DNA of 64,000 nt from Candidatus Gastranaerophilales bacterium (GTDB lineage Bacteria > Cyanobacteriota > Vampirovibrionia > Gastranaerophilales > Gastranaerophilaceae): positions 1 to 64,000 of the forward strand of contig CALUPU010000002.1 in the NCBI GenBank assembly GCA_944322725.1. The letters run 5' to 3'. The notes beneath the pieces were generated by a model. That model searched no databases. It had not been told where the DNA came from and was given only the letters and a program-made list of their open reading frames with translations. This document shows, in pieces, positions 1 to 64,000 of this stretch. The translations under genes were made by a program, and so were the position numbers. Position 1 is the stretch's first letter; every line of letters starts with the position of its first letter.

Positions 1-79
1 TTTTAAAATTTCATGTATAAAATAAAAACATTTGTTGCTATAATTATTTTAGTCTGTTGAAAAAGGAAGGAATTTAATA

Positions 80-1090
80 ATGGAATTGACTATGGATTTT
101 CCCCAGCGCGAAAAAACTATTAACCCGACTCATGATATCAAACTTTTTGCGGGACGCGCACATAAGGAACTTGCCGAAGAAATAGCGAGTTATCTGGGGA
201 CAAGCGTAGGTCCGATGATTATTAAAAACTTTGCAGACGGAGAGATATACGTACAGGTACAGCAGAGCATAAGAGGCGATGATGTATTTCTAATCCAGCC
301 TCTGTCCAACCCTGTTAATGAAAATCTTATGGAACTTTTGATAATGATTGATGCGTTCAAAAGAGCCAGCGCAAAGTCAATCACGGCAGTAATTCCATAT
401 TACGGATACGCAAGACAGGACAGAAAAACCTCCGGTAGAGAAGCTATTACAGCCAAACTTGTTGCAGACCTTTTAACAACAGCAGGCGCAGACAGAATTC
501 TTGCAATGGACTTGCACACAGGTCAGATTCAGGGATTTTTTAATATTCTTGTTGACCATATTTATGCAACACCTGTTTTGACAGATTATATCAAAAATCT
601 TAAAATCCCCGCTGACAAACTCGTTGCAGTAAGCCCTGATACAGGCGGTGTTCAAAGAACCAGAGTATTTGCAAAACAGCTTGAATGCCCTCTTGCTATT
701 ATTGATAAAAGAAGAGACAAGCATAATGAAGCTATTGCTGACCATGTAATCGGTGATGTAAAAGGTAAAATCTGTGTTCTTGTTGATGACATGATTGATA
801 CAGCAGGTACAATCTGTGAAGCGGCAAAACTTCTTGTCAGAGAAGGAGCAGAAAAAGTTTACGTTTGTGCGGCACATGGCATTCTTTCCGGTCCGGCAAT
901 TCAAAGACTTGAAGAAGCACCTGTTGAAGAGGTAATAATAACAAATTCTATTCCTTTAGACAGAGAAGTTTCTTCAAAATTCACCCAGCTGAGCATTGCT
1001 CCGATTCTTGGCGAAGCTATTTCAAGAATCCATGACAATGAATCAGTAAGTTCTTTGTTCGGTTTTGAAAAAGAATATAAATCTTACTAA
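80..1090 (+). CDS. prs: ribose-phosphate pyrophosphokinase (PRPP synthetase)
   Basis: This 336-aa cytosolic enzyme transfers pyrophosphate from ATP to ribose 5-phosphate, making PRPP for nucleotide, histidine and NAD synthesis. The sequence is collinear with the Prs family: an N-terminal segment with KLFAGRAHKELAEEIA, the flexible catalytic region YYGYARQDRK, and a C-terminal PRPP-binding loop VLVDDMIDTAGTICEAAKL. The length is slightly above the usual 310-320 aa because of about 15 extra N-terminal residues. The ATG at 80 follows an AAGGAAGG ribosome-binding site at 63-70, and a TATAAT at 39-44 may be its -10 box. It stands alone, with a strong terminator behind it. Confidence 0.97.
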   Translation: MELTMDFPQREKTINPTHDIKLFAGRAHKELAEEIASYLGTSVGPMIIKNFADGEIYVQVQQSIRGDDVFLIQPLSNPVNENLMELLIMIDAFKRASAKSITAVIPYYGYARQDRKTSGREAITAKLVADLLTTAGADRILAMDLHTGQIQGFFNILVDHIYATPVLTDYIKNLKIPADKLVAVSPDTGGVQRTRVFAKQLECPLAIIDKRRDKHNEAIADHVIGDVKGKICVLVDDMIDTAGTICEAAKLLVREGAEKVYVCAAHGILSGPAIQRLEEAPVEEVIITNSIPLDREVSSKFTQLSIAPILGEAISRIHDNESVSSLFGFEKEYKSY

Positions 1091-1113
1091 ATTCATAAAT
1101 ATTAAGAGAGAGT

Positions 1114-1152
1114 AAAAATCCGGAGTTTGAAAAACAACTCCGGATTTTTTAT
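1114..1152. terminator. bidirectional terminator between prs and flgE
   Basis: A 13-bp perfect stem (AAAATCCGGAGTT and its complement) with an 8-base loop is preceded by A's and followed by T's. It lies between two convergent genes and can end transcription of prs on the + strand and of the flgE operon on the - strand. Confidence 0.9.
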
Positions 1153-1183
1153 ACAGTTAAAAATAAGTTACGGATTAATCAGC

Positions 1184-2536
1184 TTATCGAGCCAATTGGG
1201 TAAGTGTCTGGAGGATTTCGTTTGTAGTAGTAAACACACGGCTGTTTGCTTCGATAGCTCTTTGAGAAACTACCATATCGGCAAATTCAGATGCCAAATC
1301 AACGTTAGAACCTTCCAGTACACCTGATTTTACGTTACCGAAAGCAGCTGATGAAATACTTCCGTAAAGCACCATACCGCAGTTCGGACCTGACGCATAA
1401 GTATTGTTTCCTTCTGCAGTAAGACCCTGCGGGTTAACAAAACTTGCCATCTGAATCTGAAGATTTTCAGGTTTAACAAGACCGTCATTAATAGTCAGGT
1501 CAGAGCCTGTAATTACGGTACCGTTATTTAACGAATATTTAAGAATCATTTTTGTAGGATCATCAGGGTCTTGCATAACACTCAGCGTATCGTTGTTTCC
1601 GTATTTAACCTCAATAATACCGTTTTCATTAATAGTTACGGATGTGTAGTTCTTAGAATCTTCACTTCCGGGTGTTCCTTCACCTATTGTCTGATGGTAG
1701 TTGATTACTTCTGATGACATAGTTTTTGTAGTAGGATCCATTTTGCCGAATCCCATCTGAGAAACAACGTTAGAATCAACATTCGCAATTTCGAATCTCT
1801 CGGCACCGCCTTTAGCTGTAATTTTAACAGCACCATCTACAATGGAAGCAGTTACATCGGCACCTGAATTGTTAATTTCCGCAACAAATCCGTTTACAGT
1901 CATATCACTTGTAACATTAATTGTTTTTTCAGTAGGTGTACCTGCGTTGTCATAAGTCGTGATTTTAAATGAACCGTCAGAAATACCGCCTGCTTTAATA
2001 CCGTTTAATTCATCGAGCGCTTTGTTACCCATTTGTGCAACAGTAGAAGGAGTTGTTACAGTATTGATATATGTAGGAATTTTGATAGGTTCGGTACTTG
2101 ATATAGTGTTAAGGCTGTTGTTTGTACCGAGAAGTTTGTAACCGCTGGATGTAACCATGTTGCCGTTAGCATCAATAGTAAAGTTACCGTCTCTGGTGTA
2201 GAGGATTTCAACTGTCGGAGAAGCTACTGTGAAGAAACTGCTTCCGTTAATACAAAGGTCAGTATTCAGACCGGTTGTAAGAGTTGTACCTGCTGTAAAA
2301 TCTCTTGTAATAGATGCTGTTTGTACACCGATACCTGTTTGTTTAGGGTTGATACCGCCCATCTGACCTGTAGGTGCCTGACCTGTAGAAGAAGTTCTGT
2401 AGTAAACATCAGAGAAGTTTACATTAGACGCTTTAAAACCGATAGTGTTCATGTTTGCAATGTTGTCTGCAACAACAGAAATTTTTGTTTGTCCTGCTGC
2501 CATCCCTCCGATAGCAGTGTAAAATGCTTGTGTCAT
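1184..2536 (-). CDS. flgE: flagellar hook protein FlgE
   Basis: The 450-aa protein forms the flagellar hook. The N-terminus (AFYTAIGGMAAGQTKISVVADNIANMNTIGFK, broken here into the family's SGM-like and NIAN/NTxGFK parts, residues 4-35) and the C-terminus (SQRAIEANSRVFTTTNEIL, about 425-443) are the conserved rod/hook coiled-coil segments. Residues about 185-250 look like a flagellin hook IN motif domain, with TVNGFVAEINNSG at its centre, and the same module occurs in the neighbouring FlgD. The ATG follows a GGGAGG site. It is the last gene of fliJ-fliK-flgD-flgE. Confidence 0.93.
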   Translation of the reverse strand: MTQAFYTAIGGMAAGQTKISVVADNIANMNTIGFKASNVNFSDVYYRTSSTGQAPTGQMGGINPKQTGIGVQTASITRDFTAGTTLTTGLNTDLCINGSSFFTVASPTVEILYTRDGNFTIDANGNMVTSSGYKLLGTNNSLNTISSTEPIKIPTYINTVTTPSTVAQMGNKALDELNGIKAGGISDGSFKITTYDNAGTPTEKTINVTSDMTVNGFVAEINNSGADVTASIVDGAVKITAKGGAERFEIANVDSNVVSQMGFGKMDPTTKTMSSEVINYHQTIGEGTPGSEDSKNYTSVTINENGIIEVKYGNNDTLSVMQDPDDPTKMILKYSLNNGTVITGSDLTINDGLVKPENLQIQMASFVNPQGLTAEGNNTYASGPNCGMVLYGSISSAAFGNVKSGVLEGSNVDLASEFADMVVSQRAIEANSRVFTTTNEILQTLTQLAR

Positions 2537-2573
2537 TAATCCTCCCGTAATTTTATCTTATTTTAACTGTATA

Positions 2574-3380
2574 TTATTTGTTTCTGTTATAGTCCAGTAT
2601 TCCTGTTTCAATATCGCCTGTTTCTGATTGGAACATCTGCATTTTTTCTAAAAGATTAGATGGTGAACTACCGTCAAGTTTACCCTGAGAAATAACAATA
2701 GAGTTATTATCGCCTTTTTTGATTGTAAGTATACCGTTAGATACAGAAGCTTCCAAACCGGCATTTTTAAACTCTTTTATAAGGTCATTAACAGTCATGT
2801 CAGATGTTATTTTGATTTCCGTATTTTTTTTCTGGTATTTTTCATCCTGAACGGTCAATGTAATGTAACCGTTAGTAATACCTGAAGCATTGTTAAGTTC
2901 GCTGAGTTTTTTATTTGAAATTGTATTATTATCAGAAGCCGCAGCACCGTCCGTAACAGCAGCAACAAGACCGAGCGGATATTCTTTACCGTTAACGGTA
3001 ACAGTTGCAGATCCGTTAGTAAAGTTTGCACTTGTGACAACACCTGTAATAAGCCTTGATGTGTTATTCGGGTCAACAATCTGAACCGTTTTGCCCACAA
3101 GGCTGTTTGCCTGTTGAATCATGTTATTTGTACTCATTGATTCATTGAGTTTTTGTAATTCCGTAAGCTGTGTGAACTGAGCCTGCTGTGCCAGCATTTC
3201 CGAGTTGTCCATCGGATCCATCGGATCCTGATTTTTCAACTGTTCAAGCATAAGCATCAAGAATGCATCGCCGTCAAGTTCCTGAGATGCACCATTTGCG
3301 GCAAGTTCTTTTGCCTTATTTACAGCTGTTGCCGATTGCATATTTACAAGTTCCTGGTTAATTGCACCGAGTGTTGCCAT
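2574..3380 (-). CDS. flgD: flagellar hook assembly (cap) protein FlgD
   Basis: This is the scaffold protein that caps the growing hook and is needed to polymerise FlgE. Residues 34-80 carry the FlgD signature (LDGDAFLMLMLEQLKNQDPM, then the Q-rich QQAQFTQLTELQKLN). A small beta domain follows at about 90-145. At 268 aa it is longer than many FlgD proteins; the extra length is a C-terminal domain at about 168-232 with TSDMTVNDLIKEFKNAGLEA. That domain matches the insert in FlgE and resembles the flagellin IN motif. The gene lies 37 bp upstream of flgE and 21 bp after fliK. Confidence 0.92.
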   Translation of the reverse strand: MATLGAINQELVNMQSATAVNKAKELAANGASQELDGDAFLMLMLEQLKNQDPMDPMDNSEMLAQQAQFTQLTELQKLNESMSTNNMIQQANSLVGKTVQIVDPNNTSRLITGVVTSANFTNGSATVTVNGKEYPLGLVAAVTDGAAASDNNTISNKKLSELNNASGITNGYITLTVQDEKYQKKNTEIKITSDMTVNDLIKEFKNAGLEASVSNGILTIKKGDNNSIVISQGKLDGSSPSNLLEKMQMFQSETGDIETGILDYNRNK

Positions 3381-3401
3381 CTTTTCTCTTCCCCTTAAAT
3401 T

Positions 3402-5354
3402 TTAGACTGTATAGTCTACCTTACCATTATGTTTTATTATTGTTTGAGTATTTTTAATTTCTCTTCCTTCTTCAGCTTCTGCTTCAGTTTCTGATGATGT
3501 ACTGTAGTCTGAAGTGTATGTTTGAGTATCTTTGTTAGAATGATTTGCCTGATTTTGACCGTTTTGCCGGTTTTCAAAAGACTGGTTGAACTGTTCTCTT
3601 TCAAAGTTCATTGCATTATTTGAAGACTCCTGCGAGCATTCGACTTTGATATTGTTCACGTTTACGCCTTGAGAACTCAGGTTAGATTTTAATGCTTCAA
3701 CATTTTTGTCAAAAAGTTCTTTCACCTGCTGGCTGTCTGTTGTCATTTTTGCAACAATACCGTCTTTTGAGTTCATAATCTCAACAGAAACTTTACCGAG
3801 ACTTTCAGGCTGCAAAACAATAGACACCTTGTTGTTACCCGACTGCTGCAATTGTTCAAATTTTGAACTTACCTGTGACATAATATCGCTCTGATTTAAA
3901 GTTTTTGCCTGATTTGAAGCATTTTTCATAGAATTCAGCTGAGCATCGAGTTTATTAACAAAAGTTTCTGCGCCTGTTATCTGGTTTTGGTTGACTGCAC
4001 TCTGGTCAACAGACAATTTTACGGCAGTTTCACCGGCATTTGTCATGTTTTGATTCATTGAAGAATTATTTTTCGTATTATTGTTGTTTGCGATTTTGGA
4101 TTCGGTTACTGTTGTATCAGTGTCCTGAAGCGCTGTCATTGTCTGAACAGCTTTATCTTTCACTTTTGAAGTTGTATCTTTATTTTCAATATTTGCAGAT
4201 ACATTTTCTTTTACCTGCGAAGCAACTTCCTGTGTCACTTTAATAGTCGGAACTTCCTGTGATTTTGTATCAGAAGGAGTAACCGGTTTTGCCTGTGTCT
4301 GCTCAACAGGCTGCTCTGCTGCTTGTTCAATATTAGCGGTTAACCTTGACGTATCTGCCGCAAGATTTTCTTTTGCAGTTTTCAAGTTCAAAGTCTGTGC
4401 ATTATTTATATTATCTGTAGTAGTTTTTTGTGTATTTGTATTTGTATTTGTATTCGTTTCTGTTTTTACTTCAATATCCTCTGCAGAAACTTCATGGGCT
4501 ATATTCTTTAACGAATCTTCAACTGTTTTTTGCAAAACAGTATTATTTGCAGCATTGGTTTGTACAGGCGCAGTTTCTGCGTTTGCAGAAGAATTTTTGG
4601 CAGTCTCGATTAACTTTTTCAACTCTTCAGGGTCTAAATTCTTTATTGTTTGAAGTTTTTCAAACAATTCCGCTTCATCCGAGTATTCAATATTGGCAAG
4701 AATCTGCTCGTTTGCTATCGAATTAGTATTTTGAACTGTATCAGTTGTTTTTACTGCTTCTGTTTTCGGCTGATTTTGTACAGATACTGTTTGTTCAACC
4801 GTATCAGAAATCACTGCTGTGTTATTTTGGATGTTTTCAAGAAGCTGCTCAACCGCTTTTAATGCCGAAGCACCAATTTCAGGTTTATTTGTTTTTTGTA
4901 TATCTTCCGTATTTTCATCTACTTCATTTTCTGAACTTATTTCATTATTATTTTCATTTTTATTTTTATTTTTATTTTGAGAAGCTTTGTCTGCAGGTGC
5001 ATTTTCCTTTACGGAATCATCGTTATCCTGAACTGTTTTATCAGTTGTTTTATCATCTTTTACCTGATAATTATCCTCTTCTTTTGGCTGAACTTTTTCG
5101 GATGAAGTTTCATTTTCTGTATGATAATCTTTTTGAGACTCTTTTATATCTTTGGTTTTTTGCGAATAATCCTTTTTATCTGAAATATTATCAGTTTTGT
5201 TTTCTGTTTTATCCATGTAGGATTTGGAAGCGTTATCAAGAGCAGAAGAAAATGCACCATCATCCATGTTTGTATAATCAGGTTTTGCAGATACGGTATC
5301 TGCCATCAGATTTGATGGAGAAATTTGTATTGATTGTGTGAATTCTGCTGTCAT
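3402..5354 (-). CDS. fliK: flagellar hook-length control protein FliK
   Basis: The 650-aa secreted molecular ruler sets hook length and switches the export gate to late substrates through FlhB. The recognisable part is the C-terminal Flg_hook domain (about residues 500-590) with VSIVLQPESLGKVSVEI, MTTDSQQVKELF and LKSNLSSQGVNV. The first 450 residues are low-complexity, rich in N, K, T, D, E and Q, as expected for the ruler part. Two stretches are encoded by hexanucleotide repeats (near 4430-4455 and 4953-4978) giving Asn-Thr and Lys-Asn runs. The ATG has AGAGGA about 11 nt upstream. Function is assigned by position between fliJ and flgD and by the C-terminal domain. Confidence 0.9.
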   Translation of the reverse strand: MTAEFTQSIQISPSNLMADTVSAKPDYTNMDDGAFSSALDNASKSYMDKTENKTDNISDKKDYSQKTKDIKESQKDYHTENETSSEKVQPKEEDNYQVKDDKTTDKTVQDNDDSVKENAPADKASQNKNKNKNENNNEISSENEVDENTEDIQKTNKPEIGASALKAVEQLLENIQNNTAVISDTVEQTVSVQNQPKTEAVKTTDTVQNTNSIANEQILANIEYSDEAELFEKLQTIKNLDPEELKKLIETAKNSSANAETAPVQTNAANNTVLQKTVEDSLKNIAHEVSAEDIEVKTETNTNTNTNTQKTTTDNINNAQTLNLKTAKENLAADTSRLTANIEQAAEQPVEQTQAKPVTPSDTKSQEVPTIKVTQEVASQVKENVSANIENKDTTSKVKDKAVQTMTALQDTDTTVTESKIANNNNTKNNSSMNQNMTNAGETAVKLSVDQSAVNQNQITGAETFVNKLDAQLNSMKNASNQAKTLNQSDIMSQVSSKFEQLQQSGNNKVSIVLQPESLGKVSVEIMNSKDGIVAKMTTDSQQVKELFDKNVEALKSNLSSQGVNVNNIKVECSQESSNNAMNFEREQFNQSFENRQNGQNQANHSNKDTQTYTSDYSTSSETEAEAEEGREIKNTQTIIKHNGKVDYTV

Positions 5355-5420
5355 TTGTTGAGTAATCCTCTTCCCCGCGGGTTAACTTTCTTAACTTATG
5401 CCTGCCCTGTCTGCAGCCGT

Positions 5421-5867
5421 TTATGCTCTCATGTACCTGCTTGTCGCAATATCATCGAGTTCGCTTCTCTGGTATTGGTCGAACTCCTGATAGTATTTTT
5501 TCTGCTGGTTTTCCTTAAGTTTTTCCAATACTTTTTTCTCTTTTAATACATCATTAACTTCTTTTCTTTTAATTTCCAGAAGTTTTGTGATGTTCTGCAC
5601 AACAACCTTCTGGCTTGAAATATCAACGAGAAGTTTGTTGATAAAATCTTTGTATCTTTGAACTTCTACAAGATCCAAATCATTGCCGCTTTGAAAAACT
5701 TTTAGCAATGCCTGATTGATTTCAAGCTGGTAACTTTCCAGTGTTTTTTGTTTTTGGATAGCTTCTTGAAGCCCTCTTTGAACTTTTGAGAGTTCAAGAA
5801 GTTTTTGCTCAAGGAGTTTTTCCTTTATATCCAGCACTACCTGTAGTCTGAATTGAAATTTTTTCAA
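5421..5867 (-). CDS. fliJ: FliJ-like flagellar export chaperone
   Basis: The 148-aa protein is predicted to be almost entirely coiled coil (heptad-rich K/E/L/Q throughout). It begins with KFQFRLQVVLDIKEKLLEQK, the typical FliJ start. FliJ links the FliI ATPase to FlhA and escorts export substrates in the cytoplasm. The start codon is TTG at 5867, preceded by AGAGG at seven bases. It is the first gene of the leftward operon; no fliI lies immediately upstream, which is less common because fliI-fliJ usually go together. Sequence conservation in this family is weak, so the context carries much of the assignment. Confidence 0.82.
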   Translation of the reverse strand: MKKFQFRLQVVLDIKEKLLEQKLLELSKVQRGLQEAIQKQKTLESYQLEINQALLKVFQSGNDLDLVEVQRYKDFINKLLVDISSQKVVVQNITKLLEIKRKEVNDVLKEKKVLEKLKENQQKKYYQEFDQYQRSELDDIATSRYMRA

Positions 5868-6029
5868 AATTTACCTCTTAAATATTTATCCAAGTCTAAT
5901 TTTTGCTGTCATTTTTGTATATGCGCATGACAAAATACAATTTTGACAAAATTACATATTCATAGGGTACTACATGCGTTTTGATTACTGTATCCTCCAA
6001 AAAATGTAATTTGTGCAAAAGAATATGAA

Positions 6030-6209
6030 TAATTAAGACTTTTTTATTTTTTTTAATCTTATACGTAACTTTGTAGAACAACTTATCGAAACAACTTCAA
6101 GGCGAGTGTGTTTGAGGCTGTGCAACAGCCGAGTTCGCGAGCCTTAAGTTGAGATTAGTTGTTTTAAAAGTGAAGTATCAGCATTAAAAAAATAAAAAAG
6201 TCTTAATTA
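6030..6209. repeat. 180-bp near-palindrome (MITE-like or long hairpin)
   Basis: The ends form an inverted repeat of about 25 bp: TAATTAAGACTTTTTTA at 6030 is matched by its complement ending at 6209, with a single A/T-run length difference. Inside, AACAACT, ATC, AACTT and AAGGC at 6076-6102 pair with their complements at 6140-6165. The centre is a GGCTGT-gca-ACAGCC hairpin (6117-6131). The element fills most of the 366-bp gap between thyX and fliJ. The remaining flanks (5868-6029 and 6210-6233) hold the presumed fliJ leader and an AT-only tract, and I see no gene there. Confidence 0.75.
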
Positions 6210-6233
6210 AAAATATAAAATATAAAATATAAA

Positions 6234-6941
6234 CTACAACTTAGCCAGAAACTCTTCTTTTCTGATTTTTCTGCCGCAGCACTTGTCCTCGTCACAGTAT
6301 CCGAGTCGTTCGCATTTGGGAACAAGGTAAGGCGCAAGCCACGGTTCTTCTTTCAAGAGTTCTTCGCACATCATTTTGACCATTACTCTTATTTCGTACT
6401 GCGCACGTGTGCAAAGACGGATATTAGCAATATGTATAAGTTCTCTGAGGTTTAAAGAAGCAACCATGGAACTTGCCGCAGCATTTGGAAGAACAAATCT
6501 TGCATCTTCTGCGGGGATTCCTGCTTCTGTCATTTCTGTATAAAAATCTGCAACATTAGACATAAAATCTTTATATTTTTGAGCCAGTTCTGGATTTCTT
6601 TCTACAGTAGGGGGAATGATATAGTCAAACTGACCTTTTTCTTTAACATATCTTTGAGATTTTTGAGAGAAGGATACGTGTCTGTGTCTGACAAACTGGT
6701 GGGTACAGGCTCTTGATACATTTGAGATTGCAAAAGAAACCTGAATATGTTCGATAGTGGAATAATGACCGGAAGAAATAACTCTTTCAATGAGTTTGAG
6801 CATTTTTTCTTCATCATCTGCTTTGTCATAAATATTGACCGGAGAATCCGCACTGTAGCATGTTCTGCAAGCTGTATAAATTGTTTTTAGCATATTTTCA
6901 GGCTTAGAAATAAGCTTTACTACCGGTTTGTTGTTTTCCAT
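6234..6941 (-). CDS. thyX: FAD-dependent thymidylate synthase ThyX
   Basis: The flavoenzyme makes dTMP from dUMP with methylene-tetrahydrofolate and NAD(P)H, and replaces ThyA in many bacteria. The ThyX motif RHRxxSxxxxSxRY is present as RHRHVSFSQKSQRY, and a conserved SGHYSTIEHIQVSFAI segment lies upstream of it. I start the gene at ATG 6941 (235 aa), because AAGGAG and GGGG precede it closely. A TTG nine codons upstream is in frame but has no ribosome-binding site. A Cys-rich tail (CDEDKCCGRK) closes the protein. It lies on its own, divergent from rpsO. Confidence 0.95.
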   Translation of the reverse strand: MENNKPVVKLISKPENMLKTIYTACRTCYSADSPVNIYDKADDEEKMLKLIERVISSGHYSTIEHIQVSFAISNVSRACTHQFVRHRHVSFSQKSQRYVKEKGQFDYIIPPTVERNPELAQKYKDFMSNVADFYTEMTEAGIPAEDARFVLPNAAASSMVASLNLRELIHIANIRLCTRAQYEIRVMVKMMCEELLKEEPWLAPYLVPKCERLGYCDEDKCCGRKIRKEEFLAKL

Positions 6942-7038
6942 AATTCCCCTGTCTCCTTCAATTTCCAATATTATGATAACATCCGCACAACTTTTTGTAA
7001 AAACATTAACGTTTTAATTCATATTGTCCAGAACATGG

Positions 7039-7066
7039 TTGACGCGTGACTTTTAAATGCTATGCT
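7039..7066 (+). promoter_or_regulatory. sigma70-type promoter of rpsO
   Basis: TTGACG at 7039-7044 and TATGCT at 7061-7066 are separated by 16 bp, about 75 bp upstream of the rpsO start codon. Confidence 0.7.
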
Positions 7067-7140
7067 AAATGTACAATAAATTTATTTTATTTAGTTTACG
7101 CCACCAACTTAAACTAATAGAATAAGAAAAGGAACACAAA

Positions 7141-7416
7141 ATGACAATAAACTTGGCAAAAGAAGAAAAAGCAGCAATCATCAAAAAATTCGGCAAAGAT
7201 GCTAAAGATTCAGGCTCTGCAGAAGTTCAAATCGCACTTTTAACCCAGAAGATTTCTGAACTTACAGAACACTTGAAAATCAACAAAAAAGATTTTCAGG
7301 GCAGACGCGGTCTTTTGATGATGGTTGGTCAGAGAAAAAGACTTCTTGCTTACGTTAAAAAACAAAACCTTGAAGAATACAGAGCACTTATTAAAAAACT
7401 CGGTATCAGAGGTTAG
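7141..7416 (+). CDS. rpsO: 30S ribosomal protein S15
   Basis: The 91-aa primary 16S rRNA-binding protein of the small-subunit platform is full length. The S15 signature is clear: [22 protein letters not shown] (split here as [11 protein letters not shown] and ISELTEHLK) and [23 protein letters not shown]. The ATG follows AAAGGA. It is a single-gene unit with its own promoter and a strong terminator. Confidence 0.98.
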
Positions 7417-7429
7417 TTTTAAAAATTTG

Positions 7430-7472
7430 AAAAAAGACTCCTTTTTTAATTTAAAAAGGGGTCTTTTTTTTA
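7430..7472 (+). terminator. rpsO terminator
   Basis: AAAAAGACTCCTTTTTT and its near-complement TAAAAAGGGGTCTTTTT form a long stem, with one G-T pair, ending in a T-run 14-55 bases after the rpsO stop codon. Confidence 0.9.
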
Positions 7473-7506
7473 CATAAATTAATGAAACTAAAACAGCCGG
7501 CTATAG

Positions 7507-7512
7507 TATAAT
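7507..7512 (+). promoter_or_regulatory. TATAAT seven bases before the ftsI start codon
   Basis: A perfect -10 hexamer ends seven bases before ATG 7520, where a transcript would start at or next to the A of the start codon. No ribosome-binding site can fit in between. The -35 region is poor, so this is a candidate leaderless promoter rather than a proven one. Confidence 0.5.
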
Positions 7513-7519
7513 TATTTGT

Positions 7520-9241
7520 ATGGGACGGAATAATTATAAAAATTATAAGAGTGATAAAGAGAAGTTTAAAGAATTTGATAAAAAGCTGATTTTCTGGCAG
7601 ATTCTGTGCATTCTTATATGCTTTGTCATAATCGGATATCTTTTTCTCGTAATGGTAATAGATGTCAAAAACTACCGCGCTCAGGCAAAACGCCAGAGAA
7701 GCGCCAAGAGTTTTGTTATGAGAGGCGCAATACTTGACCGCAACGGGATTAAACTTGCCTCTGACAAGACTTCATTTGACGTGTATGCCCATCAGGAGTA
7801 TTTTGACCATACACCTAACGAACTTGCTGCTATACTTGCACCGATATTGAACGTTAATAAGAATCAGCTTGCAAAAAAACTTGCTCAGGATGAAAAGATT
7901 ATTGTCTTGAAAAAAGACGTATCCCGTACAACCGCACTTGCAATAAGAAAACTGGGTTTAAGAGAAATAAGCCTCGGTAAAAAAAATGAACGTGTTTACC
8001 CACAGGGAACAATGGCGGCGCATATCTTAGGCTACTATAATGCGGATGCGGATGTTGCAGCAGGTATAGAACTCACGGCAAAAGATAAGCTGGAGGAAGT
8101 TGAACAGGATGTAAACTTTGAAAAAACACCTGACGGCGATATTATCTATGAAGTAAATACAGACCCTGCCGCCACAACAGCACCCTTAAGAGGTAAATCA
8201 ATCACTCTTACAATTGATTCTGCCATACAGCATGTGTGCGAGGTGGAATTAAATAAAGTCATCCGCGAAAAGGGTGCACTAAGGGGAACCGTTATTGTAA
8301 TGAACCCCAAAAACGGAGAAATTCTGGGGTATGCGGTTTATCCCTCATACAACCCTAATAATTATAAAAAAGCAACACTTACACAGCTTACTAACTGGAC
8401 ATTAAGCGATGTTTTTGAGCCCGGCTCCACTTTCAAAGTTCTTACCATTGCTTCTGCAATAGAAAACGGCAGACTGAACGAAAACTCCAGAATCCTTGAT
8501 ACGGGAAAACTCGATATAGATAAATGGACAATCAAAAACTATGACTATGCAACAAAACCGTTCCCCGGCAGCATAGACCTGTATTATTTGTTTGAACATT
8601 CAAGCAACGTTGCAAGCGCCAAGGCTGCATTGATGATGACAAAACAGGAACACTATAATGTTTTAAAACGTTTTGGTATAGGAGAAAAAACAGGCATTGA
8701 CTTACCCGGTGAATCAAGAGGTCTTATCCCGCCTGTAAAAGACTGGCACAAGTCGACACACGCTTCTGTCGGTTACGGCTACAGTATATCAGTAACAGCA
8801 ATACAAATGGCTTCTGCTATTTCTGCTATTGCAAATAACGGGGTTCAAGTAACGCCTCATGTAATTAAATATTCACCTGAAGAAGAAGCTGAAAAAATTA
8901 AACATACTCAGGTTATAAAACCGGAAACCGCACACAGCGTGACAAAACTTCTCGCAGGCAGTATAGACCGTTCCAAATCACCGGTTAACCTTGAAGATTA
9001 CCACGTAGCAGCAAAAACAGGTACGGCAAGAAAGTCATCAAACGGCGGCTATTCCAATAAGCTGGTAACATCTATTATCGGTTTTCTTCCTGCAAGCAAC
9101 CCGCAGGTGGAAATCTATGTCGTAATCGACTCACCTTCAAAAGGTGCTCTGTGGGGAAGCACGGTTGCAGCACCCGTATTTAGAGAAGTTGCGCTTCAAG
9201 CAGCGCGTATTATGAATATTGCTCCTGATAAGAAAAAATAA
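7520..9241 (+). CDS. ftsI: septal peptidoglycan transpeptidase FtsI / penicillin-binding protein
   Basis: The 573-aa class B penicillin-binding protein cross-links septal peptidoglycan. It has a single membrane anchor at about residues 24-48, a dimerisation domain starting at RGAILDRNGIKLA (68-80), and the transpeptidase domain with all three active-site motifs: SxxK as STFK (303-306), SxN as SSN (361-363) and KTG (499-501). There is no PASTA domain. No other ATG occurs near the start, so ATG 7520 is the start despite lacking a ribosome-binding site. The murE gene follows by 18 bp, a common division/cell-wall pairing. Confidence 0.95.
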   Translation: MGRNNYKNYKSDKEKFKEFDKKLIFWQILCILICFVIIGYLFLVMVIDVKNYRAQAKRQRSAKSFVMRGAILDRNGIKLASDKTSFDVYAHQEYFDHTPNELAAILAPILNVNKNQLAKKLAQDEKIIVLKKDVSRTTALAIRKLGLREISLGKKNERVYPQGTMAAHILGYYNADADVAAGIELTAKDKLEEVEQDVNFEKTPDGDIIYEVNTDPAATTAPLRGKSITLTIDSAIQHVCEVELNKVIREKGALRGTVIVMNPKNGEILGYAVYPSYNPNNYKKATLTQLTNWTLSDVFEPGSTFKVLTIASAIENGRLNENSRILDTGKLDIDKWTIKNYDYATKPFPGSIDLYYLFEHSSNVASAKAALMMTKQEHYNVLKRFGIGEKTGIDLPGESRGLIPPVKDWHKSTHASVGYGYSISVTAIQMASAISAIANNGVQVTPHVIKYSPEEEAEKIKHTQVIKPETAHSVTKLLAGSIDRSKSPVNLEDYHVAAKTGTARKSSNGGYSNKLVTSIIGFLPASNPQVEIYVVIDSPSKGALWGSTVAAPVFREVALQAARIMNIAPDKKK

Positions 9242-9259
9242 ACAATAAAGGAATAAAAT

Positions 9260-10720
9260 ATGAAACTAAGCGAACTTATTAAAGATATAAAAAATAAAAG
9301 AGTAGTGAACGAAAAAGATACAGACATTACGGGTATTTCGTACAACTCAAAAACAATAGAAAAAGGCAATATATTTGTCTGCCTCAAAGGCGAACATACT
9401 GACGGTCACGACTATGCAAAGACAGCAGCAGAAAACGGAGCAGCAGCACTTTTTTGTGAAAAAGAAATTGCAGGCATTGACCTTCCGCAGGTAATTGTAG
9501 AATCAACGCGTCACCAGATTGCAGACATAGCGGCTGCTTTTTATAACTACCCGTCAAAAAATGTTAAATTAATAGGTGTGACAGGCACTAACGGCAAAAC
9601 AACCGTTACCCATCTTATTCAGCGTATTGTGGAAGATGCACAGCACAAATGCGCATTGATAGGGACACTCGGGTATAAATTGTCCGGTAAAGATTCTTAC
9701 CACGATGCAAAACATACAACACCGCAGGCACCGGAGTTGCAGAAAACTCTTGAGATGATTTGCGAAAATAAAATAGATTACGTTGCAATGGAGGTAAGTT
9801 CTCACGCGCTTGAGCAAAACCGTGTTGGCGGATGTGATTTTAACGGCGCAGTGTTTACAAACCTTACACAGGACCACCTTGATTATCACATTACAATGAA
9901 CAATTATTTTGAAGCCAAAGCTTTGCTGTTCAGAGGGTTGAAAGAGGGCGGTTTTGCAGTAATTAACAATGATGATGAATACGCACAGCGTTTCAAAGAA
10001 GTTGTGCCCAAAAGAGTTAAAATTTATACCTACGGTATAAAAAATAACGCGGATATCACTGCAGAGAATATTGATTTTTCTATACACGGTGCAAAATTTA
10101 ACTGCAAAATAAACGGCGAAACAAAATCCGTTAACTTACAAATGAACGGAATGTTCAGCGTATACAATGCTCTTGCAGCACTTGCAGCAGGTATTGCAAT
10201 GGGTTTTGATGCACAGACCTGTATTAAAGCACTTGAAGAGACTAAAAGCGTAGACGGAAGATTTGAGATAGTTTGCAAGAAACCTCTGGTTATTGTTGAT
10301 TACGCTCACACACCGGACGGACTGGAGAATGTGTTAAAAGCAGCAAGAGAACTGACATCCGCTGACAGCAGCCTGATATGTATGTTTGGCTGCGGCGGGG
10401 ATAGAGACGCAACCAAACGTCCTAAAATGGGCAAAATTGCAGACGAAGCTGCCGACATTGTTGTTGTAACAAGCGACAACCCCAGAAGCGAAGACCCGCA
10501 GCTTATTATATCCGATATTCTTGCAGGCATAAAAACAGTTAATACACAGAAGGTTTACGTTGAGCCTGACAGAAGAACAGCCATATCAATGCTCAAAAAT
10601 ATTGCAAAAGAAAACGATGTAGTAGTGCTTGCAGGCAAAGGGCACGAGGACTATCAGATACTCAAAGACGGCACAATCCACTTTGATGACAGAGAAGAAG
10701 CAAGAAAAGTTTTTGGATAA
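9260..10720 (+). CDS. murE: UDP-MurNAc-tripeptide synthetase MurE
   Basis: The 486-aa cytosolic Mur ligase adds the third amino acid of the peptidoglycan stem. The ATP loop GVTGTNGKTT is at 106-115, and the C-terminal domain carries GKGHEDYQ. The motif DNPR (406-409) is the signature of enzymes adding meso-diaminopimelate, whereas L-lysine enzymes have other residues there. This indicates DAP-type peptidoglycan in this organism. The gene has a GGA-rich site and follows ftsI by 18 bp, so the two are cotranscribed. Confidence 0.97.
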   Translation: MKLSELIKDIKNKRVVNEKDTDITGISYNSKTIEKGNIFVCLKGEHTDGHDYAKTAAENGAAALFCEKEIAGIDLPQVIVESTRHQIADIAAAFYNYPSKNVKLIGVTGTNGKTTVTHLIQRIVEDAQHKCALIGTLGYKLSGKDSYHDAKHTTPQAPELQKTLEMICENKIDYVAMEVSSHALEQNRVGGCDFNGAVFTNLTQDHLDYHITMNNYFEAKALLFRGLKEGGFAVINNDDEYAQRFKEVVPKRVKIYTYGIKNNADITAENIDFSIHGAKFNCKINGETKSVNLQMNGMFSVYNALAALAAGIAMGFDAQTCIKALEETKSVDGRFEIVCKKPLVIVDYAHTPDGLENVLKAARELTSADSSLICMFGCGGDRDATKRPKMGKIADEAADIVVVTSDNPRSEDPQLIISDILAGIKTVNTQKVYVEPDRRTAISMLKNIAKENDVVVLAGKGHEDYQILKDGTIHFDDREEARKVFG

Positions 10721-10730
10721 ATAAACATTA

Positions 10731-10758
10731 TAAAAAAGACCCATTAAGGGTCTTTTTA
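10731..10758. terminator. bidirectional terminator between murE and queE
   Basis: AAAAAAGACCC-attaa-GGGTCTTTTT is a compact stem flanked by A's and T's. The queE stop codon at 10756-10758 lies inside the T-run, so the two convergent genes share the element. Confidence 0.88.
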
Positions 10759-11433
10759 TCTTATATCAAAAAACTTGTGCACCTGACCGATTAGCCGTGT
10801 ATTGTGGTATTTTTCCGTAAAAAGGTTGAAAGTTTTCACGATTTTGTCGTGCGATACAGCAATCTTATTTCCGTCCATTTTTGGCTGCAAGACAAGTGCA
10901 ATATCGTATTTTTTTGCCAGTGCAATACATTCATCCGTCTCAAAATCTCTTATGCTGTCATCAAAAACCAGTTTTGCAAAAATGTCTTTATGTTTACAAA
11001 TTTCCAGAAATTTATCATGTTTTGAATATATGTCGCCTATTTTTGCGCTCGAATCCAGTTTAAAATCCATCGAAACAATGTCTACATAATCAATAATTCC
11101 TTCAAGCGCCTTTGGCATTGTACCGTTTGTTTCAAGATAAATTTTGAGATTCAAATTTTTCAATTCAGGAAGAAATTCTTTTAAAAACTCGTACTGTACA
11201 AGAGGTTCTCCCCCTGTGAGGCTTACGGAATGGATAGCAGAAAGGTCATAAGATTTTATTTTCTGCATAAGTTCTTCAATCGAATACTCATCGCCTTTGT
11301 CAAACTCCGTATCGCAATAGTCACAAAGCAGGTTGCATCCGCAGAACCTTATAAACAGCTGCCTGTAGCCTATATATGGACCTTCTCCCTGTATAGAGTC
11401 GAATATTTCGGCAATTTTTGCAGTTCTAGTCAT
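10756..11433 (-). CDS. queE: 7-carboxy-7-deazaguanine synthase QueE
   Basis: This radical-SAM enzyme contracts 6-carboxytetrahydropterin to 7-carboxy-7-deazaguanine on the way to queuosine. The N-terminus has FDSIQGEGPYIGYRQLFIRF, followed by a C-x3-C-x2-C cluster motif (CNLLCDYC) and the SAM-binding SLTGGEP. At 225 aa it is of normal length. The start codon overlaps the end of the dnaJ-like gene by 8 bp, so it is probably translationally coupled at the end of the long leftward operon. No other queuosine genes are in the window. Confidence 0.93.
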   Translation of the reverse strand: MTRTAKIAEIFDSIQGEGPYIGYRQLFIRFCGCNLLCDYCDTEFDKGDEYSIEELMQKIKSYDLSAIHSVSLTGGEPLVQYEFLKEFLPELKNLNLKIYLETNGTMPKALEGIIDYVDIVSMDFKLDSSAKIGDIYSKHDKFLEICKHKDIFAKLVFDDSIRDFETDECIALAKKYDIALVLQPKMDGNKIAVSHDKIVKTFNLFTEKYHNTRLIGQVHKFFDIR

Positions 11434-12544
11434 TTAACAAGTTCTCCCTGATTTTGTGGTTGGATATTATTTTAAGCTGTTCATAAAGCCTGTTTTCTTC
11501 CGCTGAAGTTTCTTTTGGAACTTCGATTTTTATTGTAACAATCTGGTCGCCTTTTTTCTTTGTTCTGGAATCTTCTACGCCCTGCTCTGACAGCCTGAAT
11601 TTTTGACCTGTTGAGGTGTTTGGCGGTATTTTCATAGACACACTGCCGCACAGAGTCGGCACTTCTATATTTGCACCGAGCACAGCCTCAAACGGGGTGA
11701 TAGGAATCTCGCACAGTACATTGGTGCCTTCGTATTTAAAAAATTTGCTTTCTTCTATATCAATAAAAAGATACAAATCCCCGTCTTTGCCCCCGTTATA
11801 ACCTTTGTTGCCTTCGTTTGCAATCCTGATTTTGGCGCCTTTTTTTACACCCGAGGGAATTTTTATGTTCAATTTTTTGTGAGTGGAGACTTCACCTGAA
11901 CCCTTGCACAGAGGACATTTGGAACCGTTAATAAATCTTCTGCCCTCGCATTTCGGGCATCTTTCACTGTGAAGAACATTCACTGTGCGGTGAGTCCCGG
12001 AGATGGCTTCCGACATTTTAATATTTACATTCAAATTTATGTCTCTGCCGTTTTCGGGTTTTGTTTTTTTAGCTTTTTGGGTCTTATTATCAGAGGTAAA
12101 CAAACCGTCTAATATACTTTCAAAAACCTGTGAAAACGACCCTTTGTGCTCATCAGATTCTTTGTGACGGGCAGTATTTTTGTCAGCAGAAGATTTCTGT
12201 GAACCGGTACGTGTCTGTGTTTTTTCTTTTGTAGCTGCAGAACTGCTTTCGCCATAGGCTTTTTTTGCCTGAGATTGAGCCTGAGACTTAGAAGTGTAAG
12301 ACGTCTCTCTTTTAATATTAAAGCCTTTTATAATATCATACTGGCTTCTTTTTTGAGAATCACACAAAACCTCGTATGCTTCTGTAATTTCTTTAAATTT
12401 GATAATACTTTCCTGCGAGTTGTCATTAACATCAGGGTGCCATATTCTTGCCTGTTTTCTGTATGCGGCTTTGATTTTCACCTCATCACAGTCAGGTGAA
12501 ACTCCAAGTATGGCATATAAATCTTTCTGATAGTACTGGTTCAC
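11426..12544 (-). CDS. DnaJ/CbpA-like J-domain co-chaperone with a reduced zinc finger
   Basis: The 372-aa protein has an N-terminal J domain (about 5-70) with the HPD triad at 36-38, which stimulates DnaK ATPase. The usual Gly/Phe linker is replaced by a Ser/Lys/Gln-rich stretch (80-165). Only two CxxC motifs (C196/C199 and C210/C213) are present, where DnaJ has four CxxCxGxG repeats, so at most one zinc site can form. The C-terminal substrate-binding beta domains follow (about 220-350). It could be a second, specialised DnaJ rather than the housekeeping one. Confidence 0.85.
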   Translation of the reverse strand: MNQYYQKDLYAILGVSPDCDEVKIKAAYRKQARIWHPDVNDNSQESIIKFKEITEAYEVLCDSQKRSQYDIIKGFNIKRETSYTSKSQAQSQAKKAYGESSSAATKEKTQTRTGSQKSSADKNTARHKESDEHKGSFSQVFESILDGLFTSDNKTQKAKKTKPENGRDINLNVNIKMSEAISGTHRTVNVLHSERCPKCEGRRFINGSKCPLCKGSGEVSTHKKLNIKIPSGVKKGAKIRIANEGNKGYNGGKDGDLYLFIDIEESKFFKYEGTNVLCEIPITPFEAVLGANIEVPTLCGSVSMKIPPNTSTGQKFRLSEQGVEDSRTKKKGDQIVTIKIEVPKETSAEENRLYEQLKIISNHKIRENLLND

Positions 12545-12595
12545 GTTTTGTTTTCCGTTTGGTGAATTTAATTATATCGTTATTTTAATGAAGTT

Positions 12596-13762
12596 CTAAG
12601 AAATTTCAACGACTTTTTTTATTAAATTCGGAATCTGTTCTATTTCATCATAGCTTATATCTGCTCTTAATGAAATTCTAATCCTTGATGAACCTTTGGC
12701 AACCGTCGGATGGCGGATAGGAAGAAGGTAATATCCCTGTTTGATTAATTCACGTGATACATTCAGCGCAATTTCATTTTCTCCGAGAATCACAGGTACA
12801 ATGTGGCTTCCCCCCCTTGTTTCAAGACCTGCCTGAATAAGTTTTTCTCTCAGTTTTTGTGCGGTTAAAAGCAGCTGCTGTCTTTGTGATTTCAGATTCG
12901 GCAGAATCTCCGTAATAATACAATATGAAAACGCTATATTTACATCAGGCAATGCAGTTGAAAAAATCAACGGTCTGCTTTTGTTAATGAGATAGTTAAT
13001 AAGTACATCATTTCCCGTACAAAAAGCACCGACAGAACCGACTGCCTTGCCAAAAGTGGCAACGATTAAATCTATATCTTTTATACAACCCTGCTGCTCT
13101 GCAATGCCGAGACCTATTTCTCCGAATACACCGAATGCATGGGCTTCATCCACAACAAGGATTGCATTGTATTTTTTCTTTAACTCAATTAATCTGTTTA
13201 AATCCGCAATATCGCCGTCCATACTGAATACGGATTCAGAAACTATTATCGCGTTTTCATATTCATTTCTGTGTTTTTGCAATAGTTCTTCCAGATGCTC
13301 ATAATCAAGATGCTTATAGCGAAACATCTTTGCTTCCGACAGTCTGATTCCGTCAAGAATACTGGCGTGGTTTAATTTGTCGCAAAATACAGCATCTTTT
13401 TTAGTTAAGAGTCCTGACATTATCCCTATATTGGCATGATAGCCGCTGTTAAAAATCAAAGCTTTGTCTTTTCCATAAAGAGAAGCAAGAAGACATTCCA
13501 ACTTGGCATAAACAGACGAACTGCCGGTAAGAAGTCTGGAGGACGATGAACCCAGTGAAAAATCACCTATCCTGTAAAAACGTTTTCGTATATCTTTATC
13601 TTCCGCAATACCGAGATAATCATTCGAAGAAAGATTTAAATAGCGTTTAGATTCTTCCAGAATATATTTGCCGTCTTTTTTCAAAGAATTCAGTTTTCTT
13701 TCACAGGCATTACAGCGCAGATTCTCCAGTTCTTTTTTGTAAGTATCAAAGTTGCTTTTCAT
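12596..13762 (-). CDS. alpha-oxoamine synthase (BioF/Kbl-like, PLP-dependent)
   Basis: The 388-aa fold-type I PLP enzyme belongs to the family that condenses an amino acid with an acyl thioester. Members include BioF (8-amino-7-oxononanoate synthase), Kbl, serine palmitoyltransferase and CqsA. Landmarks are NLSSNDYLG, SGYHAN, the cofactor Asp in VVDEAHAFG and the Schiff-base lysine in TFGKAVGS. BioF is the nearest by general look, but no bioA-type, bioB or bioD gene is adjacent, so the substrate is open. It sits 8 bp after a small membrane protein in an operon with an aminotransferase, a hydrolase and a phosphatase. Confidence 0.85.
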   Translation of the reverse strand: MKSNFDTYKKELENLRCNACERKLNSLKKDGKYILEESKRYLNLSSNDYLGIAEDKDIRKRFYRIGDFSLGSSSSRLLTGSSSVYAKLECLLASLYGKDKALIFNSGYHANIGIMSGLLTKKDAVFCDKLNHASILDGIRLSEAKMFRYKHLDYEHLEELLQKHRNEYENAIIVSESVFSMDGDIADLNRLIELKKKYNAILVVDEAHAFGVFGEIGLGIAEQQGCIKDIDLIVATFGKAVGSVGAFCTGNDVLINYLINKSRPLIFSTALPDVNIAFSYCIITEILPNLKSQRQQLLLTAQKLREKLIQAGLETRGGSHIVPVILGENEIALNVSRELIKQGYYLLPIRHPTVAKGSSRIRISLRADISYDEIEQIPNLIKKVVEIS

Positions 13763-13770
13763 ATTGCTCC

Positions 13771-14154
13771 CTAAATAAAAGATAATGCAAGAAGAAGACT
13801 TATTATAAGAGTCAAAATCTGTATGTTTGTGTAAAAGTGTACTTTTTCATAAGAAGCAAAATGTCCCGTAATAAAAGGCAAAAACAAAAATATGGGAAAG
13901 ATAGCAGCATATACAGCGTTTCCCAGATATAAATTGCTTATAGAAAACCACAGTATAGATACAAAATAAAGTACAAATAAAATGCTTATGACAACAGAAA
14001 AATATGCAAAAAGTTTTATTGCATTTTCGTATTTGTATAATAGCAGTTTTCCGAGTATAAAGCCTAAAATTAAGAGTACATTGGTCACTATTATTGAAAT
14101 CAGTGATACGGGTAACTGATGTATTATGCTATATATTTGAGAAGTATCAATCAT
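13771..14154 (-). CDS. small four-helix membrane protein, unknown function
   Basis: I do not recognise a family. The 127-aa protein is strongly hydrophobic, with about four predicted membrane helices (about 16-38, 46-70, 78-98, 106-126) separated by short polar turns, one with KYENA. Its start overlaps the stop of the upstream hydrolase (TAATG), so the two are translationally coupled and probably act together. It may anchor or transport a product of the adjacent enzymes, but that is a guess. Confidence 0.7.
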   Translation of the reverse strand: MIDTSQIYSIIHQLPVSLISIIVTNVLLILGFILGKLLLYKYENAIKLFAYFSVVISILFVLYFVSILWFSISNLYLGNAVYAAIFPIFLFLPFITGHFASYEKVHFYTNIQILTLIISLLLALSFI

Positions 14155-15008
14155 TACAACCCCTCACTTTCAAAAATAATTGATGCCGAATTATAATTTT
14201 GAGGAGCAAAATTTGAAAGACTGTTCAAAAATTCTATTGATTTTTCAAAAACAAAATCACGCTCATTGTCCATTACAACAAGGTGGTAGCTGTCCTCAAG
14301 CCTTATATATTTTCTTATGCTCGAGCCTGTATTTTTGTAGACAAACTCTGCACTCTTAGGACTGGTCAGGTCATCTTCTTTTGCATGCATTAAAAGAATA
14401 GGCGCTTTTACCTTAAACATGTTTTTCTGAGTATATTTAGACAACTTCAAAAGTTCGTAAATGCAGGACATAGGATAATTGTCCAGAGCTTCCGTGTTTC
14501 TTTTTTGCAAAGCTGCAATTTTCTTTCTCAATGCTTCATTTTTGAGCCCGTAAGGCTCTCTTTCAGGGAATGAATAATAGTATCTCAAAATAGTATGTAC
14601 GCCTATAGGCATCAAGAAATTGTACCACGGGATTGTCCAGCCGTCTAAGAACAGAGTCGTGGATAAAGAAATTATACCTCTTACCTCTCTGTACTCGGCT
14701 GCGATTGCAAGCGCAAGAACCGCACCCATGCACAAGCCGCCTAAGTATACTTCATCGTATTTTTGTGTAAGTTCTCTGTAATGATATGTTGAATCAGTGT
14801 ACCAGTCCTCCCATCTTACGGTTTTAATATTTATCGGGCTTGTACCGTGACCGGGAAGACAGTAGCAGAATACATCAAAATCCGCATCATACAACGCCTT
14901 GCCCATTTTTTTCATCTCAAAAGGGCTGCCTGTCATTCCGTGGAATAACAAAACCGCTCTTTTGCATTTATCTTCGTGTATGAATTCGAAATCTAAACTC
15001 TGTCCCAA
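14154..15008 (-). CDS. alpha/beta hydrolase with a Cys nucleophile elbow
   Basis: The fold is clear: an oxyanion segment LLFHGMTGSP, a CLPGHGTS strand-turn, the nucleophile elbow GGLCMG, an acid in KEDDLTSP and the base in DSYHLVV. The elbow has Cys where carboxylesterases and monoacylglycerol lipases usually have Ser. I start it at TTG 15008 (284 aa) because AGGAT precedes it by seven bases, just after the stop of the upstream aminotransferase. An ATG at 15095 would overlap that gene by 68 bp without a ribosome-binding site. It could be an acyl-thioesterase acting with the neighbouring alpha-oxoamine synthase. Confidence 0.8.
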   Translation of the reverse strand: MGQSLDFEFIHEDKCKRAVLLFHGMTGSPFEMKKMGKALYDADFDVFCYCLPGHGTSPINIKTVRWEDWYTDSTYHYRELTQKYDEVYLGGLCMGAVLALAIAAEYREVRGIISLSTTLFLDGWTIPWYNFLMPIGVHTILRYYYSFPEREPYGLKNEALRKKIAALQKRNTEALDNYPMSCIYELLKLSKYTQKNMFKVKAPILLMHAKEDDLTSPKSAEFVYKNTGSSIRKYIRLEDSYHLVVMDNERDFVFEKSIEFLNSLSNFAPQNYNSASIIFESEGL

Positions 15009-15027
15009 GGCTTTATCCTGCTGATTA

Positions 15028-16425
15028 CTATGCCTTTTCCATGTATCTGTCAAACAGCTGATCCATAAGTTCCAGCGCCATATCAATTTCTTCATCGGAA
15101 ATATAAAGCTGCGGAACGAGAGTGATGATATTTTTGAAATAGCCTCCGTTATTGAGGATAAGACCGCATTTTTTGCCGTTGTAAGTCAAATCACCCTTAA
15201 GACCTGCCTCGATAATTTCGTCACACAACTCTCTTGCAGGACTGAAACCGTCATTTTCTGTAACTTCAACACTCAAGGCAAAACCAAGACCGTTAACTGT
15301 ACCGATGTTTTTGTATTTCTTTTCAAGCGCTTTTAATCCGTCAAGGAATTTTGCACCTTTTCGTGCAATTTCAGATTCGAGTTCTTTTCTTTGTTCTTCA
15401 AAAATACTCATAACCTCGTATCCTGCACGGGTGCCTATCGGGTTTGCCGCATAGGTAGAGTGGGTTCTTCCGGCAGGGAAGACTTTAGGATTGATGAGTT
15501 CTTCTTTTGCCCACATGCCTGCAAGCGGGTTCATGCCGTTTGTTATGGATTTTGCAAAAGTCATTGCATCAGGTTTAACATCAAAATGCTCCATAGCCCA
15601 GAGTTTGCCTGTTCTAAAACAGCCCATCTGTACTTCGTCCACCATAAACAGGATGTTGTGTTCATCAAGAACTTTTTTCAATTCTTTAAAATATCCCTTC
15701 GGAGGAACAATATAACCGCCTGTGCCAAGCAAAGGCTCTGCAATAAATCCGCCGAATTCGCAGTCTTTTGTTTTAGGGTCATAGACGCCGTTATATTCGC
15801 TTTCAAAGAGTTTTGCAAACTGTTTTACGCAGTACATATTGCAAGACTCGCATTTTTTGTCATAAGGACATCTGAAACAATACGGAAACGGTACAAAATG
15901 CGCAGTATCAGACATGTGACCAAAATGTTCTCTGTATCTGTAGCTTGATGTAACGGCAGTAGTACCGATTGTACGTCCGTGATATCCGCCCATAAACGCA
16001 AACATTCTCGGTTTTTTTGTATAGTTTCTGATTAATTTAAGCATATCTTCATTGACCTGCGCACCGCCAACATTAAATTGGACACGGCCTTTTATGCCGT
16101 ATCTGTCTATGTTTGCTTTTGCTATTTTTTCAGCCAACAAAGCTTTGTAATCGTAAACAAACCTTGAAGAAATCTGAGGCATTGTTTGGTACTGGTCTAA
16201 AACTGCATTTAGCACTCTTTTATTTTTATAACCGAGGTTGCAGCTGGAATACCACATTTGCAAATCAAGATAAGGAGTGTCTTTGCTGTCGTACATATAT
16301 GAGCCTTCGCAGTTTCTGAAAATCGTTTGCTCATCGTGATAATGAACCGTATCCCCCCAAGAGCAATATTCTTTATCAATTGCCTTTATCTGTTCATCAG
16401 AAAGCATCATTGTTGTAGCAGACAT
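15028..16425 (-). CDS. class III (acetylornithine/4-aminobutyrate-type) aminotransferase
   Basis: The 465-aa fold-type I PLP enzyme has FMGGYHGRTIG for phosphate and substrate binding, the cofactor Asp in FMVDEVQMG and the Schiff-base lysine in TFAKSITNG. A cysteine cluster at 183-199 (C183, C186, C192, C195, C199) forms an insertion that could hold a metal or a disulfide. The amino donor cannot be read from sequence. It lies 21 bp after a HAD phosphatase and upstream of the hydrolase, inside the seven-gene leftward operon. Confidence 0.88.
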   Translation of the reverse strand: MSATTMMLSDEQIKAIDKEYCSWGDTVHYHDEQTIFRNCEGSYMYDSKDTPYLDLQMWYSSCNLGYKNKRVLNAVLDQYQTMPQISSRFVYDYKALLAEKIAKANIDRYGIKGRVQFNVGGAQVNEDMLKLIRNYTKKPRMFAFMGGYHGRTIGTTAVTSSYRYREHFGHMSDTAHFVPFPYCFRCPYDKKCESCNMYCVKQFAKLFESEYNGVYDPKTKDCEFGGFIAEPLLGTGGYIVPPKGYFKELKKVLDEHNILFMVDEVQMGCFRTGKLWAMEHFDVKPDAMTFAKSITNGMNPLAGMWAKEELINPKVFPAGRTHSTYAANPIGTRAGYEVMSIFEEQRKELESEIARKGAKFLDGLKALEKKYKNIGTVNGLGFALSVEVTENDGFSPARELCDEIIEAGLKGDLTYNGKKCGLILNNGGYFKNIITLVPQLYISDEEIDMALELMDQLFDRYMEKA

Positions 16426-16446
16426 TTTTTTCTCCTTTTAAAAACT

Positions 16447-17109
16447 TTAAAAATCTTTTATATAATTTATTATTTCCTCAAATGACAAAAACCCGACAAG
16501 GGCAAAACCATTCTCTCTATCTGATTTAGTATTTTTACAATACTCCAACAATGACCCTTTGGCAAACAAAACATCGGCAAGCCTGGAGGCACAGTAGTCG
16601 GACATGCCGTCCCCTGCGTACAATACGCGTTTTGTAACAATTCTGTTTGAATTTATAACATTGCATTTACATACGCCTGATTTTCTTTCGCATTCATGAC
16701 TAAAATACGGAAAAAATGTCTCAAATTTTCCTTCTTTAAGTTTTAATTTGTTAGAAAAAATCTTTACATCTTTGATATTATTTTTTGCAAGTATCCGTTC
16801 AATAAAATAGTCAAAACCGTCTGATACAATACAAAAATCAATTTCCTGAGATCTTATATAATCAAGAAAATCAGGAAAAGTTTCATCTATTTCAATTGAA
16901 TCAATAAAATCGCTGAGAGTGCTTTCTTTCATATAAGGGAACATCTGCATTTGTTCTTCTATACATTGTTTTGAGCCGATATCACCTCTAAGCCACTTCT
17001 CTTCTACTTCAAGCCACAGGTCTTTTGCATATACGCGTAAGAATTTGTTTAATGTATCTTCTTTGGTAATGGTTCCGTCAAAATCACAAAAGAACTGAAT
17101 ATTTTTCAT
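16447..17109 (-). CDS. HAD-superfamily phosphatase (MtnX/SerB-like, subfamily IB)
   Basis: The 220-aa protein starts with the HAD nucleophile motif FCDFDGTIT (D9, D11), has a second motif CIVSDGFD and ends with the metal motif YAGDGMSDYCA. This resembles the MtnX/phosphoserine phosphatase-like group. A Cys pair (CKC, near residue 148) lies in the cap region. It is the first gene of the leftward operon, with AGAGGGG six bases before the ATG, and it is divergent from ispH. The substrate is unknown; a phosphorylated intermediate of the downstream pathway is a reasonable guess. Confidence 0.82.
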   Translation of the reverse strand: MKNIQFFCDFDGTITKEDTLNKFLRVYAKDLWLEVEEKWLRGDIGSKQCIEEQMQMFPYMKESTLSDFIDSIEIDETFPDFLDYIRSQEIDFCIVSDGFDYFIERILAKNNIKDVKIFSNKLKLKEGKFETFFPYFSHECERKSGVCKCNVINSNRIVTKRVLYAGDGMSDYCASRLADVLFAKGSLLEYCKNTKSDRENGFALVGFLSFEEIINYIKDF

Positions 17110-17154
17110 ATAAACCCCTCTAAGATTCTACAAAGATATAATAAACAACTCATG

Positions 17155-17183
17155 TTGTAAATAAAAAATGTTCATGTTATAAA
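17155..17183 (+). promoter_or_regulatory. promoter of ispH-rpsA
   Basis: TTGTAA (17155-17160) and TATAAA (17178-17183) are 17 bp apart, and TG precedes the -10 at the extended position. A CACGGA-N6-TCCGTG hairpin at 17192-17209 lies in the resulting leader. Confidence 0.65.
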
Positions 17184-17225
17184 GTTTTTACCACGGATAA
17201 CTTGTCCGTGAGTCTTAAAGATTGG

Positions 17226-18104
17226 ATGTACCTTCATTTGAAGAAAAACATAAAACTGGCGAAACATGCAGGTTTTTGTTACGGTGTAAAAAGAGCCGTT
17301 GAAACTACAAAAAAATTAAAATCCGAAAATACGGACAAAGAAATTTTTGTTCTTGGTGAATTAATTCATAATTCACATGTTATTAACGAATTGTCCGAAC
17401 TTGGAATCCACACAGTGGATGAACTGCCCTGCGGGAAAACAGGTGTATGCGTTATACGCAGCCACGGTGCGGCGCCCGAGGTTTTTGAAAACGCAAAAGA
17501 AAAAGGCTATGAGGTTGTGGATTTGACCTGTTTTGACGTCAAAAAAGTGCAGCAAAAAGCAATCCAGCTTGTGCAGGAAGGTTTTTTGCTCGTGATAGTA
17601 GGAAAACCCGAACACCCTGAAGTTTGTGCAATAAAAGCCAACGCACAGCCGCATGGCGAACACGTTATTGTTGCGCCTGATACAGAAGCATTAAAAGAGT
17701 TTGAAAATGAAATCATCAAACACAAAAGAGTGGGCGTGGTTGTACAAACAACGCAGAGAATAGAAAACCTCAAAAGCGTTGTAAACTATCTTCTGCCTCT
17801 GGCAAAAGAGGTAAAGGTTTTCAACACAATCTGTGCTTCCACATCTTTGAGACAATCCGAGGCAAAGAGCCTTGCACAGGAATCTGATTTGATGGTGGTT
17901 GTAGGCAGCAAAAAGAGTGCAAACACTACACATCTGGCAGAGATTTTATCAGGCATTACATCAACCATCCATATAGAAACGGATGAAGAACTTGAAAAAT
18001 ACGATGATTTAATAAAAAATGCACAAAATATCGGTGTAACAGCAGGTGCTTCCACCCCCGACGCGATAATTGAAAATGTTATAAACAAATTAAATAATTA
18101 CTAA
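17226..18104 (+). CDS. ispH: 4-hydroxy-3-methylbut-2-enyl diphosphate reductase IspH (LytB)
   Basis: This [4Fe-4S] enzyme makes IPP and DMAPP at the last step of the MEP pathway. The family landmarks are complete: KHAGFCYGVKRAV with the first cluster Cys, GELIHNS, RSHGA, VDLTCFDV with the second Cys, VVQTT, and FNTICAST with the third Cys. The start is uncertain. ATG 17226 (292 aa) places the first catalytic motif at the usual distance, while TTG 17202 and GTG 17208 are in frame upstream; none has a good ribosome-binding site. The rpsA gene follows by 19 bp, an order that is fused into one protein in some Firmicutes. Confidence 0.94.
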   Translation: MYLHLKKNIKLAKHAGFCYGVKRAVETTKKLKSENTDKEIFVLGELIHNSHVINELSELGIHTVDELPCGKTGVCVIRSHGAAPEVFENAKEKGYEVVDLTCFDVKKVQQKAIQLVQEGFLLVIVGKPEHPEVCAIKANAQPHGEHVIVAPDTEALKEFENEIIKHKRVGVVVQTTQRIENLKSVVNYLLPLAKEVKVFNTICASTSLRQSEAKSLAQESDLMVVVGSKKSANTTHLAEILSGITSTIHIETDEELEKYDDLIKNAQNIGVTAGASTPDAIIENVINKLNNY

Positions 18105-18123
18105 CGAAAGGAAAAAAGTAAAA

Positions 18124-19176
18124 ATGACAACAAAACAACTAGATGAATTCGAAAGACTACTGGAAGAATCTTTCACATCAAAATTAAGCGTAGCTGACGT
18201 TGTAAGAGGCCAGCTCGTAAAAAAAGAAAACGACGGATACCTCGTTGATATCGGTTCTAAATCAGAAGGTTTCCTTCCTAACAGAGAAATCCCGACATCA
18301 ATGATTGATGATATGAACATCGGCGACTGCAAAGAATTCTACATCTTAAAAGAAGATGAAGACGAAAAAAGCGGTATGCTTCTTTCTCTTAAAAGAGTTG
18401 CTTGCGCTCAAGCATGGCAGACTCTTCAAAACGCTAAAATCTCAGGTGAAACAGTTACTGCAAAAGTTGTTTCTCTTGTTAAAGGCGGCGTAATTGTTGA
18501 AGTTAACGACCTTCGCGGTTTTATCCCCGCTTCACAATTGAGAACAGGTATGCCTTTTGACGGTTTGATGAATCAGGAAATCGAAGTTAAAGTTCTTGAA
18601 GCTGACGCAAAAAGAAACAAACTCATCCTCTCTCAAAGACAAGCTCTGGCTGAACAAAGAGAACAGCTGGTTGACGAAGTTATCTCTAACCTTGAAGTTG
18701 ACCAGATTGTTGAAGGCGAAGTTGTAAGAATCGCTGATTTCGGTGCATTTATCGACATCAACGGTGTAGATGGTCTTCTTCCTATCTCTGAAATCTCCTG
18801 GCAGAGAATCAAACATCCTTCCGATGTTTTAACACTCGGTCAAAAAATCGAAGTTAAAGTTCTCAAAATTGACGAAGACCTCAAACGTATCAGCTTGAGC
18901 TTAAAGAGAATCGGCGACAATCCGTGGGAAGAAATCGAAGACAAGTTTGAAGAAGGACAGGTTATCACAGGTACTGTTAACAAAGTTACTTCTTTCGGCG
19001 CTTTCATCAACATTTTCCCCGGTGTAGAAGCATTGCTTCCTGTTGCTGAAATGGAAGACTCAAATGCTAACCCGTTTGATATCTACAAAAACGGCGACGA
19101 AGTTAAAGTTCTTATCAAAAAATTTACCCCGCAAGAACACAGAATTGCGCTTAGTGTAAAAGATATTAACGAATAA
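18124..19176 (+). CDS. rpsA: 30S ribosomal protein S1 (four S1 domains)
   Basis: The 350-aa protein consists of four OB-fold S1 RNA-binding domains (about 20-95, 105-175, 190-262 and 278-348). The last two carry the strong IADFGAFIDINGVDGLLP and VTSFGAFINIFPGVEALLP patterns. It recruits mRNA to the 30S subunit. The length is close to cyanobacterial and Firmicute forms and shorter than the six-domain proteobacterial S1. AAAGGA precedes the ATG, and the gene ends with its own terminator. Confidence 0.93.
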   Translation: MTTKQLDEFERLLEESFTSKLSVADVVRGQLVKKENDGYLVDIGSKSEGFLPNREIPTSMIDDMNIGDCKEFYILKEDEDEKSGMLLSLKRVACAQAWQTLQNAKISGETVTAKVVSLVKGGVIVEVNDLRGFIPASQLRTGMPFDGLMNQEIEVKVLEADAKRNKLILSQRQALAEQREQLVDEVISNLEVDQIVEGEVVRIADFGAFIDINGVDGLLPISEISWQRIKHPSDVLTLGQKIEVKVLKIDEDLKRISLSLKRIGDNPWEEIEDKFEEGQVITGTVNKVTSFGAFINIFPGVEALLPVAEMEDSNANPFDIYKNGDEVKVLIKKFTPQEHRIALSVKDINE

Positions 19177-19196
19177 ACTTTCAGAACAATAAAATA

Positions 19197-19227
19197 AAAA
19201 GGCGGATGAGTTTCATCCGCCTTTTTT
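19197..19227 (+). terminator. rpsA terminator
   Basis: AAAGGCGGATGA-gttt-CATCCGCCTTTTTT is a GC-rich stem followed by T's, 20 bases after the rpsA stop. A's on the left side may also serve the convergent transporter gene. Confidence 0.92.
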
Positions 19228-19260
19228 GTATCATTATCTAATCTTTTTTCAGCCTTTAAT

Positions 19261-20541
19261 TTAAAGCAGAATTCCTGCGATACTTGCAGAAAGATAAGAG
19301 GCGAGTGTTCCGCAAACGAGTGCTTTTACCCCGAGTTTTGCAAGATCTTTTCTTCTGTTTGGAGCAAGTTCTCCGATACCGCCTATTTGAATGGCAATAG
19401 AGCCAAGATTTGCAAATCCGCATAGAGCAAATGTTGCAACAATTATACTTTTCTGGCTCAATACAGCTTTTATGGATGTTAAATCCAAATATGCAATAAA
19501 CTCATTGAATACAAGCTTTGTACCCATCAAAGCCCCTACATCCATTGCTTCTTTGAAAGGCACACCCATAGCAAGTGCAAACAAAGAAAAAATACTGCCG
19601 AGAATCTCTTTTAATGAAAGATGGGTTAAATCAATATGAATAAAAGAAAGATTCATATGAAGAACATTTGCCATAAACAGACCCAAATGCCCGAGAATCC
19701 AATCCACCATAGATATCAATGCAGTGAGAGCAATAAGCATAGCTATTACGTTAATTGAAACCTTCATACCGTCTGAGGCACCGTGAGCAATAGAATCAAT
19801 AAGGTTTACGTGAGTTTTTTTGATTTCCACTTTAACTTCATTTTTGGTCTGAGACTCTTCTGTCTCAGGGTAAACAATTTTCGAAATCACAAGCGCTCCG
19901 GGTGCAGCCATTATAGACGCTGCAAGCAGATACTCTGCAGGTATGCCCATCCCGACATACATTGCCATAACTCCGCCTGCAATACACGCCATAGAACCTG
20001 TCATTGAAGCAAGAAGTTCCGACATAGTCATTGTAGCAAGATAAGGCTTAATCATAATCTGCGCCTCTACCTGACCAACAAAAGCAGATGCAATGTTTGA
20101 TAAAGACTCCGAACCCGAAACATTCATGAGTTTGTACATAATCTTTGCACAGAATTCTACTACACGCTGCATTATACCGTAGTAATAAAGAATATTAACC
20201 AGTATCAAAATAAAAATAATTGTAGGTATTAGCTTAAGAGCAAAAATAAACGCAGTACCTTCACCGAACAATTCTTCCATTCTTACAGGCTGATTTGTCA
20301 AAACACCGAATACAAAATTCCCGCCTTCGTTAGAAAAATCAAGAATTTTTTGAATAAACATACCTATAACATGAAATATTTTCTGACCAAGAGGAACTTT
20401 CAGCACAAACACTGCCAGAAGAATCTGGAGTATAAACCCCGGAATAATTGTTTTGAGAGATATGGCTTTTCTGTTGTTAGACATAGCATATGCTATCCCC
20501 AGTATTAATATAATCCCGATAATTCCGACAAATCTATCCAT
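19261..20541 (-). CDS. concentrative nucleoside transporter (NupC/CNT family)
   Basis: The protein is an ion-coupled nucleoside importer of the inner membrane. It has an N-terminal helix IGIILILGIAYAMS, the NupC core with GEGTAFIFALKLIPTIIF and LLAASIMAAPGALVISKI, and the C-terminal gate GFANLGSIAIQIGGIG, with about 8-10 hydrophobic segments. I start it at ATG 20541 (426 aa), preceded by AAAGGAAG; an upstream in-frame ATG at 20583 lacks a site. The neighbouring genes give no clue to its substrate. Confidence 0.9.
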   Translation of the reverse strand: MDRFVGIIGIILILGIAYAMSNNRKAISLKTIIPGFILQILLAVFVLKVPLGQKIFHVIGMFIQKILDFSNEGGNFVFGVLTNQPVRMEELFGEGTAFIFALKLIPTIIFILILVNILYYYGIMQRVVEFCAKIMYKLMNVSGSESLSNIASAFVGQVEAQIMIKPYLATMTMSELLASMTGSMACIAGGVMAMYVGMGIPAEYLLAASIMAAPGALVISKIVYPETEESQTKNEVKVEIKKTHVNLIDSIAHGASDGMKVSINVIAMLIALTALISMVDWILGHLGLFMANVLHMNLSFIHIDLTHLSLKEILGSIFSLFALAMGVPFKEAMDVGALMGTKLVFNEFIAYLDLTSIKAVLSQKSIIVATFALCGFANLGSIAIQIGGIGELAPNRRKDLAKLGVKALVCGTLASYLSASIAGILL

Positions 20542-20650
20542 GGTGCTTCCTTTATTTTCTATAAAACAATTGTACTTAAACAACCGTTAAAATACTAAAC
20601 ATTTTTTATATAATTTTGATATTTGTAACAAAATTAACATTTCAAAACCG

Positions 20651-20675
20651 AAACATGCAAATATCAAGCATGTTT
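20651..20675 (+). promoter_or_regulatory. hairpin with T-rich tail ahead of an orphan gene
   Basis: AAACATGC and GCATGTTT form an 8-bp stem with a 9-base loop, followed on the + strand by TGTTTTG. No + strand gene ends nearby, so it looks like a leader attenuator or the end of a short transcript rather than an ordinary terminator. Confidence 0.4.
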
Positions 20676-20712
20676 TGTTTTGTATAAAACATAAAAGTGT
20701 GAAGGAATAACT

Positions 20713-21054
20713 ATGACCACGCCTGTGTCCGGAATACAACCCTCATATCAGCCAATCGGAGCATATCCTGTGTACAATGCTGCAGCGCAGCAGGTAAAAG
20801 CAGGGCATTTTGTAGTAAATCCGCCTTCTATCCGCCCTTATTCTTTTTACGAAGATTTGAAAAAAGGCGATAACTACTTTAACGAAGTAATGACAGTTTT
20901 TGCTTCAAAAAAAATGCCGCCTGATAAAACAAAAACAAAGAAAAAAAACATTGCCGGAAAATTAATCTTCTGGACAACCGCATTAACAGCATGTATTATT
21001 GCATATAAAAAACGTGATAATATCGCAGCACTGTTAAAAAATTTCAAAAAATAA
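20713..21054 (+). CDS. small protein with Pro/Tyr-rich N-terminus and one membrane helix, unknown
   Basis: I recognise no family. The 113-aa protein has an N-terminal half rich in Pro, Tyr and Ala that includes AYPVYNAA, then a Lys-rich stretch (residues 70-80). One hydrophobic helix (about 83-98, IFWTTALTACIIAY) and a basic tail complete it. There is no signal peptide, so it may be inserted by its C-terminal anchor. GAAGGA precedes the ATG. A protein with the same layout and a similar YPVY motif is encoded at 33572-34150. Confidence 0.75.
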   Translation: MTTPVSGIQPSYQPIGAYPVYNAAAQQVKAGHFVVNPPSIRPYSFYEDLKKGDNYFNEVMTVFASKKMPPDKTKTKKKNIAGKLIFWTTALTACIIAYKKRDNIAALLKNFKK

Positions 21055-21106
21055 AATCACCGGTTTGATTGTCACAAATTAAATCTGATTGAGTCATAAT
21101 ATAGCT

Positions 21107-21859
21107 ATGGATTTTAAGTCTCAAAAAAACAATGAAATAAATAATGACAATAACGTAAAGGCAAACTTTTTTCAGTTTACCAGAGAACAGCTGTCCGTAA
21201 ATCTCAGTAAATACGATACTGTAACAAAAGGCAACCCGACATCATTATTTAATTCAAACGCAATAAATGCTGACAGACTGAAAGAAAAGCCCGTAATCTA
21301 TCAAAAAAGACTCAATTCTCTTGACTCGGCAATGCTGGAAGAAAGTGCATATATTGCGCTTGATGACCCTGATTTGAAACTGGAAAAAAAGATTGAAAAC
21401 CTTGAACAGGCGTTAAAAGAAATAAAAGAAAAACTCATAGTAGCAGATACAATTCAGGATGAAAAAGCCAAACAGGAACTGCTTAAACAGAGAAAAATGC
21501 TTGCACAGAAACTCGCCAATCTGCAGGCAGAGTATAAATCTCAAAACCTTGACACAAAGCTGACAAGTGCAATAACAAGATTTTTAAACTTTCCTCAGGA
21601 ACTAAAGAAAAACCTCAAAAAAAGATTTAAAAAATTTCTGCGTCGTTCAAAACTCGTGCGAAGGTTTACACCGCTTGCACGTGTGCTGATGGTGAAAGAT
21701 ACACTTGGCAGACTTGATAAAATTAACAAATCAGTGGATGAACTGGTAAAAATGCACGTACCATTCGGAGAACAGGAAGCCAGATACGAAACGCTTGTAA
21801 CCCATCTTCAAAAAGCAGGAGCCCTGCATTCACAGATTCTAAAAGAATTAAACGGATAA
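21107..21859 (+). CDS. coiled-coil protein of unknown function
   Basis: The 250-aa protein is highly charged. Residues about 95-165 are predicted coiled coil (KKIENLEQALKEIKEKL, then KQRKMLAQKLANLQAEY), and a very basic patch near 180-200 (KKNLKKRFKKFLRRSK) suggests nucleic acid or membrane contact. No membrane segment is seen. ATG 21107 follows CATAAT by six bases and has no ribosome-binding site, so it may be read from a leaderless mRNA; an in-frame TTG at 21089 is less likely. The end overlaps convergent trmFO by 12 bp. Confidence 0.72.
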   Translation: MDFKSQKNNEINNDNNVKANFFQFTREQLSVNLSKYDTVTKGNPTSLFNSNAINADRLKEKPVIYQKRLNSLDSAMLEESAYIALDDPDLKLEKKIENLEQALKEIKEKLIVADTIQDEKAKQELLKQRKMLAQKLANLQAEYKSQNLDTKLTSAITRFLNFPQELKKNLKKRFKKFLRRSKLVRRFTPLARVLMVKDTLGRLDKINKSVDELVKMHVPFGEQEARYETLVTHLQKAGALHSQILKELNG

Positions 21860-23182
21860 ATCTTTGACAAGTGAGGTAAGATAGTCAATTGAACGATTGG
21901 ATAACATCTCATTTTTAAGTTTTTTGTTCTTTTTAATCTTTTTATCCGCAATTAACTCCGATACAATCCCCCAGTTTGAATTTATCGGCTGAAAATGCTT
22001 TTGAGAAGAATCGGAAATATAATGCGTCAAAGCCCCTAGCATAGTTATCTGAGGCAGTTCAATCAGAGGCTCGTTGTTCAGATATCTTGCCATATTTATA
22101 CCCGCAAGCATGCCTGATGCTATGGATTCAGTGTAGCCTTCCGTGCCTGTAAGCTGTCCGGCAAAGAATAAATCTTTTCTTTTTCTGCATTGCAATGTTG
22201 GATACAGAACCTCGGGACTGTTTATAAATGTGTTTCTGTGCATAACTCCGTAGCGAAGAATGTTTGCATTCTCAAGACCCGGAATGGATTTTAATAACTC
22301 TTTCTGGCTTCCCCACTTGAGATTTGTCTGGAATCCCACAAGATTGTACATTGTAGCGTCTCTGTTATCCTGACGAAGCTGAACAACCGCATAATTTTCT
22401 ATACCAGTCCTCTTATCAACAAGACCGACAGGCTTCATAGGACCGTATCTGAGAGTATCTACACCCCGGGAAGCAAGCACCTCTATAGGCAGACAGGATT
22501 CAAAAAACTTTGCGCTTTTTTCACCCTCTTTTTCAAAGGTTTTTAACTCAATCTTCGGTGCATTAATCAAAATATCATAAAACTTTTCGTATTCTTCTTT
22601 GTTCATCGGACAGTTTATATAAGACGCCTCACCCTTGTCATAACGGCTGGCATAAAAGGCTTTATTAAAATTTATTGAATCCTTTTCCACAATCGGAGCA
22701 ATCGCGTCAAAGAAATGCAGATGGCTCTCGCCGGTAAATTTCTTAATATCCTCAGCAAGAGAGTCCGATGTCAATGGCCCCGAAGCAAGTATCACAGGCA
22801 CATTTTCAGGAATATCTGTAATTTCCTTACGAATAACGTTAATTTTTCCGCTTTTTTCAATCAACTCTTCAACTGTTTTTGAAAAAAGTTCCCTGTCTAT
22901 AGCAAGAGCATTTCCGGCAGGAACCTGAACGTCTATAGCTGTCTGAATCAAATACGACCCGAGAATAGACATCTCTTTTTTCAAAAGCCCGCTTGCGTTA
23001 GTCGGATCAAGAGAACCAAGACTGTTGCTGCATACAAATTCGGCAAGATTCTGCGTAGAATGAGCACCCGTTGTTTTTTGGGGGCGCATTTCATACAAAT
23101 CAACCTCAAAACCTCGTTTTGCAAGCTGTAAAGCCGCTTCACATCCTGCCAGACCTGCCCCTGTGACCGTAACTTTTCCCAT
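21848..23182 (-). CDS. trmFO: methylenetetrahydrofolate-tRNA-(uracil-54-C5)-methyltransferase TrmFO
   Basis: The folate- and FAD-dependent enzyme makes ribothymidine at position 54 of tRNA. The FAD-binding start VTGAGLAGCEAALQLAKRG is followed by the family motifs YEMRPQKTTGAH and EFVCSNSLGS, with the catalytic Cys region, and later by FAGQLTGTEGYTESIASG. At 444 aa it is of standard length. The ATG coincides with the stop codon of the upstream HD-GYP gene, so the two form a coupled pair. Confidence 0.96.
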   Translation of the reverse strand: MGKVTVTGAGLAGCEAALQLAKRGFEVDLYEMRPQKTTGAHSTQNLAEFVCSNSLGSLDPTNASGLLKKEMSILGSYLIQTAIDVQVPAGNALAIDRELFSKTVEELIEKSGKINVIRKEITDIPENVPVILASGPLTSDSLAEDIKKFTGESHLHFFDAIAPIVEKDSINFNKAFYASRYDKGEASYINCPMNKEEYEKFYDILINAPKIELKTFEKEGEKSAKFFESCLPIEVLASRGVDTLRYGPMKPVGLVDKRTGIENYAVVQLRQDNRDATMYNLVGFQTNLKWGSQKELLKSIPGLENANILRYGVMHRNTFINSPEVLYPTLQCRKRKDLFFAGQLTGTEGYTESIASGMLAGINMARYLNNEPLIELPQITMLGALTHYISDSSQKHFQPINSNWGIVSELIADKKIKKNKKLKNEMLSNRSIDYLTSLVKDLSV

Positions 23183-24186
23183 TACTGCATCATCTCATCA
23201 TAAGACTCTAAGTCATTGTAATTAAACATATTTACAAACTGGTATAAAAGTTCGGGGAAAAATCTTCTGGAACCAACCTCGAGCATAACACGCAGCGCCT
23301 CTTTAGTGTTTTTTATTTTATGAGGCGTTCTGTTTGAAGTCAAATCATCAAAAAAGCTGCAAAGCCCAACTACTCTAGTCAAGTCAGAAATCTGTTCACC
23401 CGAAAGCTTGAAAGGATAACCTGAACCATCGTTATTTTCGTGGTGTTCCAATGCCACAAGACAAATATCCTCGGGCATTCCCATTTCATACTTCAAAATT
23501 TTGTAACCAAGCTGTGTATGTTTTTGATAAATCTTATTATCCTGCTGGGAAAGCGTAGTTTTTTCAAGTATTTCTTTAGGCAGCCTTGTCGTACCTATAT
23601 CATGAAGGAGCGCAGCCTGCGCAAGCTTTTCAATAATATCTTCATCGTATTCGAGTTTGTATCCCATTGCAGTAGCAAGAATTGCGGTATTTAATGCATG
23701 GCAGTCCTGATAATTACCCAAAAGCTTTAACTGCGAGCAGAATTTTACATCAGGTATAATTGCCTGTACATCATCGAGAATTTTGTCTTTTATCTCATCT
23801 ACCATCTGAATGGCATCTTTATTGGCGTTTTCCTTTATCGCAAACATGGTAGTGGCATAGTATGACTTCATATCCACCTGTGCCTGCGCTTTGAATTTGG
23901 ATTTTCTGTTTACTGTTTTATCAAAGATAATTTCTTTAGGCTTTACCGGCTCAAAGACATCTTCCTGAAATGATTCCTGCTCTTGCTGAAATACCGCCGG
24001 CTTTGGGGTTTGTTTTTCTACCGGCTTTGGAACGGATTTGTAAAGAACTTCGTACTGGCTTATTTGCAGCAGTTTGCCTGAAGTTAAAATTTCACCTGCA
24101 TTGACAAGCTTTTCTCCCTGTTCATTATATAAGTCAAAAGGCAAAAGCTTAAATTTTACCAGTTCTTCAACAAGAATCTTTTCCAT
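23182..24186 (-). CDS. HD-GYP domain protein (putative cyclic-di-GMP phosphodiesterase)
   Basis: The 334-aa protein has an N-terminal domain (1-55) of the kind often found before HD-GYP modules and a Pro/Glu-rich linker (55-90). The HD-GYP domain (about 120-320) has HD at 195-196, HHE at 248-250 and DGSGYP ending at 258. The lysine that normally follows HDIG is replaced: the sequence reads HDIGTTRLP. Metal ligands appear present, so activity is plausible but not certain. Targets could include the flagellar and pilus systems encoded nearby. Confidence 0.85.
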   Translation of the reverse strand: MEKILVEELVKFKLLPFDLYNEQGEKLVNAGEILTSGKLLQISQYEVLYKSVPKPVEKQTPKPAVFQQEQESFQEDVFEPVKPKEIIFDKTVNRKSKFKAQAQVDMKSYYATTMFAIKENANKDAIQMVDEIKDKILDDVQAIIPDVKFCSQLKLLGNYQDCHALNTAILATAMGYKLEYDEDIIEKLAQAALLHDIGTTRLPKEILEKTTLSQQDNKIYQKHTQLGYKILKYEMGMPEDICLVALEHHENNDGSGYPFKLSGEQISDLTRVVGLCSFFDDLTSNRTPHKIKNTKEALRVMLEVGSRRFFPELLYQFVNMFNYNDLESYDEMMQ

Positions 24187-24219
24187 AAAATCCCGAATTT
24201 AAATAGTAATACACTATTA

Positions 24220-24248
24220 ATTATAGGCTAGTTTTTATGATTTGCAAA
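24220..24248 (-). promoter_or_regulatory. promoter of the HD-GYP-trmFO operon with dyad at the start site
   Basis: On the - strand, TTTGCA (24248-24243) and TATAAT (24225-24220) are 17 bp apart. A dyad AATAGT-aatac-ACTATT lies at about 24202-24218, at the expected transcription start, and may be an operator. Confidence 0.55.
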
Positions 24249-24255
24249 CAATACG

Positions 24256-24284
24256 TTTAAATGATTTTAAATTACTGGTATAAT
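24256..24284 (+). promoter_or_regulatory. extended -10 promoter of the metal-hydrolase operon
   Basis: TTTAAA (24256-24261) and TATAAT (24279-24284) are 17 bp apart, with TGG directly before the -10. AAGAGGA and ATG 24306 follow, which fixes the start of the downstream gene. Confidence 0.65.
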
Positions 24285-24305
24285 AGCTGCAAAAGAGGAT
24301 ATTTT

Positions 24306-24986
24306 ATGACAACAGAATTAAGCTACATCGGACATAGTGCATTTTTTATAAAAACAGAAAATCAAGGAATCTTGATTGACCCGTTTATCTCCGGCAACCC
24401 CTGTGCAAAATTTGAAACAAATAATCAAAACATTACAGATATCTTTGTAACACACGGACACGCAGACCACCTCGGAGATGCAATTACTATAGCAAAAACC
24501 GAACGTATACCTGTCACAGCTGTTTTTGAACTTGCAAACTACTGCATGGAACATGGTGCTCCGGCAAAAGGTGTAAACCTTGGCGGTAATCTAAAATACG
24601 GCTGGGGCAAAGCAAGATTTTTGCCGGCCTTTCACAGCAGTTCCACACCTGACGGAAGATATGCGGGAATGCCTGCTTCTATTCTCTTTGATATAAACGG
24701 CACAAAAATCTACCACGCAGGCGATACATGCCTGAATTTTGAAATGAAAACAACAGGCGAAATTTACAGCCCTGATATTGCTCTTCTGCCTGTAGGTTCC
24801 GTATACACAATGGATATTGATGAAGCCGTAACAGCAGCAAAATGGCTGAACGCAAAAAAAGTAATCCCCATGCATTACAATACGTTTGATGCAATAAAGG
24901 TAAATATTGAAGAATTAAAAACAAAACTTTCCGCTCAAGGAATTGAATGCAAAATACTTGAACCGGGTGAAAGCATCAAACTATGA
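24306..24986 (+). CDS. metal-dependent hydrolase, UPF0173 family (metallo-beta-lactamase fold)
   Basis: The 226-aa protein has the metallo-beta-lactamase ligands: THGHADHLGD (HxHxDH), FHSS, HAGDT and PMHYN. It starts TTELSYIGHSAFFI, as in the UPF0173/YtkL family, which hydrolyses unknown substrates. Reading from an in-frame ATG at 24261 would place the promoter inside the gene, so ATG 24306 behind AAGAGGA is the start. The next gene overlaps its end by 4 bp. Confidence 0.9.
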   Translation: MTTELSYIGHSAFFIKTENQGILIDPFISGNPCAKFETNNQNITDIFVTHGHADHLGDAITIAKTERIPVTAVFELANYCMEHGAPAKGVNLGGNLKYGWGKARFLPAFHSSSTPDGRYAGMPASILFDINGTKIYHAGDTCLNFEMKTTGEIYSPDIALLPVGSVYTMDIDEAVTAAKWLNAKKVIPMHYNTFDAIKVNIEELKTKLSAQGIECKILEPGESIKL

Positions 24987-25984
24987 TAAGCTGTGATTCA
25001 AAAATTGCTTTGATGATTGTACCGACAGGCATAGGCGCCTCAATAGGGGGCTATGCCGGAGATGCCAGCACTTACGCCCAAAAAATTGCACAACATATCC
25101 CGCTTATTGTAAACCCCAATATTGTCAATGCAGCAGTTTTTTCAGGGATTACGGACAATATGCTCTATGTGGAAGGATGGTGCATCGAACAGCTTTTAAA
25201 AGGCAATATAGGACTAATCCCTTCACAAAACAATAAAATCGGTGTGATTTTTGACAGAGCAATCCCAGAAAATGTTTTGAATATCCATATAAACACAATA
25301 AATGCAGTTAAAACCGTTTACGGAACAAATATAACGGGATGGGAAATCACTGAAGAAAAAGCAGGAGTGGAATTCTTCACAACAGAAAACGGCATTTCCA
25401 CAGGCACGCTGAAAAACCCTGAAACCCTTGCAAAAGCAGGTAAAAAACTTCTGGATAAAGGCGCACAGGCACTGGCTGTTGTATGCTTTTTTGAAGAACC
25501 GCCCGAAGACGACTATGAAAACGGCGACGGCGTAGACATTGTAGGCGGTGTAGAGGCAGTTATCTCGCATTATCTGTCAAAAAAACTTCTCTGCCCTTGT
25601 GTCCACGCTCCGGCATTTGAAGATGTAACAATTACAGGCAGACAGGTAAACCCTAAGGTCAGTGCGGAATACATAACACCGACATTTTTGCCCTGCCTTC
25701 TTACAGGTTTAAAAAATGCACCGCTTATAAAAGTTTTAAAAAATGAAAATTCAGGGAATTGTATTACTTACAGGAATATTCATTCCGTTACAGCACCGCA
25801 TGATTCTCTTGGTTCAAGTACTATACTTGATGCAATTGAAAAAAACATACCTGTTTTTGCAATTAAAGAAAATTCTACTGTATTAAATATAAATAAATAC
25901 TCAATTAACAAACAAAATGATATAATCGAAAAAGATACTTACGAAGATTATATAGAATATTTAAATATGGAGTTGTTCGTATGA
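24983..25984 (+). CDS. DUF3326-family protein
   Basis: The 333-aa protein starts with IALMIVPTGIGASIGGYAGDA, the pattern of DUF3326, a family common in Cyanobacteria and plastid-bearing plants with no firm function. A second conserved stretch is HSVTAPHDSLGSSTILDAIE near the C-terminus. It appears soluble. It overlaps the metal hydrolase by 4 bp and the pseudopilin gene by 4 bp, so all three are cotranscribed. Its presence is one of my reasons for a cyanobacterial-lineage source. Confidence 0.8.
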   Translation: MISCDSKIALMIVPTGIGASIGGYAGDASTYAQKIAQHIPLIVNPNIVNAAVFSGITDNMLYVEGWCIEQLLKGNIGLIPSQNNKIGVIFDRAIPENVLNIHINTINAVKTVYGTNITGWEITEEKAGVEFFTTENGISTGTLKNPETLAKAGKKLLDKGAQALAVVCFFEEPPEDDYENGDGVDIVGGVEAVISHYLSKKLLCPCVHAPAFEDVTITGRQVNPKVSAEYITPTFLPCLLTGLKNAPLIKVLKNENSGNCITYRNIHSVTAPHDSLGSSTILDAIEKNIPVFAIKENSTVLNINKYSINKQNDIIEKDTYEDYIEYLNMELFV

Positions 25985-26955
25985 AAATGAATAAAAACGC
26001 ATTTACAATACCGGAATTATTAATATTTTTAACAATCGTAGGGGTAATAAGCGTATTTATGCTCACAATAATAAAACCGGGTGAAAAATATCTGCCCTAC
26101 GCATATTACAATGCATACAATACACTTTCCACAGCTGTCTTTAATATCAGAGAAGACGCAAATGACCTGAATATGTCAGATACTAACAACACAGAAAAGC
26201 CAGAGGATAAAGTATTCCCCGGTGCAAATAACGATTTTACACAATCAAGCGCGCTGACTACAATGGGAAGAGAACTGTGTAAAAAACTTGCAATAGACCC
26301 GAATGCCGATAGTGAAACAGCAGCACAGTACGGTTATATAAACACCTCCGAATACTTTTGTTCAACATTTACCCCCATCAGTAACTTTTCAGCTACCTTT
26401 CCCGACAATCAGACTCCTGCTTTTCGGGCATCAAACTCAATGCTTTATTACATCAGTATAATGGGAAAACTCGAAGTTCCGGATGCAATGAATAACAATA
26501 AAGTTCAAACAATTAAATACTTTACAGTTTGGGTAGACCTCAATGGTGACAGACGTCCGAATACGGCAAAATGGAGCCCTAAAAAACCGGCTGATATTGT
26601 TCCTTTTATAGTTACAACCTCGGGCACTGTACTGCCTGTTGGTGCACCAACAATTGATACGAGATATATGACAGCAAGGGTTCAATACCCGACAGACAGT
26701 AAGAGAAAATTCTCTGTCAAATCCGCATCATACTACGAAGCGCAAATAATGACATACGGAGATAAAGAATTTCCTTCTTATGATTTGTTATCTTTAAGAA
26801 GTTCTATTAAAAAAGTAGTCAGAGCTCCATATAATCTGATTAAAACAGAAATTAACGAAATAGATAAACGTGCAAAACTTGACGACAACTGCAAAATGAC
26901 AGAAAATGAACCGCCTGTCTGCACATTAATAATTGATGAAAACACAAGAAATTAA
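25981..26955 (+). CDS. large type IV pilin-like (pseudopilin) protein
   Basis: The N-terminus KNAFTIPELLIFLTIVGVIS has the prepilin signature: a short basic leader, FTxxEL and a hydrophobic helix. The residue before Phe is Ala where Gly is usual; prepilin peptidases tolerate this in some pilins. At 324 aa it is twice the length of a major pilin. The body contains VDLNGDRRPN, a motif typical of pseudopilins, and Cys residues near 100, 122 and the C-terminus. It may be a minor pilin or a secretion-system pseudopilin. Codon 1 or codon 3 (both ATG) may be the start. Confidence 0.8.
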   Translation: MKMNKNAFTIPELLIFLTIVGVISVFMLTIIKPGEKYLPYAYYNAYNTLSTAVFNIREDANDLNMSDTNNTEKPEDKVFPGANNDFTQSSALTTMGRELCKKLAIDPNADSETAAQYGYINTSEYFCSTFTPISNFSATFPDNQTPAFRASNSMLYYISIMGKLEVPDAMNNNKVQTIKYFTVWVDLNGDRRPNTAKWSPKKPADIVPFIVTTSGTVLPVGAPTIDTRYMTARVQYPTDSKRKFSVKSASYYEAQIMTYGDKEFPSYDLLSLRSSIKKVVRAPYNLIKTEINEIDKRAKLDDNCKMTENEPPVCTLIIDENTRN

Positions 26956-26960
26956 ATTTG

Positions 26961-27052
26961 TCCGAGCAAAATTCGTGATAAGGAGTGATAAAGACGTGAA
27001 CGAATTTTGGGAGTGGCTTATTGAAAAGGTGAGTCAATGACGGCTCGAAAGT
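26961..27052 (+). other. structured intergenic element with a possible 14-codon reading frame
   Basis: AAAATTCGT (26968-26976) and ACGAATTTT (27000-27008) are a perfect 9-bp inverted repeat. GGCTTATT-gaaaa-GGTGAGTC (27015-27035) forms a second stem using G-U pairs, and CTCGAA-ag-TTCGAG (27043-27056) a third. Within it, GTG 26996 behind AAGGAG opens a 14-codon frame (NEFWEWLIEKVSQ after the start) ending at 27040. The 153-bp gap between the pseudopilin and TPR genes holds nothing else I can identify. Confidence 0.4.
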
Positions 27053-27108
27053 TCGAGGCGACAGTGACGACACTAGATTAGTTAACTGTGATTTTATAAT
27101 TGTTAACT

Positions 27109-28740
27109 CTAAAGAAGCTTCAGGTTATTTGAGGCTTCTTTATGGTTTGGGTCAAGCTCCAAAACCTTCTCGTATTCAAGTTTTGCCTCATCTTTTTTGC
27201 CCGCAACTTCATAAGCAAGTGCCAGATTATACCTGATGTCAACATTATCAGGGTCTAAAGATACAGCAACATCAAGTGATTTTATGGCTGATTCGTGTTC
27301 TTTGTCTTTTGACTGCAAAATACCAAGGAAAGTATGGGCACGCGAGTTTTTCGGGTCAATAAATACAGCCTCTTTATAACATTTTTTAGCTTCAATAAAG
27401 TTTTGAAGTTCGTAATAAATATCGCCCAGAGTTTCGTAATAAAGTCCGACCTCGGGAGCAAGTTCTATTGCCCTTTTACACTGTCTTATAGCCTCAGAAT
27501 AATTCTTTATGGTTCTGTTTGCACAGGCAAGTTTGTAATAAATCTCGGGATTTTCGTTATTATAGTGCAATGCTTCCGTAAATTTATCAAAAGCAGGCTT
27601 TGTTCTGCCCTGTGACAAAAGATATACAGCTTCTTCCGCAAGTATTGTGGAAAGGTTGTTATGGATTACCTTTATATCAGAAGGCACAGCAACTTCGATT
27701 GCATCATCACAGACTTTTTTTGCTTTTTCAAAATCCTTGTTCATACAGTGTGCCATTGCCAGAGTCTGGCTTAACAGCAGATTGGTAGGATCTTGAAGAA
27801 TAGTTTCGTTAATCAGCCCGATACTCTCTTGAATTTTTCCTGTATACAAATAAATCTTAGCTATCTGGTTTTTTACGGCAAAAACATCAGCTGTAGGAAG
27901 TTCCAGTGCTTTGTTGGCGTATTCAAGAGCTTCATCATAAGCGTGAATATGAAAAAGAAGATTTATAATCTCATCGTAATACACATAGTTTTCAGGCTCT
28001 AAATCAATAAGCTTTCTTGAATAATAAAGAACATTTTCTGTATCTTTTTCACGAAGATAAATTTTTCTCAGTTCCTTGATAACATCCACATCAGAAGAGT
28101 TGTGTTCAAGTACTTTTTTATACAGATGTATTGCCTTCTTGTACTCGCCATATATAGTATATATGCTTGCCATTATGCCGTAATACTCGACTTTTTCCTC
28201 TTCATCGTCAATATAGGCAACAAGCTGCTTATAGAGTTTCAGTGCAGACTCTTTTTGCTTATTATTGTAATAAAGCTGGGCAAGATTTCTCATTGCGTTT
28301 AAATCATACTTATCTTTACTCAAAAGGTAGCTGTAAAAATGTATTGCTTTTTTATTTTGATGGGTATTTTTATACAAATTTGCAAGCTGCAGATACATAC
28401 CCATATCATCAGGATAAAACTGTATTAAAACAAGAAGATTTGATATTGCTTCATACTCTTTTTGCGAATCAATATATGATTTAACAAGGAGTTTTCTCAA
28501 ATCATGATGATACGGATTCTGGCAAAGATATTTTTTGGCAAGTTTTTGCGCCGTACCTATATCACCCGCAGCAAGAAGAGCGTCAACCTGCTGATAAATT
28601 TCTTCCGGTGTAATCTGTAAATCGTCACCGTCTTTTTTTCTGCGGCTTGAAGCTTCTTCTTTGAGCCTTATATATACATATGAAAGACCCGCAAGGAAAC
28701 AAATAAATAAGACTATAAGAATAAAATTATTTAACATCAA
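27109..28740 (-). CDS. membrane-anchored TPR repeat protein
   Basis: The 543-aa protein has one N-terminal membrane helix (about 5-25, FILIVLFICFLAGLSYVYI) and about a dozen tetratricopeptide repeats filling the rest. Examples are YKKAIHLYKKVLEHN, YDEALEYANKALELP and YSEAIRQCKRAIELAP. TPR arrays act as protein-docking scaffolds, and no enzymatic domain is present. Its last codons lie in an inverted repeat (27111-27142, AAAGAAGC arms) that may help end transcription. HIT and TPR genes are 15 bp apart on the same strand, so they probably share a transcript. Confidence 0.85.
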   Translation of the reverse strand: MMLNNFILIVLFICFLAGLSYVYIRLKEEASSRRKKDGDDLQITPEEIYQQVDALLAAGDIGTAQKLAKKYLCQNPYHHDLRKLLVKSYIDSQKEYEAISNLLVLIQFYPDDMGMYLQLANLYKNTHQNKKAIHFYSYLLSKDKYDLNAMRNLAQLYYNNKQKESALKLYKQLVAYIDDEEEKVEYYGIMASIYTIYGEYKKAIHLYKKVLEHNSSDVDVIKELRKIYLREKDTENVLYYSRKLIDLEPENYVYYDEIINLLFHIHAYDEALEYANKALELPTADVFAVKNQIAKIYLYTGKIQESIGLINETILQDPTNLLLSQTLAMAHCMNKDFEKAKKVCDDAIEVAVPSDIKVIHNNLSTILAEEAVYLLSQGRTKPAFDKFTEALHYNNENPEIYYKLACANRTIKNYSEAIRQCKRAIELAPEVGLYYETLGDIYYELQNFIEAKKCYKEAVFIDPKNSRAHTFLGILQSKDKEHESAIKSLDVAVSLDPDNVDIRYNLALAYEVAGKKDEAKLEYEKVLELDPNHKEASNNLKLL

Positions 28741-28755
28741 AAAATCCCGAAATCA

Positions 28756-29088
28756 TTAACCCGGAGGCCAATTTAAAGGCCTGCCTGCAAGTATGTGCAA
28801 ATGAATATGAAATACCGTCTGCCCTGCACTTTCACCTGTGTTAATTACCGTCCTGTACTCTTCGATACCCAGTTTTTTCGTAACATTTTTTACAGCTTTG
28901 AAAAGTGCAGACATAACTTTTTCATCATCAAGTTCATTTATGGAAGCAAAATGTTTTTTGGGAATCACGAGTATATGTACAGGCGCCTGCGGATTCAAAT
29001 CATTGAATGCAACCGTGTCATCGTCTTCATAAACAAACTTTGACGGAATCTCCTTATTAACTATTTTGCAGAATATACAATTTTCCAT
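28756..29088 (-). CDS. HIT-family protein (HINT-like purine nucleoside phosphoramidase)
   Basis: The 110-aa protein starts with CIFCKIVNKEIPS and ends with the histidine triad HIHLHILAGRPLNWPPG, as in the HINT branch of the HIT superfamily. HINT proteins hydrolyse AMP-lysine-type phosphoramidates. ATG 29088 has AGGAT eight bases upstream and is preferred over a TTG two codons earlier. Confidence 0.93.
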   Translation of the reverse strand: MENCIFCKIVNKEIPSKFVYEDDDTVAFNDLNPQAPVHILVIPKKHFASINELDDEKVMSALFKAVKNVTKKLGIEEYRTVINTGESAGQTVFHIHLHILAGRPLNWPPG

Positions 29089-29160
29089 ATACAACTATCC
29101 TTTTTTATTATTATAAAGCATTGTTGAATAATTGGAAAGCATACATTTGCAGTAAAAATT

Positions 29161-29234
29161 CGTGCCTGATGCGATTCGAACGCATGGCCTTTTCCTTCGG
29201 AGGGAAACGCTCTATCCGGCTGAGCTACAGGCAC
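29161..29234 (-). tRNA. tRNA-Arg (anticodon CCG)
   Basis: A complete cloverleaf is read on the - strand: acceptor GTGCCTG/CAGGCAC, D-arm GCTC/GAGC, anticodon stem TTTCC/GGAAA with loop CTCCGAA (anticodon CCG), and T-arm ATGCG-TTCGAAT-CGCAT. The discriminator is G and CCA is not encoded. It reads the Arg codon CGG. Confidence 0.96.
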
Positions 29235-29338
29235 AAGTCATATTTTCTTTAATTATATCACGACAGCATCAGCACAAAGGATAATTTTTAAAATATTTTA
29301 TATTATAATAAAATCATCAATTATACAGGAATAAAAAT

Positions 29339-30667
29339 ATGACAAAACCCGTTGTTGCCGTAGTAGGACGTCCTAATGTAGGCAAGTCCACATTTGTAAA
29401 CAGAATAGTAGGAACCCGCTCCTCCATAGTAGATGACCAGCCCGGTGTTACCCGTGACAGAATATATTTTGATGTCGAATGGCAGGATAAGCAGTTTACC
29501 CTTATCGACACAGGCGGTATTATCCCCGGTGACGAAGATGAGATAATGCTCAATATCTTTACACAGGCAAAAGTAGCCTGTGATGAAGCAGAAAAAATTA
29601 TCTTCCTCGTTGACGGCAAAGACGGAATCAACCCTATTGATTACGATATAGCAAACGTGTTAAGAAGAAGCGGAAAACCCGTATACCTTGCCGTAAACAA
29701 GATTGATGCACCCGAGCATTTCAATAATATTGCTGACTTTTATGCTCTTGCCGTTGGCGAACCTCACCCCATCTCTGCTTTACACGGTTCGGGCGGTGTG
29801 GGAGACCTTCTGGAAGCAATTACTGAGGATTTTGAAGCCAATGAATCCGATACTGACGAAGGATTAATCAAACTTGCAATAGTAGGAAAGCCCAATGCCG
29901 GAAAATCTTCTATCGTCAATGCACTTCTCGGTGAAGAAAGGGTAATCGTAAGCGACATCTCAGGCACAACACGCGACAGCATAAACTCCAAAGTAAAATA
30001 CGAAGGTGAAGAGTTTATACTCGTAGATACGGCAGGGATAAGAAAAAAATCCAAAGTCGACTGGGGCGTAGAGAAATTTGCCGTAGACAGAGCAATAAGA
30101 GCCATCAGAGACTGTGATATTGCCGTACTTGTAATTGATGCAGCAGAAGGTCTGACAGATCAGGATAAAAAGATTTCACAGACAATTGTTGAAGCAGGCA
30201 AAGGGCTTATTGTTGCTGTAAATAAATGGGATCTTGTTGAAAACAAAGACAAATCCGACCCGACTGCAAAATATACGCAAAAACTTGTGCACGAAGCACC
30301 TTTCCTTGATTTTGCACCAAAAATCTTTATCAGTGCAAAAACAAAACAACGACTCGTAAATATCTATAAACAGGCAAAAGAAGTTTATGCAGAATGCACC
30401 AAACGTGTTTCCACAAGTATACTCAATAAAATTCTGCTCGAGGCAATGGCTATGAACCCGCCGACAACAAAACGCGGTAAAAAACTCAGGGTTTATTACG
30501 CAACACAGGTTCGTACAGCGCCTCCGACATTTATACTTTTCGTAAATGATGAAGACCTTGTACAGGACAGTTACAAGCGTTATCTTGAAAACAAAATGCG
30601 AGAAGCCTTCGGGTTCTTCGGCACACCAATCAGAATGTCATTCAGAGAACGAAAAGAAAAGAACTAG
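29339..30667 (+). CDS. der: ribosome-assembly GTPase Der (EngA)
   Basis: The 442-aa protein has two tandem GTPase domains and a C-terminal KH-like domain and is needed for 50S maturation. The first G1 is GRPNVGKS (9-16) with DTGG and NKID; the second G1 is GKPNAGKS (about 184-191) with DTAGIRKKSKV and NKWD. The KH-like part starts at about 350. It ends by overlapping the convergent orphan gene by 4 bp. Confidence 0.97.
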   Translation: MTKPVVAVVGRPNVGKSTFVNRIVGTRSSIVDDQPGVTRDRIYFDVEWQDKQFTLIDTGGIIPGDEDEIMLNIFTQAKVACDEAEKIIFLVDGKDGINPIDYDIANVLRRSGKPVYLAVNKIDAPEHFNNIADFYALAVGEPHPISALHGSGGVGDLLEAITEDFEANESDTDEGLIKLAIVGKPNAGKSSIVNALLGEERVIVSDISGTTRDSINSKVKYEGEEFILVDTAGIRKKSKVDWGVEKFAVDRAIRAIRDCDIAVLVIDAAEGLTDQDKKISQTIVEAGKGLIVAVNKWDLVENKDKSDPTAKYTQKLVHEAPFLDFAPKIFISAKTKQRLVNIYKQAKEVYAECTKRVSTSILNKILLEAMAMNPPTTKRGKKLRVYYATQVRTAPPTFILFVNDEDLVQDSYKRYLENKMREAFGFFGTPIRMSFRERKEKN

Positions 30668-31320
30668 ATTCTCTTAACCAGCCTTTTGGCTTTGTCAAAC
30701 AATGCATGAAAGACTGTCTTATATCTCGCACATTCAGGGTCAAGCAAATACAATTTACCTGTTTTCGGACTCAAACCCAGCTGGTGAGTGTCACCGTCAT
30801 ACAGGTCATGCGGCCGCAATCCGGCAGCTTTTATCATATCTCTCATTTCTTCTACAAAATAATCCGGTATATCATGCCGGGAGAGTTTTTCTTCAATATA
30901 ATAATATGTCTTACCTTTATGACCTGACTTTAATATAGGCAAATCAAAATCCTTGGCAGGTCTTTTCATAGAAAAATGATTGCCGTCTGTGAGTTTTAGA
31001 ATTTGACCGTCTTCGGTTTCAAAGACCGCAGCCCTTGCACCGAATCCTGCAAGCTTTATGATTTTGCTTTTCAATATATCACCCTGAGCGCGCAAATCAT
31101 TGATAAACCTGTAAATTACATCTTTTTCACCGATAACACCCCTGTCAATTTTTTTGTCGCGCAATATATCATACAGTGCCTTTTTTAAAGTAACAGGCTT
31201 CCTGTACTCCATAGACAAATACGGATGATATTCATAACTGTAATCCATCACAGGTCGCTCTATAGCAGATTTTTTGCCAAAAGAAATATTATAATTATTC
31301 GGATTAAGATTTACGTTCAT
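30664..31320 (-). CDS. small kinase-like orphan protein with N-terminal SFG motif
   Basis: No family is recognised with certainty. The 218-aa protein begins with a disordered Asn-rich leader containing NISFGKK (11-17). Residues 90-195 recall a minimal protein-kinase fold: AGFGARAAVFETEDGQ as a Gly-rich loop, a lysine in QILKL (109), HDLYDGD at 171-177 where kinases have HxDxxxxN, and LGLSPKTGKLYLLDPE where DFG is expected. DPE in place of DFG means activity is doubtful. TACTAT lies six bases before the ATG, so the mRNA may be leaderless. Two other proteins in the window share the SFG/SFK leader. Confidence 0.65.
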   Translation of the reverse strand: MNVNLNPNNYNISFGKKSAIERPVMDYSYEYHPYLSMEYRKPVTLKKALYDILRDKKIDRGVIGEKDVIYRFINDLRAQGDILKSKIIKLAGFGARAAVFETEDGQILKLTDGNHFSMKRPAKDFDLPILKSGHKGKTYYYIEEKLSRHDIPDYFVEEMRDMIKAAGLRPHDLYDGDTHQLGLSPKTGKLYLLDPECARYKTVFHALFDKAKRLVKRI

Positions 31321-31409
31321 ACCTCTATAGTAAACCGGTGAATTTTAAAAATTGCGGATTTTGATGTAAAATAATTAAGAAAATTTAATGAAAAATGACA
31401 GGAGAAACT

Positions 31410-32009
31410 ATGCTTCAAATTGCAATAGCAATAATAATGGGATATTTGATTGGTTCAATACCTACAGGCTACTTGATAGTAAAAGCAAAAACAGGAGAAG
31501 ATATAAGAAATGTAGGCTCTGGCTCTACAGGTGCAACCAATGTTAAAAGAGTGCTCGGCAAAGACTGGTTCTTTATTGTTATGCTTTTGGACGCAATCAA
31601 AGGTGCTTTCCCTGTTGTTATAGCATATCTATTCCTTACAAAATATGCTCAATACGGCATTACTCCCGTTGCAGCAGCAATAGGTGTACTTGTCGGACAC
31701 AGCAAATCTATATTTCTCGGCTTCACAGGCGGAAAATCCGTTGCCTCGGGCGTAGGCACAATCCTTGCACTGTCACTTCCCGTAGGACTAATCACTGCAG
31801 CTATCTGGGGTGCTGTAACATGGATTTCAAAATACGTATCACTCGGCTCAATTATTGCTCTGGCTTTGACACCTGTTCTTATGTGGGCTTTTAAACAGCC
31901 TGTGGGTTACATTGTGTATTGCGCTATAGGAGCACTTTATATAATCTGGCTTCACAGAGAAAATATAAAAAGACTCATCAAAGGCGAAGAAAACAAAGTG
32001 AGAGAATAA
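31410..32009 (+). CDS. plsY: glycerol-3-phosphate acyltransferase PlsY
   Basis: The integral membrane enzyme transfers acyl from acyl-phosphate to glycerol 3-phosphate, starting phospholipid synthesis. Diagnostic parts are GYLIGSIPTGYLI, RNVGSGSTGATNVKR, LDAIKG and FTGGKSVASGVGTIL. About five helices are visible. ATG 31410 (199 aa) has AGGAG at the right distance; an in-frame ATG 15 bases upstream does not. The stop overlaps the start of the malic enzyme gene (TAATG). Confidence 0.95.
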   Translation: MLQIAIAIIMGYLIGSIPTGYLIVKAKTGEDIRNVGSGSTGATNVKRVLGKDWFFIVMLLDAIKGAFPVVIAYLFLTKYAQYGITPVAAAIGVLVGHSKSIFLGFTGGKSVASGVGTILALSLPVGLITAAIWGAVTWISKYVSLGSIIALALTPVLMWAFKQPVGYIVYCAIGALYIIWLHRENIKRLIKGEENKVRE

Positions 32010-33526
32010 TGCCTCAATATAACGGATTTAAAACGGTTCCTAAAATTGCAATAGATGACAAAGACACGCTGTCGCTTGTTTACACACCGGGAGTAGGTTC
32101 CTCCTGCCTGAAAATAGCAGAAAATCCGGATGCTGCTCTTGTTTATACAAACAAAATCAATTCTGTTGCGGTTATAGCGTTCGACTATGAAAAAGCATTA
32201 AAACGCGCAATATTTTTAAAAAGCGTACTTTTGATTGACGCATACCCGCTCACAGTCAATACAGAAATCGCAAAAGAAGATTTTAAATTCGCAATTGAAA
32301 ATATCGACATAAACTTCTGTGCGATTGACCTTTCGTTGATGGAAGATTTTACAAAAGATATTGAATTTGATATAGAAATTCCTGTCTTGAAAGCACCTGT
32401 ACAAAATCTCAAAGATTTTTTCGGCGCAATTTCAAGAAATGTGTTTATGATTGACCCGACAAAACTTCAGGGGAATGTTCAAGAACGCTCTTTACAGCTT
32501 CACGAACTCTCCGGAGGGGTAATCGAAACAGAATTGACAGAACAAAAGAGAAATAAACCCGTAGCAATAGTTTCTGACGGCACAGCAGTTCTGGGTTACG
32601 GAAATATAGGTGCACTTGCCTCCATCCCTGTTATGGAGGGTAAAGCAGCACTCTACTCCGAACTTGCGGATGTTGATTCAATGGTATTCTGTATAAAAAG
32701 CCAAAAAAGCGAAGATGTAATAAAAATTGTTCAAATTTTTGCGGATTCTTTTTGCGGAATACATCTTGAAGATATTGCCGCACCTTCTTGCTTTGAAATA
32801 GAGAATGCACTCTCACAATCTTTGAATATACCTGTGTTCCATGATGACCAGCATGGCACGGCAATCATAGTTCTTGCTGGACTGTTGAATGCGCTTGTGC
32901 TCGAGGATAAAAAACTCGAAGACATAAAAATAGTTATAGCAGGTGCAGGCGCTGCAGGTACTGCCGTTGCAAAGCTTCTTCTTTTTGCGGGAGCAAAAAA
33001 CATAATTATGGATGACATCAACGGAACTGTTTACAAAGGCAGAGAAAGCAACGACAAATACCTTGAAGAACTCGCCTGCATGACAAATCCGAATGACGAA
33101 CGCGGTGAACTCAAAGACATAATAAAAAATGCGGATGTGTTTATAGGACTCTCAAAAGGCGGACTCCTGACAGAAGAGATGATTCAGTCAATGGAATACA
33201 GACCGATTGTGTTTGCTCTTGCCAACCCCGTGCCCGAAATTATGCCTGATGAAGCAAAACACGCAGGCGTGTATATAATGTCTACAGGCAGAAGCGACTT
33301 TGAAAACCAGATAAACAATGCTCTGGCTTTCCCCGGGCTGTTCAAAGGACTGATTGACGGTAAAATTAAAAAAGTTACAAACGAGATAAAACTCGAAAGC
33401 GCACTTATGATTGCCTCAATGGTGCCCACAGACGAACTCACGCCCGATAATATCCTGCCCGATGCACTGGACAGAATGCTTCCCCTGCAGATAGCAAAAA
33501 CCATTGAAGAAAAATTTTCTAAATAA
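32009..33526 (+). CDS. malic enzyme with an inserted partial duplication
   Basis: The protein is an oxidative malate decarboxylase of the short bacterial type: YTPGV (25-29), SDGTAVLGYGNIG (189-201), LEDIAAP, VFHDDQHGT, the NAD(P) loop GAGAAGTAV and ANPVPEI. It is 505 aa where the family has about 390-410. The extra 130 residues (about 55-183) lie between the catalytic-Lys region (TNKINSVAV) and SDGTAVLG. They look like a decayed copy of what follows: AIFLKSVLLIDAYPLTVNT and INFCAIDLSLME align with ALYSELADVDSMVF and SFCGIHLEDI. The start overlaps the plsY stop. Confidence 0.88.
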   Translation: MPQYNGFKTVPKIAIDDKDTLSLVYTPGVGSSCLKIAENPDAALVYTNKINSVAVIAFDYEKALKRAIFLKSVLLIDAYPLTVNTEIAKEDFKFAIENIDINFCAIDLSLMEDFTKDIEFDIEIPVLKAPVQNLKDFFGAISRNVFMIDPTKLQGNVQERSLQLHELSGGVIETELTEQKRNKPVAIVSDGTAVLGYGNIGALASIPVMEGKAALYSELADVDSMVFCIKSQKSEDVIKIVQIFADSFCGIHLEDIAAPSCFEIENALSQSLNIPVFHDDQHGTAIIVLAGLLNALVLEDKKLEDIKIVIAGAGAAGTAVAKLLLFAGAKNIIMDDINGTVYKGRESNDKYLEELACMTNPNDERGELKDIIKNADVFIGLSKGGLLTEEMIQSMEYRPIVFALANPVPEIMPDEAKHAGVYIMSTGRSDFENQINNALAFPGLFKGLIDGKIKKVTNEIKLESALMIASMVPTDELTPDNILPDALDRMLPLQIAKTIEEKFSK

Positions 33527-33552
33527 AAATGCTCTGCGTTATAACAGAGCAT
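33521..33552 (-). terminator. terminator of the 33572-34150 gene
   Basis: ATGCTCTG and CAGAGCAT form an 8-bp stem with an 8-base loop. Read on the - strand it is followed by ATTTTTATTT. It overlaps the last codons of the convergent malic enzyme gene. Confidence 0.75.
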
Positions 33553-33571
33553 CTTCGTAAGGTTTCAGGTT

Positions 33572-34150
33572 TTAAGGAGTTCTGTGGAAAATTCTGTTCC
33601 ACAAGTTTTTGAAGAAGTTTACGGTTGCGTTAAAAGCATTTTTACAGCCTGTGCCGATTTTTTGAGCAGTATTGCTGCAGAAAGTTTTTACACTGTTCCA
33701 TGCATTACTTAAAGAAGCCTTGAGTCCGGCACCGCCGTTTTTAAACAACTGTCTGCCTTTTACAGCGCCAAGAACAGCTAAACCTGTTAAGAGAATACCC
33801 GCTGCGACTTTTTTTGCAGTCTCGTATTTATCTTTTTTTACAAAAGTATTTGTATTTAAATCACTTGCTTTAGGTATATCAGAATAAGCATTTGCAGCTT
33901 GTGCAGCACCGCCTGGTACAGCCATTGGAGCGGGCTGAGGAGCAGCGGGCAGCGGGTCGGGCAAAACCTGACCGGGTAAATACGGCATATTAGGAACACC
34001 GCCTCTTTGCGCTACATAATTTTGCAGATAAGGAGAAGGAGTATCCGTAACATATCCGACAAGGTCTTCTGCAATAACACCGTTTGTTGTCAACCTGTCA
34101 AAACAGTTGGCATAAACGGGATAATTTGTATTCATACTTACTGGCTGCAT
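33572..34150 (-). CDS. Pro/Ala-rich single-helix membrane protein, unknown
   Basis: I recognise no family. The 192-aa protein has an N-terminal NTNYPVYANC, a Pro/Ala-rich linker (about 66-98) and one hydrophobic helix (about 114-130, VAAGILLTGLAVLGAVKG). A basic amphipathic tail with Asn/Phe repeats (FKNLWNRIF near the end) follows. There is no signal peptide. Layout and the YPVY motif match the 113-aa protein at 20713-21054. It is a single-gene unit with its own terminator. Confidence 0.72.
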   Translation of the reverse strand: MQPVSMNTNYPVYANCFDRLTTNGVIAEDLVGYVTDTPSPYLQNYVAQRGGVPNMPYLPGQVLPDPLPAAPQPAPMAVPGGAAQAANAYSDIPKASDLNTNTFVKKDKYETAKKVAAGILLTGLAVLGAVKGRQLFKNGGAGLKASLSNAWNSVKTFCSNTAQKIGTGCKNAFNATVNFFKNLWNRIFHRTP

Positions 34151-34240
34151 AATTGTAATCTCACACTATAACTTTCACACATGTTATTAAAGTATTTTGA
34201 TTACAAAAAATTGCCTTATTTGTAAAAATCCTGTTACAAA

Positions 34241-35746
34241 CTACGCCATCAGATAGTTAATTATGGTTCTTACACCCGCGCCTGTAGCACCTTTCGGGAA
34301 CTCATTCTGAGGCTTGTCAAGAAACGCAGTACCTGCAACATCAATATGCGCCCAGTGAACTTTTTTAACAAAGTTTTCGAGGAATATTCCCGCAATCTGC
34401 GCACCGCCCATTCGCGAACCCGTATTTTTCATATCAGCTATATCGCTCTGGAGCGACTCTTTGTATTCTTCAAACATAGGAAGCTGCCACATTTTTTCAC
34501 CGCCTGCATTTGCGCATTTGATAAGTTTGTCAATCGTAGGCTGGTGGTTGCCCATGATACCTGAGGCTGCACTGCCGAGAGCCACAACACAAGCACCTGT
34601 CAAAGTAGCAATATCTATGACTTCGTCTACACCCAGATCACACGCATAGCAAAGAGCGTCTGCAAGAGTAAGTCTGCCTTCCGCGTCTGTATTGTCCACT
34701 TCGATTGTCTTGCCGTTCTTTGCGGTTAAAACATCACCGGGTTTGTAAGCAGAACATCCGGGCATATTTTCACACGCTGCAATAATGCCGTGAACCTCGC
34801 AATTAGGCTTAAGGTCTTTTAATACGCTCATAATACCGAGAACCGCAGCAGCTCCGGACATATCGTCTTTCATGTTAAGCATTGATGACGGCGGTTTGAT
34901 ATCAAGTCCGCCCGAATCAAAACATATACCTTTGCCGATAATAGCGATTTTTCTCTGAGCGGGTTTTTGAGAGCCTTTGTATTTGTATTTCATATGGATA
35001 AACTTGGGAGGCTCGCTGCTTCCTTTTGCAACACCGAGGAATGCACCCATGCCCATTTCTTCTATTTCTTCTTTTTCATAAACAAGAACTTCAATATCCT
35101 TCAGCCCCTGTGCTATTTCAGCAAGCTTTGTCGGAGTAGCATATGCAGGCTGTTCGTTAGACAAATCTCTTGCAAAATTCATTGCAGAAGCAATAATTTT
35201 ACCTTTTTTTATACCTGCTTTTGCTTTCTTACAGTTATCTTCAACCATATCAACAATTACAAACTCGTCAACACTTTTGGGTGATTTTTCTGTTTTGTAT
35301 TTGTCAAAAGAATAAGCACCGATTAAAGTACCCTCTGCAATCATTCTTGCACTGACTTCAGGATCATACCCGCCGATACCGGCACCGTGAAGAACAGAAA
35401 TAACCTTTTTCGCACAGCCCATTTTTTTGCATTTTTTTATAACTTTAGCAGACAACTCTCTGATACGGTTAGGAGAAAAATCCTTATTTTTGCCAAGACC
35501 GACAACAAGAACCTTATCAGCAGCGATTTTTCCGTATGTAGGTAAAACATACATTTTACCGAATTTACCGTCAAAACCTTCTTTGCCTATAACGAATTTT
35601 GAAATCAAACCGTCCAATGCATTGTCAATTGCACCAGTAGCACCTGCAGGAATTTTCACCCCTTCGAAAAGATTTACAACAAGTACATTCGCGGAAATTT
35701 CTTCCAAACGACCGTTAACTACGGAAATCTCAAGTTTATCTGACAT
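34241..35746 (-). CDS. pepA: leucyl aminopeptidase PepA (M17 family)
   Basis: The 501-aa cytosolic di-metal aminopeptidase has the M17 signature NTDAEGRLTLADAL. The metal and active-site stretches GKGICFDSGGLDIKP and MKDDMSGAAAV lie upstream of it. The N-terminal domain is the usual PepA macro-like domain. ATG 35746 is preceded by AAGGGG; an ATG five codons upstream overlaps that site and is rejected. It lies downstream of flhB on the same strand with a 91-bp gap. Confidence 0.95.
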   Translation of the reverse strand: MSDKLEISVVNGRLEEISANVLVVNLFEGVKIPAGATGAIDNALDGLISKFVIGKEGFDGKFGKMYVLPTYGKIAADKVLVVGLGKNKDFSPNRIRELSAKVIKKCKKMGCAKKVISVLHGAGIGGYDPEVSARMIAEGTLIGAYSFDKYKTEKSPKSVDEFVIVDMVEDNCKKAKAGIKKGKIIASAMNFARDLSNEQPAYATPTKLAEIAQGLKDIEVLVYEKEEIEEMGMGAFLGVAKGSSEPPKFIHMKYKYKGSQKPAQRKIAIIGKGICFDSGGLDIKPPSSMLNMKDDMSGAAAVLGIMSVLKDLKPNCEVHGIIAACENMPGCSAYKPGDVLTAKNGKTIEVDNTDAEGRLTLADALCYACDLGVDEVIDIATLTGACVVALGSAASGIMGNHQPTIDKLIKCANAGGEKMWQLPMFEEYKESLQSDIADMKNTGSRMGGAQIAGIFLENFVKKVHWAHIDVAGTAFLDKPQNEFPKGATGAGVRTIINYLMA

Positions 35747-35837
35747 ATTAAGCCCCTTCATATTGTTAATCCATAGCAGAATTATACGCTTTTTTTTAAA
35801 GAGGGTAAAGAAAAATACATCAATATACCCAGCAGCA

Positions 35838-36971
35838 CTATCGTCTCATGTTCGGATTGATATTATTGTTGGGATTCAAATTCGGGTTGTTAATTCTCAT
35901 CTTAGGCGGGCCGTCTTTACCGTAAACAAAAGCAAGAATCTCCGCAACAGCAACATAAAGTTCCGCAGGGATAACATGATCGACCTGCACAAGTTTGTAT
36001 AAAGAACGTGCAAGAGGTTTGTTCTCGACAATCGGTACATTGTTCGCCTTTGCTATTTCCCTGATTTTAAAAGCCATATAATCCACACCCTTTGCCACAA
36101 CAACAGGCGCAGGAGCAATATCTTTGTCATATTTGAGTGCAACAGAAAAGTGTGTAGGGTTTGCAACAACAACATCGGCATTGGGAACAGCACTCATCAT
36201 CTTCTGTTTCATAAACTGCATTTGAGCGGACTTGATTTTCGATTTGATAATCGGGTCCCCTTCCATGTTTTTCCACTCGTCTTTGATTTCCTGTTTGGTC
36301 ATCTTGATAGACTTGTTAAATTCGTATTCCTGATATTTTTTGTCAATAAATCCGATAATAAGCATTGCTACAATGATGTTTATTATCATCTGGGTAAGAA
36401 TACCCGCAAGCACGGCAAAAGCAGTCGGAATATCCACACCGAGAAGACCAAGCAATTCGTCCTTTCTGCCCATAACCGTAGAAAAGCCCACATAACCTAC
36501 AATGCCAACCTTCAAAAACGACTTTGACATCTCAACAAGATTCTTTGGTTCAAACGGGTTAAACATCTTTTTCAAACCCTGCATAATACTGCTTGGAGTA
36601 AGTTTATCTATCTTAGGCTTAATCTTTTCAAGAGTAAACATAGGCCCGACCTGCAGCCTGACAACCAGAGCAGTAGAAACAGCCAGCCCGAGCAGAAACG
36701 GAAGCATAATTTCACCCGTAATCTTTGCATAAGGAGCAAAAAGGGTAATTATGTCATTTGTTTCTATTTCATTTGGATTGAGGTGAGTAAGCGTATAATA
36801 AAGCAGGTTCTTAATCTTCTCCATGATATAAGGAGACAGCACAAACAAAAGCCCCACCCCTGCCGTGATGGTCAAAGCCGAAGTCATATCCTGACTCTTG
36901 GCAATATTCCCTTTTTTTCGCTCGTCCTCCCGCCGCTTGGGGGTCGCCTCTTCCGTTTTTTCGTCTGCCAT
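35838..36971 (-). CDS. flhB: flagellar type III export protein FlhB
   Basis: The 377-aa export-gate protein switches substrate specificity. It starts ADEKTEEATPKRREDERKKG, as FlhB does, has four hydrophobic segments (about 30-215), and the self-cleaving NPTH is intact in VVVANPTHFSVAL. The C-terminal cytoplasmic domain continues to about 355 and ends in an Asn/Pro-rich tail (NPNLNPNNNINPN). It follows fliR by 11 bp in fliP-fliQ-fliR-flhB. Confidence 0.96.
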   Translation of the reverse strand: MADEKTEEATPKRREDERKKGNIAKSQDMTSALTITAGVGLLFVLSPYIMEKIKNLLYYTLTHLNPNEIETNDIITLFAPYAKITGEIMLPFLLGLAVSTALVVRLQVGPMFTLEKIKPKIDKLTPSSIMQGLKKMFNPFEPKNLVEMSKSFLKVGIVGYVGFSTVMGRKDELLGLLGVDIPTAFAVLAGILTQMIINIIVAMLIIGFIDKKYQEYEFNKSIKMTKQEIKDEWKNMEGDPIIKSKIKSAQMQFMKQKMMSAVPNADVVVANPTHFSVALKYDKDIAPAPVVVAKGVDYMAFKIREIAKANNVPIVENKPLARSLYKLVQVDHVIPAELYVAVAEILAFVYGKDGPPKMRINNPNLNPNNNINPNMRR

Positions 36972-36982
36972 TTCGTTTTACC

Positions 36983-37768
36983 TTACATAAAGATATTGAG
37001 TATACCCTTAAGATAATTCTGAGTAACCGTTGCAAGATATGTTGCTGTCGGTGCTAAAAACATAAGTATCAAAATGATACCAACATATATTTTTAACGGG
37101 ATTGCCACCATGAAAATATTCATCTGCGGCATCATTTTTGACATAAATCCCATCAATACTTCTGATACAAACATAACACAGAATATCGGCAAAATCATGC
37201 TTATCCCGATAGAAAAAATCGAAGATGACATATGAAGCACCTGAGAAACTATACTTCCTGTAAAAGCATAATCCGGTGCAAGAGAAAAAGACTGAAAACT
37301 CTTATACAAAGCAGCAAAAAGCCACTGGTGTGCATTTAATGCAACAAAAACCATCACTGTAATATATGAATAAAGCTGAGAGAGCACCTGCGTAGATTCT
37401 CCTGTAGCAGGGTCAAGCACCTGGCTCATCGAAATACCTATCTGTATGCTGACAAACTCCCCGCCGATTTGTACGGCAGCAAACAAAAATGTGGCGCAAA
37501 AACCTATTATATACCCTATTGCAAACTCACGAAGCATAAACATCAATAATTCGGGCATACTGTGAGGCACAGCCATGCCTGTATTTGCCGCAACCATAGG
37601 AAACAAAATAAAAGCAACAAGAGCACACAGCCAAATTTTGACCTGCTGGGGAATCGGATACGTTGAAATCAAAGGCATTGAAAAAATCATACCGCTTATT
37701 CTTGTAAAAATCAGCACAAAAATTACGATATTAGACGGTGATAATAATGTCAGTAAATTTGGCTGCAT
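36983..37768 (-). CDS. fliR: flagellar export-gate protein FliR
   Basis: The 261-aa integral membrane protein has about six helices and the FliR landmarks RISGMIFSMPL and GEFVSIQIGISMSQVLDPATG. Together with FliP and FliQ it forms the export gate in the MS ring. Gene order and 24-bp spacing from fliQ support the assignment. Confidence 0.94.
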   Translation of the reverse strand: MQPNLLTLLSPSNIVIFVLIFTRISGMIFSMPLISTYPIPQQVKIWLCALVAFILFPMVAANTGMAVPHSMPELLMFMLREFAIGYIIGFCATFLFAAVQIGGEFVSIQIGISMSQVLDPATGESTQVLSQLYSYITVMVFVALNAHQWLFAALYKSFQSFSLAPDYAFTGSIVSQVLHMSSSIFSIGISMILPIFCVMFVSEVLMGFMSKMMPQMNIFMVAIPLKIYVGIILILMFLAPTATYLATVTQNYLKGILNIFM

Positions 37769-37792
37769 TCGTGTCTTTCCGTCCCTTTCCGC

Positions 37793-38062
37793 CTATTGTA
37801 CAATTGAACTGATATATTCAAACATCTCAGTGGTTCTTGCAACAAACATATTAAGCATCCACGGCATAAGTATAATAAGCGTGAGAATGCCGGCAATAAT
37901 TTTGGGAACAAAAGTCAGAGTGGCTTCCTGAATCTGTGTTACCGCCTGAAAAATACTGATTAAAAGCCCCACTACCATACTGACAATAAGTATGGGCGTG
38001 GACAATATCAAAATAAGTATTAATACATTCTGTGTAAGTGTTAAAAAGACTGCGTCTTCCAT
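37793..38062 (-). CDS. fliQ: flagellar export-gate protein FliQ
   Basis: The 89-aa protein has two membrane helices with the FliQ pattern VGLLISIFQAVTQIQEATLTFVPK (split here as VGLLISIFQAVTQIQE and TLTFVPK). It packs around FliP-FliR in the export gate. It lies 17 bp after fliP. Confidence 0.95.
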   Translation of the reverse strand: MEDAVFLTLTQNVLILILILSTPILIVSMVVGLLISIFQAVTQIQEATLTFVPKIIAGILTLIILMPWMLNMFVARTTEMFEYISSIVQ

Positions 38063-38079
38063 ATATTATGTTCCTTAAA

Positions 38080-38841
38080 CTATGTTATAAATCCCTCAAG
38101 CAGAGTTTTGGTAATCAAGTACCAGCCGTCTATCATAACGAATAAAATCAGCTTAAACGGCATAGCTACAGTAGTAGGAGGCAAGAACAGCATACCCATC
38201 GAAACAAGAATACTTGCCACTACAATATCAATTACAAGAAAAGGCAGAAAGATTACAAACCCTATCTTAAAAGAAGTCTTAAGCTCGCTTAGAACATATG
38301 CAGGCAAAAGAGTATATGTGGGTACATCCTGCCAGTTTTTAGGCTTTTCAATTTTTGCCATACTTAAAAATAAACCCAGTTCTTTTTCATCCGTGTGTTT
38401 TATCATAAATTCTCTTAACGGAAGAATTGCCTTGTCCAAAGCAACCTGCTGTGTAATCTGATTGTTCATATACGGCTGAAAAGCTGTTTCGTTAATTTTG
38501 TTAAACGTAGGCGCCATAACAAAAAACGTCAAAAGCAATGCAAGACCAGCAAGCACCTGATTCGGCGGCAGAGTAGACGTACCTATTGCCTGACGTGTAA
38601 GAGCAAGTACAATGATTATTCTTATAAACGCCGTGCACATAATAAAAATACTCGGAGCAAGCGTCAGGATTGTTAAAAGAATAAGAATCTGTACACCCTG
38701 CGAGAATTCCTGCGGTGTGTTAGCCTGATTCATACCCACACTGATTGTAGGAAATGCAACGGCTGCATGCACGGCAGAATTAGCACAAAATGCAAGAATA
38801 AAAGCACTGAAAACTTTTATAAACCTTTTTAAATTTGTCAT
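38080..38841 (-). CDS. fliP: flagellar export-gate protein FliP
   Basis: The 253-aa export-gate protein has an N-terminal signal-like helix ending near SAVHAAVAF and the core TLAPSIFIMCTAFIRIIIVL, GTSTLPPNQVL and the C-terminal VASILVSMGMLFLPP. I start it at ATG 38841, which has GGAG four bases upstream; ATG codons at 38868 and 38859 are in frame but lack a site. It is the first gene of the gate operon. No flhA follows in this window. Confidence 0.94.
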   Translation of the reverse strand: MTNLKRFIKVFSAFILAFCANSAVHAAVAFPTISVGMNQANTPQEFSQGVQILILLTILTLAPSIFIMCTAFIRIIIVLALTRQAIGTSTLPPNQVLAGLALLLTFFVMAPTFNKINETAFQPYMNNQITQQVALDKAILPLREFMIKHTDEKELGLFLSMAKIEKPKNWQDVPTYTLLPAYVLSELKTSFKIGFVIFLPFLVIDIVVASILVSMGMLFLPPTTVAMPFKLILFVMIDGWYLITKTLLEGFIT

Positions 38842-38983
38842 AATTCTCCAATTTTTCATACTCAACATAAAAATATTTTAAACCCTATTTGTTATAGTGA
38901 CTAATTCTTAATTAAACTTAAAGCTATTGTGTTTAATCAAGTTATTTAATAATATATTTTTATTATTTTGAAAGGAACGCAAA

Positions 38984-39859
38984 ATGTTAGAATTTATAGA
39001 ACAGCACCGCAATTTTATTTTTAATACACTGCCGGACTTCCTGCAGAACAAATGGACTCTTATGGTATTCAATATCATAATTTTTGCAATATTTGTAAAA
39101 CTTGCAAACCTGTTTATAGATAAACTTTTAGACAGAGTCTGCAAATATAAAGACGACTTTGAATTTAAAAAACAGCTTATTACCCTGAAATCAATAGTAA
39201 AATCAATTGTGGATACAATCATTGTTGCCTTCGGAGTAATGTATATCCTGAACGGACTCGGAGTAGACATAAGACCTATCCTCACCGCAGCAGGAGTTCT
39301 GGGTGTGGCTGTAGGTTTCGGCGCAAAGAGATTTTTTGAAGATATCATAACAGGTCTTTCACTTCTTCTTGAAGGACAAATCCGAGTAGGCGATTATGTA
39401 GAAATTTCAGGACACCAGGGCGTTGTGGAAAAAGTCGATATAAAACTTATCCAGATAAGAGATTTGCAGGGCAGAATACACTATATAAGAAACGGCATGG
39501 TGGATACCGTTATAAATTACACCCGCGACTATTCATATTATGTCTTTGATCTGGGAATTTCCTACAGCGAAAATATCGACAATGTAATAAATACGCTTAA
39601 AGAAACAGATGAAAATTTCAGGCAAAATGCAGTTACAAAAAATTATGTCCTTGCTCCGCTTGAAATCCTCGGCGTAGACAACTTTGATGATTCAGCCGTA
39701 ATAGTAAAAGCAAGAATCAAAACCACTCCAATAAAACAATGGGAAGTGGGCAGGGAATTTAACAAATACATCAAAGAAAAATTTGATGAAAAAGGAATAG
39801 AAATCCCGTTCCCGCAGCGCACGATTCACATGATTAACGACACTCAAAATGATTCATGA
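38984..39859 (+). CDS. small-conductance mechanosensitive channel (MscS family)
   Basis: The 291-aa protein has three hydrophobic helices (about 25-45, 65-85 and the pore helix 95-115 with AAGVLGVAVGFGAK). The MscS beta domain follows, with VGDYVEISGHQGVVEKVDI. It opens under membrane tension to release solutes. AAAGGAA precedes the ATG. It is divergent from the fliP operon. Confidence 0.93.
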   Translation: MLEFIEQHRNFIFNTLPDFLQNKWTLMVFNIIIFAIFVKLANLFIDKLLDRVCKYKDDFEFKKQLITLKSIVKSIVDTIIVAFGVMYILNGLGVDIRPILTAAGVLGVAVGFGAKRFFEDIITGLSLLLEGQIRVGDYVEISGHQGVVEKVDIKLIQIRDLQGRIHYIRNGMVDTVINYTRDYSYYVFDLGISYSENIDNVINTLKETDENFRQNAVTKNYVLAPLEILGVDNFDDSAVIVKARIKTTPIKQWEVGREFNKYIKEKFDEKGIEIPFPQRTIHMINDTQNDS

Positions 39860-39899
39860 TAGAATGAACTTACGTCACTATTAAAAAAGGAAATAAGAA

Positions 39900-40304
39900 T
39901 TGTCGGAAATAAGTTCATACAAAACAGCAAGCGTAATAGCCAGAATCCTTGATGACAAACTGGCTAAAGATATAACCATTTTGAATATAAGCAATGTGTC
40001 TGTTCTGGCAGACTATTTTGTAATCTGTTCCGCAGACACAAACACACAGGTAAAAGCACTTACAGGATATGTAAGAGACAGAATCAAACATCTCTTTGAC
40101 AGAATCCCCTGCGGAGAAGAAAACGACCTGAAAAACAGATGGAATCTTCTTGATTACGGTGATGTTATTGTACATATCCTTCACAGAGAAGAACGAGAAA
40201 CTTATGCAATAGAAAAATTCTGGTCGCATGCTCACAAAATAGAACGCGAAGATTGGGAAGCAGAGTCAAAAGAATACTCTCAATATGACCAATTAGACCA
40301 ATAA
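39900..40304 (+). CDS. rsfS: ribosomal silencing factor RsfS
   Basis: The 134-aa protein binds L14 and blocks subunit joining under starvation. The family core is plain: DITILNISNVSVLADYFVIC, then the GEENDLKNRWNLLDYGDVIVHI region ending in EERETYAIEKFW. The start codon is TTG with AGGA eight bases upstream. It is followed by the acyl-CoA dehydratase-activase relative after 78 bp. Confidence 0.94.
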   Translation: MSEISSYKTASVIARILDDKLAKDITILNISNVSVLADYFVICSADTNTQVKALTGYVRDRIKHLFDRIPCGEENDLKNRWNLLDYGDVIVHILHREERETYAIEKFWSHAHKIEREDWEAESKEYSQYDQLDQ

Positions 40305-40382
40305 TTTTTCTTAATAATTCTCTGCAAAATTATTCCCTTTAATATATAATTAGATAAAAACTATACAGACTAGGGAATAATA

Positions 40383-41519
40383 ATGGCTAAAAAATCTAAA
40401 GAAAAAATTAAAGTGGCATTCCCTCATATGGGAAATATTTATGTTGCGTGGGGTTCAGCTTTAAGGAGACTGGGTGTTGAACCATATATACCGCCATATT
40501 CCAGCAAAAGAACACTTTCTCTGGGTACAAAGAACAGCCCCGAGTCAATCTGCCTTCCGTATAAACTTATTCTGGGCAACTTTATAGAAGCTATTGAAGG
40601 CGGAGCAGACTATGTTGCAATGATTTCTTCACCGGGCATCTGCCGTCTGGGCGAATACGGTGCAGGTATCCAGAATACCCTTGAGGATATGGGATATCAC
40701 GCAAATTACATAGAACTGCAGCTTTATGACGGGATAAAAGGTATGTTCAGATTCCTTACGGAATTAACAGGTGTAAAAAATCCAATAACAATTATCAGGG
40801 CTATTATTTTTGCTTTTAGAAAAGTATTTGCCGCAGACAGAATGGAAAACCTTCTCTCATACTATAGAGCAAGAGAAATCAAAGTCGGCGACGCGGAAAA
40901 AGCTTTTAAAAAAGGCATGAAACTAATCTATGAAGCAAACCACTACAGCGAATTGAAAAAAGCAGAAAAACTTGCAACGGCTGACTTGAAAAAAGTCGCA
41001 ATTGACCCGAAACGGGAAGTATTGCATGTTGACCTGACAGGCGAAATTTATATGGTTCAAGACCCGTTCTCTAACCAGAATATAGAAAGAGAACTCGGAA
41101 AAATGGGTGTTCAGGTAAGAAGAACACTGACTATATCCAGCTTTTTAAAAGACGCAATCATACCAAAGATGTTTGTTAAAGGCGAAACTCACCTTGAACG
41201 CGCCTTCAGACTTGCAAAACCTTATCTTTCAAGAGATATAGGCGGTGACTCACTTGAGTGCGTCTCAGACATTGTTTTTGCTAACGAAAACGGCAAAGAC
41301 GGCATTATCCACATAAGCCCGTTTACCTGCATGCCTGAGATTATGTCGCAGAATTTCTTCCCCGCAATGAGAGAAAACTGCGAAATACCTATTCTTCCGC
41401 TTATCATGGATGAACAATCGGGCAAAGCAGGTTATATTACAAGACTCGAAGCTTTTGTAGACCTTATGAGAAGACGCAAAAGAAGAAAAGAACAGCAGCT
41501 TGCTGCTTCAACAAAATAA
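40383..41519 (+). CDS. acyl-CoA dehydratase activase-related / HgdB-like Fe-S protein
   Basis: The 378-aa protein matches the D-component-like branch of the 2-hydroxyacyl-CoA dehydratase superfamily (DUF2229/COG3580 group). It has VAFPHMGN at the start, PESICLPYKLILGN (C57), SPGICRLGEYG (C87) and the C-terminal HISPFTCMPEIM (C316) followed by PILPLIMDEQSGKAGYITR. The three cysteines are candidate [4Fe-4S] ligands. No dehydratase partner is next to it, so its role is unknown; similar stand-alone proteins are widespread in anaerobes. Confidence 0.82.
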   Translation: MAKKSKEKIKVAFPHMGNIYVAWGSALRRLGVEPYIPPYSSKRTLSLGTKNSPESICLPYKLILGNFIEAIEGGADYVAMISSPGICRLGEYGAGIQNTLEDMGYHANYIELQLYDGIKGMFRFLTELTGVKNPITIIRAIIFAFRKVFAADRMENLLSYYRAREIKVGDAEKAFKKGMKLIYEANHYSELKKAEKLATADLKKVAIDPKREVLHVDLTGEIYMVQDPFSNQNIERELGKMGVQVRRTLTISSFLKDAIIPKMFVKGETHLERAFRLAKPYLSRDIGGDSLECVSDIVFANENGKDGIIHISPFTCMPEIMSQNFFPAMRENCEIPILPLIMDEQSGKAGYITRLEAFVDLMRRRKRRKEQQLAASTK

Positions 41520-41546
41520 AATTCTATTAAGAATGAGAGGGAATAC

Positions 41547-42827
41547 ATGAAAATTTACATCGAAGACATTGCACAATACGAAGGCAAAGAAATTACACTT
41601 CAAGCGTGGCTCTATAACAAACGCTCAAGCGGTAAACTCCACTTTTTGCAATTAAGAGACGGTACAGGAGAAATTCAGGCAGTTGTGTTCAAAGGCAATG
41701 TATCTGATGACGTTTTTGCTCTTGCAGATAAAATTACTCAGGAATCCAGCGTTGAAGTAACCGGTACAGTGAAAAAACACGACCGCTCAAAAATCGGTTA
41801 CGAAATCGATGCAACGGACGTAAAAGTAATCGGCGAATCCGTCGACTATCCCATTACTCCAAAAGAACACGGCACACACTTCCTTATGGAGCACAGACAT
41901 CTGTGGCTCCGTTCTTTAAGACAAAAAGCAATTTTAAGAATCCGTCACAGAATAATAAAATCTGTCCGCGATTTCTTTGATAACAAAGGTTTTACTCTCG
42001 TTGACGCACCGATATTCACTCCGAATGCATGCGAAGGAACAACAAACCTTTTTAAAGTAGACTACTTTGACGAAAACGCTTACCTCACACAAAGCGGCCA
42101 GCTTTATATGGAGGCTGCTGCAATGGCTGTGGGTAAAGCTTACTGCTTCGGTCCTACTTTCCGTGCGGAAAAATCAAAAACCAGACGCCACTTAACAGAG
42201 TTCTGGATGGTAGAACCCGAGGTTGCTTTCTTTGATATTTATGATGATATGGATTTAGCCGAAGAATTCGTTGAATACATTGTTCAAGAAGTTGTAAAAC
42301 ACAACCGCGCTGACCTTGAAGTGCTTGAAAGAGATATTTCAAAACTCGAAAACATCAAACGTCCGTTCCCGAGAATTTCTTATGACGAAGCTATTGAAAT
42401 CCTTAAGAAAAAAGGCAACGATACAGAATGGGGCGCAGACTTTGGCGGTGATGAAGAAACATTAATCTCGGAAGAATTTGATAAACCTGTAATGATTCAC
42501 CACTACCCGATGGCGATTAAGGCATTCTATATGAAGCAGGAAGGCGACAAAGCAGCCTGCGTGGATATGATTGCCCCCGAAGGTTACGGCGAAATCATCG
42601 GCGGAGGACAGCGTGAAGAAGATATTGATAAACTCAAAGCAAAAATCAAAGAACAGGGACTGCCGGAAGAAGTCTTCAACTGGTATCTTGATGTAAGAAG
42701 ATACGGAAGCTGCAAACATGCAGGCTTCGGTCTCGGTATTGAACGTACTGTTGCATGGATTTGCGGTCTTCACCACGTTAGAGAAACAATCCCGTTCCCG
42801 AGACTTATGGATAGAATGTATCCATAG
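41547..42827 (+). CDS. asnS: asparaginyl-tRNA synthetase
   Basis: The 426-aa class IIb synthetase charges tRNA-Asn. It has an N-terminal OB-fold anticodon-binding domain (1-100, with [22 protein letters not shown] split as LQAWLYN and HFLQLRDG). The catalytic motifs follow: motif 2 [20 protein letters not shown] and motif 3 [28 protein letters not shown] is typical of AsnS rather than AspS. GAGAGG precedes the ATG. The structured tandem repeat begins directly after its stop codon. Confidence 0.95.
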
Positions 42828-43004
42828 CGGAATTTGACGGGCGCGTATCAAAGAGAGCGTCCATGTGAGTCGGGACGGTGACTCCCGACGAACGTCAGTA
42901 TTCCAAGACGCGGAATCTGACGGGTACGCAGTGTGAACATAGTGAACCCAGTACCCATGTGAGTCGGGACGGTGACTCCCGACGAACGTCAGTATTCCAA
43001 GACA
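42828..43004 (+). repeat. two tandem copies of a structured element (83 and 94 nt)
   Basis: Copies are 42828-42910 and 42911-43004, and a third begins and stops at CGGAAT 43005. Their last 50 bases are identical but for one position. Each copy folds as a three-way junction. The outer stem is GGAAT-TGACG with CGTCA-ATTCC, the second hairpin is GTCGGGA-N7-TCCCGAC, and the first hairpin differs in sequence between copies yet stays paired (GGGCGC/GCGTCC versus GGGTAC/GTACCC). The first copy starts on the base after the asnS stop codon. Confidence 0.85.
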
Positions 43005-43092
43005 CGGAATGTAAATTTATCTTAATAAACTATCAAAAATATTAATGTCCGGTTTTATATCAGATGTTAATATTTTTGTCTCAGGAGAAAAA

Positions 43093-43494
43093 ATGATAGT
43101 AAGATACAAACCAACCTCGCTTTTAATAACACCGAAAGCAATGAAAAAACTTTCACAAAGACACGATAACGAATATATTCATCTGGGCTTGGAAACCATA
43201 AGAAGAACTGTTGAATGCGGTCAGAATAAACTAAGTTTTGTGCAAAAACTTCAAAATTTATTTACGCCCAGAAGTAATCTTTTTGTGGTTTTGGATGCAA
43301 ATAATAACAACTTTTTCCTTACGGCAGCAAGACGATTTAACTCAAAAGTATTTAAAGGCTGGACTGAACCGATAAATCTTGAACAAGCTGCTATGGATAA
43401 AAGCATAGTTGATAAAGCCTTGAAAAAATCAAAAGAAGGCATTCTTCAAGAAATAAGATACCATAATGGCGAAAGACATTTCTTTGAAATTTAA
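43093..43494 (+). CDS. small basic protein of unknown function
   Basis: I recognise no family. The 133-aa protein is soluble and basic; it begins IVRYKPTSLLITPKAMKKLS and contains FVVLDANNNNFFLTAARRFN and a C-terminal RYHNGERHFFEI. A mix of helix and short strands is suggested by the pattern, with no metal or enzyme motif visible. ATG 43093 has AGGAG six bases upstream; an in-frame ATG at 43045 lacks one. It lies between the tandem repeat and the ROK kinase gene, separated from each by about 65-90 bp. Confidence 0.68.
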   Translation: MIVRYKPTSLLITPKAMKKLSQRHDNEYIHLGLETIRRTVECGQNKLSFVQKLQNLFTPRSNLFVVLDANNNNFFLTAARRFNSKVFKGWTEPINLEQAAMDKSIVDKALKKSKEGILQEIRYHNGERHFFEI

Positions 43495-43559
43495 AAAAAC
43501 TTTTTGCTCGTGATATTATTATCTTAAGAGGTAATAATTTAAAACGGGGATTAAATGAA

Positions 43560-44519
43560 ATGTTTGAAAAATTCAGAATAGGCGTAGATATAGGCGGAAC
43601 TAACGTAAAAATTGCTCTTGTGAATAAAAAGGGCGAAATCTCGTATCCGAAAACCGTTCCGACCCGTGCTGAAATGGGTTATGAATATACTATCAGTAAT
43701 ATAACTCAGTGCATAAAAGACTTGATGGCAGAAGCAAAAATTTCAACAAATGATATCGAAGGCATCGGCTTCGGCTTCCCCGGTCAGATTGACTGCGACA
43801 ACGGTATTGTAAGAATTCTGCCGAACATACCCGGATGGATTGACGTACCTATTGCAGAAATTATGCAAAAGGAATTTAACGTACCTGTAAGAGTAGACAA
43901 TGATGTACGTTGTGCTGCCCTTGCAGAACTCAACTTCGGCGCAGGTAAAGGCTGCCACAATCTGATTTGTATTACGGTAGGCACAGGTATAGGCTCCGGT
44001 ATTATCATTAACAACAAACTCGTGCGCGGTGCAAGCAATGCTGCAGGTGAAATCGGACACATAAAAATGGAAATGCACGACGGTTTGATTTGCGGCTGCG
44101 GTGATACAGGATGTTTTGAAGCTTATGCATCAGGTCCTGCAATCGTTGCAATGGCAAAAGATTACGTAAGAGGCGGTAAAAGTGCTAAGTTCAGAGAAAT
44201 CGCAGGTTCAACCGCGGCAATAACTCCCGCAATCGTTTGTCAGGCAGCACAGGAAGGTGATGTTGTTGCAAAGAAAATTTTTGAAAGAATGGGCGAATAC
44301 CTCGGTATCGGACTTGCCAGCGTAGTAAACCTGTTAAACCCGGAAAAAATCGTTATCGGAGGCGGTGTTGCAGATGCCGGCGATATTCTTTTTGAACCCT
44401 TGAAAAAAACATTAAAAGACAGGGCAATGCCGATTCAGGGTGCTGCGGTTGAAGTTGTTCCCGCACAGCTTGGCAACACTGCAGGTATTATCGGTTCAAG
44501 CCTGCTGATTGATAATTAG
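43560..44519 (+). CDS. ROK-family sugar kinase (glucokinase-like)
   Basis: The 319-aa protein has the actin-like phosphate loop GVDIGGTNVKIAL, the catalytic Asp in VDNDVRCAALAE, the ROK sequence GEIGHIKM and the zinc motif CGCGDTGCFEAYASG. This is the layout of bacterial ROK glucokinases, which phosphorylate glucose for glycolysis; other hexoses or N-acetyl-sugars are possible. It lacks the helix-turn-helix found in ROK repressors. GGGG precedes the ATG at nine bases. Confidence 0.92.
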   Translation: MFEKFRIGVDIGGTNVKIALVNKKGEISYPKTVPTRAEMGYEYTISNITQCIKDLMAEAKISTNDIEGIGFGFPGQIDCDNGIVRILPNIPGWIDVPIAEIMQKEFNVPVRVDNDVRCAALAELNFGAGKGCHNLICITVGTGIGSGIIINNKLVRGASNAAGEIGHIKMEMHDGLICGCGDTGCFEAYASGPAIVAMAKDYVRGGKSAKFREIAGSTAAITPAIVCQAAQEGDVVAKKIFERMGEYLGIGLASVVNLLNPEKIVIGGGVADAGDILFEPLKKTLKDRAMPIQGAAVEVVPAQLGNTAGIIGSSLLIDN

Positions 44520-44538
44520 CTGTTAAAAGTAAAACCTT

Positions 44539-44567
44539 TTTACTTAACACCAAAAATATGCTAAAAT
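44539..44567 (+). promoter_or_regulatory. promoter of the zinc-ribbon-yhcC pair
   Basis: TTTACT (44539-44544) and TAAAAT (44562-44567) are 17 bp apart with TGC just before the -10. The -35 lies in a hairpin (AAGTAAAA-cct-TTTTACTT) that could also end the ROK kinase transcript. Confidence 0.5.
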
Positions 44568-44597
44568 TGCTTTAAAGATACAAACGGAGAATGAATT

Positions 44598-44768
44598 ATG
44601 GCAAGAATAGTTAGACCCTCCTGGGCAATAAGATGTGTACAATCCAGCTGCAGAGAACTCTTTGAAGTAGCAATACTTGAAGACGGCAAACAGCAGGAAG
44701 TTGTATGCCCAAAATGCGGCGAGCACTACCTCTATCCGGTATTGCCCGAAAACGCTGACGAAGAATAA
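44598..44768 (+). CDS. 56-aa zinc-ribbon protein
   Basis: A short gene with ACGGAG eight bases before its ATG encodes 56 residues starting ARIVRPSWAIRC. Four cysteines in two pairs (C13 and C18; C37 and C40 in VVCPKCGEHYLY) suggest a zinc ribbon. The protein is acidic at the end (ENADEE). It lies 2 bp before the radical-SAM gene, so the two are cotranscribed and may function together. No family name is assigned. Confidence 0.72.
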   Translation: MARIVRPSWAIRCVQSSCRELFEVAILEDGKQQEVVCPKCGEHYLYPVLPENADEE

Positions 44769-44770
44769 TC

Positions 44771-45709
44771 ATGTTCTTTCCAAGACCGGTAACGAACAAA
44801 AGATACTATCAGTTCAGCGAATATTTAAAGAACAAATTCGGCAAAAAAGTATACAAGATTACGCTTGACGCAGGTTTTAGCTGCCCGAACAGAGACGGTA
44901 CAATCTCTTCGGGCGGCTGTATATTCTGCGATGATGGAGGAAGTTTTTCCAGAGCGCACAGTGCATCGCTTTCTGTGGAACAGCAGGTTCAAGAAGGCAT
45001 ACATAACCTTTCAACAAGGTTCAAAGCACAGAAATTTATGTCCTATTTTCAGGCATATTCTAATACCTACAAACCTGTTGCAGAACTAAAAAAAATCTAT
45101 GACAGTTCCCTGTGCCATCCTGATATAGTGGGGCTGTCCATAGGCACACGTCCTGACTGTGTAGATGAAAAAAAACTCGACCTTATTGCGTCATATACGG
45201 ATAAATACGAAACATGGCTTGAGTACGGCCTGCAGTCAATGCATGACAAAACCCTCAAATTTATCAACCGCGGTCACAATTTCGAAACATTTTTAAAAGC
45301 ATACGAACAAACAAAACAACGAGGTATAAAAGTGGGAGTGCATGTTATTCTCGGTCTGCCAGGCGAGACAAAAGATGACATGCTTCAAACAATCAAAACA
45401 CTTGCCGACCTAGGTGTTGACGGTGTAAAATTTCATTGCCTGTGCATTTTGCCAAACACAAAACTCTATGACATGTATGAAAAAGGTGAAATCACACTGC
45501 TTGAAGAAGATGAGTACATAGACATTGCCTGCGACTGTTTGGAACTTCTTCCGTCTGACACAACAATCCACCGCCTCGGCGGCAACGGATTGCAGGCTAT
45601 AAAGGTCGCGCCGAAGTGGCTTAATAAAAAATTTGAGATTTTAAACAGAATCGATGAAGAACTGGAAAAAAGAGCCTCATGGCAGGGAAAATATTTTAAC
45701 GAATATTAG
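44771..45709 (+). CDS. radical SAM protein, YhcC/TIGR01212 family
   Basis: The 312-aa protein starts with RYYQFSEYLKNKFGKKVYKI and has a cluster motif starting at LDAGFSCPNRDGT and ending GGCIFCDDGG, then FQAYSNTY and the Elp3-like stretch GVHVILGLPGET. All are landmarks of the YhcC group, whose reaction is not settled; an RNA-modification role has been proposed for relatives. It is full length. Confidence 0.9.
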   Translation: MFFPRPVTNKRYYQFSEYLKNKFGKKVYKITLDAGFSCPNRDGTISSGGCIFCDDGGSFSRAHSASLSVEQQVQEGIHNLSTRFKAQKFMSYFQAYSNTYKPVAELKKIYDSSLCHPDIVGLSIGTRPDCVDEKKLDLIASYTDKYETWLEYGLQSMHDKTLKFINRGHNFETFLKAYEQTKQRGIKVGVHVILGLPGETKDDMLQTIKTLADLGVDGVKFHCLCILPNTKLYDMYEKGEITLLEEDEYIDIACDCLELLPSDTTIHRLGGNGLQAIKVAPKWLNKKFEILNRIDEELEKRASWQGKYFNEY

Positions 45710-45719
45710 TAATAAATAA

Positions 45720-45916
45720 AAAACATATATAAATATATAGATTTAACCTTTGTGTAATGACATACAGAAAATTACTTTAATAACAATAAGTCCGATTTGT
45801 CTGAGGATTTTGAAACATAAAAAAATATTTCAAAATCCGAGTTATCGGACTCAAATTAAAGTTAGTTTCTGTTGGAATGAAACAGCAGGTTAAATCTATA
45901 TATTTATATATGTTTT
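45720..45916. repeat. 197-bp near-palindrome with 30-bp perfect inverted ends
   Basis: The left end (45720-45749, starting AAAACATATATAAATATAT) is the exact complement of 45887-45916. Further in, CAGAAA/TTTCTG, ACTTTAAT/ATTAAAGT, AGTCCGAT/ATCGGACT and GGATTTTGAA/TTCAAAATCC continue the pairing, leaving an A-rich loop of 14 bases at about 45816-45829. It occupies most of the 323-bp gap after yhcC. The rest of the gap (45917-46032) holds a second palindrome (TAATCTTTAT arms at 45932-45941 and 45948-45957) and a TATAAT at 45992-45997 likely used by the next gene. Confidence 0.8.
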
Positions 45917-46032
45917 CACATGTTCACACATTAATCTTTATACAGATATAAAGATTAGATAAAGAAATCAAGAATCGATAAATATTTGCTTTATAATGTG
46001 TACAACGATAAGAAAAGTCATGGAGAAAAAAG

Positions 46033-46323
46033 ATGCACGCAGACTCTATTAAATATTTTTTAACTCAATTAGAAACAGCAGACAACAAAAGCAAAGCTGA
46101 AATCGAAAACATGCTGGTAAACGTAGGTTCAGCTGCAGTACCCGTTCTTGTTGAACAGCTTCAAACAGTAAAAGGCGCGGTAAGAGGTGTTGTTGCGATG
46201 TCTTTAATCAGAATCGGCGAACCTTCTGTTGCTGTCCTCAAAAAAGTTGCTGAAAACAACAAAGATTTCGAATGGGTTGCTAAATATTTAATCTCTGAAA
46301 TCAAAGGCGAAATTGCAGCTTAG
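46033..46323 (+). CDS. small HEAT-repeat-like protein
   Basis: The 96-aa all-helical protein has the alternating pattern of HEAT repeats: VNVGSAAVPVLVEQLQ, then VRGVVAMSLIRIGEPSVAVLKKVAEN. Such modules bind proteins, and nothing suggests an enzyme. TGGAG precedes the ATG. It is a single-gene unit with its own terminator, set behind the long palindrome. Confidence 0.75.
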   Translation: MHADSIKYFLTQLETADNKSKAEIENMLVNVGSAAVPVLVEQLQTVKGAVRGVVAMSLIRIGEPSVAVLKKVAENNKDFEWVAKYLISEIKGEIAA

Positions 46324-46364
46324 TTCTCTATTCATATAGCTGAAACAATATTTTAAATTAAAAA

Positions 46365-46402
46365 AAGGATTGGTCTTCTTTTTAAGAGCCAATTCTTTTT
46401 TA
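46365..46402 (+). terminator. terminator of the HEAT-repeat gene
   Basis: AAGGATTGGTCTT and AAGAGCCAATTCTT form an interrupted stem, preceded by A's and followed by TTTTTT. Confidence 0.8.
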
Positions 46403-46508
46403 GTAAATAAAAAAATAGCAAAATTTTTTTTGTTCACGTGTTTAATAATCAAATAAAACAAATAAATATACAAAATATTGAGGAATGTAATACATCGTAG
46501 CATATTTC

Positions 46509-46538
46509 TTGACATTCAAATTCTCAGCCGACTAATAT
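46509..46538 (+). promoter_or_regulatory. promoter of the LysM gene
   Basis: TTGACA (46509-46514) and TAATAT (46533-46538) are 18 bp apart, about 27 bp ahead of the ATG, with AAAGGA between. The preceding stretch 46403-46508 is AT-rich with no visible gene. Confidence 0.7.
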
Positions 46539-46564
46539 ATATATAAAGGAATAAGTGAGGTCAT

Positions 46565-47131
46565 ATGAAAAGTTCAACATTATACAGATCAAATCTTTCC
46601 AAAGAAAAAATGGTCTTGTTGGAAGAATTAAGAGCCAAATCAGGCGCACATACTTCTAACGAAGCAAGAACGCCTGATGTCTATATCAGACCGGCTAAAG
46701 AAAAAGAACTCGATGTACTCTGGCAGAATTTCAAAGTAAACCAGAGAGAAGAAAAATCTCCCGGCGTTTACTTGATTACAGGTTTTATTGCAGGTGCTCT
46801 GTGCATGTTTTTAATGACTGCACTGTTGAGTTTTAGTTCCAATGCTATTAACGAAGCAAACAGCCCTGAATCGCCAAAACTCGTTAAAAAAGTTAAACCT
46901 GCTAAAGAAGCTAAACTTTCTATCATACCTGCAGATCAGGCTGTTGAAGAAGCTAAGCCTGCCGCACCTGAAACATATACTGTTAAGTCAGGCGACACTT
47001 TAGAAGGAATCATTATCAGATTCTACGGCAAATACGACCCTTCTAAAATCAGCAAAATTATGCAGGCAAACAATATGTCTAACCCGAACTCTTTATCAAT
47101 CGGTCAATCTTTGATAATTCCGTTAGACTAA
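46565..47131 (+). CDS. membrane-anchored LysM domain protein
   Basis: The 188-aa protein has a cytoplasmic N-terminal part, one membrane helix (about 67-90, VYLITGFIAGALCMFLMTALL), a Lys/Pro/Ala-rich spacer and a C-terminal LysM domain (about 138-187). The LysM domain starts TYTVKSGDTLEGIIIRFYG and ends LSIGQSLIIPLD. LysM binds peptidoglycan, so the protein links the inner membrane to the wall. The strong promoter and terminator suggest an abundant single-gene transcript. Confidence 0.9.
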   Translation: MKSSTLYRSNLSKEKMVLLEELRAKSGAHTSNEARTPDVYIRPAKEKELDVLWQNFKVNQREEKSPGVYLITGFIAGALCMFLMTALLSFSSNAINEANSPESPKLVKKVKPAKEAKLSIIPADQAVEEAKPAAPETYTVKSGDTLEGIIIRFYGKYDPSKISKIMQANNMSNPNSLSIGQSLIIPLD

Positions 47132-47145
47132 CAAAAACAGGATTT

Positions 47146-47177
47146 AAAAAACCGCTTCTTTTAGAAGCGGTTTTTTT
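47146..47177. terminator. bidirectional terminator after the LysM gene
   Basis: AAAAAACCGCTTCT-ttt-AGAAGCGGTTTTTTT is a near-perfect stem. It lies between two convergent genes and can serve both. Confidence 0.92.
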
Positions 47178-47181
47178 ATAT

Positions 47182-47418
47182 TTAATAACTTGAATTAGCC
47201 CTTCTTTTCCATGCGACCATACGCATACCCTCTGCAGACGGCTGGGCTGTTGTATAAATATTAAAATCATTCAAAGGCTGTGCATAATGCTGAATAAAAT
47301 CAACATTGGTAATTTTTTCAACACAGGTATTGCAGCCGAATTCTTCCTTGATTACGTCCGCAAAAAATTGCTCATCCTCGTTTAGAGACAAATCTCTTAT
47401 ATTTTTGACGATATCCAT
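47182..47418 (-). CDS. 78-aa protein of unknown function
   Basis: I recognise no family. It is a small soluble protein with acidic first half (LSLNEDEQFFADVIKEEF) and a CNTC pair at residues 29-32, ending in a basic stretch (VAWKRRANSSY). It is read toward the shared terminator. AAAATGGAGATATGG precedes and includes the start, with GGAG close to the ATG. Confidence 0.6.
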   Translation of the reverse strand: MDIVKNIRDLSLNEDEQFFADVIKEEFGCNTCVEKITNVDFIQHYAQPLNDFNIYTTAQPSAEGMRMVAWKRRANSSY

Positions 47419-47510
47419 ATCTCCATTTTATACTTTTGTATGAGATTTTCTACCTTTTGTTATAAAAATGATATAAAATTGATACATAATGTAACATGGA
47501 ATACAAAAAA

Positions 47511-48251
47511 CTAATATTTTTTGTTAACAAGACAATCGTGCGCCATTGTCTCAAACTCATCGTTTAAAGAAATAAGTTCAATTTCCTCTTTGTATCTTTT
47601 ATGAAGTGCCAAAGAAATTAAATAATCAGCAAAATGCGGATTCTTAGGCAAAAAAGAACCGTGCAGATATGTACCGAAAACATTTTTATATCTTGCACCT
47701 TCTGTTTTGTCTTTGCCGTTATTGCCATGCCCTATTTTTACTGTCGCTATAGGTTCTGTTGCTCCGTTTATGTATGTAAGCCCGCTGTGGTTTTCAAACC
47801 CAACGAGAGTCCGCGGCAAAATAAAATCGCATTCTGCAGTTACATTGCCGATAAACCTTGTGTTTCCCGCTTCCGTATATGCATCCAATAGCCCTATACC
47901 TTCAAGTCTTTCTCCTTCATGCGGCTGATAGTAATGCCCAAGAAGCTGGTACCCCCCGCAAATGGCAAGAAATACTGCGTTTTCATCAACAGCATCCTGC
48001 AATGCTGCCTTGTGTTTTTGAAGTTCTTTTGCAACAGCAGTCTGCTGAGCGTCTTGACCGCCGCCTATAAAGTAAAAATCATATTTTTTTATATCGATGG
48101 TATCACCTGTTTCCACAGCATCAATATTAACATCTATACCGCGCCACTCGCAGCGTTTTTTTACTGTTAAAACATTTCCCCAATCTCCGTATATATTAAG
48201 AAGTCGAGGGTAAAGATGCGCAATATTTATAGTTACATTTTTACTATCCAT
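47511..48251 (-). CDS. gatD: lipid II isoglutaminyl synthase, glutaminase subunit GatD
   Basis: The 246-aa CobB/CobQ-like glutamine amidotransferase has INIAHLYPRLLNIYGDWGN at the start, FIGGGQDAQQ, and the nucleophile elbow LAICGGYQLLGHYY, the landmarks of GatD. With MurT, GatD amidates D-Glu of the peptidoglycan stem. MurT is usually adjacent but is absent here: the gene upstream is a tRNA. ATG 48251 fits the family start; an in-frame TTG at 48287 overlaps the -35 region. The -10 lies seven bases from the ATG with no ribosome-binding site, so the mRNA may be leaderless. Confidence 0.85.
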   Translation of the reverse strand: MDSKNVTINIAHLYPRLLNIYGDWGNVLTVKKRCEWRGIDVNIDAVETGDTIDIKKYDFYFIGGGQDAQQTAVAKELQKHKAALQDAVDENAVFLAICGGYQLLGHYYQPHEGERLEGIGLLDAYTEAGNTRFIGNVTAECDFILPRTLVGFENHSGLTYINGATEPIATVKIGHGNNGKDKTEGARYKNVFGTYLHGSFLPKNPHFADYLISLALHKRYKEEIELISLNDEFETMAHDCLVNKKY

Positions 48252-48258
48252 GTTTTTA

Positions 48259-48287
48259 ATTATTGCAAAAAATCTGGTTGAAAACAA
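48259..48287 (-). promoter_or_regulatory. promoter of gatD
   Basis: On the - strand TTGTTT (48287-48282) and AATAAT (48264-48259) are 17 bp apart. The -10 ends seven bases from ATG 48251, which places the transcription start at about the start codon. Confidence 0.5.
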
Positions 48288-48313
48288 ATTTTAGTTGTAT
48301 AATTATTTAGTAA

Positions 48314-48401
48314 ACTTCCTGGTGAGTGGCACTCTGCCGAACAAAATGTACCGGCGGCACATTTTATGAGAGGAAGGTAGCGCAAATGCTGCCACTGCTC
48401 G
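48314..48401 (+). ncRNA. structured sequence upstream of tRNA-Lys, unidentified
   Basis: Several stems are possible: CTTCCT (48315-48320) with AGGAAG (48370-48375), AAAATGT-N9-ACATTTT (48343-48365), GGTAGC-gcaaat-GCTGCC (48375-48392), and AGTGGCA with TGCCACT as an alternative. It also shares GGTGAGTGGC and GGTAGCGCA with the following tRNA-Lys gene. I could not match it to SRP RNA, 6S RNA, RNase P or a known riboswitch. It lies in a 179-bp gap between gatD and the tRNA and has no reading frame of note. Confidence 0.35.
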
Positions 48402-48430
48402 ATAATCTGATAACTAAATACTTTTAAAAT

Positions 48431-48502
48431 GGGTGAGTGGCGCAGTGGTAGCGCAGTTGACTCTTAATCAATTGGTCGTGGGTTCGAATCCCACCTCACC
48501 CA
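48431..48502 (+). tRNA. tRNA-Lys (anticodon CTT)
   Basis: The cloverleaf is complete: acceptor GGGTGAG/CTCACCC, D-arm GCGC/GCGC, anticodon stem GTTGA/TCAAT with loop CTCTTAA (anticodon CTT), and T-arm GTGGG-TTCGAAT-CCCAC. The discriminator is A and CCA is not encoded. It reads AAG. Its 3' end is repeated 106 bp downstream. Confidence 0.96.
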
Positions 48503-48512
48503 TAAATTTTTT

Positions 48513-48538
48513 AAAAGAGGACATACGTCCTCTTTTTT
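48513..48538 (+). terminator. tRNA-Lys terminator
   Basis: AAAAGAGGAC-atac-GTCCTCTTTT with a trailing T-run lies 10 bases after the tRNA. Confidence 0.92.
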
Positions 48539-48541
48539 GTT

Positions 48542-48609
48542 TATTCGAACCCACAGGTGGGATAATCTGAAATCGCAAGCTGGCGCTCGCTCAGTCCCAC
48601 CTCACCCAT
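48542..48609. repeat. tRNA-Lys-derived 3'-end repeat in a hairpin
   Basis: TCCCACCTCACCCAT at 48595-48609 exactly repeats the tRNA-Lys 3' end (48489-48503). Just before it, TTCGAACCCAC at 48544-48554 resembles an inverted copy of the T-arm. AGGTGGGA-taat-CTGA (48556-48571) pairs with TCAG-TCCCACCT, giving a 12-bp hairpin with one bulge. This looks like an attachment-site scar or a tRNA-derived repeat at the edge of the accessory region. Confidence 0.6.
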
Positions 48610-48656
48610 TTTTTATGCTTGCTGTATTTTTAAGTCTGTTTTGCTCGGAAGTAAAA

Positions 48657-48689
48657 TGACAAACTGTCATGCTGAATTTATTTCAGCAT
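48657..48689. repeat. REP-like short palindrome
   Basis: TGACA-aac-TGTCA is followed at once by ATGCTGAA-N5-TTCAGCAT. Stretches of the form TGTCATGCTGAA...TTCAGCATCT are widely scattered intergenic repeats in bacteria. The rest of the gap to 48756 shows no gene. Confidence 0.55.
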
Positions 48690-48756
48690 CTATTTTATTA
48701 AGACTAAAAAGTTATTAGAATTCTTTCTAAATCTTTAACCCAAATTGCAACATGTT

Positions 48757-49530
48757 CTATTCGCATATTTCCCTCAAAGCGTTTAACATATTATTTAAAA
48801 TTACAAGTATTTCATCATTCGGCCGGATTAACAATTTACTGACGTTTTCTTCAAAGTCTTTAGGTAATATTTTACAGTTACCTTCTGCGTATTGAATAAG
48901 TCGTTTTTCACCAGGGTGTAAAAGTTCGTTTATCGCAAAAATTACATCAAAATAACTTGCCAGAAAAGCTGATATTCTATGGTTAATTGATACAATATCA
49001 TATCGCTTTATTGCTTTTTCTATCTGCTCATAATACGAAGCAAAGGGTTTATCCTTCATTAACATTATATTTCGTTTGATTATATTTTGTTTTAGTTCTT
49101 TCGGGTATTGCGTTTTTATTGCATTTTGTAGATTTAAAAGCCAATTATCTTTGTCAAATATTATTTCAAAATTTTTTAATGTAAACAGAAATGCAGTGGT
49201 GTAACCGTTTGAGGGATAGTGTTTAAACCAAACATTATCTACAATATTTTCAAACCAATTTGTATTCCAATACATAACATCCAGTTGTTGATTTAATTTA
49301 TCAACAAAAAATTCATCTCCTGAGCCAAAATACTCACCGCCAACTTCATATTTAGATGAATATTTCTTGATAATATTTTCTCTGTTAATAATAGGAATCT
49401 CTTTTTCAACAAAGACATAAACATCAATATCAGAAAGAATATCTGATGTTTTATTTGCTCCAGAGCCGCCTATTGCAGCAGCTTTAACGTGTGGAAGATT
49501 TTTGAATTCTTGTAATACTTCATTAAACAT
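48757..49530 (-). CDS. nucleotidyltransferase-fold protein
   Basis: The 257-aa protein has the Pol-beta-type nucleotidyltransferase motif AAIGGSGANKTSDILSDIDVYVF (residues 18-40, GS and DxD metal ligands) and a helical C-terminal half like DUF4037 or aminoglycoside adenylyltransferases. The substrate cannot be told. It is the last gene of the ATP-grasp operon, 4 bp after the aminotransferase gene, so it may adenylylate or otherwise modify the product of that pathway, or give resistance to it. Confidence 0.72.
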   Translation of the reverse strand: MFNEVLQEFKNLPHVKAAAIGGSGANKTSDILSDIDVYVFVEKEIPIINRENIIKKYSSKYEVGGEYFGSGDEFFVDKLNQQLDVMYWNTNWFENIVDNVWFKHYPSNGYTTAFLFTLKNFEIIFDKDNWLLNLQNAIKTQYPKELKQNIIKRNIMLMKDKPFASYYEQIEKAIKRYDIVSINHRISAFLASYFDVIFAINELLHPGEKRLIQYAEGNCKILPKDFEENVSKLLIRPNDEILVILNNMLNALREICE

Positions 49531-49533
49531 TAT

Positions 49534-50760
49534 TTAAGCAATCTCTGATGATACAAGTTCAAGCTTATTAATTAGAAAATCGATTTCTTCTTTTGTAATT
49601 AAATAACCGGGTAACAATCTGTAGGTTTGCCCTCTTCTTACTGCCTGCAAAAGTACGCCTTCTTCAAGCATTCTTGCCTGAAATTTTTTATAAATATCAG
49701 GATATTTTTTGAAAATATCATCATCTAAATCAAAACCGAGCATAAGCCCGTTGCCTCTCGGATTGCTAATCAACCTGCATTTGCGTGCAAGTTCATTGAG
49801 CCTGTCAAGAAGGTATCTGCCGTTAGTTTTATTTCTCTCTAACAGATTTTTTTCTTTAACGGTTTTTATTACATAAGAAACAATGGAACAAGCTAAAGGA
49901 TCATTTTGATGCGAGGAAAAATGAATAATTTTTCCTTCGATTTTTTCAGCCAATTCTTTGCTAAACGTAACGGAAGAAACAGCAAAACCCAGCCCCATTG
50001 CTTTTGCGCACACAAGAATATCCGGTTCCACGCCGATTTTTTGATAAGCAAACCATTCACCCGTACGCCCGAATCCTGTCTGACATTCATCAAAAATCAA
50101 TATTATATTGTTTTCATTGCATACTTTTCTCAATTCAACGAAAAACTCATTATCGGGAACAACAATACCGCCTACACCGAGTACAGGCTCTACAATAACT
50201 GCAGCTACATCATTTTCGTGTTCGCGCAGAATTTCCTGCATTTGACTGCGCACATCTTTCGGCTCATAACTTTCAATAAAAGCCTCTTTTTCATTATTCA
50301 TCAGTCTTGCCCAGATGCCGGACATTGTCAGACGCTGTGACCCGAGAGTTAAACCATGATATCCGTTTTTTAATGCAATTATCGTATTTTTTCCTGTAAG
50401 AAAACGTGAATATCTAAAAGCACACTCATTGGCTTCTGAACCTGTTGAAAGAAACATTGTTTTAGTCAAAGAACCGCCAGTAATATCAGCCATATCTTTA
50501 CAAGCCTTAAATACTTCCGGTGTAAGGGTAGAAGTGTTTGTATGATAAATTTTCTTTAGTTGATTCAAGACTACTTCCTGAAGCCCTTTGTCATTGTGAC
50601 CAAAGCTGAGACAAAACTGTCCTGAATTTAAATCAAGATATTTTTTGTTATCAACATCATAAACCCAGTTGCCATCGCCGTGATCAAGAATGACAGGATT
50701 GTACGGTGCTACTTCAAACAAATATGTATTGTCTATTTTATTTTCAACTGTACTATTCAT
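49534..50760 (-). CDS. class III aminotransferase
   Basis: The 408-aa PLP enzyme has FLSTGSEANECAFRYSR, NGYHGLTLGSQ, the cofactor Asp in LIFDECQTGFGRTG and the Schiff-base lysine in VCAKAMGLGF. It is related to acetylornithine, 4-aminobutyrate and 2,2-dialkylglycine aminotransferases. It differs from the aminotransferase at 15028-16425 in lacking the cysteine insertion. ATG 50760 follows GAGAAG and overlaps the end of the upstream epimerase gene by 8 bp; coupling is likely. Confidence 0.85.
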   Translation of the reverse strand: MNSTVENKIDNTYLFEVAPYNPVILDHGDGNWVYDVDNKKYLDLNSGQFCLSFGHNDKGLQEVVLNQLKKIYHTNTSTLTPEVFKACKDMADITGGSLTKTMFLSTGSEANECAFRYSRFLTGKNTIIALKNGYHGLTLGSQRLTMSGIWARLMNNEKEAFIESYEPKDVRSQMQEILREHENDVAAVIVEPVLGVGGIVVPDNEFFVELRKVCNENNIILIFDECQTGFGRTGEWFAYQKIGVEPDILVCAKAMGLGFAVSSVTFSKELAEKIEGKIIHFSSHQNDPLACSIVSYVIKTVKEKNLLERNKTNGRYLLDRLNELARKCRLISNPRGNGLMLGFDLDDDIFKKYPDIYKKFQARMLEEGVLLQAVRRGQTYRLLPGYLITKEEIDFLINKLELVSSEIA

Positions 50761-51667
50761 GGTATATCTTCTCAATGCCTTTCTCTAAAGTAAATTCAGG
50801 AACAAAACCAAGCAATTTTTCAGCTTTTGTAATATCAGGAATATTGTCAAATGTCTTGCACTCAACATTTATCTTCTCAATATTCAATTTTTTATTATAA
50901 ACTTTTTGTGAGATATTTATCAAGTCTAATATGCTGTCATTGCTTGCACCTGCAATATTAAACACATCAGACTCAGGGTATTCAACAGCTTTTACTATTG
51001 CCTGTACAGCATCATCAACATATAAAAATCTTCTTTTTTCATTTCCGGTACCGTAGAGTTTAAAACACTTATCATTTTTAACAGCATCGAGAAGTATCGG
51101 AATAATTCTTACGATAGGCTCGTTCGGACCATAAACCTGAGAAAATCTTAACATTTTTAGTACCGTACCTGTTGCCGCTGCTATTCGCCTCATATAAAAT
51201 TCACCCGATAACTTGGCAAGACCGTACGGGGTGAAGGCATTTAGTTCACAATCTTCTGTATAATTTATTTTTTCAGGTACACCGACAATATCTATTGTAC
51301 TTGTGTACACAAAATTCTTTATCCTGCCGCAAACATTCTGTGCAAACTGTACAAGCGGAATTAAAGTAGAACTGACCGCTTCTGCATAAGTTTCCTTCTT
51401 TTGTCCTATTACGGGAATATTTGCCGCCATGTAAATTGCTGCATCAAATTCACCGTATTTGTTAAATAAATCTTCGTATTGAACTGTATCAGAAGATGAC
51501 AAATCCATTTTTATATAATGAATATTATCAGTATCAGGGATATCTCTCCTTGTTATAACATAACACACGGCTCCGAACTGTGATAATATATTTACGGCCC
51601 TTTTCCCGATAAATCCTGTACCGCCCGTAATCAGTATTTTTTTGTTTTTCAAATTATCTAAGTTCAT
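50753..51667 (-). CDS. NAD-dependent epimerase/dehydratase (extended SDR)
   Basis: The 304-aa protein has the Rossmann motif ILITGGTGFIGKRAV, the catalytic YxxxK as YGLAK, and YGPNEP and FLYVDDAVQAI as in nucleotide-sugar epimerases. It begins within the last codons of the ATP-grasp gene. ATG 51667 has GGAG eleven bases upstream; ATG codons at 51676 and 51700 are possible alternatives. It probably acts on a nucleotide sugar or a similar polyol intermediate. Confidence 0.85.
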   Translation of the reverse strand: MNLDNLKNKKILITGGTGFIGKRAVNILSQFGAVCYVITRRDIPDTDNIHYIKMDLSSSDTVQYEDLFNKYGEFDAAIYMAANIPVIGQKKETYAEAVSSTLIPLVQFAQNVCGRIKNFVYTSTIDIVGVPEKINYTEDCELNAFTPYGLAKLSGEFYMRRIAAATGTVLKMLRFSQVYGPNEPIVRIIPILLDAVKNDKCFKLYGTGNEKRRFLYVDDAVQAIVKAVEYPESDVFNIAGASNDSILDLINISQKVYNKKLNIEKINVECKTFDNIPDITKAEKLLGFVPEFTLEKGIEKIYHE

Positions 51668-52613
51668 AAGTCTCATATCTCCTGGCATATATTTTGTCAT
51701 ATTTTAGATTTTTATCAATATCTATTTCCTGTCCGCTGAATATTTTTATCTGGTTTTCAATTATATCCAAGCCTGAACGCATACTATAATCAGTACCAGC
51801 TGACATTCTGGGGTTGATCTCTATCAAATAATATTTTCCTTTATCAAAAATATACTCACAATTACCTGCACCGTAAAAGCCTATAAGATTTATCAGCCTG
51901 TTTGTTACATCTTCAAGATATTCATTTTTAACGGTTTTTACAACTACACCGCACCCGTTTTTATTTCTGACTAGTTCCTGTCTTACAAGCGATACAAATT
52001 TGTTATGTTTTATATCATTTACAAATTCTACGGTAAAAAATTCACCTTCAACATATTCCTGAACAATATATTCACTTGCATCAATATCCGTCATATACAA
52101 ATCAAGTTCTGCTTTGTTGTTAATTTTCTTACAGCCGTTGCTCGCCCGCCCGCTTGAAGGTTTTACAAAAACAGGAAAGCTAAGCTTCGTTGCATCAACA
52201 TCCGCAAGACAAGAAGTTTTTGTGTATATTTCAGGAAGATTCTCTTTAACTGTTTCAAATGTTTTAAACTTATTTCTGCATATACCTACAGATTCTGCAG
52301 AAGAACAGCATACAGTAGTACCGGCTGCTTCAAACAAATGTTTGTTCTGAGCGAGAAAATAAACTTCTTCATCAATTACGGGAAATAAAAAATCAATTCT
52401 CTCTTTTTTACATATATTTAATAAGGATTGCTTATAATCTTCCATTTCATAGATGCTCGGAACTCTGTAAAATTTATCAATCTCAAAAGAAGCCGGGATA
52501 TATTCAGCAGGATAAATATCTGTACCCACAACATAATTATCAGGCGTTTCTTTTAGATACTTGGCAACAGTTGAATTATTATTAGTACCTACTGCTGTTA
52601 AAAGAAACCTCAT
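51654..52613 (-). CDS. ATP-grasp ligase (carbamoyl-phosphate-synthase-like)
   Basis: The 319-aa protein has an N-terminal Rossmann-like domain (RFLLTAVGTNNNSTVAKYL) followed by an ATP-grasp domain with FVKPSSGRASNGCKKI, YIVQEYVEGEFFTVEF and the metal site YLIEINPRMSAGTD. Such enzymes join a carboxylate to an amine using ATP. It is the first gene of a four-gene operon; a TATAAT on the - strand at about 52690-52695 may be its -10. The product is not predictable from sequence. Confidence 0.82.
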   Translation of the reverse strand: MRFLLTAVGTNNNSTVAKYLKETPDNYVVGTDIYPAEYIPASFEIDKFYRVPSIYEMEDYKQSLLNICKKERIDFLFPVIDEEVYFLAQNKHLFEAAGTTVCCSSAESVGICRNKFKTFETVKENLPEIYTKTSCLADVDATKLSFPVFVKPSSGRASNGCKKINNKAELDLYMTDIDASEYIVQEYVEGEFFTVEFVNDIKHNKFVSLVRQELVRNKNGCGVVVKTVKNEYLEDVTNRLINLIGFYGAGNCEYIFDKGKYYLIEINPRMSAGTDYSMRSGLDIIENQIKIFSGQEIDIDKNLKYDKIYARRYETYELR

Positions 52614-52721
52614 TAAATAACCTCTTTCATCCCGTGAACATCAAATTAACATTATTATTTTACAGCAAAAAAATAAAAAAAGCCCGCTATTATACATTGT
52701 TTGATTGTATTAAAATGAAAA

Positions 52722-53615
52722 TTAATCACCCAATTTTTTATGCAGCTTTTCTAAAAAAAGCTTTGCAGCAGGAGAGAAAACCTGATATTTTTTCCATACA
52801 ATATCCAATCCCGATTCCAGCTTAGGGTAAAGCGGTCTGAAACACAAATCACTTTCTTTTGATGTATCAGCAAGTTTGTCGAGCGTAATTGCATACCCTA
52901 CTCCTGCTTTAACCATTATTGCTGCATTGTATACAAGATTATATGTTGCAGCTATATATAAATCTTCATACTTATCGCCAAACCAATTCAAAAATCCACT
53001 GTCTTTTGCATATTTGGGAGACATCTGCCGGGACGCCAGCAATGGAATATTAATCAAATCCTCAAGTACTATATCTTTTTTTCCGGACAATGGACTGTCT
53101 TTTCGCATGATGACACCCCATACATCCTTTTGAGGAAGGGAAAGACTGTCATATTTTGATACATCCACAGGCTGAATCAAAATGCCAAAATCAAGCAATC
53201 CTCTATCAAGTTTTTCAGTAACATCTTCCGCATTTCCGGAATAAATATGAAATTTGACAGCAGGAAATTCAGATTGTATTTCCTTTATAATTTCAGCAAT
53301 GTACTTCATACAATCAGATTCACCACCGCCAATATAAATATCACCGCTCAATGTTTCATTTATAGATTGAAATTCCGAACGCGTCTTTTCAACAAGTTCA
53401 ACAATTTCTTCAGCTCTTTTTTGCAGAATCATCCCCTCGGGAGTAAGTGTGACTCTATATTTTCCGCGAATCAAAAGTTTTTGTTTTAATTCTTTCTCCA
53501 AATCTTGCAGCTGCCTGCTCAAAGTTGGCTGCGTCAGATGCAAAGAATTTGCAGCCCCCGTTATACTGCCTTCTCTCGCCACTGCAAGAAAATATTTGAG
53601 TACTCGTATTTCCAT
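52722..53615 (-). CDS. LysR-family transcriptional regulator
   Basis: The 297-aa protein has the LysR winged helix (1-60, VLKYFLAVAREGSITGAANSLHLTQPTLS split as VLKYFLAVAREGSITGAA and LHLTQPTLSRQL) and a periplasmic-binding-protein-like effector domain. It lies back to back with two alpha/beta hydrolase genes, the usual arrangement for a regulator and its target, and 108 bp upstream of the ATP-grasp operon on the same strand. The inducer is unknown. Confidence 0.93.
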   Translation of the reverse strand: MEIRVLKYFLAVAREGSITGAANSLHLTQPTLSRQLQDLEKELKQKLLIRGKYRVTLTPEGMILQKRAEEIVELVEKTRSEFQSINETLSGDIYIGGGESDCMKYIAEIIKEIQSEFPAVKFHIYSGNAEDVTEKLDRGLLDFGILIQPVDVSKYDSLSLPQKDVWGVIMRKDSPLSGKKDIVLEDLINIPLLASRQMSPKYAKDSGFLNWFGDKYEDLYIAATYNLVYNAAIMVKAGVGYAITLDKLADTSKESDLCFRPLYPKLESGLDIVWKKYQVFSPAAKLFLEKLHKKLGD

Positions 53616-53658
53616 AATTTAACAATACAAAACTAAATTATACCCGTCAAGCATTTTT

Positions 53659-53679
53659 AAATATTGAATATAAGTATTT
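53659..53679. promoter_or_regulatory. candidate LysR-type operator
   Basis: AAATA-N11-TATTT is a dyad with the 11-base spacing typical of LysR boxes, centred in the 110-bp gap between the regulator and the divergent hydrolase operon. The gap is AT-rich, so chance is possible. Confidence 0.4.
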
Positions 53680-53725
53680 GCTATTTTTAAAAAATCATAA
53701 ATAATAAAAAAAGGGATTATAACTT

Positions 53726-54616
53726 ATGGATATTATAAAAGTCAACACAAAAAGAGGTCTTGAACTAAAAGGCGCAATATTTGCCCCCTCGCAGACAGAT
53801 ACAGTGCTCGTTATGCTTACAGGAATCTGTTCAAATATTTTTCAAAATGAACTTTTGTATTCAACAGGAAAGCTTCTTGAAGAAAATGGCATAGCAACAA
53901 TCATCGCACATGCACATGATTCTTTCTCATGCTTTGCGTATTCTGATTTATCAACAGGCAAACAAAAGCACACTGGTGTGTTCAATGATGATTTTAATAT
54001 GGTTTACGAAGATGTTGATAGCTATGTTAAATATGCAAAAGAACTCGGGTTCAAAAATATAATCCTTGCCGGACACTCTCTTGGTTCAAACAAAATTATT
54101 CATTATCTTGGAAACACGAATAATAATTTTGTGGATTATTTTATAGTATCTTCTCCGATTGATATTATGCACTGGTGGAGTGTTATGCCAAATATAGATA
54201 AATGCTTTGCAATGGCTAAAGATTGGGTAGACAAAGGTCATGGCGATGATATACTCCCGTTTTTGTTCGGAGGCTTTTCTCCTATGACAGCAAACACCGT
54301 ACTGGGATTTTACAATGCGGATAATCTGAAAAACTGTCCTGTTTTAAGTAAAAAAGGCGAAACAGATTCATTGTATAATATCAAACCAAACGGTTCCTTT
54401 ATAATAGGTTCCAAAGATTCCGTAGTCGGTGAAAGCCCAAAAAGATTTATGGAAACTCTAAATTCCCTGACAAAATATCCTCAAAAAAATCAAGTAATCG
54501 AAGTTATTGGAGCCAGTCATATATTTTACGGAATGCACGATGTATATGCTAGAACAATCGTAAACTGCATTCAAAATCATTTTTTGTCAAATAAAAAGGA
54601 GAACAGTAATGTTTAA
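53726..54616 (+). CDS. alpha/beta hydrolase
   Basis: The 296-aa protein has the Ser elbow LAGHSLGSNKI (S118), an early strand VLVMLTGICSN and a late histidine in IGASHIFYG. An acid is likely in GSKDSVV. No signal peptide is seen, so it acts in the cytoplasm. The next gene overlaps it by 8 bp. The substrate may be an ester or peptide-like compound sensed by the divergent LysR regulator. Confidence 0.82.
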   Translation: MDIIKVNTKRGLELKGAIFAPSQTDTVLVMLTGICSNIFQNELLYSTGKLLEENGIATIIAHAHDSFSCFAYSDLSTGKQKHTGVFNDDFNMVYEDVDSYVKYAKELGFKNIILAGHSLGSNKIIHYLGNTNNNFVDYFIVSSPIDIMHWWSVMPNIDKCFAMAKDWVDKGHGDDILPFLFGGFSPMTANTVLGFYNADNLKNCPVLSKKGETDSLYNIKPNGSFIIGSKDSVVGESPKRFMETLNSLTKYPQKNQVIEVIGASHIFYGMHDVYARTIVNCIQNHFLSNKKENSNV

Positions 54617-55637
54617 AAATATTCTGCTTTTCTGTTTTACTTTTATATTAATAATAGGAGGCAATCTTATGAGTAATGCAAAAGATAATGATTGGGACAA
54701 AACCTTTACAAAAAGCGATAAAGTTAATGTAGAAAAGGTTCATTTTAAAAACAGATACGGTATAGAACTGACAGGTGACTTATATATCCCTAAAAATTCG
54801 TCTGAAAAAAATTTACCGGCAATTGCCATAAGCGGTCCTTTCGGTGCAGTCAAAGAGCAAGCTTCAGGTCTGTATGCACAAACACTTGCACAACGAGGGT
54901 TTATCACACTTGCATTTGACCCGTCTTTCACAGGCGAGAGTTCCGGTGAGCCTAGAAATGTTGCATCCCCTGATATCAATACGGAAGATTTTTCAGCTGC
55001 AGTTGATTTTTTGTGTAATCAAAAAAATGTAGACCCTGATAAAATTGGTATTCTTGGTATTTGCGGCTTCGGCGGAATGGGACTGAATGCTGCGGCAATT
55101 GATACAAGAATAAAAGCAACCGTAACCTCTACAATGTATGATATGTCAAGGGTTAACGCCAAAGGATATTTTGATTCATTGGATAAAAAATCAAGATACG
55201 AATTAAAACAAACTCTAAACAGACAAAGAACAGAAGATTACAAAAACGGTACTTATGCAAAAGCTGCAGGATTACCCGGGAAGTTAATCGGTAAAGAGCC
55301 GCAGTTTGTACAGGATTATTACAGTTACTACAAAACACCGCGCGGTTTTCATAAACGTTCCATTAATTCAAATGGAAACTGGAATATGACATCTTCTCTG
55401 TCTTTTATTAATATGCCGATACTCATATACAGTGATGAAATTCAAAGTGCAATATTAATGTTACACGGAGAAAAAGCACACAGCAGATATTTTAGTGAAG
55501 ATGCTTTTAAAAAACTTAAAGGTGACAATAAGGAATTATTAATCATTAAAGGTGCAAACCATGTAGATCTATATGACAATCCGGAAAAAATACCTTTTGA
55601 TAAAATTGAAAATTTTTATAAAAAATATTTAAAATAG
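54609..55637 (+). CDS. exported or membrane-anchored alpha/beta hydrolase, DLH/YcjY-like
   Basis: The 342-aa protein starts with a hydrophobic segment (5-20) that may be a signal peptide or anchor. It has the elbow GILGICGFGGMG with Cys152 as the probable nucleophile, as in YcjY and dienelactone hydrolase relatives; the acidic residue is in the region after 265 and the histidine in KGANHVDLYD. An internal ATG at 54669 with GGAGG upstream could give a cytosolic form beginning SNAKDND. It is cotranscribed with the preceding hydrolase. Confidence 0.8.
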   Translation: MFKNILLFCFTFILIIGGNLMSNAKDNDWDKTFTKSDKVNVEKVHFKNRYGIELTGDLYIPKNSSEKNLPAIAISGPFGAVKEQASGLYAQTLAQRGFITLAFDPSFTGESSGEPRNVASPDINTEDFSAAVDFLCNQKNVDPDKIGILGICGFGGMGLNAAAIDTRIKATVTSTMYDMSRVNAKGYFDSLDKKSRYELKQTLNRQRTEDYKNGTYAKAAGLPGKLIGKEPQFVQDYYSYYKTPRGFHKRSINSNGNWNMTSSLSFINMPILIYSDEIQSAILMLHGEKAHSRYFSEDAFKKLKGDNKELLIIKGANHVDLYDNPEKIPFDKIENFYKKYLK

Positions 55638-55729
55638 TTTTTACAAAGCTTAATATTTTAATTCTTGAACAGCAAAATTTCTGTTTTTTGAACTTATATA
55701 AATAAGGTCACAATCCGGAGGTTCGCAAT

Positions 55730-56932
55730 ATGCTTATCCTGAACAACTCTTACTCAAATATTTATGCCGGTAAAACAAAAAACAGAAATTTTTACAACGC
55801 AACGCTGACAAATAATACTTCGAATACCGCTGACAATTACACTCTTTCTTTTTATAACTCAAGCAGAAACTCTGTACCCGTTGATTTTAAATACAATACG
55901 AAAATATCTTTCGGTGAATTTTTCGACCCTAACAGAACAATTCCTCATATTGACTATGAAGAATATAAAGCAATGACCGAAAGTACCAAAAAGAGGTTCA
56001 GGAAAAAATATAATGAATTTATGAAAGCCGTAGACGAAGAAGAACTGGTTGACCTGAAATATAAATACATGCCTCTCAAAGAAAACAGAGATATGGAAAA
56101 TTTTATAAAAATCTCCAAAATTTATACAAAATATAAAGACAATCCGATTATATGCCTTGGCCGCAGCCCAAAATGGTTTTTAAATACCGCATTATGGATG
56201 AAAGACGGTATAAATGATTACAAATTTGTTGCGTTTTCTAAATTCTGGTACAGACCTGACAGCCATGGTTATAAAAGAATGGATAGTATGGCACCAACGC
56301 CAAAAGAAGAAACAGCTTACAGAAACTACCTCAAAAGAATAAAAGCAGATCCTAAAACAATTGTTGATAACATGGAAAAAACAGGTAAAAAAACAATAAT
56401 CACTGACTATATCTGTTCAGGTAAGGGAGCATGTTCATTTCTGGATGTATTGTCACGATATGCAGACGATTTAGGGATATTGGAAAAATTTGCAAAATCG
56501 ATTCAAATTGTCGGTATCGGCTCAATGGATTACATGGAAGAGTTAAACCCCTTTGCTGAATATATATCAATCCCGAGAGTACCAATGCCTGACAAACTCA
56601 GACCTTATAAAAATGAAATAAAACAAGAATATTATGATATTGATTACAGGGTTTTTGAAGAAATGCTTCTGAACCAGAATACTAATGAATGCCGCTCTAC
56701 ATATTACCCGCATGAAACCTGGACAATATACAGACCTGACCAGTTCAAAACAGGTTTAATTAAAGATTTGAAAAAGGTAAAAGAAATGGCAAAAAAATTA
56801 AAAACAAAAAAAGATTCCATGTCATCATTTACGCCTGCAATGTACGATTTCAGAAACCTGTTAAACTTCCATATTCTTGATGAACTGGATAAAAGAGACC
56901 TGCTGAAAGAGACTCATCGCTCTAAAATGTAA
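55730..56932 (+). CDS. phosphoribosyltransferase-like orphan with N-terminal SFG motif
   Basis: The 400-aa protein starts with a 55-residue Asn/Ser/Thr-rich disordered leader that ends in TKISFGEFF (57-65). The middle region recalls type I phosphoribosyltransferases: IICLGRSPKWFLNTAL (140-155) as the first loop and TIITDYICSGKGACSFLDVL (222-241) in place of the PRPP-binding DD-x2-x-SGxT loop. Only one acidic residue (D226) precedes the loop, so catalysis is uncertain. No membrane helix is seen. A strong CGGAGG site precedes the ATG. Confidence 0.65.
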   Translation: MLILNNSYSNIYAGKTKNRNFYNATLTNNTSNTADNYTLSFYNSSRNSVPVDFKYNTKISFGEFFDPNRTIPHIDYEEYKAMTESTKKRFRKKYNEFMKAVDEEELVDLKYKYMPLKENRDMENFIKISKIYTKYKDNPIICLGRSPKWFLNTALWMKDGINDYKFVAFSKFWYRPDSHGYKRMDSMAPTPKEETAYRNYLKRIKADPKTIVDNMEKTGKKTIITDYICSGKGACSFLDVLSRYADDLGILEKFAKSIQIVGIGSMDYMEELNPFAEYISIPRVPMPDKLRPYKNEIKQEYYDIDYRVFEEMLLNQNTNECRSTYYPHETWTIYRPDQFKTGLIKDLKKVKEMAKKLKTKKDSMSSFTPAMYDFRNLLNFHILDELDKRDLLKETHRSKM

Positions 56933-56937
56933 AAAAC

Positions 56938-56963
56938 AGGCTTCGGATTTTTGCGAAGCTTTT
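56938..56963 (+). terminator. weak terminator after the PRT-like gene
   Basis: GCTTCG-N8-CGAAGC followed by TTTTGC lies just after the stop codon. The T-run is short. Confidence 0.55.
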
Positions 56964-57059
56964 GCAGGTTAAATTCTAAGCGGTACATATTTTTTCTGTC
57001 AATTTTTTTTCGTTTTTATGTTTTATACTAACTAAAAATATTTAACAGCTTACAAACTT

Positions 57060-58934
57060 ATGCAAATTAACCAGATACCTTCTTTTAAAGCAATACAATT
57101 AAATAATACAGAAAAAGAAAAAGCCAAACTTGTCTTTGACGCTTTTAAATCTGATTCAACAGAAAGACAGGAGCAAACACTCAAAAATGATTTATTGCAA
57201 ATATTTGATAAACACTTGCAACAAGAAGCATTAAAAAAAAGTTATTTGTGTCAGGATAAAGAAAATTATTTACAAAATCTGTATCTGCACTTCTTTGAAA
57301 CTATAGAACATATAAAATCAAAAGCAAACCCGCTGGATTTACTGATTGAATCCATTGATAAACACAAAGTACAGGAAGATGATGCTAAAACAAAATACAA
57401 GCGTATAAAAATTTATTCCATTGATGACTTAACGCCTTACAGTACCACATCCTATGAAAAAACATATGTGAATCTCAAAACGGCTGACGATCTGCCCGTT
57501 TATACCAGTGCACCATCACTTGAAGAACGCAGGGAATCAAAATCAAAGTTTAAAAAACTTATCTCTTCCACAAACCTTACAAAATCACAAAGCCAAGCGC
57601 TTACTCTGCGTTCTTCCGGCAAAACATATAAGCAAATATCAGAAAAATTACATACATCAAAAACTAACACCATATACAAGGTAAGCACTGCAATTGCAAA
57701 AATTCAAAATGAAAATAATATTCTTAGTATAAAAATTAAAAATCAGGCAGAAGCTTTTAAAACCAACTTCAAGACGAACAAAACATTAAAAGAAATAGAA
57801 CAGCTTCTAATAAAAAACCCTTACTTAATAAGTTATGACATAGAAAAAATGGCAGACAATGTAGAAAAGACAGCAAAAAATCTTGGTCTTTCAACAAAAG
57901 ATTATTTTAACTGTGTACTTAGTGTTCCGGGACTTTTTGCACAAAAACCCGAAACTATAACAAACAATGTAAAATTGGCAGCAAAAAAACTCAATCTGCC
58001 TGTAAATACATACTTAAATGCCTGTTTAAAAATTTGCACTCTTTTTTGTCTAAAGCCTGAAACTATTGAAACAAATGTAAATTCAATGGTCGGTTATTTT
58101 AATTTTGACAGAGATAAATATATTAAATCTGCACTAAGACAACCCCAACTGTTTTACCAAAAACCCTCAACTTTAATTGAAAATATTGAACAAGTATCAG
58201 AAATGATTCATGTTGACCCTATTCAATATGGCTCAGCGTGCCTCAAACAACCATCTTTGTTTGTTATTAAAAGTAGAACAATTTTGTCTAATATCGAACA
58301 AAGTTCTAATTGTTTAGATATCTCCAAAGCGGACTTTATCAAAATTGGACTTATTCAACCGCAATTATTTTTGCAAAAGCCACAAACTATACTAAACAAT
58401 GTAACAGAATACTGTAAATTATTAAATATGTCGAAAAAAGAATTTATGAAAATAGCATTAAAATACCCTGCATTGTTAAACCAAAGAGCTGATACCAATA
58501 TGGAACATATAAAAGAATCAGCTAAATTGTTAGAAGTTTCTGAAAAAGAACTTTTGGAACAAGCTGCAATCTCACCATTTTTATTTGGGTACAATCCAGA
58601 GAAAATTAAACACAAAGCCGACATCGCTTTATTATACAAACAAATAAAAGGAAAGCAGAATGAAAATATCATAAAAGCAATCCGTACGATAACAGACGAA
58701 ACACATTTTGATATAATTTTAAAATATATTCTCCAAAAACAACTGGGGATATCACTCAAAAACAAAAATTTACACCAAAATATTCAAAATTTTATAACAA
58801 TCAATGAAAATAAAAAAATAAAAGTACAGCTGCCGCAAAATCCTGTAACCAAAGAATTTATTGACTATGTGAATAATCTGTCACTAACATCTGCGGGGAA
58901 ACATATCTTTGATTTTAAAATAAAAAATGTCTAG
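57060..58934 (+). CDS. helix-turn-helix protein with eight 36-residue mTERF-like repeats
   Basis: The 624-aa protein has no close match I can name. It begins MQINQIPSFKAI, like other SFG/SFK-tagged orphans here. A LuxR/sigma-region-4-type helix-turn-helix lies at about 172-215 (LTKSQSQALTLRSSGKTYKQ). Residues 254-530 are eight repeats with exact 36-residue spacing: the proline (Cys in repeat 3) falls at 254, 290, 326, 362, 398, 434, 470 and 506. The consensus is PxLFxxKPxTIxxNVx6Lx7Yx4L. This resembles mTERF helical repeats, which bind nucleic acid in mitochondria and plastids. No ribosome-binding site is evident. Confidence 0.75.
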   Translation: MQINQIPSFKAIQLNNTEKEKAKLVFDAFKSDSTERQEQTLKNDLLQIFDKHLQQEALKKSYLCQDKENYLQNLYLHFFETIEHIKSKANPLDLLIESIDKHKVQEDDAKTKYKRIKIYSIDDLTPYSTTSYEKTYVNLKTADDLPVYTSAPSLEERRESKSKFKKLISSTNLTKSQSQALTLRSSGKTYKQISEKLHTSKTNTIYKVSTAIAKIQNENNILSIKIKNQAEAFKTNFKTNKTLKEIEQLLIKNPYLISYDIEKMADNVEKTAKNLGLSTKDYFNCVLSVPGLFAQKPETITNNVKLAAKKLNLPVNTYLNACLKICTLFCLKPETIETNVNSMVGYFNFDRDKYIKSALRQPQLFYQKPSTLIENIEQVSEMIHVDPIQYGSACLKQPSLFVIKSRTILSNIEQSSNCLDISKADFIKIGLIQPQLFLQKPQTILNNVTEYCKLLNMSKKEFMKIALKYPALLNQRADTNMEHIKESAKLLEVSEKELLEQAAISPFLFGYNPEKIKHKADIALLYKQIKGKQNENIIKAIRTITDETHFDIILKYILQKQLGISLKNKNLHQNIQNFITINENKKIKVQLPQNPVTKEFIDYVNNLSLTSAGKHIFDFKIKNV

Positions 58935-58946
58935 TACAACAGGTAT

Positions 58947-58981
58947 AAAAAACAGACTCCGGAAACTTCCGGAGCCTGTTT
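58947..58981 (-). terminator. fusA terminator
   Basis: AACAGACTCCGGAA and TTCCGGAGCCTGTT form a 14-bp stem with one mismatch and a 2-base loop. On the - strand a T-run follows, making it the end of fusA; it may also stop the convergent repeat-protein gene. Confidence 0.88.
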
Positions 58982-59003
58982 AATTTTATCAATCTTAGAA
59001 AAA

Positions 59004-61088
59004 CTAAGCAGTTGCGCCTGATTTTTCAATGATTTCTTTTTCAACGTTAGCAGGAACCTGTTCGTATTTAGCAAATTCCATAGAGAATGTACCGCGGCCC
59101 TGAGTTTTTGAACGGATGTCTGTAGCATAACCGAACATTTCTGCCAGCGGAACCATTGCTCTGATTTTTTGGATTCCTGTACCTTCGATGATTTCCATAC
59201 CTTCGATACGACCTCTTCTGGAAGCAATATCACCTACGATATCACCTGTATTTTCTTCAGGAACTTCGATTTCAACTTTCATCATAGGTTCTAAGATACA
59301 AGGTTTAGCTTTCTTACAGCCTTCTTTGATAGCCATAGAACCTGCGATTTTAAACGCCATTTCTGAAGAGTCAACTTCGTGGTAAGAACCGTCATACAGT
59401 GTAACTTTAACGTCAATCATCGGGAAGCCTGCTAAGATACCGCCTTCAAGCGCTTCTTCCATACCTTTTCTTGCAGGTTCGATGTATTCTTTCGGAATAG
59501 CACCGCCGACGATTTTGTTTTCAAATACAAATCCTGCATTTTCTTCAGCCGGTTCGATTTGAATTTTAACGTGACCGTATTGACCTTTACCACCGGACTG
59601 ACGAATAAATTTAGAATCCTGATCAGCGTTGCCTCTGATAGTTTCACGGTATGCAACCTGAGGTTTACCTACATTAGCGTCAACTTTGAATTCTCTCAAA
59701 AGTCTGTCAACGATAATGTCTAAGTGTAACTCACCCATACCGGAGATGATTGTCTGACCTGTTTCTGTATCAGATTTAACACGGAATGACGGATCTTCTT
59801 CAGCGAGTTTTTGAAGAGCAATACCCATTTTATCCTGGTCAGCTTTTGTTTTAGGCTCAATAGCTACAGAGATAACAGGCTCAGGGAAAGTCATTTTTTC
59901 TAAGATGATAGGAGCTTTTTCATCGCACAGAGTATCACCTGTAGTTGTGTCTTTTAAACCAACAGCCGCACAGATATCGCCTGCGTAAACTTCTTGAATT
60001 TCGTTTCTCTGGTCAGCGTACATTTGTACAAGTCTTGAGATACGTTCTTTTTTGCCGTTTGTAGCGTTAAGAACATAAGAACCTGCACTCAATTTACCTG
60101 AGTATACACGCAAGAATGTTAAACGACCTACATAAGGGTCTGTCATAACTTTGAACGCAAGTGCTGCAAAAGGTTCATCTTCAGATGAATGTCTTTCAAC
60201 TTTTGTACCATCTTCCAATTCACCTTCGATAGCTTTTACATCAACAGGAGAAGGAAGGTAATTAACAACATTGTCTAACAGAAGCTGAACGCCTTTGTTT
60301 TTAAATGCTGTACCGCAGCACATAGGAACAATTTTGTTTTCACATGTTGCTTTTCTGAGAACTTTTTTGAGTTCTTCCATTGTAGGTTCTTCACCTTCAA
60401 GGAATTTCATCATAAGTTCGTCATCATGTTCTGAAATTGCTTCAACCAAAGCTGCATGGTATTCATTGGCTTTTTCTACCATGTCGGCAGGAATATCCTC
60501 AACTTTAATATCTGTACCAAGGTCGTTAGTGTAGATATAAGCTTTCATTTCAAGAAGATCTACGATGCCTTTGAACTGATCTTCAGCACCTATAGGAAGC
60601 TGGATAGGATGAGCATTAGCGCCCAGTCTATTTCTCAACTGATCTAATACACGGTAGAAGTTAGCACCTGTTCTGTCCATTTTGTTTACAAATACCATTC
60701 TTGGTACTTCGTATCTGTTAGCCTGTCTCCAAACTGTTTCGGACTGGGATTGAACACCACCTACAGCACAGAATACTGATACTACACCGTCCAATACACG
60801 CAGTGAACGTTCTACTTCAATAGTAAAGTCAACGTGACCGGGGGTGTCGATAATGTTAAGCTGGTGACCTTTCCACATAGCTGTAACAGCAGCTGATTGG
60901 ATAGTGATACCGCGTTCTCTTTCTTGATCCATAAAGTCGGTTACTGCTGCGCCATCGTGTACTTCACCGATTTTGTGAGTTTTACCTGTATAAAACAAAA
61001 TACGTTCTGTTGTAGTTGTTTTACCGGCATCGATGTGGGCTGCAATCCCGAAGTTTCTAACTTTTTCCAATGGGACTTGTCTTGCCAT
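59004..61088 (-). CDS. fusA: translation elongation factor G
   Basis: The 694-aa GTPase drives ribosomal translocation. The G1 loop [12 protein letters not shown] (17-28), switch region [20 protein letters not shown] and NKMDRTGA are intact, followed by domains II-V up to the C-terminal [16 protein letters not shown]. The gene stands alone here, without the rpsL-rpsG-tuf neighbours of the str operon. It has its own terminator and a 215-bp upstream gap in which I see only AT-rich promoter-like sequence. Confidence 0.98.
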
Positions 61089-61303
61089 TTTCGTTTTTCC
61101 TTTTTTATTTAACTAGTACTACTTATTATTTGTCATTTATTTTGTGACAACTTTATAAAACAGCAAAATGCTATCTTATAAAAATTCTTGCATAAAAACG
61201 AAAATTTTTAAAGAAAATATTACAACAATTGTTTGAAATAATAATAATCTTATATTTTTTATGATAAGATTAATTTTATTTACCTGCATAAGGAGAGATT
61301 ACG

Positions 61304-62008
61304 ATGAGAGAATTAGCACTTATAATGCCTGTTTACAACGAAGAAGGTGCTATAAAAAATGTCCTTGAAAAATGGGACAAAACTCTTTCTGACCTTCATA
61401 TAGATTACAAAATTTTTGCATACAATGACGGCTCCAAAGATAAAACAGGCGAAATCTTAAAAGAAATTTCTTCGGAACATGAAAATATTATTGCAATAAA
61501 TAAAGAAAACTCAGGTCATGGACCTACAATTTTAAAAGGATACAGAGATAATGCTGAGGAATTTGAATGGATATTCCAGATAGATTCAGATAATGAGATG
61601 AAAGAAGACTCCTTTCACAAGCTGTGGGAAAACAGAGAAAATTACGACTTTTTGATAGGTATAAGAGATGGCAGGGAGCAGGTTTTATCCAGAAAAATTA
61701 TAAGTGCTGTTTCAAGAATGTGCATAAGAATTTTTTACGGCAAAGGGGTATGGGATGTAAACAGTCCTTATAGACTCATGAGAACTGCAAAATTCAAAGA
61801 TGTTTACTTCAAAATTCCGTCTGACACATTCGCGCCGAATGTTATAATTTCGGGCTACTGCGCAAGAAAACATTTAAAATTTTATGAAACTCCCGTTCCA
61901 TGCGGTATAAGAGAAACAGGAGAAGTTTCAATCAAACATTTTAAACTCTTAAAAGCTGCAGCAAAATCATTTCTGCAAACAATAAGATTTTCCTTCACAA
62001 AAATGTAG
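61304..62008 (+). CDS. family 2 glycosyltransferase (dolichol-phosphate-mannose-synthase-like)
   Basis: The 234-aa protein has the GT2 fold: LIMPVYNEEGAIKNVLEKW, YNDGSKDKTGEIL and a D-x-D-like IDSDNEM. It has no C-terminal membrane helices, unlike many polyprenyl-phosphate glycosyltransferases. It may charge a lipid carrier with a sugar that the downstream membrane protein then uses. AGGAGAG precedes the ATG. Confidence 0.88.
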   Translation: MRELALIMPVYNEEGAIKNVLEKWDKTLSDLHIDYKIFAYNDGSKDKTGEILKEISSEHENIIAINKENSGHGPTILKGYRDNAEEFEWIFQIDSDNEMKEDSFHKLWENRENYDFLIGIRDGREQVLSRKIISAVSRMCIRIFYGKGVWDVNSPYRLMRTAKFKDVYFKIPSDTFAPNVIISGYCARKHLKFYETPVPCGIRETGEVSIKHFKLLKAAAKSFLQTIRFSFTKM

Positions 62009-62026
62009 AACACGGAGAAAATAACA

Positions 62027-64000
62027 ATGCTCAAAAAGATTTTTATAGGCTTTACTATGTTGTTAATCTTAACAGCAGGTATATTAACTTTTTTCAGAGA
62101 AGAGATATTTGTATCAACGGTAAGAGTATGGCTAAACGATTCATCAAATACTTCATGTGAATTTCTTGTCAAAAAAGACAATAACCAAAAGAAAATTGTT
62201 AAATCAGAACTTGAAAACAAGATAAAAGCAAAAGTAGGTTCTAAAGTAACTATCAATATTATATCTGACAAACCGGGAGATATAAAACGGTTACAAAACG
62301 GATATTTGCGCTTTAATTATAACGAATCACAAAATTATGCTACAATAAAACAACACGGCAAATTAACTCATATAGAATATAAACAGAAGGTGCCTCCTAC
62401 ATCAGAATATTTGAATGTAATATTCGAACACCCATGGATGTTTTTTAGTGTTTTATCACTAATTATAATATTCTTAAATGCTTGTTTTTATCTTTTTTTA
62501 AAAACTGCAATCAATATTTATAAAAAAGAGGGATTAAACGATAATTTTAAAATATTTCTGCTAAAATCAGTATTTGTTTTTGGCATATTCTTATTTATTT
62601 ACCAGCAGGCAATTTCAACTTACTGGTGGCTTGACACTTCTTTCAACACCCTCATTGCTAAAAATATAGCATTTGGTTACGGATATAACTACACAGTCAA
62701 TGGAGAAACGATTAAATTTCCTGCTGTTATCACAACTGGCTTTCCGTTTATGTTTTTTGTAGCTGCTTTCATAAAAATTTTTTCTAATACCGCATGGATT
62801 CCAAAATTTGCATGTTCTGTTGTGAATTTGCTGCTTCTTGGAGTTACGATATATCTGCCAAAGTATTTTAAAAGCATAACAAAACTACAACTATGGGGCT
62901 GGAGATGTCTATTTCTATATTTTGTCATATACTCCATAAATTATGGAATGAAAGATCTTTCTTGCTCATCATCTCTTATGGGAGAAATGCCGGCTATTTA
63001 TTTTATTTTAATATCTGTATTTATACTCTATATTGCACAAAATAAAAAATATTTATATTTCTTATCGGGACTTATTGCATCTTTAGCATATTGTACAAAA
63101 GTACTTTCTCTTCTCTCAATAGCACCCGTATTGCTTATATTTATACTTTATAAAGTATTTAAAAAAGAAGAAATAAAAACATTAATCATAAATATATTAA
63201 TTTTTATGGTCGGCTTTCTTACACCAATAATACTGTTTGAAATATATAAACTAGCATCACTTAACAGCTGGACACAATACCTTCAATTAAAATCTGATGA
63301 AGCAGATTTCTTTTTTAACAAAGGCGGATCAGGACTTAATTCTCTTAGTAATAATTTTAGTCTTAAACTATCGGCATTACTTGTACAAACAGGCTTGCTA
63401 AGATTTTTATTGATTATTCTCATACCTGTATATGCAGCTTATCAATTTATTGCAAAAAATAAAACCAACACAAAATGCACATCTCTCATAACAGCTTTAT
63501 TCTTCTCTTCATGGTGCAATTTGATGTGGTGGCTCTTTTTGAATGATAAAACGTGGTTAAGACATTACCTGATCGGTTTTGCTTTATTCATAACAGCCAT
63601 AAGTTTATTTCTTTTTATTGTAAATAAAAAGAATAAGATAGTAATTACTATCTTAACCGTACTATTCTTAACAATGCCGGAAAACAATATTGCTGATTTA
63701 AAAATAACAAAAATGTCAAAATATCTAAAAGCAGCCATTACAGAGAATACAGACATGATGGAAGCGGCAAAATTTATCGAACAAAATCCGCAAAATAAGT
63801 ATTTTGGAATACATAGTGCAGAAATATTTGAAATGCAATACATTGCAAAAGATACAAGTAATATTTTTGTCATAAATGGTTCACAACTTTCACAACTTTT
63901 TAACAAAAATGTAAAAAATAAAGTATGGATAACAAATAACAATTTAATTGAAAAAGAAATCTACCCTTTATTAAAATACAAAGATAACATAATCTTTCAT
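62027..64000 (+). CDS. large polytopic membrane protein, GT-C-like, incomplete at the window end
   Basis: From ATG 62027 (GGAG ten bases upstream) the frame stays open for 658 codons to the last base, so the 3' end is missing. The start has a membrane helix (4-23) and a soluble periplasmic-type segment (about 24-130), then at least ten hydrophobic helices. WWLDTSFNTLIAKNIAFGYG, followed by a Pro-containing TGFPFMFF, recalls the DxxxxxxAxxxxxGxG region of GT-C glycosyltransferases that use lipid-linked sugars. It follows the GT2 gene by 18 bp, so the two likely work on the same glycan. Confidence 0.78.
   Translation, partial: MLKKIFIGFTMLLILTAGILTFFREEIFVSTVRVWLNDSSNTSCEFLVKKDNNQKKIVKSELENKIKAKVGSKVTINIISDKPGDIKRLQNGYLRFNYNESQNYATIKQHGKLTHIEYKQKVPPTSEYLNVIFEHPWMFFSVLSLIIIFLNACFYLFLKTAINIYKKEGLNDNFKIFLLKSVFVFGIFLFIYQQAISTYWWLDTSFNTLIAKNIAFGYGYNYTVNGETIKFPAVITTGFPFMFFVAAFIKIFSNTAWIPKFACSVVNLLLLGVTIYLPKYFKSITKLQLWGWRCLFLYFVIYSINYGMKDLSCSSSLMGEMPAIYFILISVFILYIAQNKKYLYFLSGLIASLAYCTKVLSLLSIAPVLLIFILYKVFKKEEIKTLIINILIFMVGFLTPIILFEIYKLASLNSWTQYLQLKSDEADFFFNKGGSGLNSLSNNFSLKLSALLVQTGLLRFLLIILIPVYAAYQFIAKNKTNTKCTSLITALFFSSWCNLMWWLFLNDKTWLRHYLIGFALFITAISLFLFIVNKKNKIVITILTVLFLTMPENNIADLKITKMSKYLKAAITENTDMMEAAKFIEQNPQNKYFGIHSAEIFEMQYIAKDTSNIFVINGSQLSQLFNKNVKNKVWITNNNLIEKEIYPLLKYKDNIIFH

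Follow-up and report, generated by a model that had tools for sequence, protein, structure and literature searches.

What is the folded sequence that lies directly behind an asnS-type gene in a 64,000-nt stretch of Candidatus Gastranaerophilales DNA (contig CALUPU010000002.1, positions 1 to 64,000; hereafter the window), and does it belong to that gene or to something wider? The gene is followed, free of any gap, by two head-to-tail copies of one unit and a 6-nt stub (Table 1). The unit reads G-CGGRWT...AWTYCAAGAC-A, is about 83–95 nt long in the window copies and folds into a three-way junction, in which stem P1 pairs both ends, hairpins P2 and P3 lie inside and the AAGAC(A) tail is unpaired. 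A first-pass annotation of this DNA placed the start of the element on the base after the asnS stop codon and the start of a third copy at 43005. Judging from empty sites elsewhere (see below), the unit would instead begin with the last base of the stop codon itself (42827), and our covariance model R1 matches the window twice, not three times. The stub at 43005 is the left end of a third copy, since lost, and similar stubs were also found behind other arrays.

Table 1. Positions of the asnS-type gene, the two tandem units and their stems in the window.
Feature	Positions	Strand	Evidence
asnS-type gene, class II D/K/N tRNA synthetase, full length, insertion host	41547..42827	+	Pfam tRNA-synt_2 7.8e-73, tRNA_anti-codon 4.4e-18
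asnS stop codon TAG	42825..42827	+	sequence
Copy 1 of unit, final A missing at tandem joint	42827..42909	+	R1 86.7 bits, E 1.7e-23 over 42828-42910 (copy among R1 training sequences)
Copy 1 stem P1, 5' strand (GGAATTTGAC), pairs with 42894-42904	42829..42838	+	fold, covariation
Copy 1 hairpin P2 (GGGCGC/GCGTCC)	42839..42862	+	fold, covariation
Copy 1 hairpin P3: GU/AC base, tandem G.A (GUGA/GAAC), GTCGGGA/TCCCGAC	42865..42893	+	fold
Copy 1 stem P1, 3' strand, one bulged base	42894..42904	+	fold, covariation
Copy 1 unpaired conserved tail AAGAC	42905..42909	+	alignments
Copy 2 of unit, complete, final A present	42910..43004	+	R1 104.8 bits, E 6.3e-29 over 42911-43004 (copy among R1 training sequences)
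Copy 2 stem P1, 5' strand, pairs with 42988-42998	42912..42921	+	fold
Copy 2 hairpin P2 (GGGTAC/GTACCC), longer loop	42922..42956	+	fold
Copy 2 hairpin P3 (GTCGGGA/TCCCGAC)	42963..42983	+	fold
Copy 2 stem P1, 3' strand	42988..42998	+	fold
6-nt stub CGGAAT	43005..43010	+	sequence

The first-pass annotation had taken the differences between the two copies as direct evidence that the fold, not the sequence, is maintained. Its observations hold: the 3' halves are nearly identical (56 nt at 98% identity, spaced 94 nt apart), GGGCGC (42839–42844) pairs with GCGTCC (42857–42862) in copy 1 and GGGTAC (42922–42927) with GTACCC (42951–42956) in copy 2, and the differences between these stems are compensatory (C-G to T-A, G-C to A-T, and G.U to G-C). 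The changes are real, but P2 is a different module in each copy, with loops of 12 and 23 nt, and not one module with three point changes, so that the two-copy comparison alone is weak evidence for a kept fold. Compared with 200 dinucleotide shuffles, copy 1 and its flank have the better fold in 199 cases (z −3.15), the stretch containing copy 2 in 196 (z −2.48). Proof of a kept fold comes from the whole family rather than from the window pair. Two further inverted repeats were seen nearby, one perfect over 12 bp at 43034–43078, directly downstream of the array and upstream of the next gene, the other made of perfect 30-bp repeats 137 nt apart with internal palindromes (45720–45916), which looks like a separate MITE-type element.

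The family was assembled from the window's own genome, a Gastranaerophilales MAG. An initial pattern search with one mismatch allowed returned mostly noise, the control exceeding the matches. A DNA search of this genome yielded further places, many of them, on reading, with a copy directly at a TAG stop; eight own-genome copies were aligned with MAFFT and given an RNAalifold structure to make R1. The model finds 16 places in this genome at E<=0.01 and 20 at E<=1, and four copies outside its training set (C8, C3, rplL copy 1 and atpE) score 47–59 bits. R1 matches are present in 33 of 59 relative genomes: the 23 genomes of the genus, the own one among them, are all positive, as are 10 outside it. 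Within the genus the number of matches per genome ranges from 3 to 54, with the caveat that MAG assemblies break at repeats. In a sample of the phylum, searched with stricter filters and 11 candidates scored per genome, 109 of 386 genomes had a match, and the positives listed were all of the same family, bar one of the same order. The four exact hits among named contigs all fall in Candidatus Gastranaerophilales MAGs. The element is thus dispersed and not confined to this locus. The first-pass annotation was right that the sequence behind asnS is structured; what it did not see is that it belongs to a dispersed, probably mobile, repeat and is not an asnS-specific RNA. Rfam held no family matching the element: the window gave only tRNAs, and six loci searched at E<=1 gave one weak match, below gathering score and outside the element. 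A description of such a family was likewise absent from the open PubMed Central papers searched. Short, non-coding, dispersed and highly base-paired, the element has these traits in common with MITEs. The near-identical halves of the window copies might be put down to chance inverted repeats and local duplication, a reading of negligible probability that is already refuted by hundreds of matches with covarying stems.

Covariation across the family is extensive. RNAalifold on the MAFFT alignment of the eight own-genome copies gave 25 pairs, 14 of them with double compensatory changes. Among 123 distinct copies (135 matches from 100 loci), double changes occur at 23 of the 25 pairs and 96.5% of 3058 stem cells are paired; covariation scores 0.673, where shuffles give 0.214 and slid structures no more than 0.140. 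The 123-copy alignment was fitted to the structure and hence leans toward it, a bias of which the MAFFT-based eight-copy result is free. Together these data show that the fold is under strong selection, as the first-pass annotation had claimed. Of the two outcomes that it had named as refuting, a lack of further copies did not occur, and unpaired stem changes in other copies are rare. Non-Watson-Crick stem cells comprise 79 G.T (31 of them from a single pair), 16 A.C and 92 others; that G.T lies far above A.C points to the strand as written, reading on from the stop codon, as the one that folds. The P3 frame, G-pyrimidine-G-A/T ... GA-purine-C (a GU/AC base with tandem G.A), was recovered by regular expression in 100 of the 123 copies. 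A topology of the hammerhead kind was weighed and set aside, its core letters being different. The family supplies dozens of natural compensatory variants per genome, and it accounts for structured intergenic RNA in gut Gastranaerophilales, which might otherwise be taken for regulators of particular genes.

Strong conservation of a fold on the sense strand would also fit a host-serving cis-acting RNA, namely a 3'-end or intercistronic element (attenuator, processing or stability) retained because it serves operons such as rpmJ-rpsM-rpsK and atpE-atpF, the more so as own-genome copies lie directly at the asnS, rpmJ, rpsM, rplL, groL and atpE stops in sense orientation. We regard this explanation as unlikely, however. 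The match number varies more than tenfold within the genus, most copies read in copy-rich genomes are away from stop codons, many in REP-like palindromes, and a single junction turns over among relatives. Across 30 loci of the rpmJ-rpsM-rpsK region, one spot carries different variants of the element, a second repeat type, remnants or nothing, depending on the species; such variation of presence and type at orthologous sites is a trait of selfish elements. Within the genus, the rpmJ stop reads TAG at every one of the 10 loci whose junction carries the element, and TAA at 7 of the 11 whose junction lacks it (by reading). Some filled rpsM sites read TAA-CGG, best explained by a later G to A change. 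The second repeat type starts at the TAG of rpsM or rpmJ in L098, L099 and L114 (GCCGG.GTGAAG... GCGACGTA... CTCCACAGGAGC) and is apparently structured.

Comparison of empty and filled sites, which this family makes directly available, defines how the unit sits in its target. Four host palindromes were seen in both states (CTGAAACA^AGTTCAG, GGGA^GAGGG, CATTCTGA^GCGCAGCG and GGTTGGGCATA^CCTGCCC), and in each the inserted unit is G-CGG...GAC-A (or G-CGA...), with no host base lost; three further hosts were seen in the filled form alone. The insertion point is directly 3' of an A, and no target duplication is longer than one shared A. This clean insertion after A departs from MITEs, for which a target site duplication is a criterion. 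At 118 distinct first-copy sites, position −1 is G in 114 and position −2 is A in 91, leaving 27 exceptions to the A^ rule. The landing places are most often loops of REP-like palindromes or the interior of TA^A or TA^G stop codons, along with positions behind some terminators. Flanks pair with each other through a stem of at least 7 at 24 of 80 single-copy sites, whereas 200 shuffles give 8.7 such sites on average and never more than 15. In genome G391, where the flanks are common to copy and host repeat, many copies may have been copied as passengers rather than by insertion. Palindrome loops of this kind also house two other types of element in G391 (L252, 339–413; L255, 779–866). At L064, L210 and L211, copies stand directly behind terminator T-runs (TTTTTTTTG-CGG) and have the right end CAAGATTTTT in place of CAAGACA; at L064, partial repeats continue after the T-run copy.

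Stop codons mostly lack a palindrome and therefore form a second class of target. At 18 of the 118 sites, a TAG (17) or TAA (1) that closes an open frame of 60 codons or more falls exactly at the junction, against a mean of 0.19 and at most 2 in a shifted-position control; the 18 are not all independent, as some are orthologous (rpmJ, rpsM), and the array-internal filter behind this count also removed the own rpsM site. Of the 16 arrays in the own genome, 10 lie at such stops (asnS, rpmJ, rpsM, rplL, groL, atpE and four others), the arrays being a manual grouping of R1 matches at E<=0.01 and the gene names, except asnS, being given by eye from translations. Stop codons make up 0.9% of the eligible A sites of the window, which gives 10 of 16 a binomial probability of about 3e-17 if insertion into non-coding DNA is random and independent. 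Whether copies sit at stops, as the first-pass annotation had asked, is thus answered in the affirmative. At TA^ sites the unit's first G supplies the third base of an amber stop, which leaves the gene intact. Stop-codon readthrough was rejected because the frames after the 18 junction stops, open for 8 to 82 codons, share no common length. A copy inside a gene was also met: in L135 (6322–7677, the repeat part at about 7017–7260), two copies and a stub lie in frame within a long open reading frame.

The question of what moves the element led us to candidate enzymes. REPs carry GTAG or GGAG, and the left flank of the element is often xxAG ahead of a hairpin; the unit is moreover small, folded, intergenic and clustered, and a truncated RAYT-like gene exists in the own genome, all of which would suit a REPIN/REP-type repeat moved by a RAYT (Y1 transposase). 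This is nevertheless very unlikely, given that copy number and Y1 presence are uncoupled. Y1 transposases occur in 18 of 59 genomes, and none was found in eight genomes with 15–54 copies each (G018, G010, G007, G014, G003, G013, G035 and G040; the MAGs are possibly incomplete). An R1 match lies near one of the 11 Y1 loci, and seven of them carry another palindrome, GTTGGGC...GCCCAAC, which itself hosts the element. The RAYT-like gene mentioned above, a truncated Y1 transposase (L043, about 1480–1784; G000:C5:127737 on), has the palindrome GGTTGGGCATACCTGCCCAAC ahead of it.

Descent from a bridge-RNA IS110 element or a group II intron, as a non-autonomous derivative, was considered because AG stands at the joint (CT when read on the opposite strand) and because palindromes and terminators serve as hosts; many copies have AG at both ends, and copies stand behind T-runs. 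We give this little credence. IS110 transposases occur in 5 of the 59 genomes (in the genus, 1 of 23) and RVT_1 reverse transcriptases in 17 (in the genus, 3 of 23). Many copy-rich genomes lack them, and a reverse transcriptase was rejected as general driver. Nor is a 2-nt core general, since the right flank in G391 and in the GTTGGGCATA^CCTGCCC host is A then target, not AG; the joint is A^, not a 2-nt core with CT. No full-length element with these ends was seen around an IS110- or intron-type gene. A search of 16 genomes for Y2 (IS91-type) transposases returned none, the control likewise being without any match. The ends of the element pair over about 10 bp but vary in sequence, and among the end pairs 0.16–3 kb apart listed in 565 kb of loci no autonomous long form was recognised; those read (parts of L206, L064 and L135) enclose arrays, other repeats or coding region, with no transposase gene by eye.

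We favour, and consider probable, a reading in which these repeats of Gastranaerophilales form a new mobile family, short, non-autonomous and conserved in structure. Covariation, strand bias and loop targets lead us to infer that the folded strand is the substrate, with single-stranded DNA a likelier route than RNA. We postulate that a folded single strand (ssDNA, possibly RNA) would be recognised at its paired ends by an enzyme acting in trans and joined behind an exposed A, mostly in a palindrome loop or in the TA^ of a stop codon. Two units would have been acquired in tandem at asnS, probably without effect on AsnS. The family poses the testable question which enzyme serves an element whose occurrence matches neither that of Y1/RAYT nor that of IS110 or of retroelements.

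A bolder form of this proposal, which we hold to be distinctly unlikely, is that the folded strand inserts at an A^ exposed by biology rather than by sequence, namely in palindrome loops and in the ribosomal A site at stops, with joining at mRNA or translation-exposed DNA followed by fixation in DNA. RelE-type nucleases prefer to cut UAG between its second and third base (PMC2680264). Entry between bases two and three of UAA or UAG falls at the bond so preferred in UAG, and would suggest mRNA-level joining or DNA exposed in translation. Against this reading, most carriers in the genus show no reverse transcriptase. If true, it would be a new kind of mobile element, harmless by design as the stop codon is recreated.

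In lifestyle the favoured family, best filed as one of its own, resembles REPINs and BOX elements, although the defining REPIN tests that were run came out negative: several copy-rich genomes gave no cognate Y1 RAYT, and few Y1 loci have the element beside them. REPs and REPINs are short, non-autonomous and intergenic, form hairpins in ssDNA or mRNA, show compensatory changes and occur in clusters and tandem arrays, a REPIN being a conserved REP doubled in inverted orientation next to a RAYT (PMC3116915). Our element is like them in all but the last respect. Its ends, by contrast, are not a conserved REP, a three-way junction lies between them, its copies do not follow the presence of RAYT, and the RAYT-linked palindromes are landing sites. 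Pneumococcal BOX, RUP and SPRITE are described as modular, highly structured small interspersed repeats, likely parasitic and often downstream of genes, with terminal inverted repeats in BOX and RUP that resemble resident IS (PMC3049150). Ours too is modular, highly structured, interspersed, probably parasitic and often 3' of genes; IS-like terminal inverted repeats such as those of BOX and RUP were not found for it, and it differs from all three in that its target duplication is at most one A and in its preference for stop codons and palindrome loops.

Rickettsia palindromic elements can sit in frame within genes, as our element does in L135, the one clear case; their sequence, fold and host are all different. 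Integron attC sites and group IIC intron targets are recognised by single-strand structure over sequence, with hairpins or terminators as targets and with tandem arrays; the element has such targets and arrays too and would likewise be recognised by structure. RVT_1 is absent from most genus carriers. The combination of a three-way junction, near-complete covariation, clean A^ insertion and a preference for stops and palindrome loops is new to the literature searched. Pattern scans of viral contigs gave one contig, L242, a phage to judge by eye from its tail and capsid genes; it carries a relic of the element close to the stop of a capsid-type gene and one weak R1 match (3958–4083 and about 7690–7707).

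What the first reader, a model, noticed from the sequence alone, without database searches (positions are those of the whole stretch)
57060..58934. Eight exactly 36-residue mTERF-like repeats behind a helix-turn-helix in a bacterium
The repeat proline or its equivalent falls at residues 254, 290, 326, 362, 398, 434, 470 and 506, a perfect 36-residue period. The consensus is PxLFxxKPxTIxxNV...L...Y...L. Such regularity suggests a superhelix with one unit per recognition step, as in TALE, PPR or mTERF proteins. mTERF proteins are known mainly from mitochondria and plastids. Positions just after PxLF vary between repeats (SYD, AQK, CLK, YQK, VIK, LQK, NQR, GYN), which could be specificity residues. 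A helix-turn-helix in the same chain supports nucleic-acid binding. Family assignment and function are inferences.
Basis: partly seen in the sequence, partly recalled or inferred. Interest (0 to 1): 0.78.

Follow-up and report, generated by a model that had tools for sequence, protein, structure and literature searches.

The report
Sigma-factor-like protein fused to mTERF repeats
A gut bacterium related to cyanobacteria carries a gene whose product joins an RNA-polymerase sigma-factor-like front half to a regular DNA-reading repeat array of the kind known from mitochondria, which suggests a transcription factor whose target is set by a row of interchangeable repeat units.

Summary
ORF 57060-58934 (624 aa) has eight units of exactly 36 residues, and they are genuine mTERF repeats: Pfam E=8.5e-14, predicted structure matching human MTERF1 at Z 17.5 over 310 residues. 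The 'HTH' is region 4 of a degenerate sigma-70-family module (region 2, a region-3.2-like linker, region 4), supported by profile searches, profile-profile alignment and structure search. So this is a sigma-like/mTERF-array fusion. The family is patchy in one family of Gastranaerophilales, is absent from 22 same-genus genomes, and combines its modules freely (sigma alone, array alone, fusion, three tandem fusions). Across arrays the two most variable positions are Pro+1 and Pro+4. Two direct-readout arginines of MTERF1 (R202, R350) and F243 align to Pro+1, and F322 aligns to Pro+4, so the specificity-residue idea gains real support. Most likely it is a regulator that docks on RNA polymerase through the sigma part and is aimed by the array; recruitment versus roadblock is untested. 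DNA-binding prokaryotic mTERF-like repeat proteins (pTERF) were published in 2024, so the kind is known; I found no report of the sigma fusion or of the position-resolved hypervariability.

The parts
57060..58934 (+). CDS of the 624-aa sigma-like/mTERF-array protein (P0001)
   Evidence: Pfam mTERF 51.6 bits against a cut-off of 23.1
57060..57104 (+). short N-terminal tail (aa 1-15) with the S-F-K-A-I motif also seen in the homologues
   Evidence: alignment; low pLDDT
57105..57362 (+). sigma region 2-like helical domain (aa 16-101); core-binding D..Q motif at aa 69-72 (N..Q here); region 2.3-2.4 short and without Trp
57414..57500 (+). sigma region 3.2-like linker (aa 119-147, SIDD...ADDLPV)
   Evidence: hhalign and HMM alignment to SigA/RpoD
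57519..57722 (+). sigma region 4-like helix-turn-helix (aa 154-221)
57786..57893 (+). mTERF unit 1 (aa 243-278; NPYLISYD)
57894..58001 (+). mTERF unit 2 (aa 279-314; VPGLFAQK)
58002..58109 (+). mTERF unit 3 (aa 315-350; ICTLFCLK)
58110..58217 (+). mTERF unit 4 (aa 351-386; QPQLFYQK)
58218..58325 (+). mTERF unit 5 (aa 387-422; QPSLFVIK)
58326..58433 (+). mTERF unit 6 (aa 423-458; QPQLFLQK)
58434..58541 (+). mTERF unit 7 (aa 459-494; YPALLNQR)
58542..58649 (+). mTERF unit 8, diverged cap (aa 495-530; SPFLFGYN)
58695..58925 (+). conserved C-terminal alpha/beta domain (aa 546-622, ends in ..GKxIFxFxI), shared by sigma and non-sigma members
   Evidence: alignment; model
58957..58974 (+). terminator-like hairpin after the gene
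   Evidence: 3 such sites found, 1.0 expected in shuffles

Best explanation
The gene encodes a chimeric transcription regulator. Its N-terminal 221 residues are a degenerate sigma-70-family module (core-binding region 2, region-3.2-like linker, region 4). Residues ~243-530 are eight in-phase mTERF repeats that form a superhelix along duplex DNA. A small conserved alpha/beta domain closes the protein. Shown here: fold and family of both parts, and that the positions most variable between units are positions where human MTERF1 touches bases. Inferred: the array recognises a specific duplex sequence, and the sigma module docks on RNA polymerase core so that polymerase is brought to, or held at, the site chosen by the array. 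Because the region 2.3-2.4 equivalent is short and lacks Trp (aromatic residues there serve in promoter melting in ordinary sigmas), it probably does not open promoters as an ordinary sigma would. I favour array-directed recruitment or positioning of polymerase, with roadblock or termination second.
For: mTERF: Pfam E 8.5e-14; family profile finds MTERF3 (2.6e-10) and MTERF1 (best 7.7e-8) among solved structures; model residues 231-557 match MTERF1 at Z 17.5, 310 aligned. Sigma: hhalign of the N-terminal family to the genome's own sigmas, probability 97.5, E 5e-12, spanning regions 2 and 4; HMM finds SigA/RpoD at 7.6e-7; TIGR02937 matches 13 of 17 N-termini, best 5.6e-10; in the 288-genome scan the weaker matches (E 1e-11 to 1e-9) cover regions 3.2-4 in frames of mostly ~330-360 aa, and the one in the window's own genome lies in its RpoD-like sigma; Foldseek and VIA lists for the N-terminal model are almost entirely sigma factors. 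Region 2.2 D in 15 of 17 and Q in 13 of 17. Specificity: Pro+4 and Pro+1 are the most variable positions averaged over 10 arrays (0.65, 0.60; permutation p<=5e-5; same order without the largest array) and hold the top two ranks in 30 arrays; pN/pS 0.97 there, 0.09 at scaffold positions, 0.41 elsewhere; MTERF1 R202, F243, R350 align to Pro+1, F322 to Pro+4, R162 to Pro-2, with R162/R202/R251/R350 direct-readout residues (PMC4705650). Prokaryotic mTERF-like repeat proteins bind DNA specifically (pTERF1 Kd 1.87 nM; PMC11417379).
Against: No binding, polymerase or expression data for this protein. In P0001 itself sigma and HTH matches are below family cut-offs, and the region 2.2 Asp is Asn. Foldseek E-values for the sigma part are weak (best 3e-3) and long alignments have high rmsd, probably because domain orientation differs. 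Pro+1/Pro+4 are rarely charged (mostly Q, S, T, P / Y, C, S, T), unlike the reading arginines of MTERF1. Some mTERF proteins bind RNA or work in ribosome assembly (MTERF4 and Tetrahymena mS93 appear among the matches).
Confidence: 0.55

Rival explanations
1. The array binds a specific DNA site and acts as repressor, roadblock or terminator, as MTERF1 does; the sigma-like part has lost core binding and only adds a second DNA contact through its region-4 HTH.
For: Region 2.3-2.4 reduced, no Trp in 17 of 17; array-only and simple-HTH-plus-array relatives exist (L009, L016, L031), so polymerase contact is not needed by the whole family; MTERF1 unwinding supports a roadblock mechanism.
Against: The region 2.2 core-binding motif and the region 3.2-like linker are largely kept across 17 diverged N-termini, which a mere DNA-contact domain would not need.
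Confidence: 0.25
2. It is an RNA-binding protein (rRNA or mRNA), as plant mTERFs in splicing or MTERF4 in ribosome assembly.
For: mTERF folds are found in ribosome assembly intermediates and mitoribosomes.
Against: A sigma-like module points to transcription; best structural matches are the DNA-binding MTERF1; the characterised prokaryotic mTERF-like proteins bind DNA.
Confidence: 0.1
3. The array is a protein-binding scaffold or is exported to act on a eukaryotic host, like other helical-repeat proteins of host-associated bacteria.
For: Array-only relatives occur in host-associated lineages, including a Prochloron (ascidian symbiont) assembly and a Rickettsiales assembly.
Against: Fusion to a bacterial sigma module makes an intracellular bacterial role much more likely; the Pro-2 to Pro+7 stretch is basic and nearly acid-free. 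No secretion signal was tested.
Confidence: 0.07

Closest known systems
pTERF1/pTERF2, prokaryotic mTERF-like DNA-binding tandem repeat proteins (Hu et al. 2024, PMC11417379)
   Same: Prokaryotic, gut-metagenome origin, tandem mTERF-like three-helix units (3-11), nanomolar sequence-specific DNA binding, different repeats giving different motifs.
   Different: Reported mostly from Bacillota MAGs; the paper says the mTERF Pro and Leu signature is not seen in pTERF1, whereas it is clear here; the passages read mention no sigma module.
Human MTERF1 (and MTERF3)
   Same: Same fold and motif; base-contact positions coincide with the variable positions here.
   Different: Eukaryotic organelle protein with irregular units and no sigma module.
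Sigma-70 family factors (SigA/RpoD, SigB, sigmaE)
   Same: Region 2, region-3.2-like linker and region 4 in order.
   Different: Region 2.3-2.4 short and without Trp; no region 3.0-3.1 seen; fused to an array.
TALE and TALE-like proteins
   Same: Works like one on paper: near-identical units with a few hypervariable positions.
   Different: Matches the mTERF fold family instead; 36/39-residue mTERF motif; no code known.
RNA-guided transcription complex with a sigma factor (PDB 9n9q)
   Same: A guide module aims a sigma factor; its sigma-like chain is among the fold matches.
   Different: Guide is RNA there, a protein repeat array here; the comparison is conceptual and rests on the entry title and own knowledge only.

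Membership tests
mTERF (PF02536) | profile match above the curated cut-off | tested here: met
   51.6 bits against 23.1, E 8.5e-14
mTERF (PF02536) | repeated three-helix unit with conserved Pro and hydrophobic positions | tested here: met
   Pro in 210 of 227 family units
mTERF (PF02536) | superhelical fold like MTERF1 | tested here: met
   Z 17.5, 310 aligned residues, rmsd 7.0; handedness itself was not measured
mTERF (PF02536) | binds nucleic acid | not testable with these tools
   inference from position mapping only
pTERF (Hu et al. 2024) | sequence relationship to pTERF1/pTERF2 | not tested
pTERF (Hu et al. 2024) | tandem mTERF-like units in a prokaryote | tested here: met
sigma-70 family factor | region 4 helix-turn-helix | tested here: met
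   in the homologue L030 Sigma70_r4 scores 30.3 against a cut-off of 24.1; P0001 itself is below cut-off
sigma-70 family factor | region 2 with core-binding region 2.2 | tested here: met
   hhalign, fold, D 15/17 and Q 13/17; weaker than for region 4
sigma-70 family factor | full region 2.3-2.4 for -10 recognition and melting | tested here: not met
   helix of 10-11 residues, no Trp in 17 of 17
sigma-70 family factor | binds RNA polymerase core and initiates transcription | not testable with these tools
   -
TALE | TALE fold and repeat sequence | tested here: inconclusive
   no TALE chain among the listed Foldseek matches; absence from the list does not exclude it
PPR | 35-residue two-helix PPR motif | tested here: not met
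   three helices per 36-residue unit; no PPR family among Pfam matches

The most novel reading that the evidence does not exclude
A repeat-guided sigma factor: RNA polymerase is aimed at promoters by a modular mTERF array whose Pro+1/Pro+4 residues follow a simple readable code, so that changing units rewires the regulon.
Probability: 0.22. Interest if true: 0.88.

Novelty: new variant of a known kind. Interest (0 to 1): 0.68.

Why it matters
How mTERF repeats choose their sites has been hard to study because eukaryotic units are irregular. Here regular, near-identical units differ mainly at two positions that coincide with base-contact positions of MTERF1, which makes a recognition code directly testable in E. 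coli-type assays. The fusion to a sigma-like module would, if it works as proposed, be a natural protein-guided counterpart to RNA-guided transcription, and the bacterial members bear on the origin of organellar mTERFs.

Tried and rejected
Phage and plasmid collections: no match; two viral-contig scans: no relative. So no sign of a phage or plasmid origin in what was searched. Two alignments (A2, A3) were too diverged for the genome scan; A4 worked. Searching for an operon partner failed: the closest homologue (L004) lies in a different setting, beside a ruvC-like gene, and the upstream 400-aa gene has no above-threshold family and is in only 3 of 23 genomes of the genus. Matches of the HTH to archaeal Tfx/PRK03975 regulators were set aside because they cover only the HTH and a little after it, while sigma matches cover 16-221. 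Weak matches in G021 and G016 are a response regulator and an unrelated protein. Scattered odd Pfam hits in repetitive homologues were treated as composition artefacts. No TALE chain appeared among the listed fold matches. Literature searches found no report of a sigma-mTERF fusion, but only open-licence papers are held.

Full report
What is there. Window 57060-58934 (+) is one intact ORF of 624 codons, followed by a terminator-like hairpin. AlphaFold2 (16-sequence alignment, mean pLDDT 85.7) gives eight three-helix units with breaks at the Pro.

Family of the array. Pfam mTERF matches at E 8.5e-14, twice its cut-off in bits. A profile of the family finds human MTERF3 at 2.6e-10, Tetrahymena mS93 at 4.2e-10 and MTERF1 at 8e-8 to 1e-6. 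Foldseek's best hits are MTERF1 and MTERF3, and VIA gives Z 17.5 over 310 residues (rmsd 7.0) for MTERF1. This is well above the sigma rows in the same list and above what unrelated helical models usually reach.

The front half. Homologues with a clearer version (L030, L025) pass the Pfam Sigma70_r4 cut-off, and TIGR02937 (sigma70-ECF) matches 13 of 17 N-termini, best 5.6e-10. hhalign of the N-terminal alignment against the eight sigma factors of the same genome gives probability 97.5 and E 5e-12, from region 2 through the SLD...D.I.D linker to region 4. An HMM of the N-termini finds SigA/RpoD structures at 7.6e-7, over regions 3.2-4. When that profile is run over 288 genomes, strong hits are family members, and the weaker hits at 1e-11 to 1e-9 cover regions 3.2-4 in frames of mostly 330-360 aa; in the window's own genome that protein is its RpoD-like sigma L040. 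The N-terminal model alone matches almost only sigma factors; Z values of 8-9.5 are moderate, but the agreement of rows and the two-domain coverage argue against a chance helical match. The region 2.2 Asp and Gln are kept in 15 and 13 of 17 sequences (P0001 has Asn and Gln); the region 2.3-2.4 equivalent is short and has no Trp in any of 17. I therefore call it sigma-like: by homology it belongs to the family, but one functional element was tested and not met.

Distribution and architecture. PF02536 matches occur in 48 of 383 genomes of the order, all in the window's family, and 0 of 14 control genomes; a phylum-wide sample gives the same picture. The window's genome has one copy, and none of 22 same-genus genomes has a true relative. 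Members come as sigma+array, array with a simple HTH, array alone, and sigma-like alone (L113, 218 aa). G343 carries three sigma+array genes in tandem, overlapping by about 20 nt (L091 10514-16527). Nearly all members in this family of bacteria end in a similar C-terminal domain. Outside the order, arrays were found in records labelled Prochloron, Planctomycetes, Alphaproteobacteria, Rickettsiales, Patescibacteria and an archaeon; MAG labels can be wrong.

Variable positions. Among near-identical unit pairs within an array, Pro+4 and Pro+1 differ most often (0.67 and 0.62), while the L-F between them at +2 and +3 never differs. Averaged over 10 arrays they rank first and second (0.65, 0.60; null best pair at most 0.567 in 20,000 permutations, p<=5e-5), also without the largest array, and they hold the top two ranks in 30 arrays of all kinds; they are not the top positions in every single array. 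pN/pS is 0.97 at these two positions, 0.41 elsewhere and 0.09 at scaffold positions; gene conversion and saturation limit how far that can be pushed. In the profile alignment to MTERF1, R202, F243 and R350 fall at Pro+1, F322 at Pro+4, R162 at Pro-2, R251 and Y288 at Pro+9; for R202, F243, R350 and F322 the unit's own Pro fixes the register. R162, R202, R251 and R350 are direct-readout residues of MTERF1 (PMC4705650); F243, Y288 and F322 are seen here only as the subjects of MTERF1-DNA mutant structures, and I recall them as residues that stack on the flipped bases. In 227 units K/R occupies Pro-2 in 75% and Pro+6 in 43%, and acidic residues are nearly absent from Pro-5 to Pro+7.

Turnover. 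Between two related assemblies (L049, L052/L057) the sigma part is 251 of 262 identical while the array differs in units and in variable residues, as expected if specificity changes faster than the polymerase-facing part. L057 may be the other end of the L052 gene (same assembly, split contigs).

Setting. The gene sits between tRNA-Lys (48430) and fusA (59004), an interval that is 10.5 kb here and about 1.3 kb in G005, with other genes in another species of the genus. It is a variable zone, which fits a gene that comes and goes.

Mechanism and how sure. Shown: two homologous modules, and hypervariability at positions that contact bases in MTERF1. From published work: prokaryotic mTERF-like arrays bind DNA specifically. 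Inferred: DNA binding by this protein, polymerase docking, and the direction of the effect. I put 0.55 on a DNA-aimed, polymerase-docking regulator, with roadblock/repressor without docking next.

Novelty. The existence of mTERF-like DNA-binding repeat proteins in bacteria is known since 2024. The canonical Pro-containing motif in Gastranaerophilales, the sigma fusion and the match between hypervariable and base-contact positions were not found in the literature searched. New variant of a known kind.

Noticed in passing
L058:5908-8292 and L058:8542-10458: In a contig labelled Prochloron didemni, two adjacent array-only genes share an N-terminus; the first has 16 units of exactly 39 residues. 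Neighbouring ORFs look like a protochlorophyllide reductase and DNA polymerase III alpha (by eye), which fits a cyanobacterial contig.
   Followed up: partly
L091:10514-16527 (-): Three sigma+mTERF genes in tandem, overlapping by about 20 nt, in one genome of the family.
   Followed up: partly
L113:1501-2157: A stand-alone 218-aa sigma-like protein of the same N-terminal family without any repeat array.
   Followed up: partly
window 48430-59003: The tRNA-Lys to fusA interval differs in length and gene content between species of the genus, like an insertion hot spot.
   Followed up: partly
window 55730-56932: 400-aa protein of unknown family just upstream, present in only 3 of 23 genomes of the genus.
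   Followed up: partly
N-termini of many members, e.g. window 57081-57107: A short S/T-F-K/G-A/S motif within the first ~20-60 residues recurs in array members with and without the sigma part and also in the unrelated upstream gene; meaning unknown.
   Followed up: no
L068, L069, L062, L058: Array proteins from Alphaproteobacteria, Planctomycetes and Prochloron records seem to share a different C-terminal segment (around TGK/TGQ) from the Gastranaerophilales C-terminal domain.
   Followed up: no
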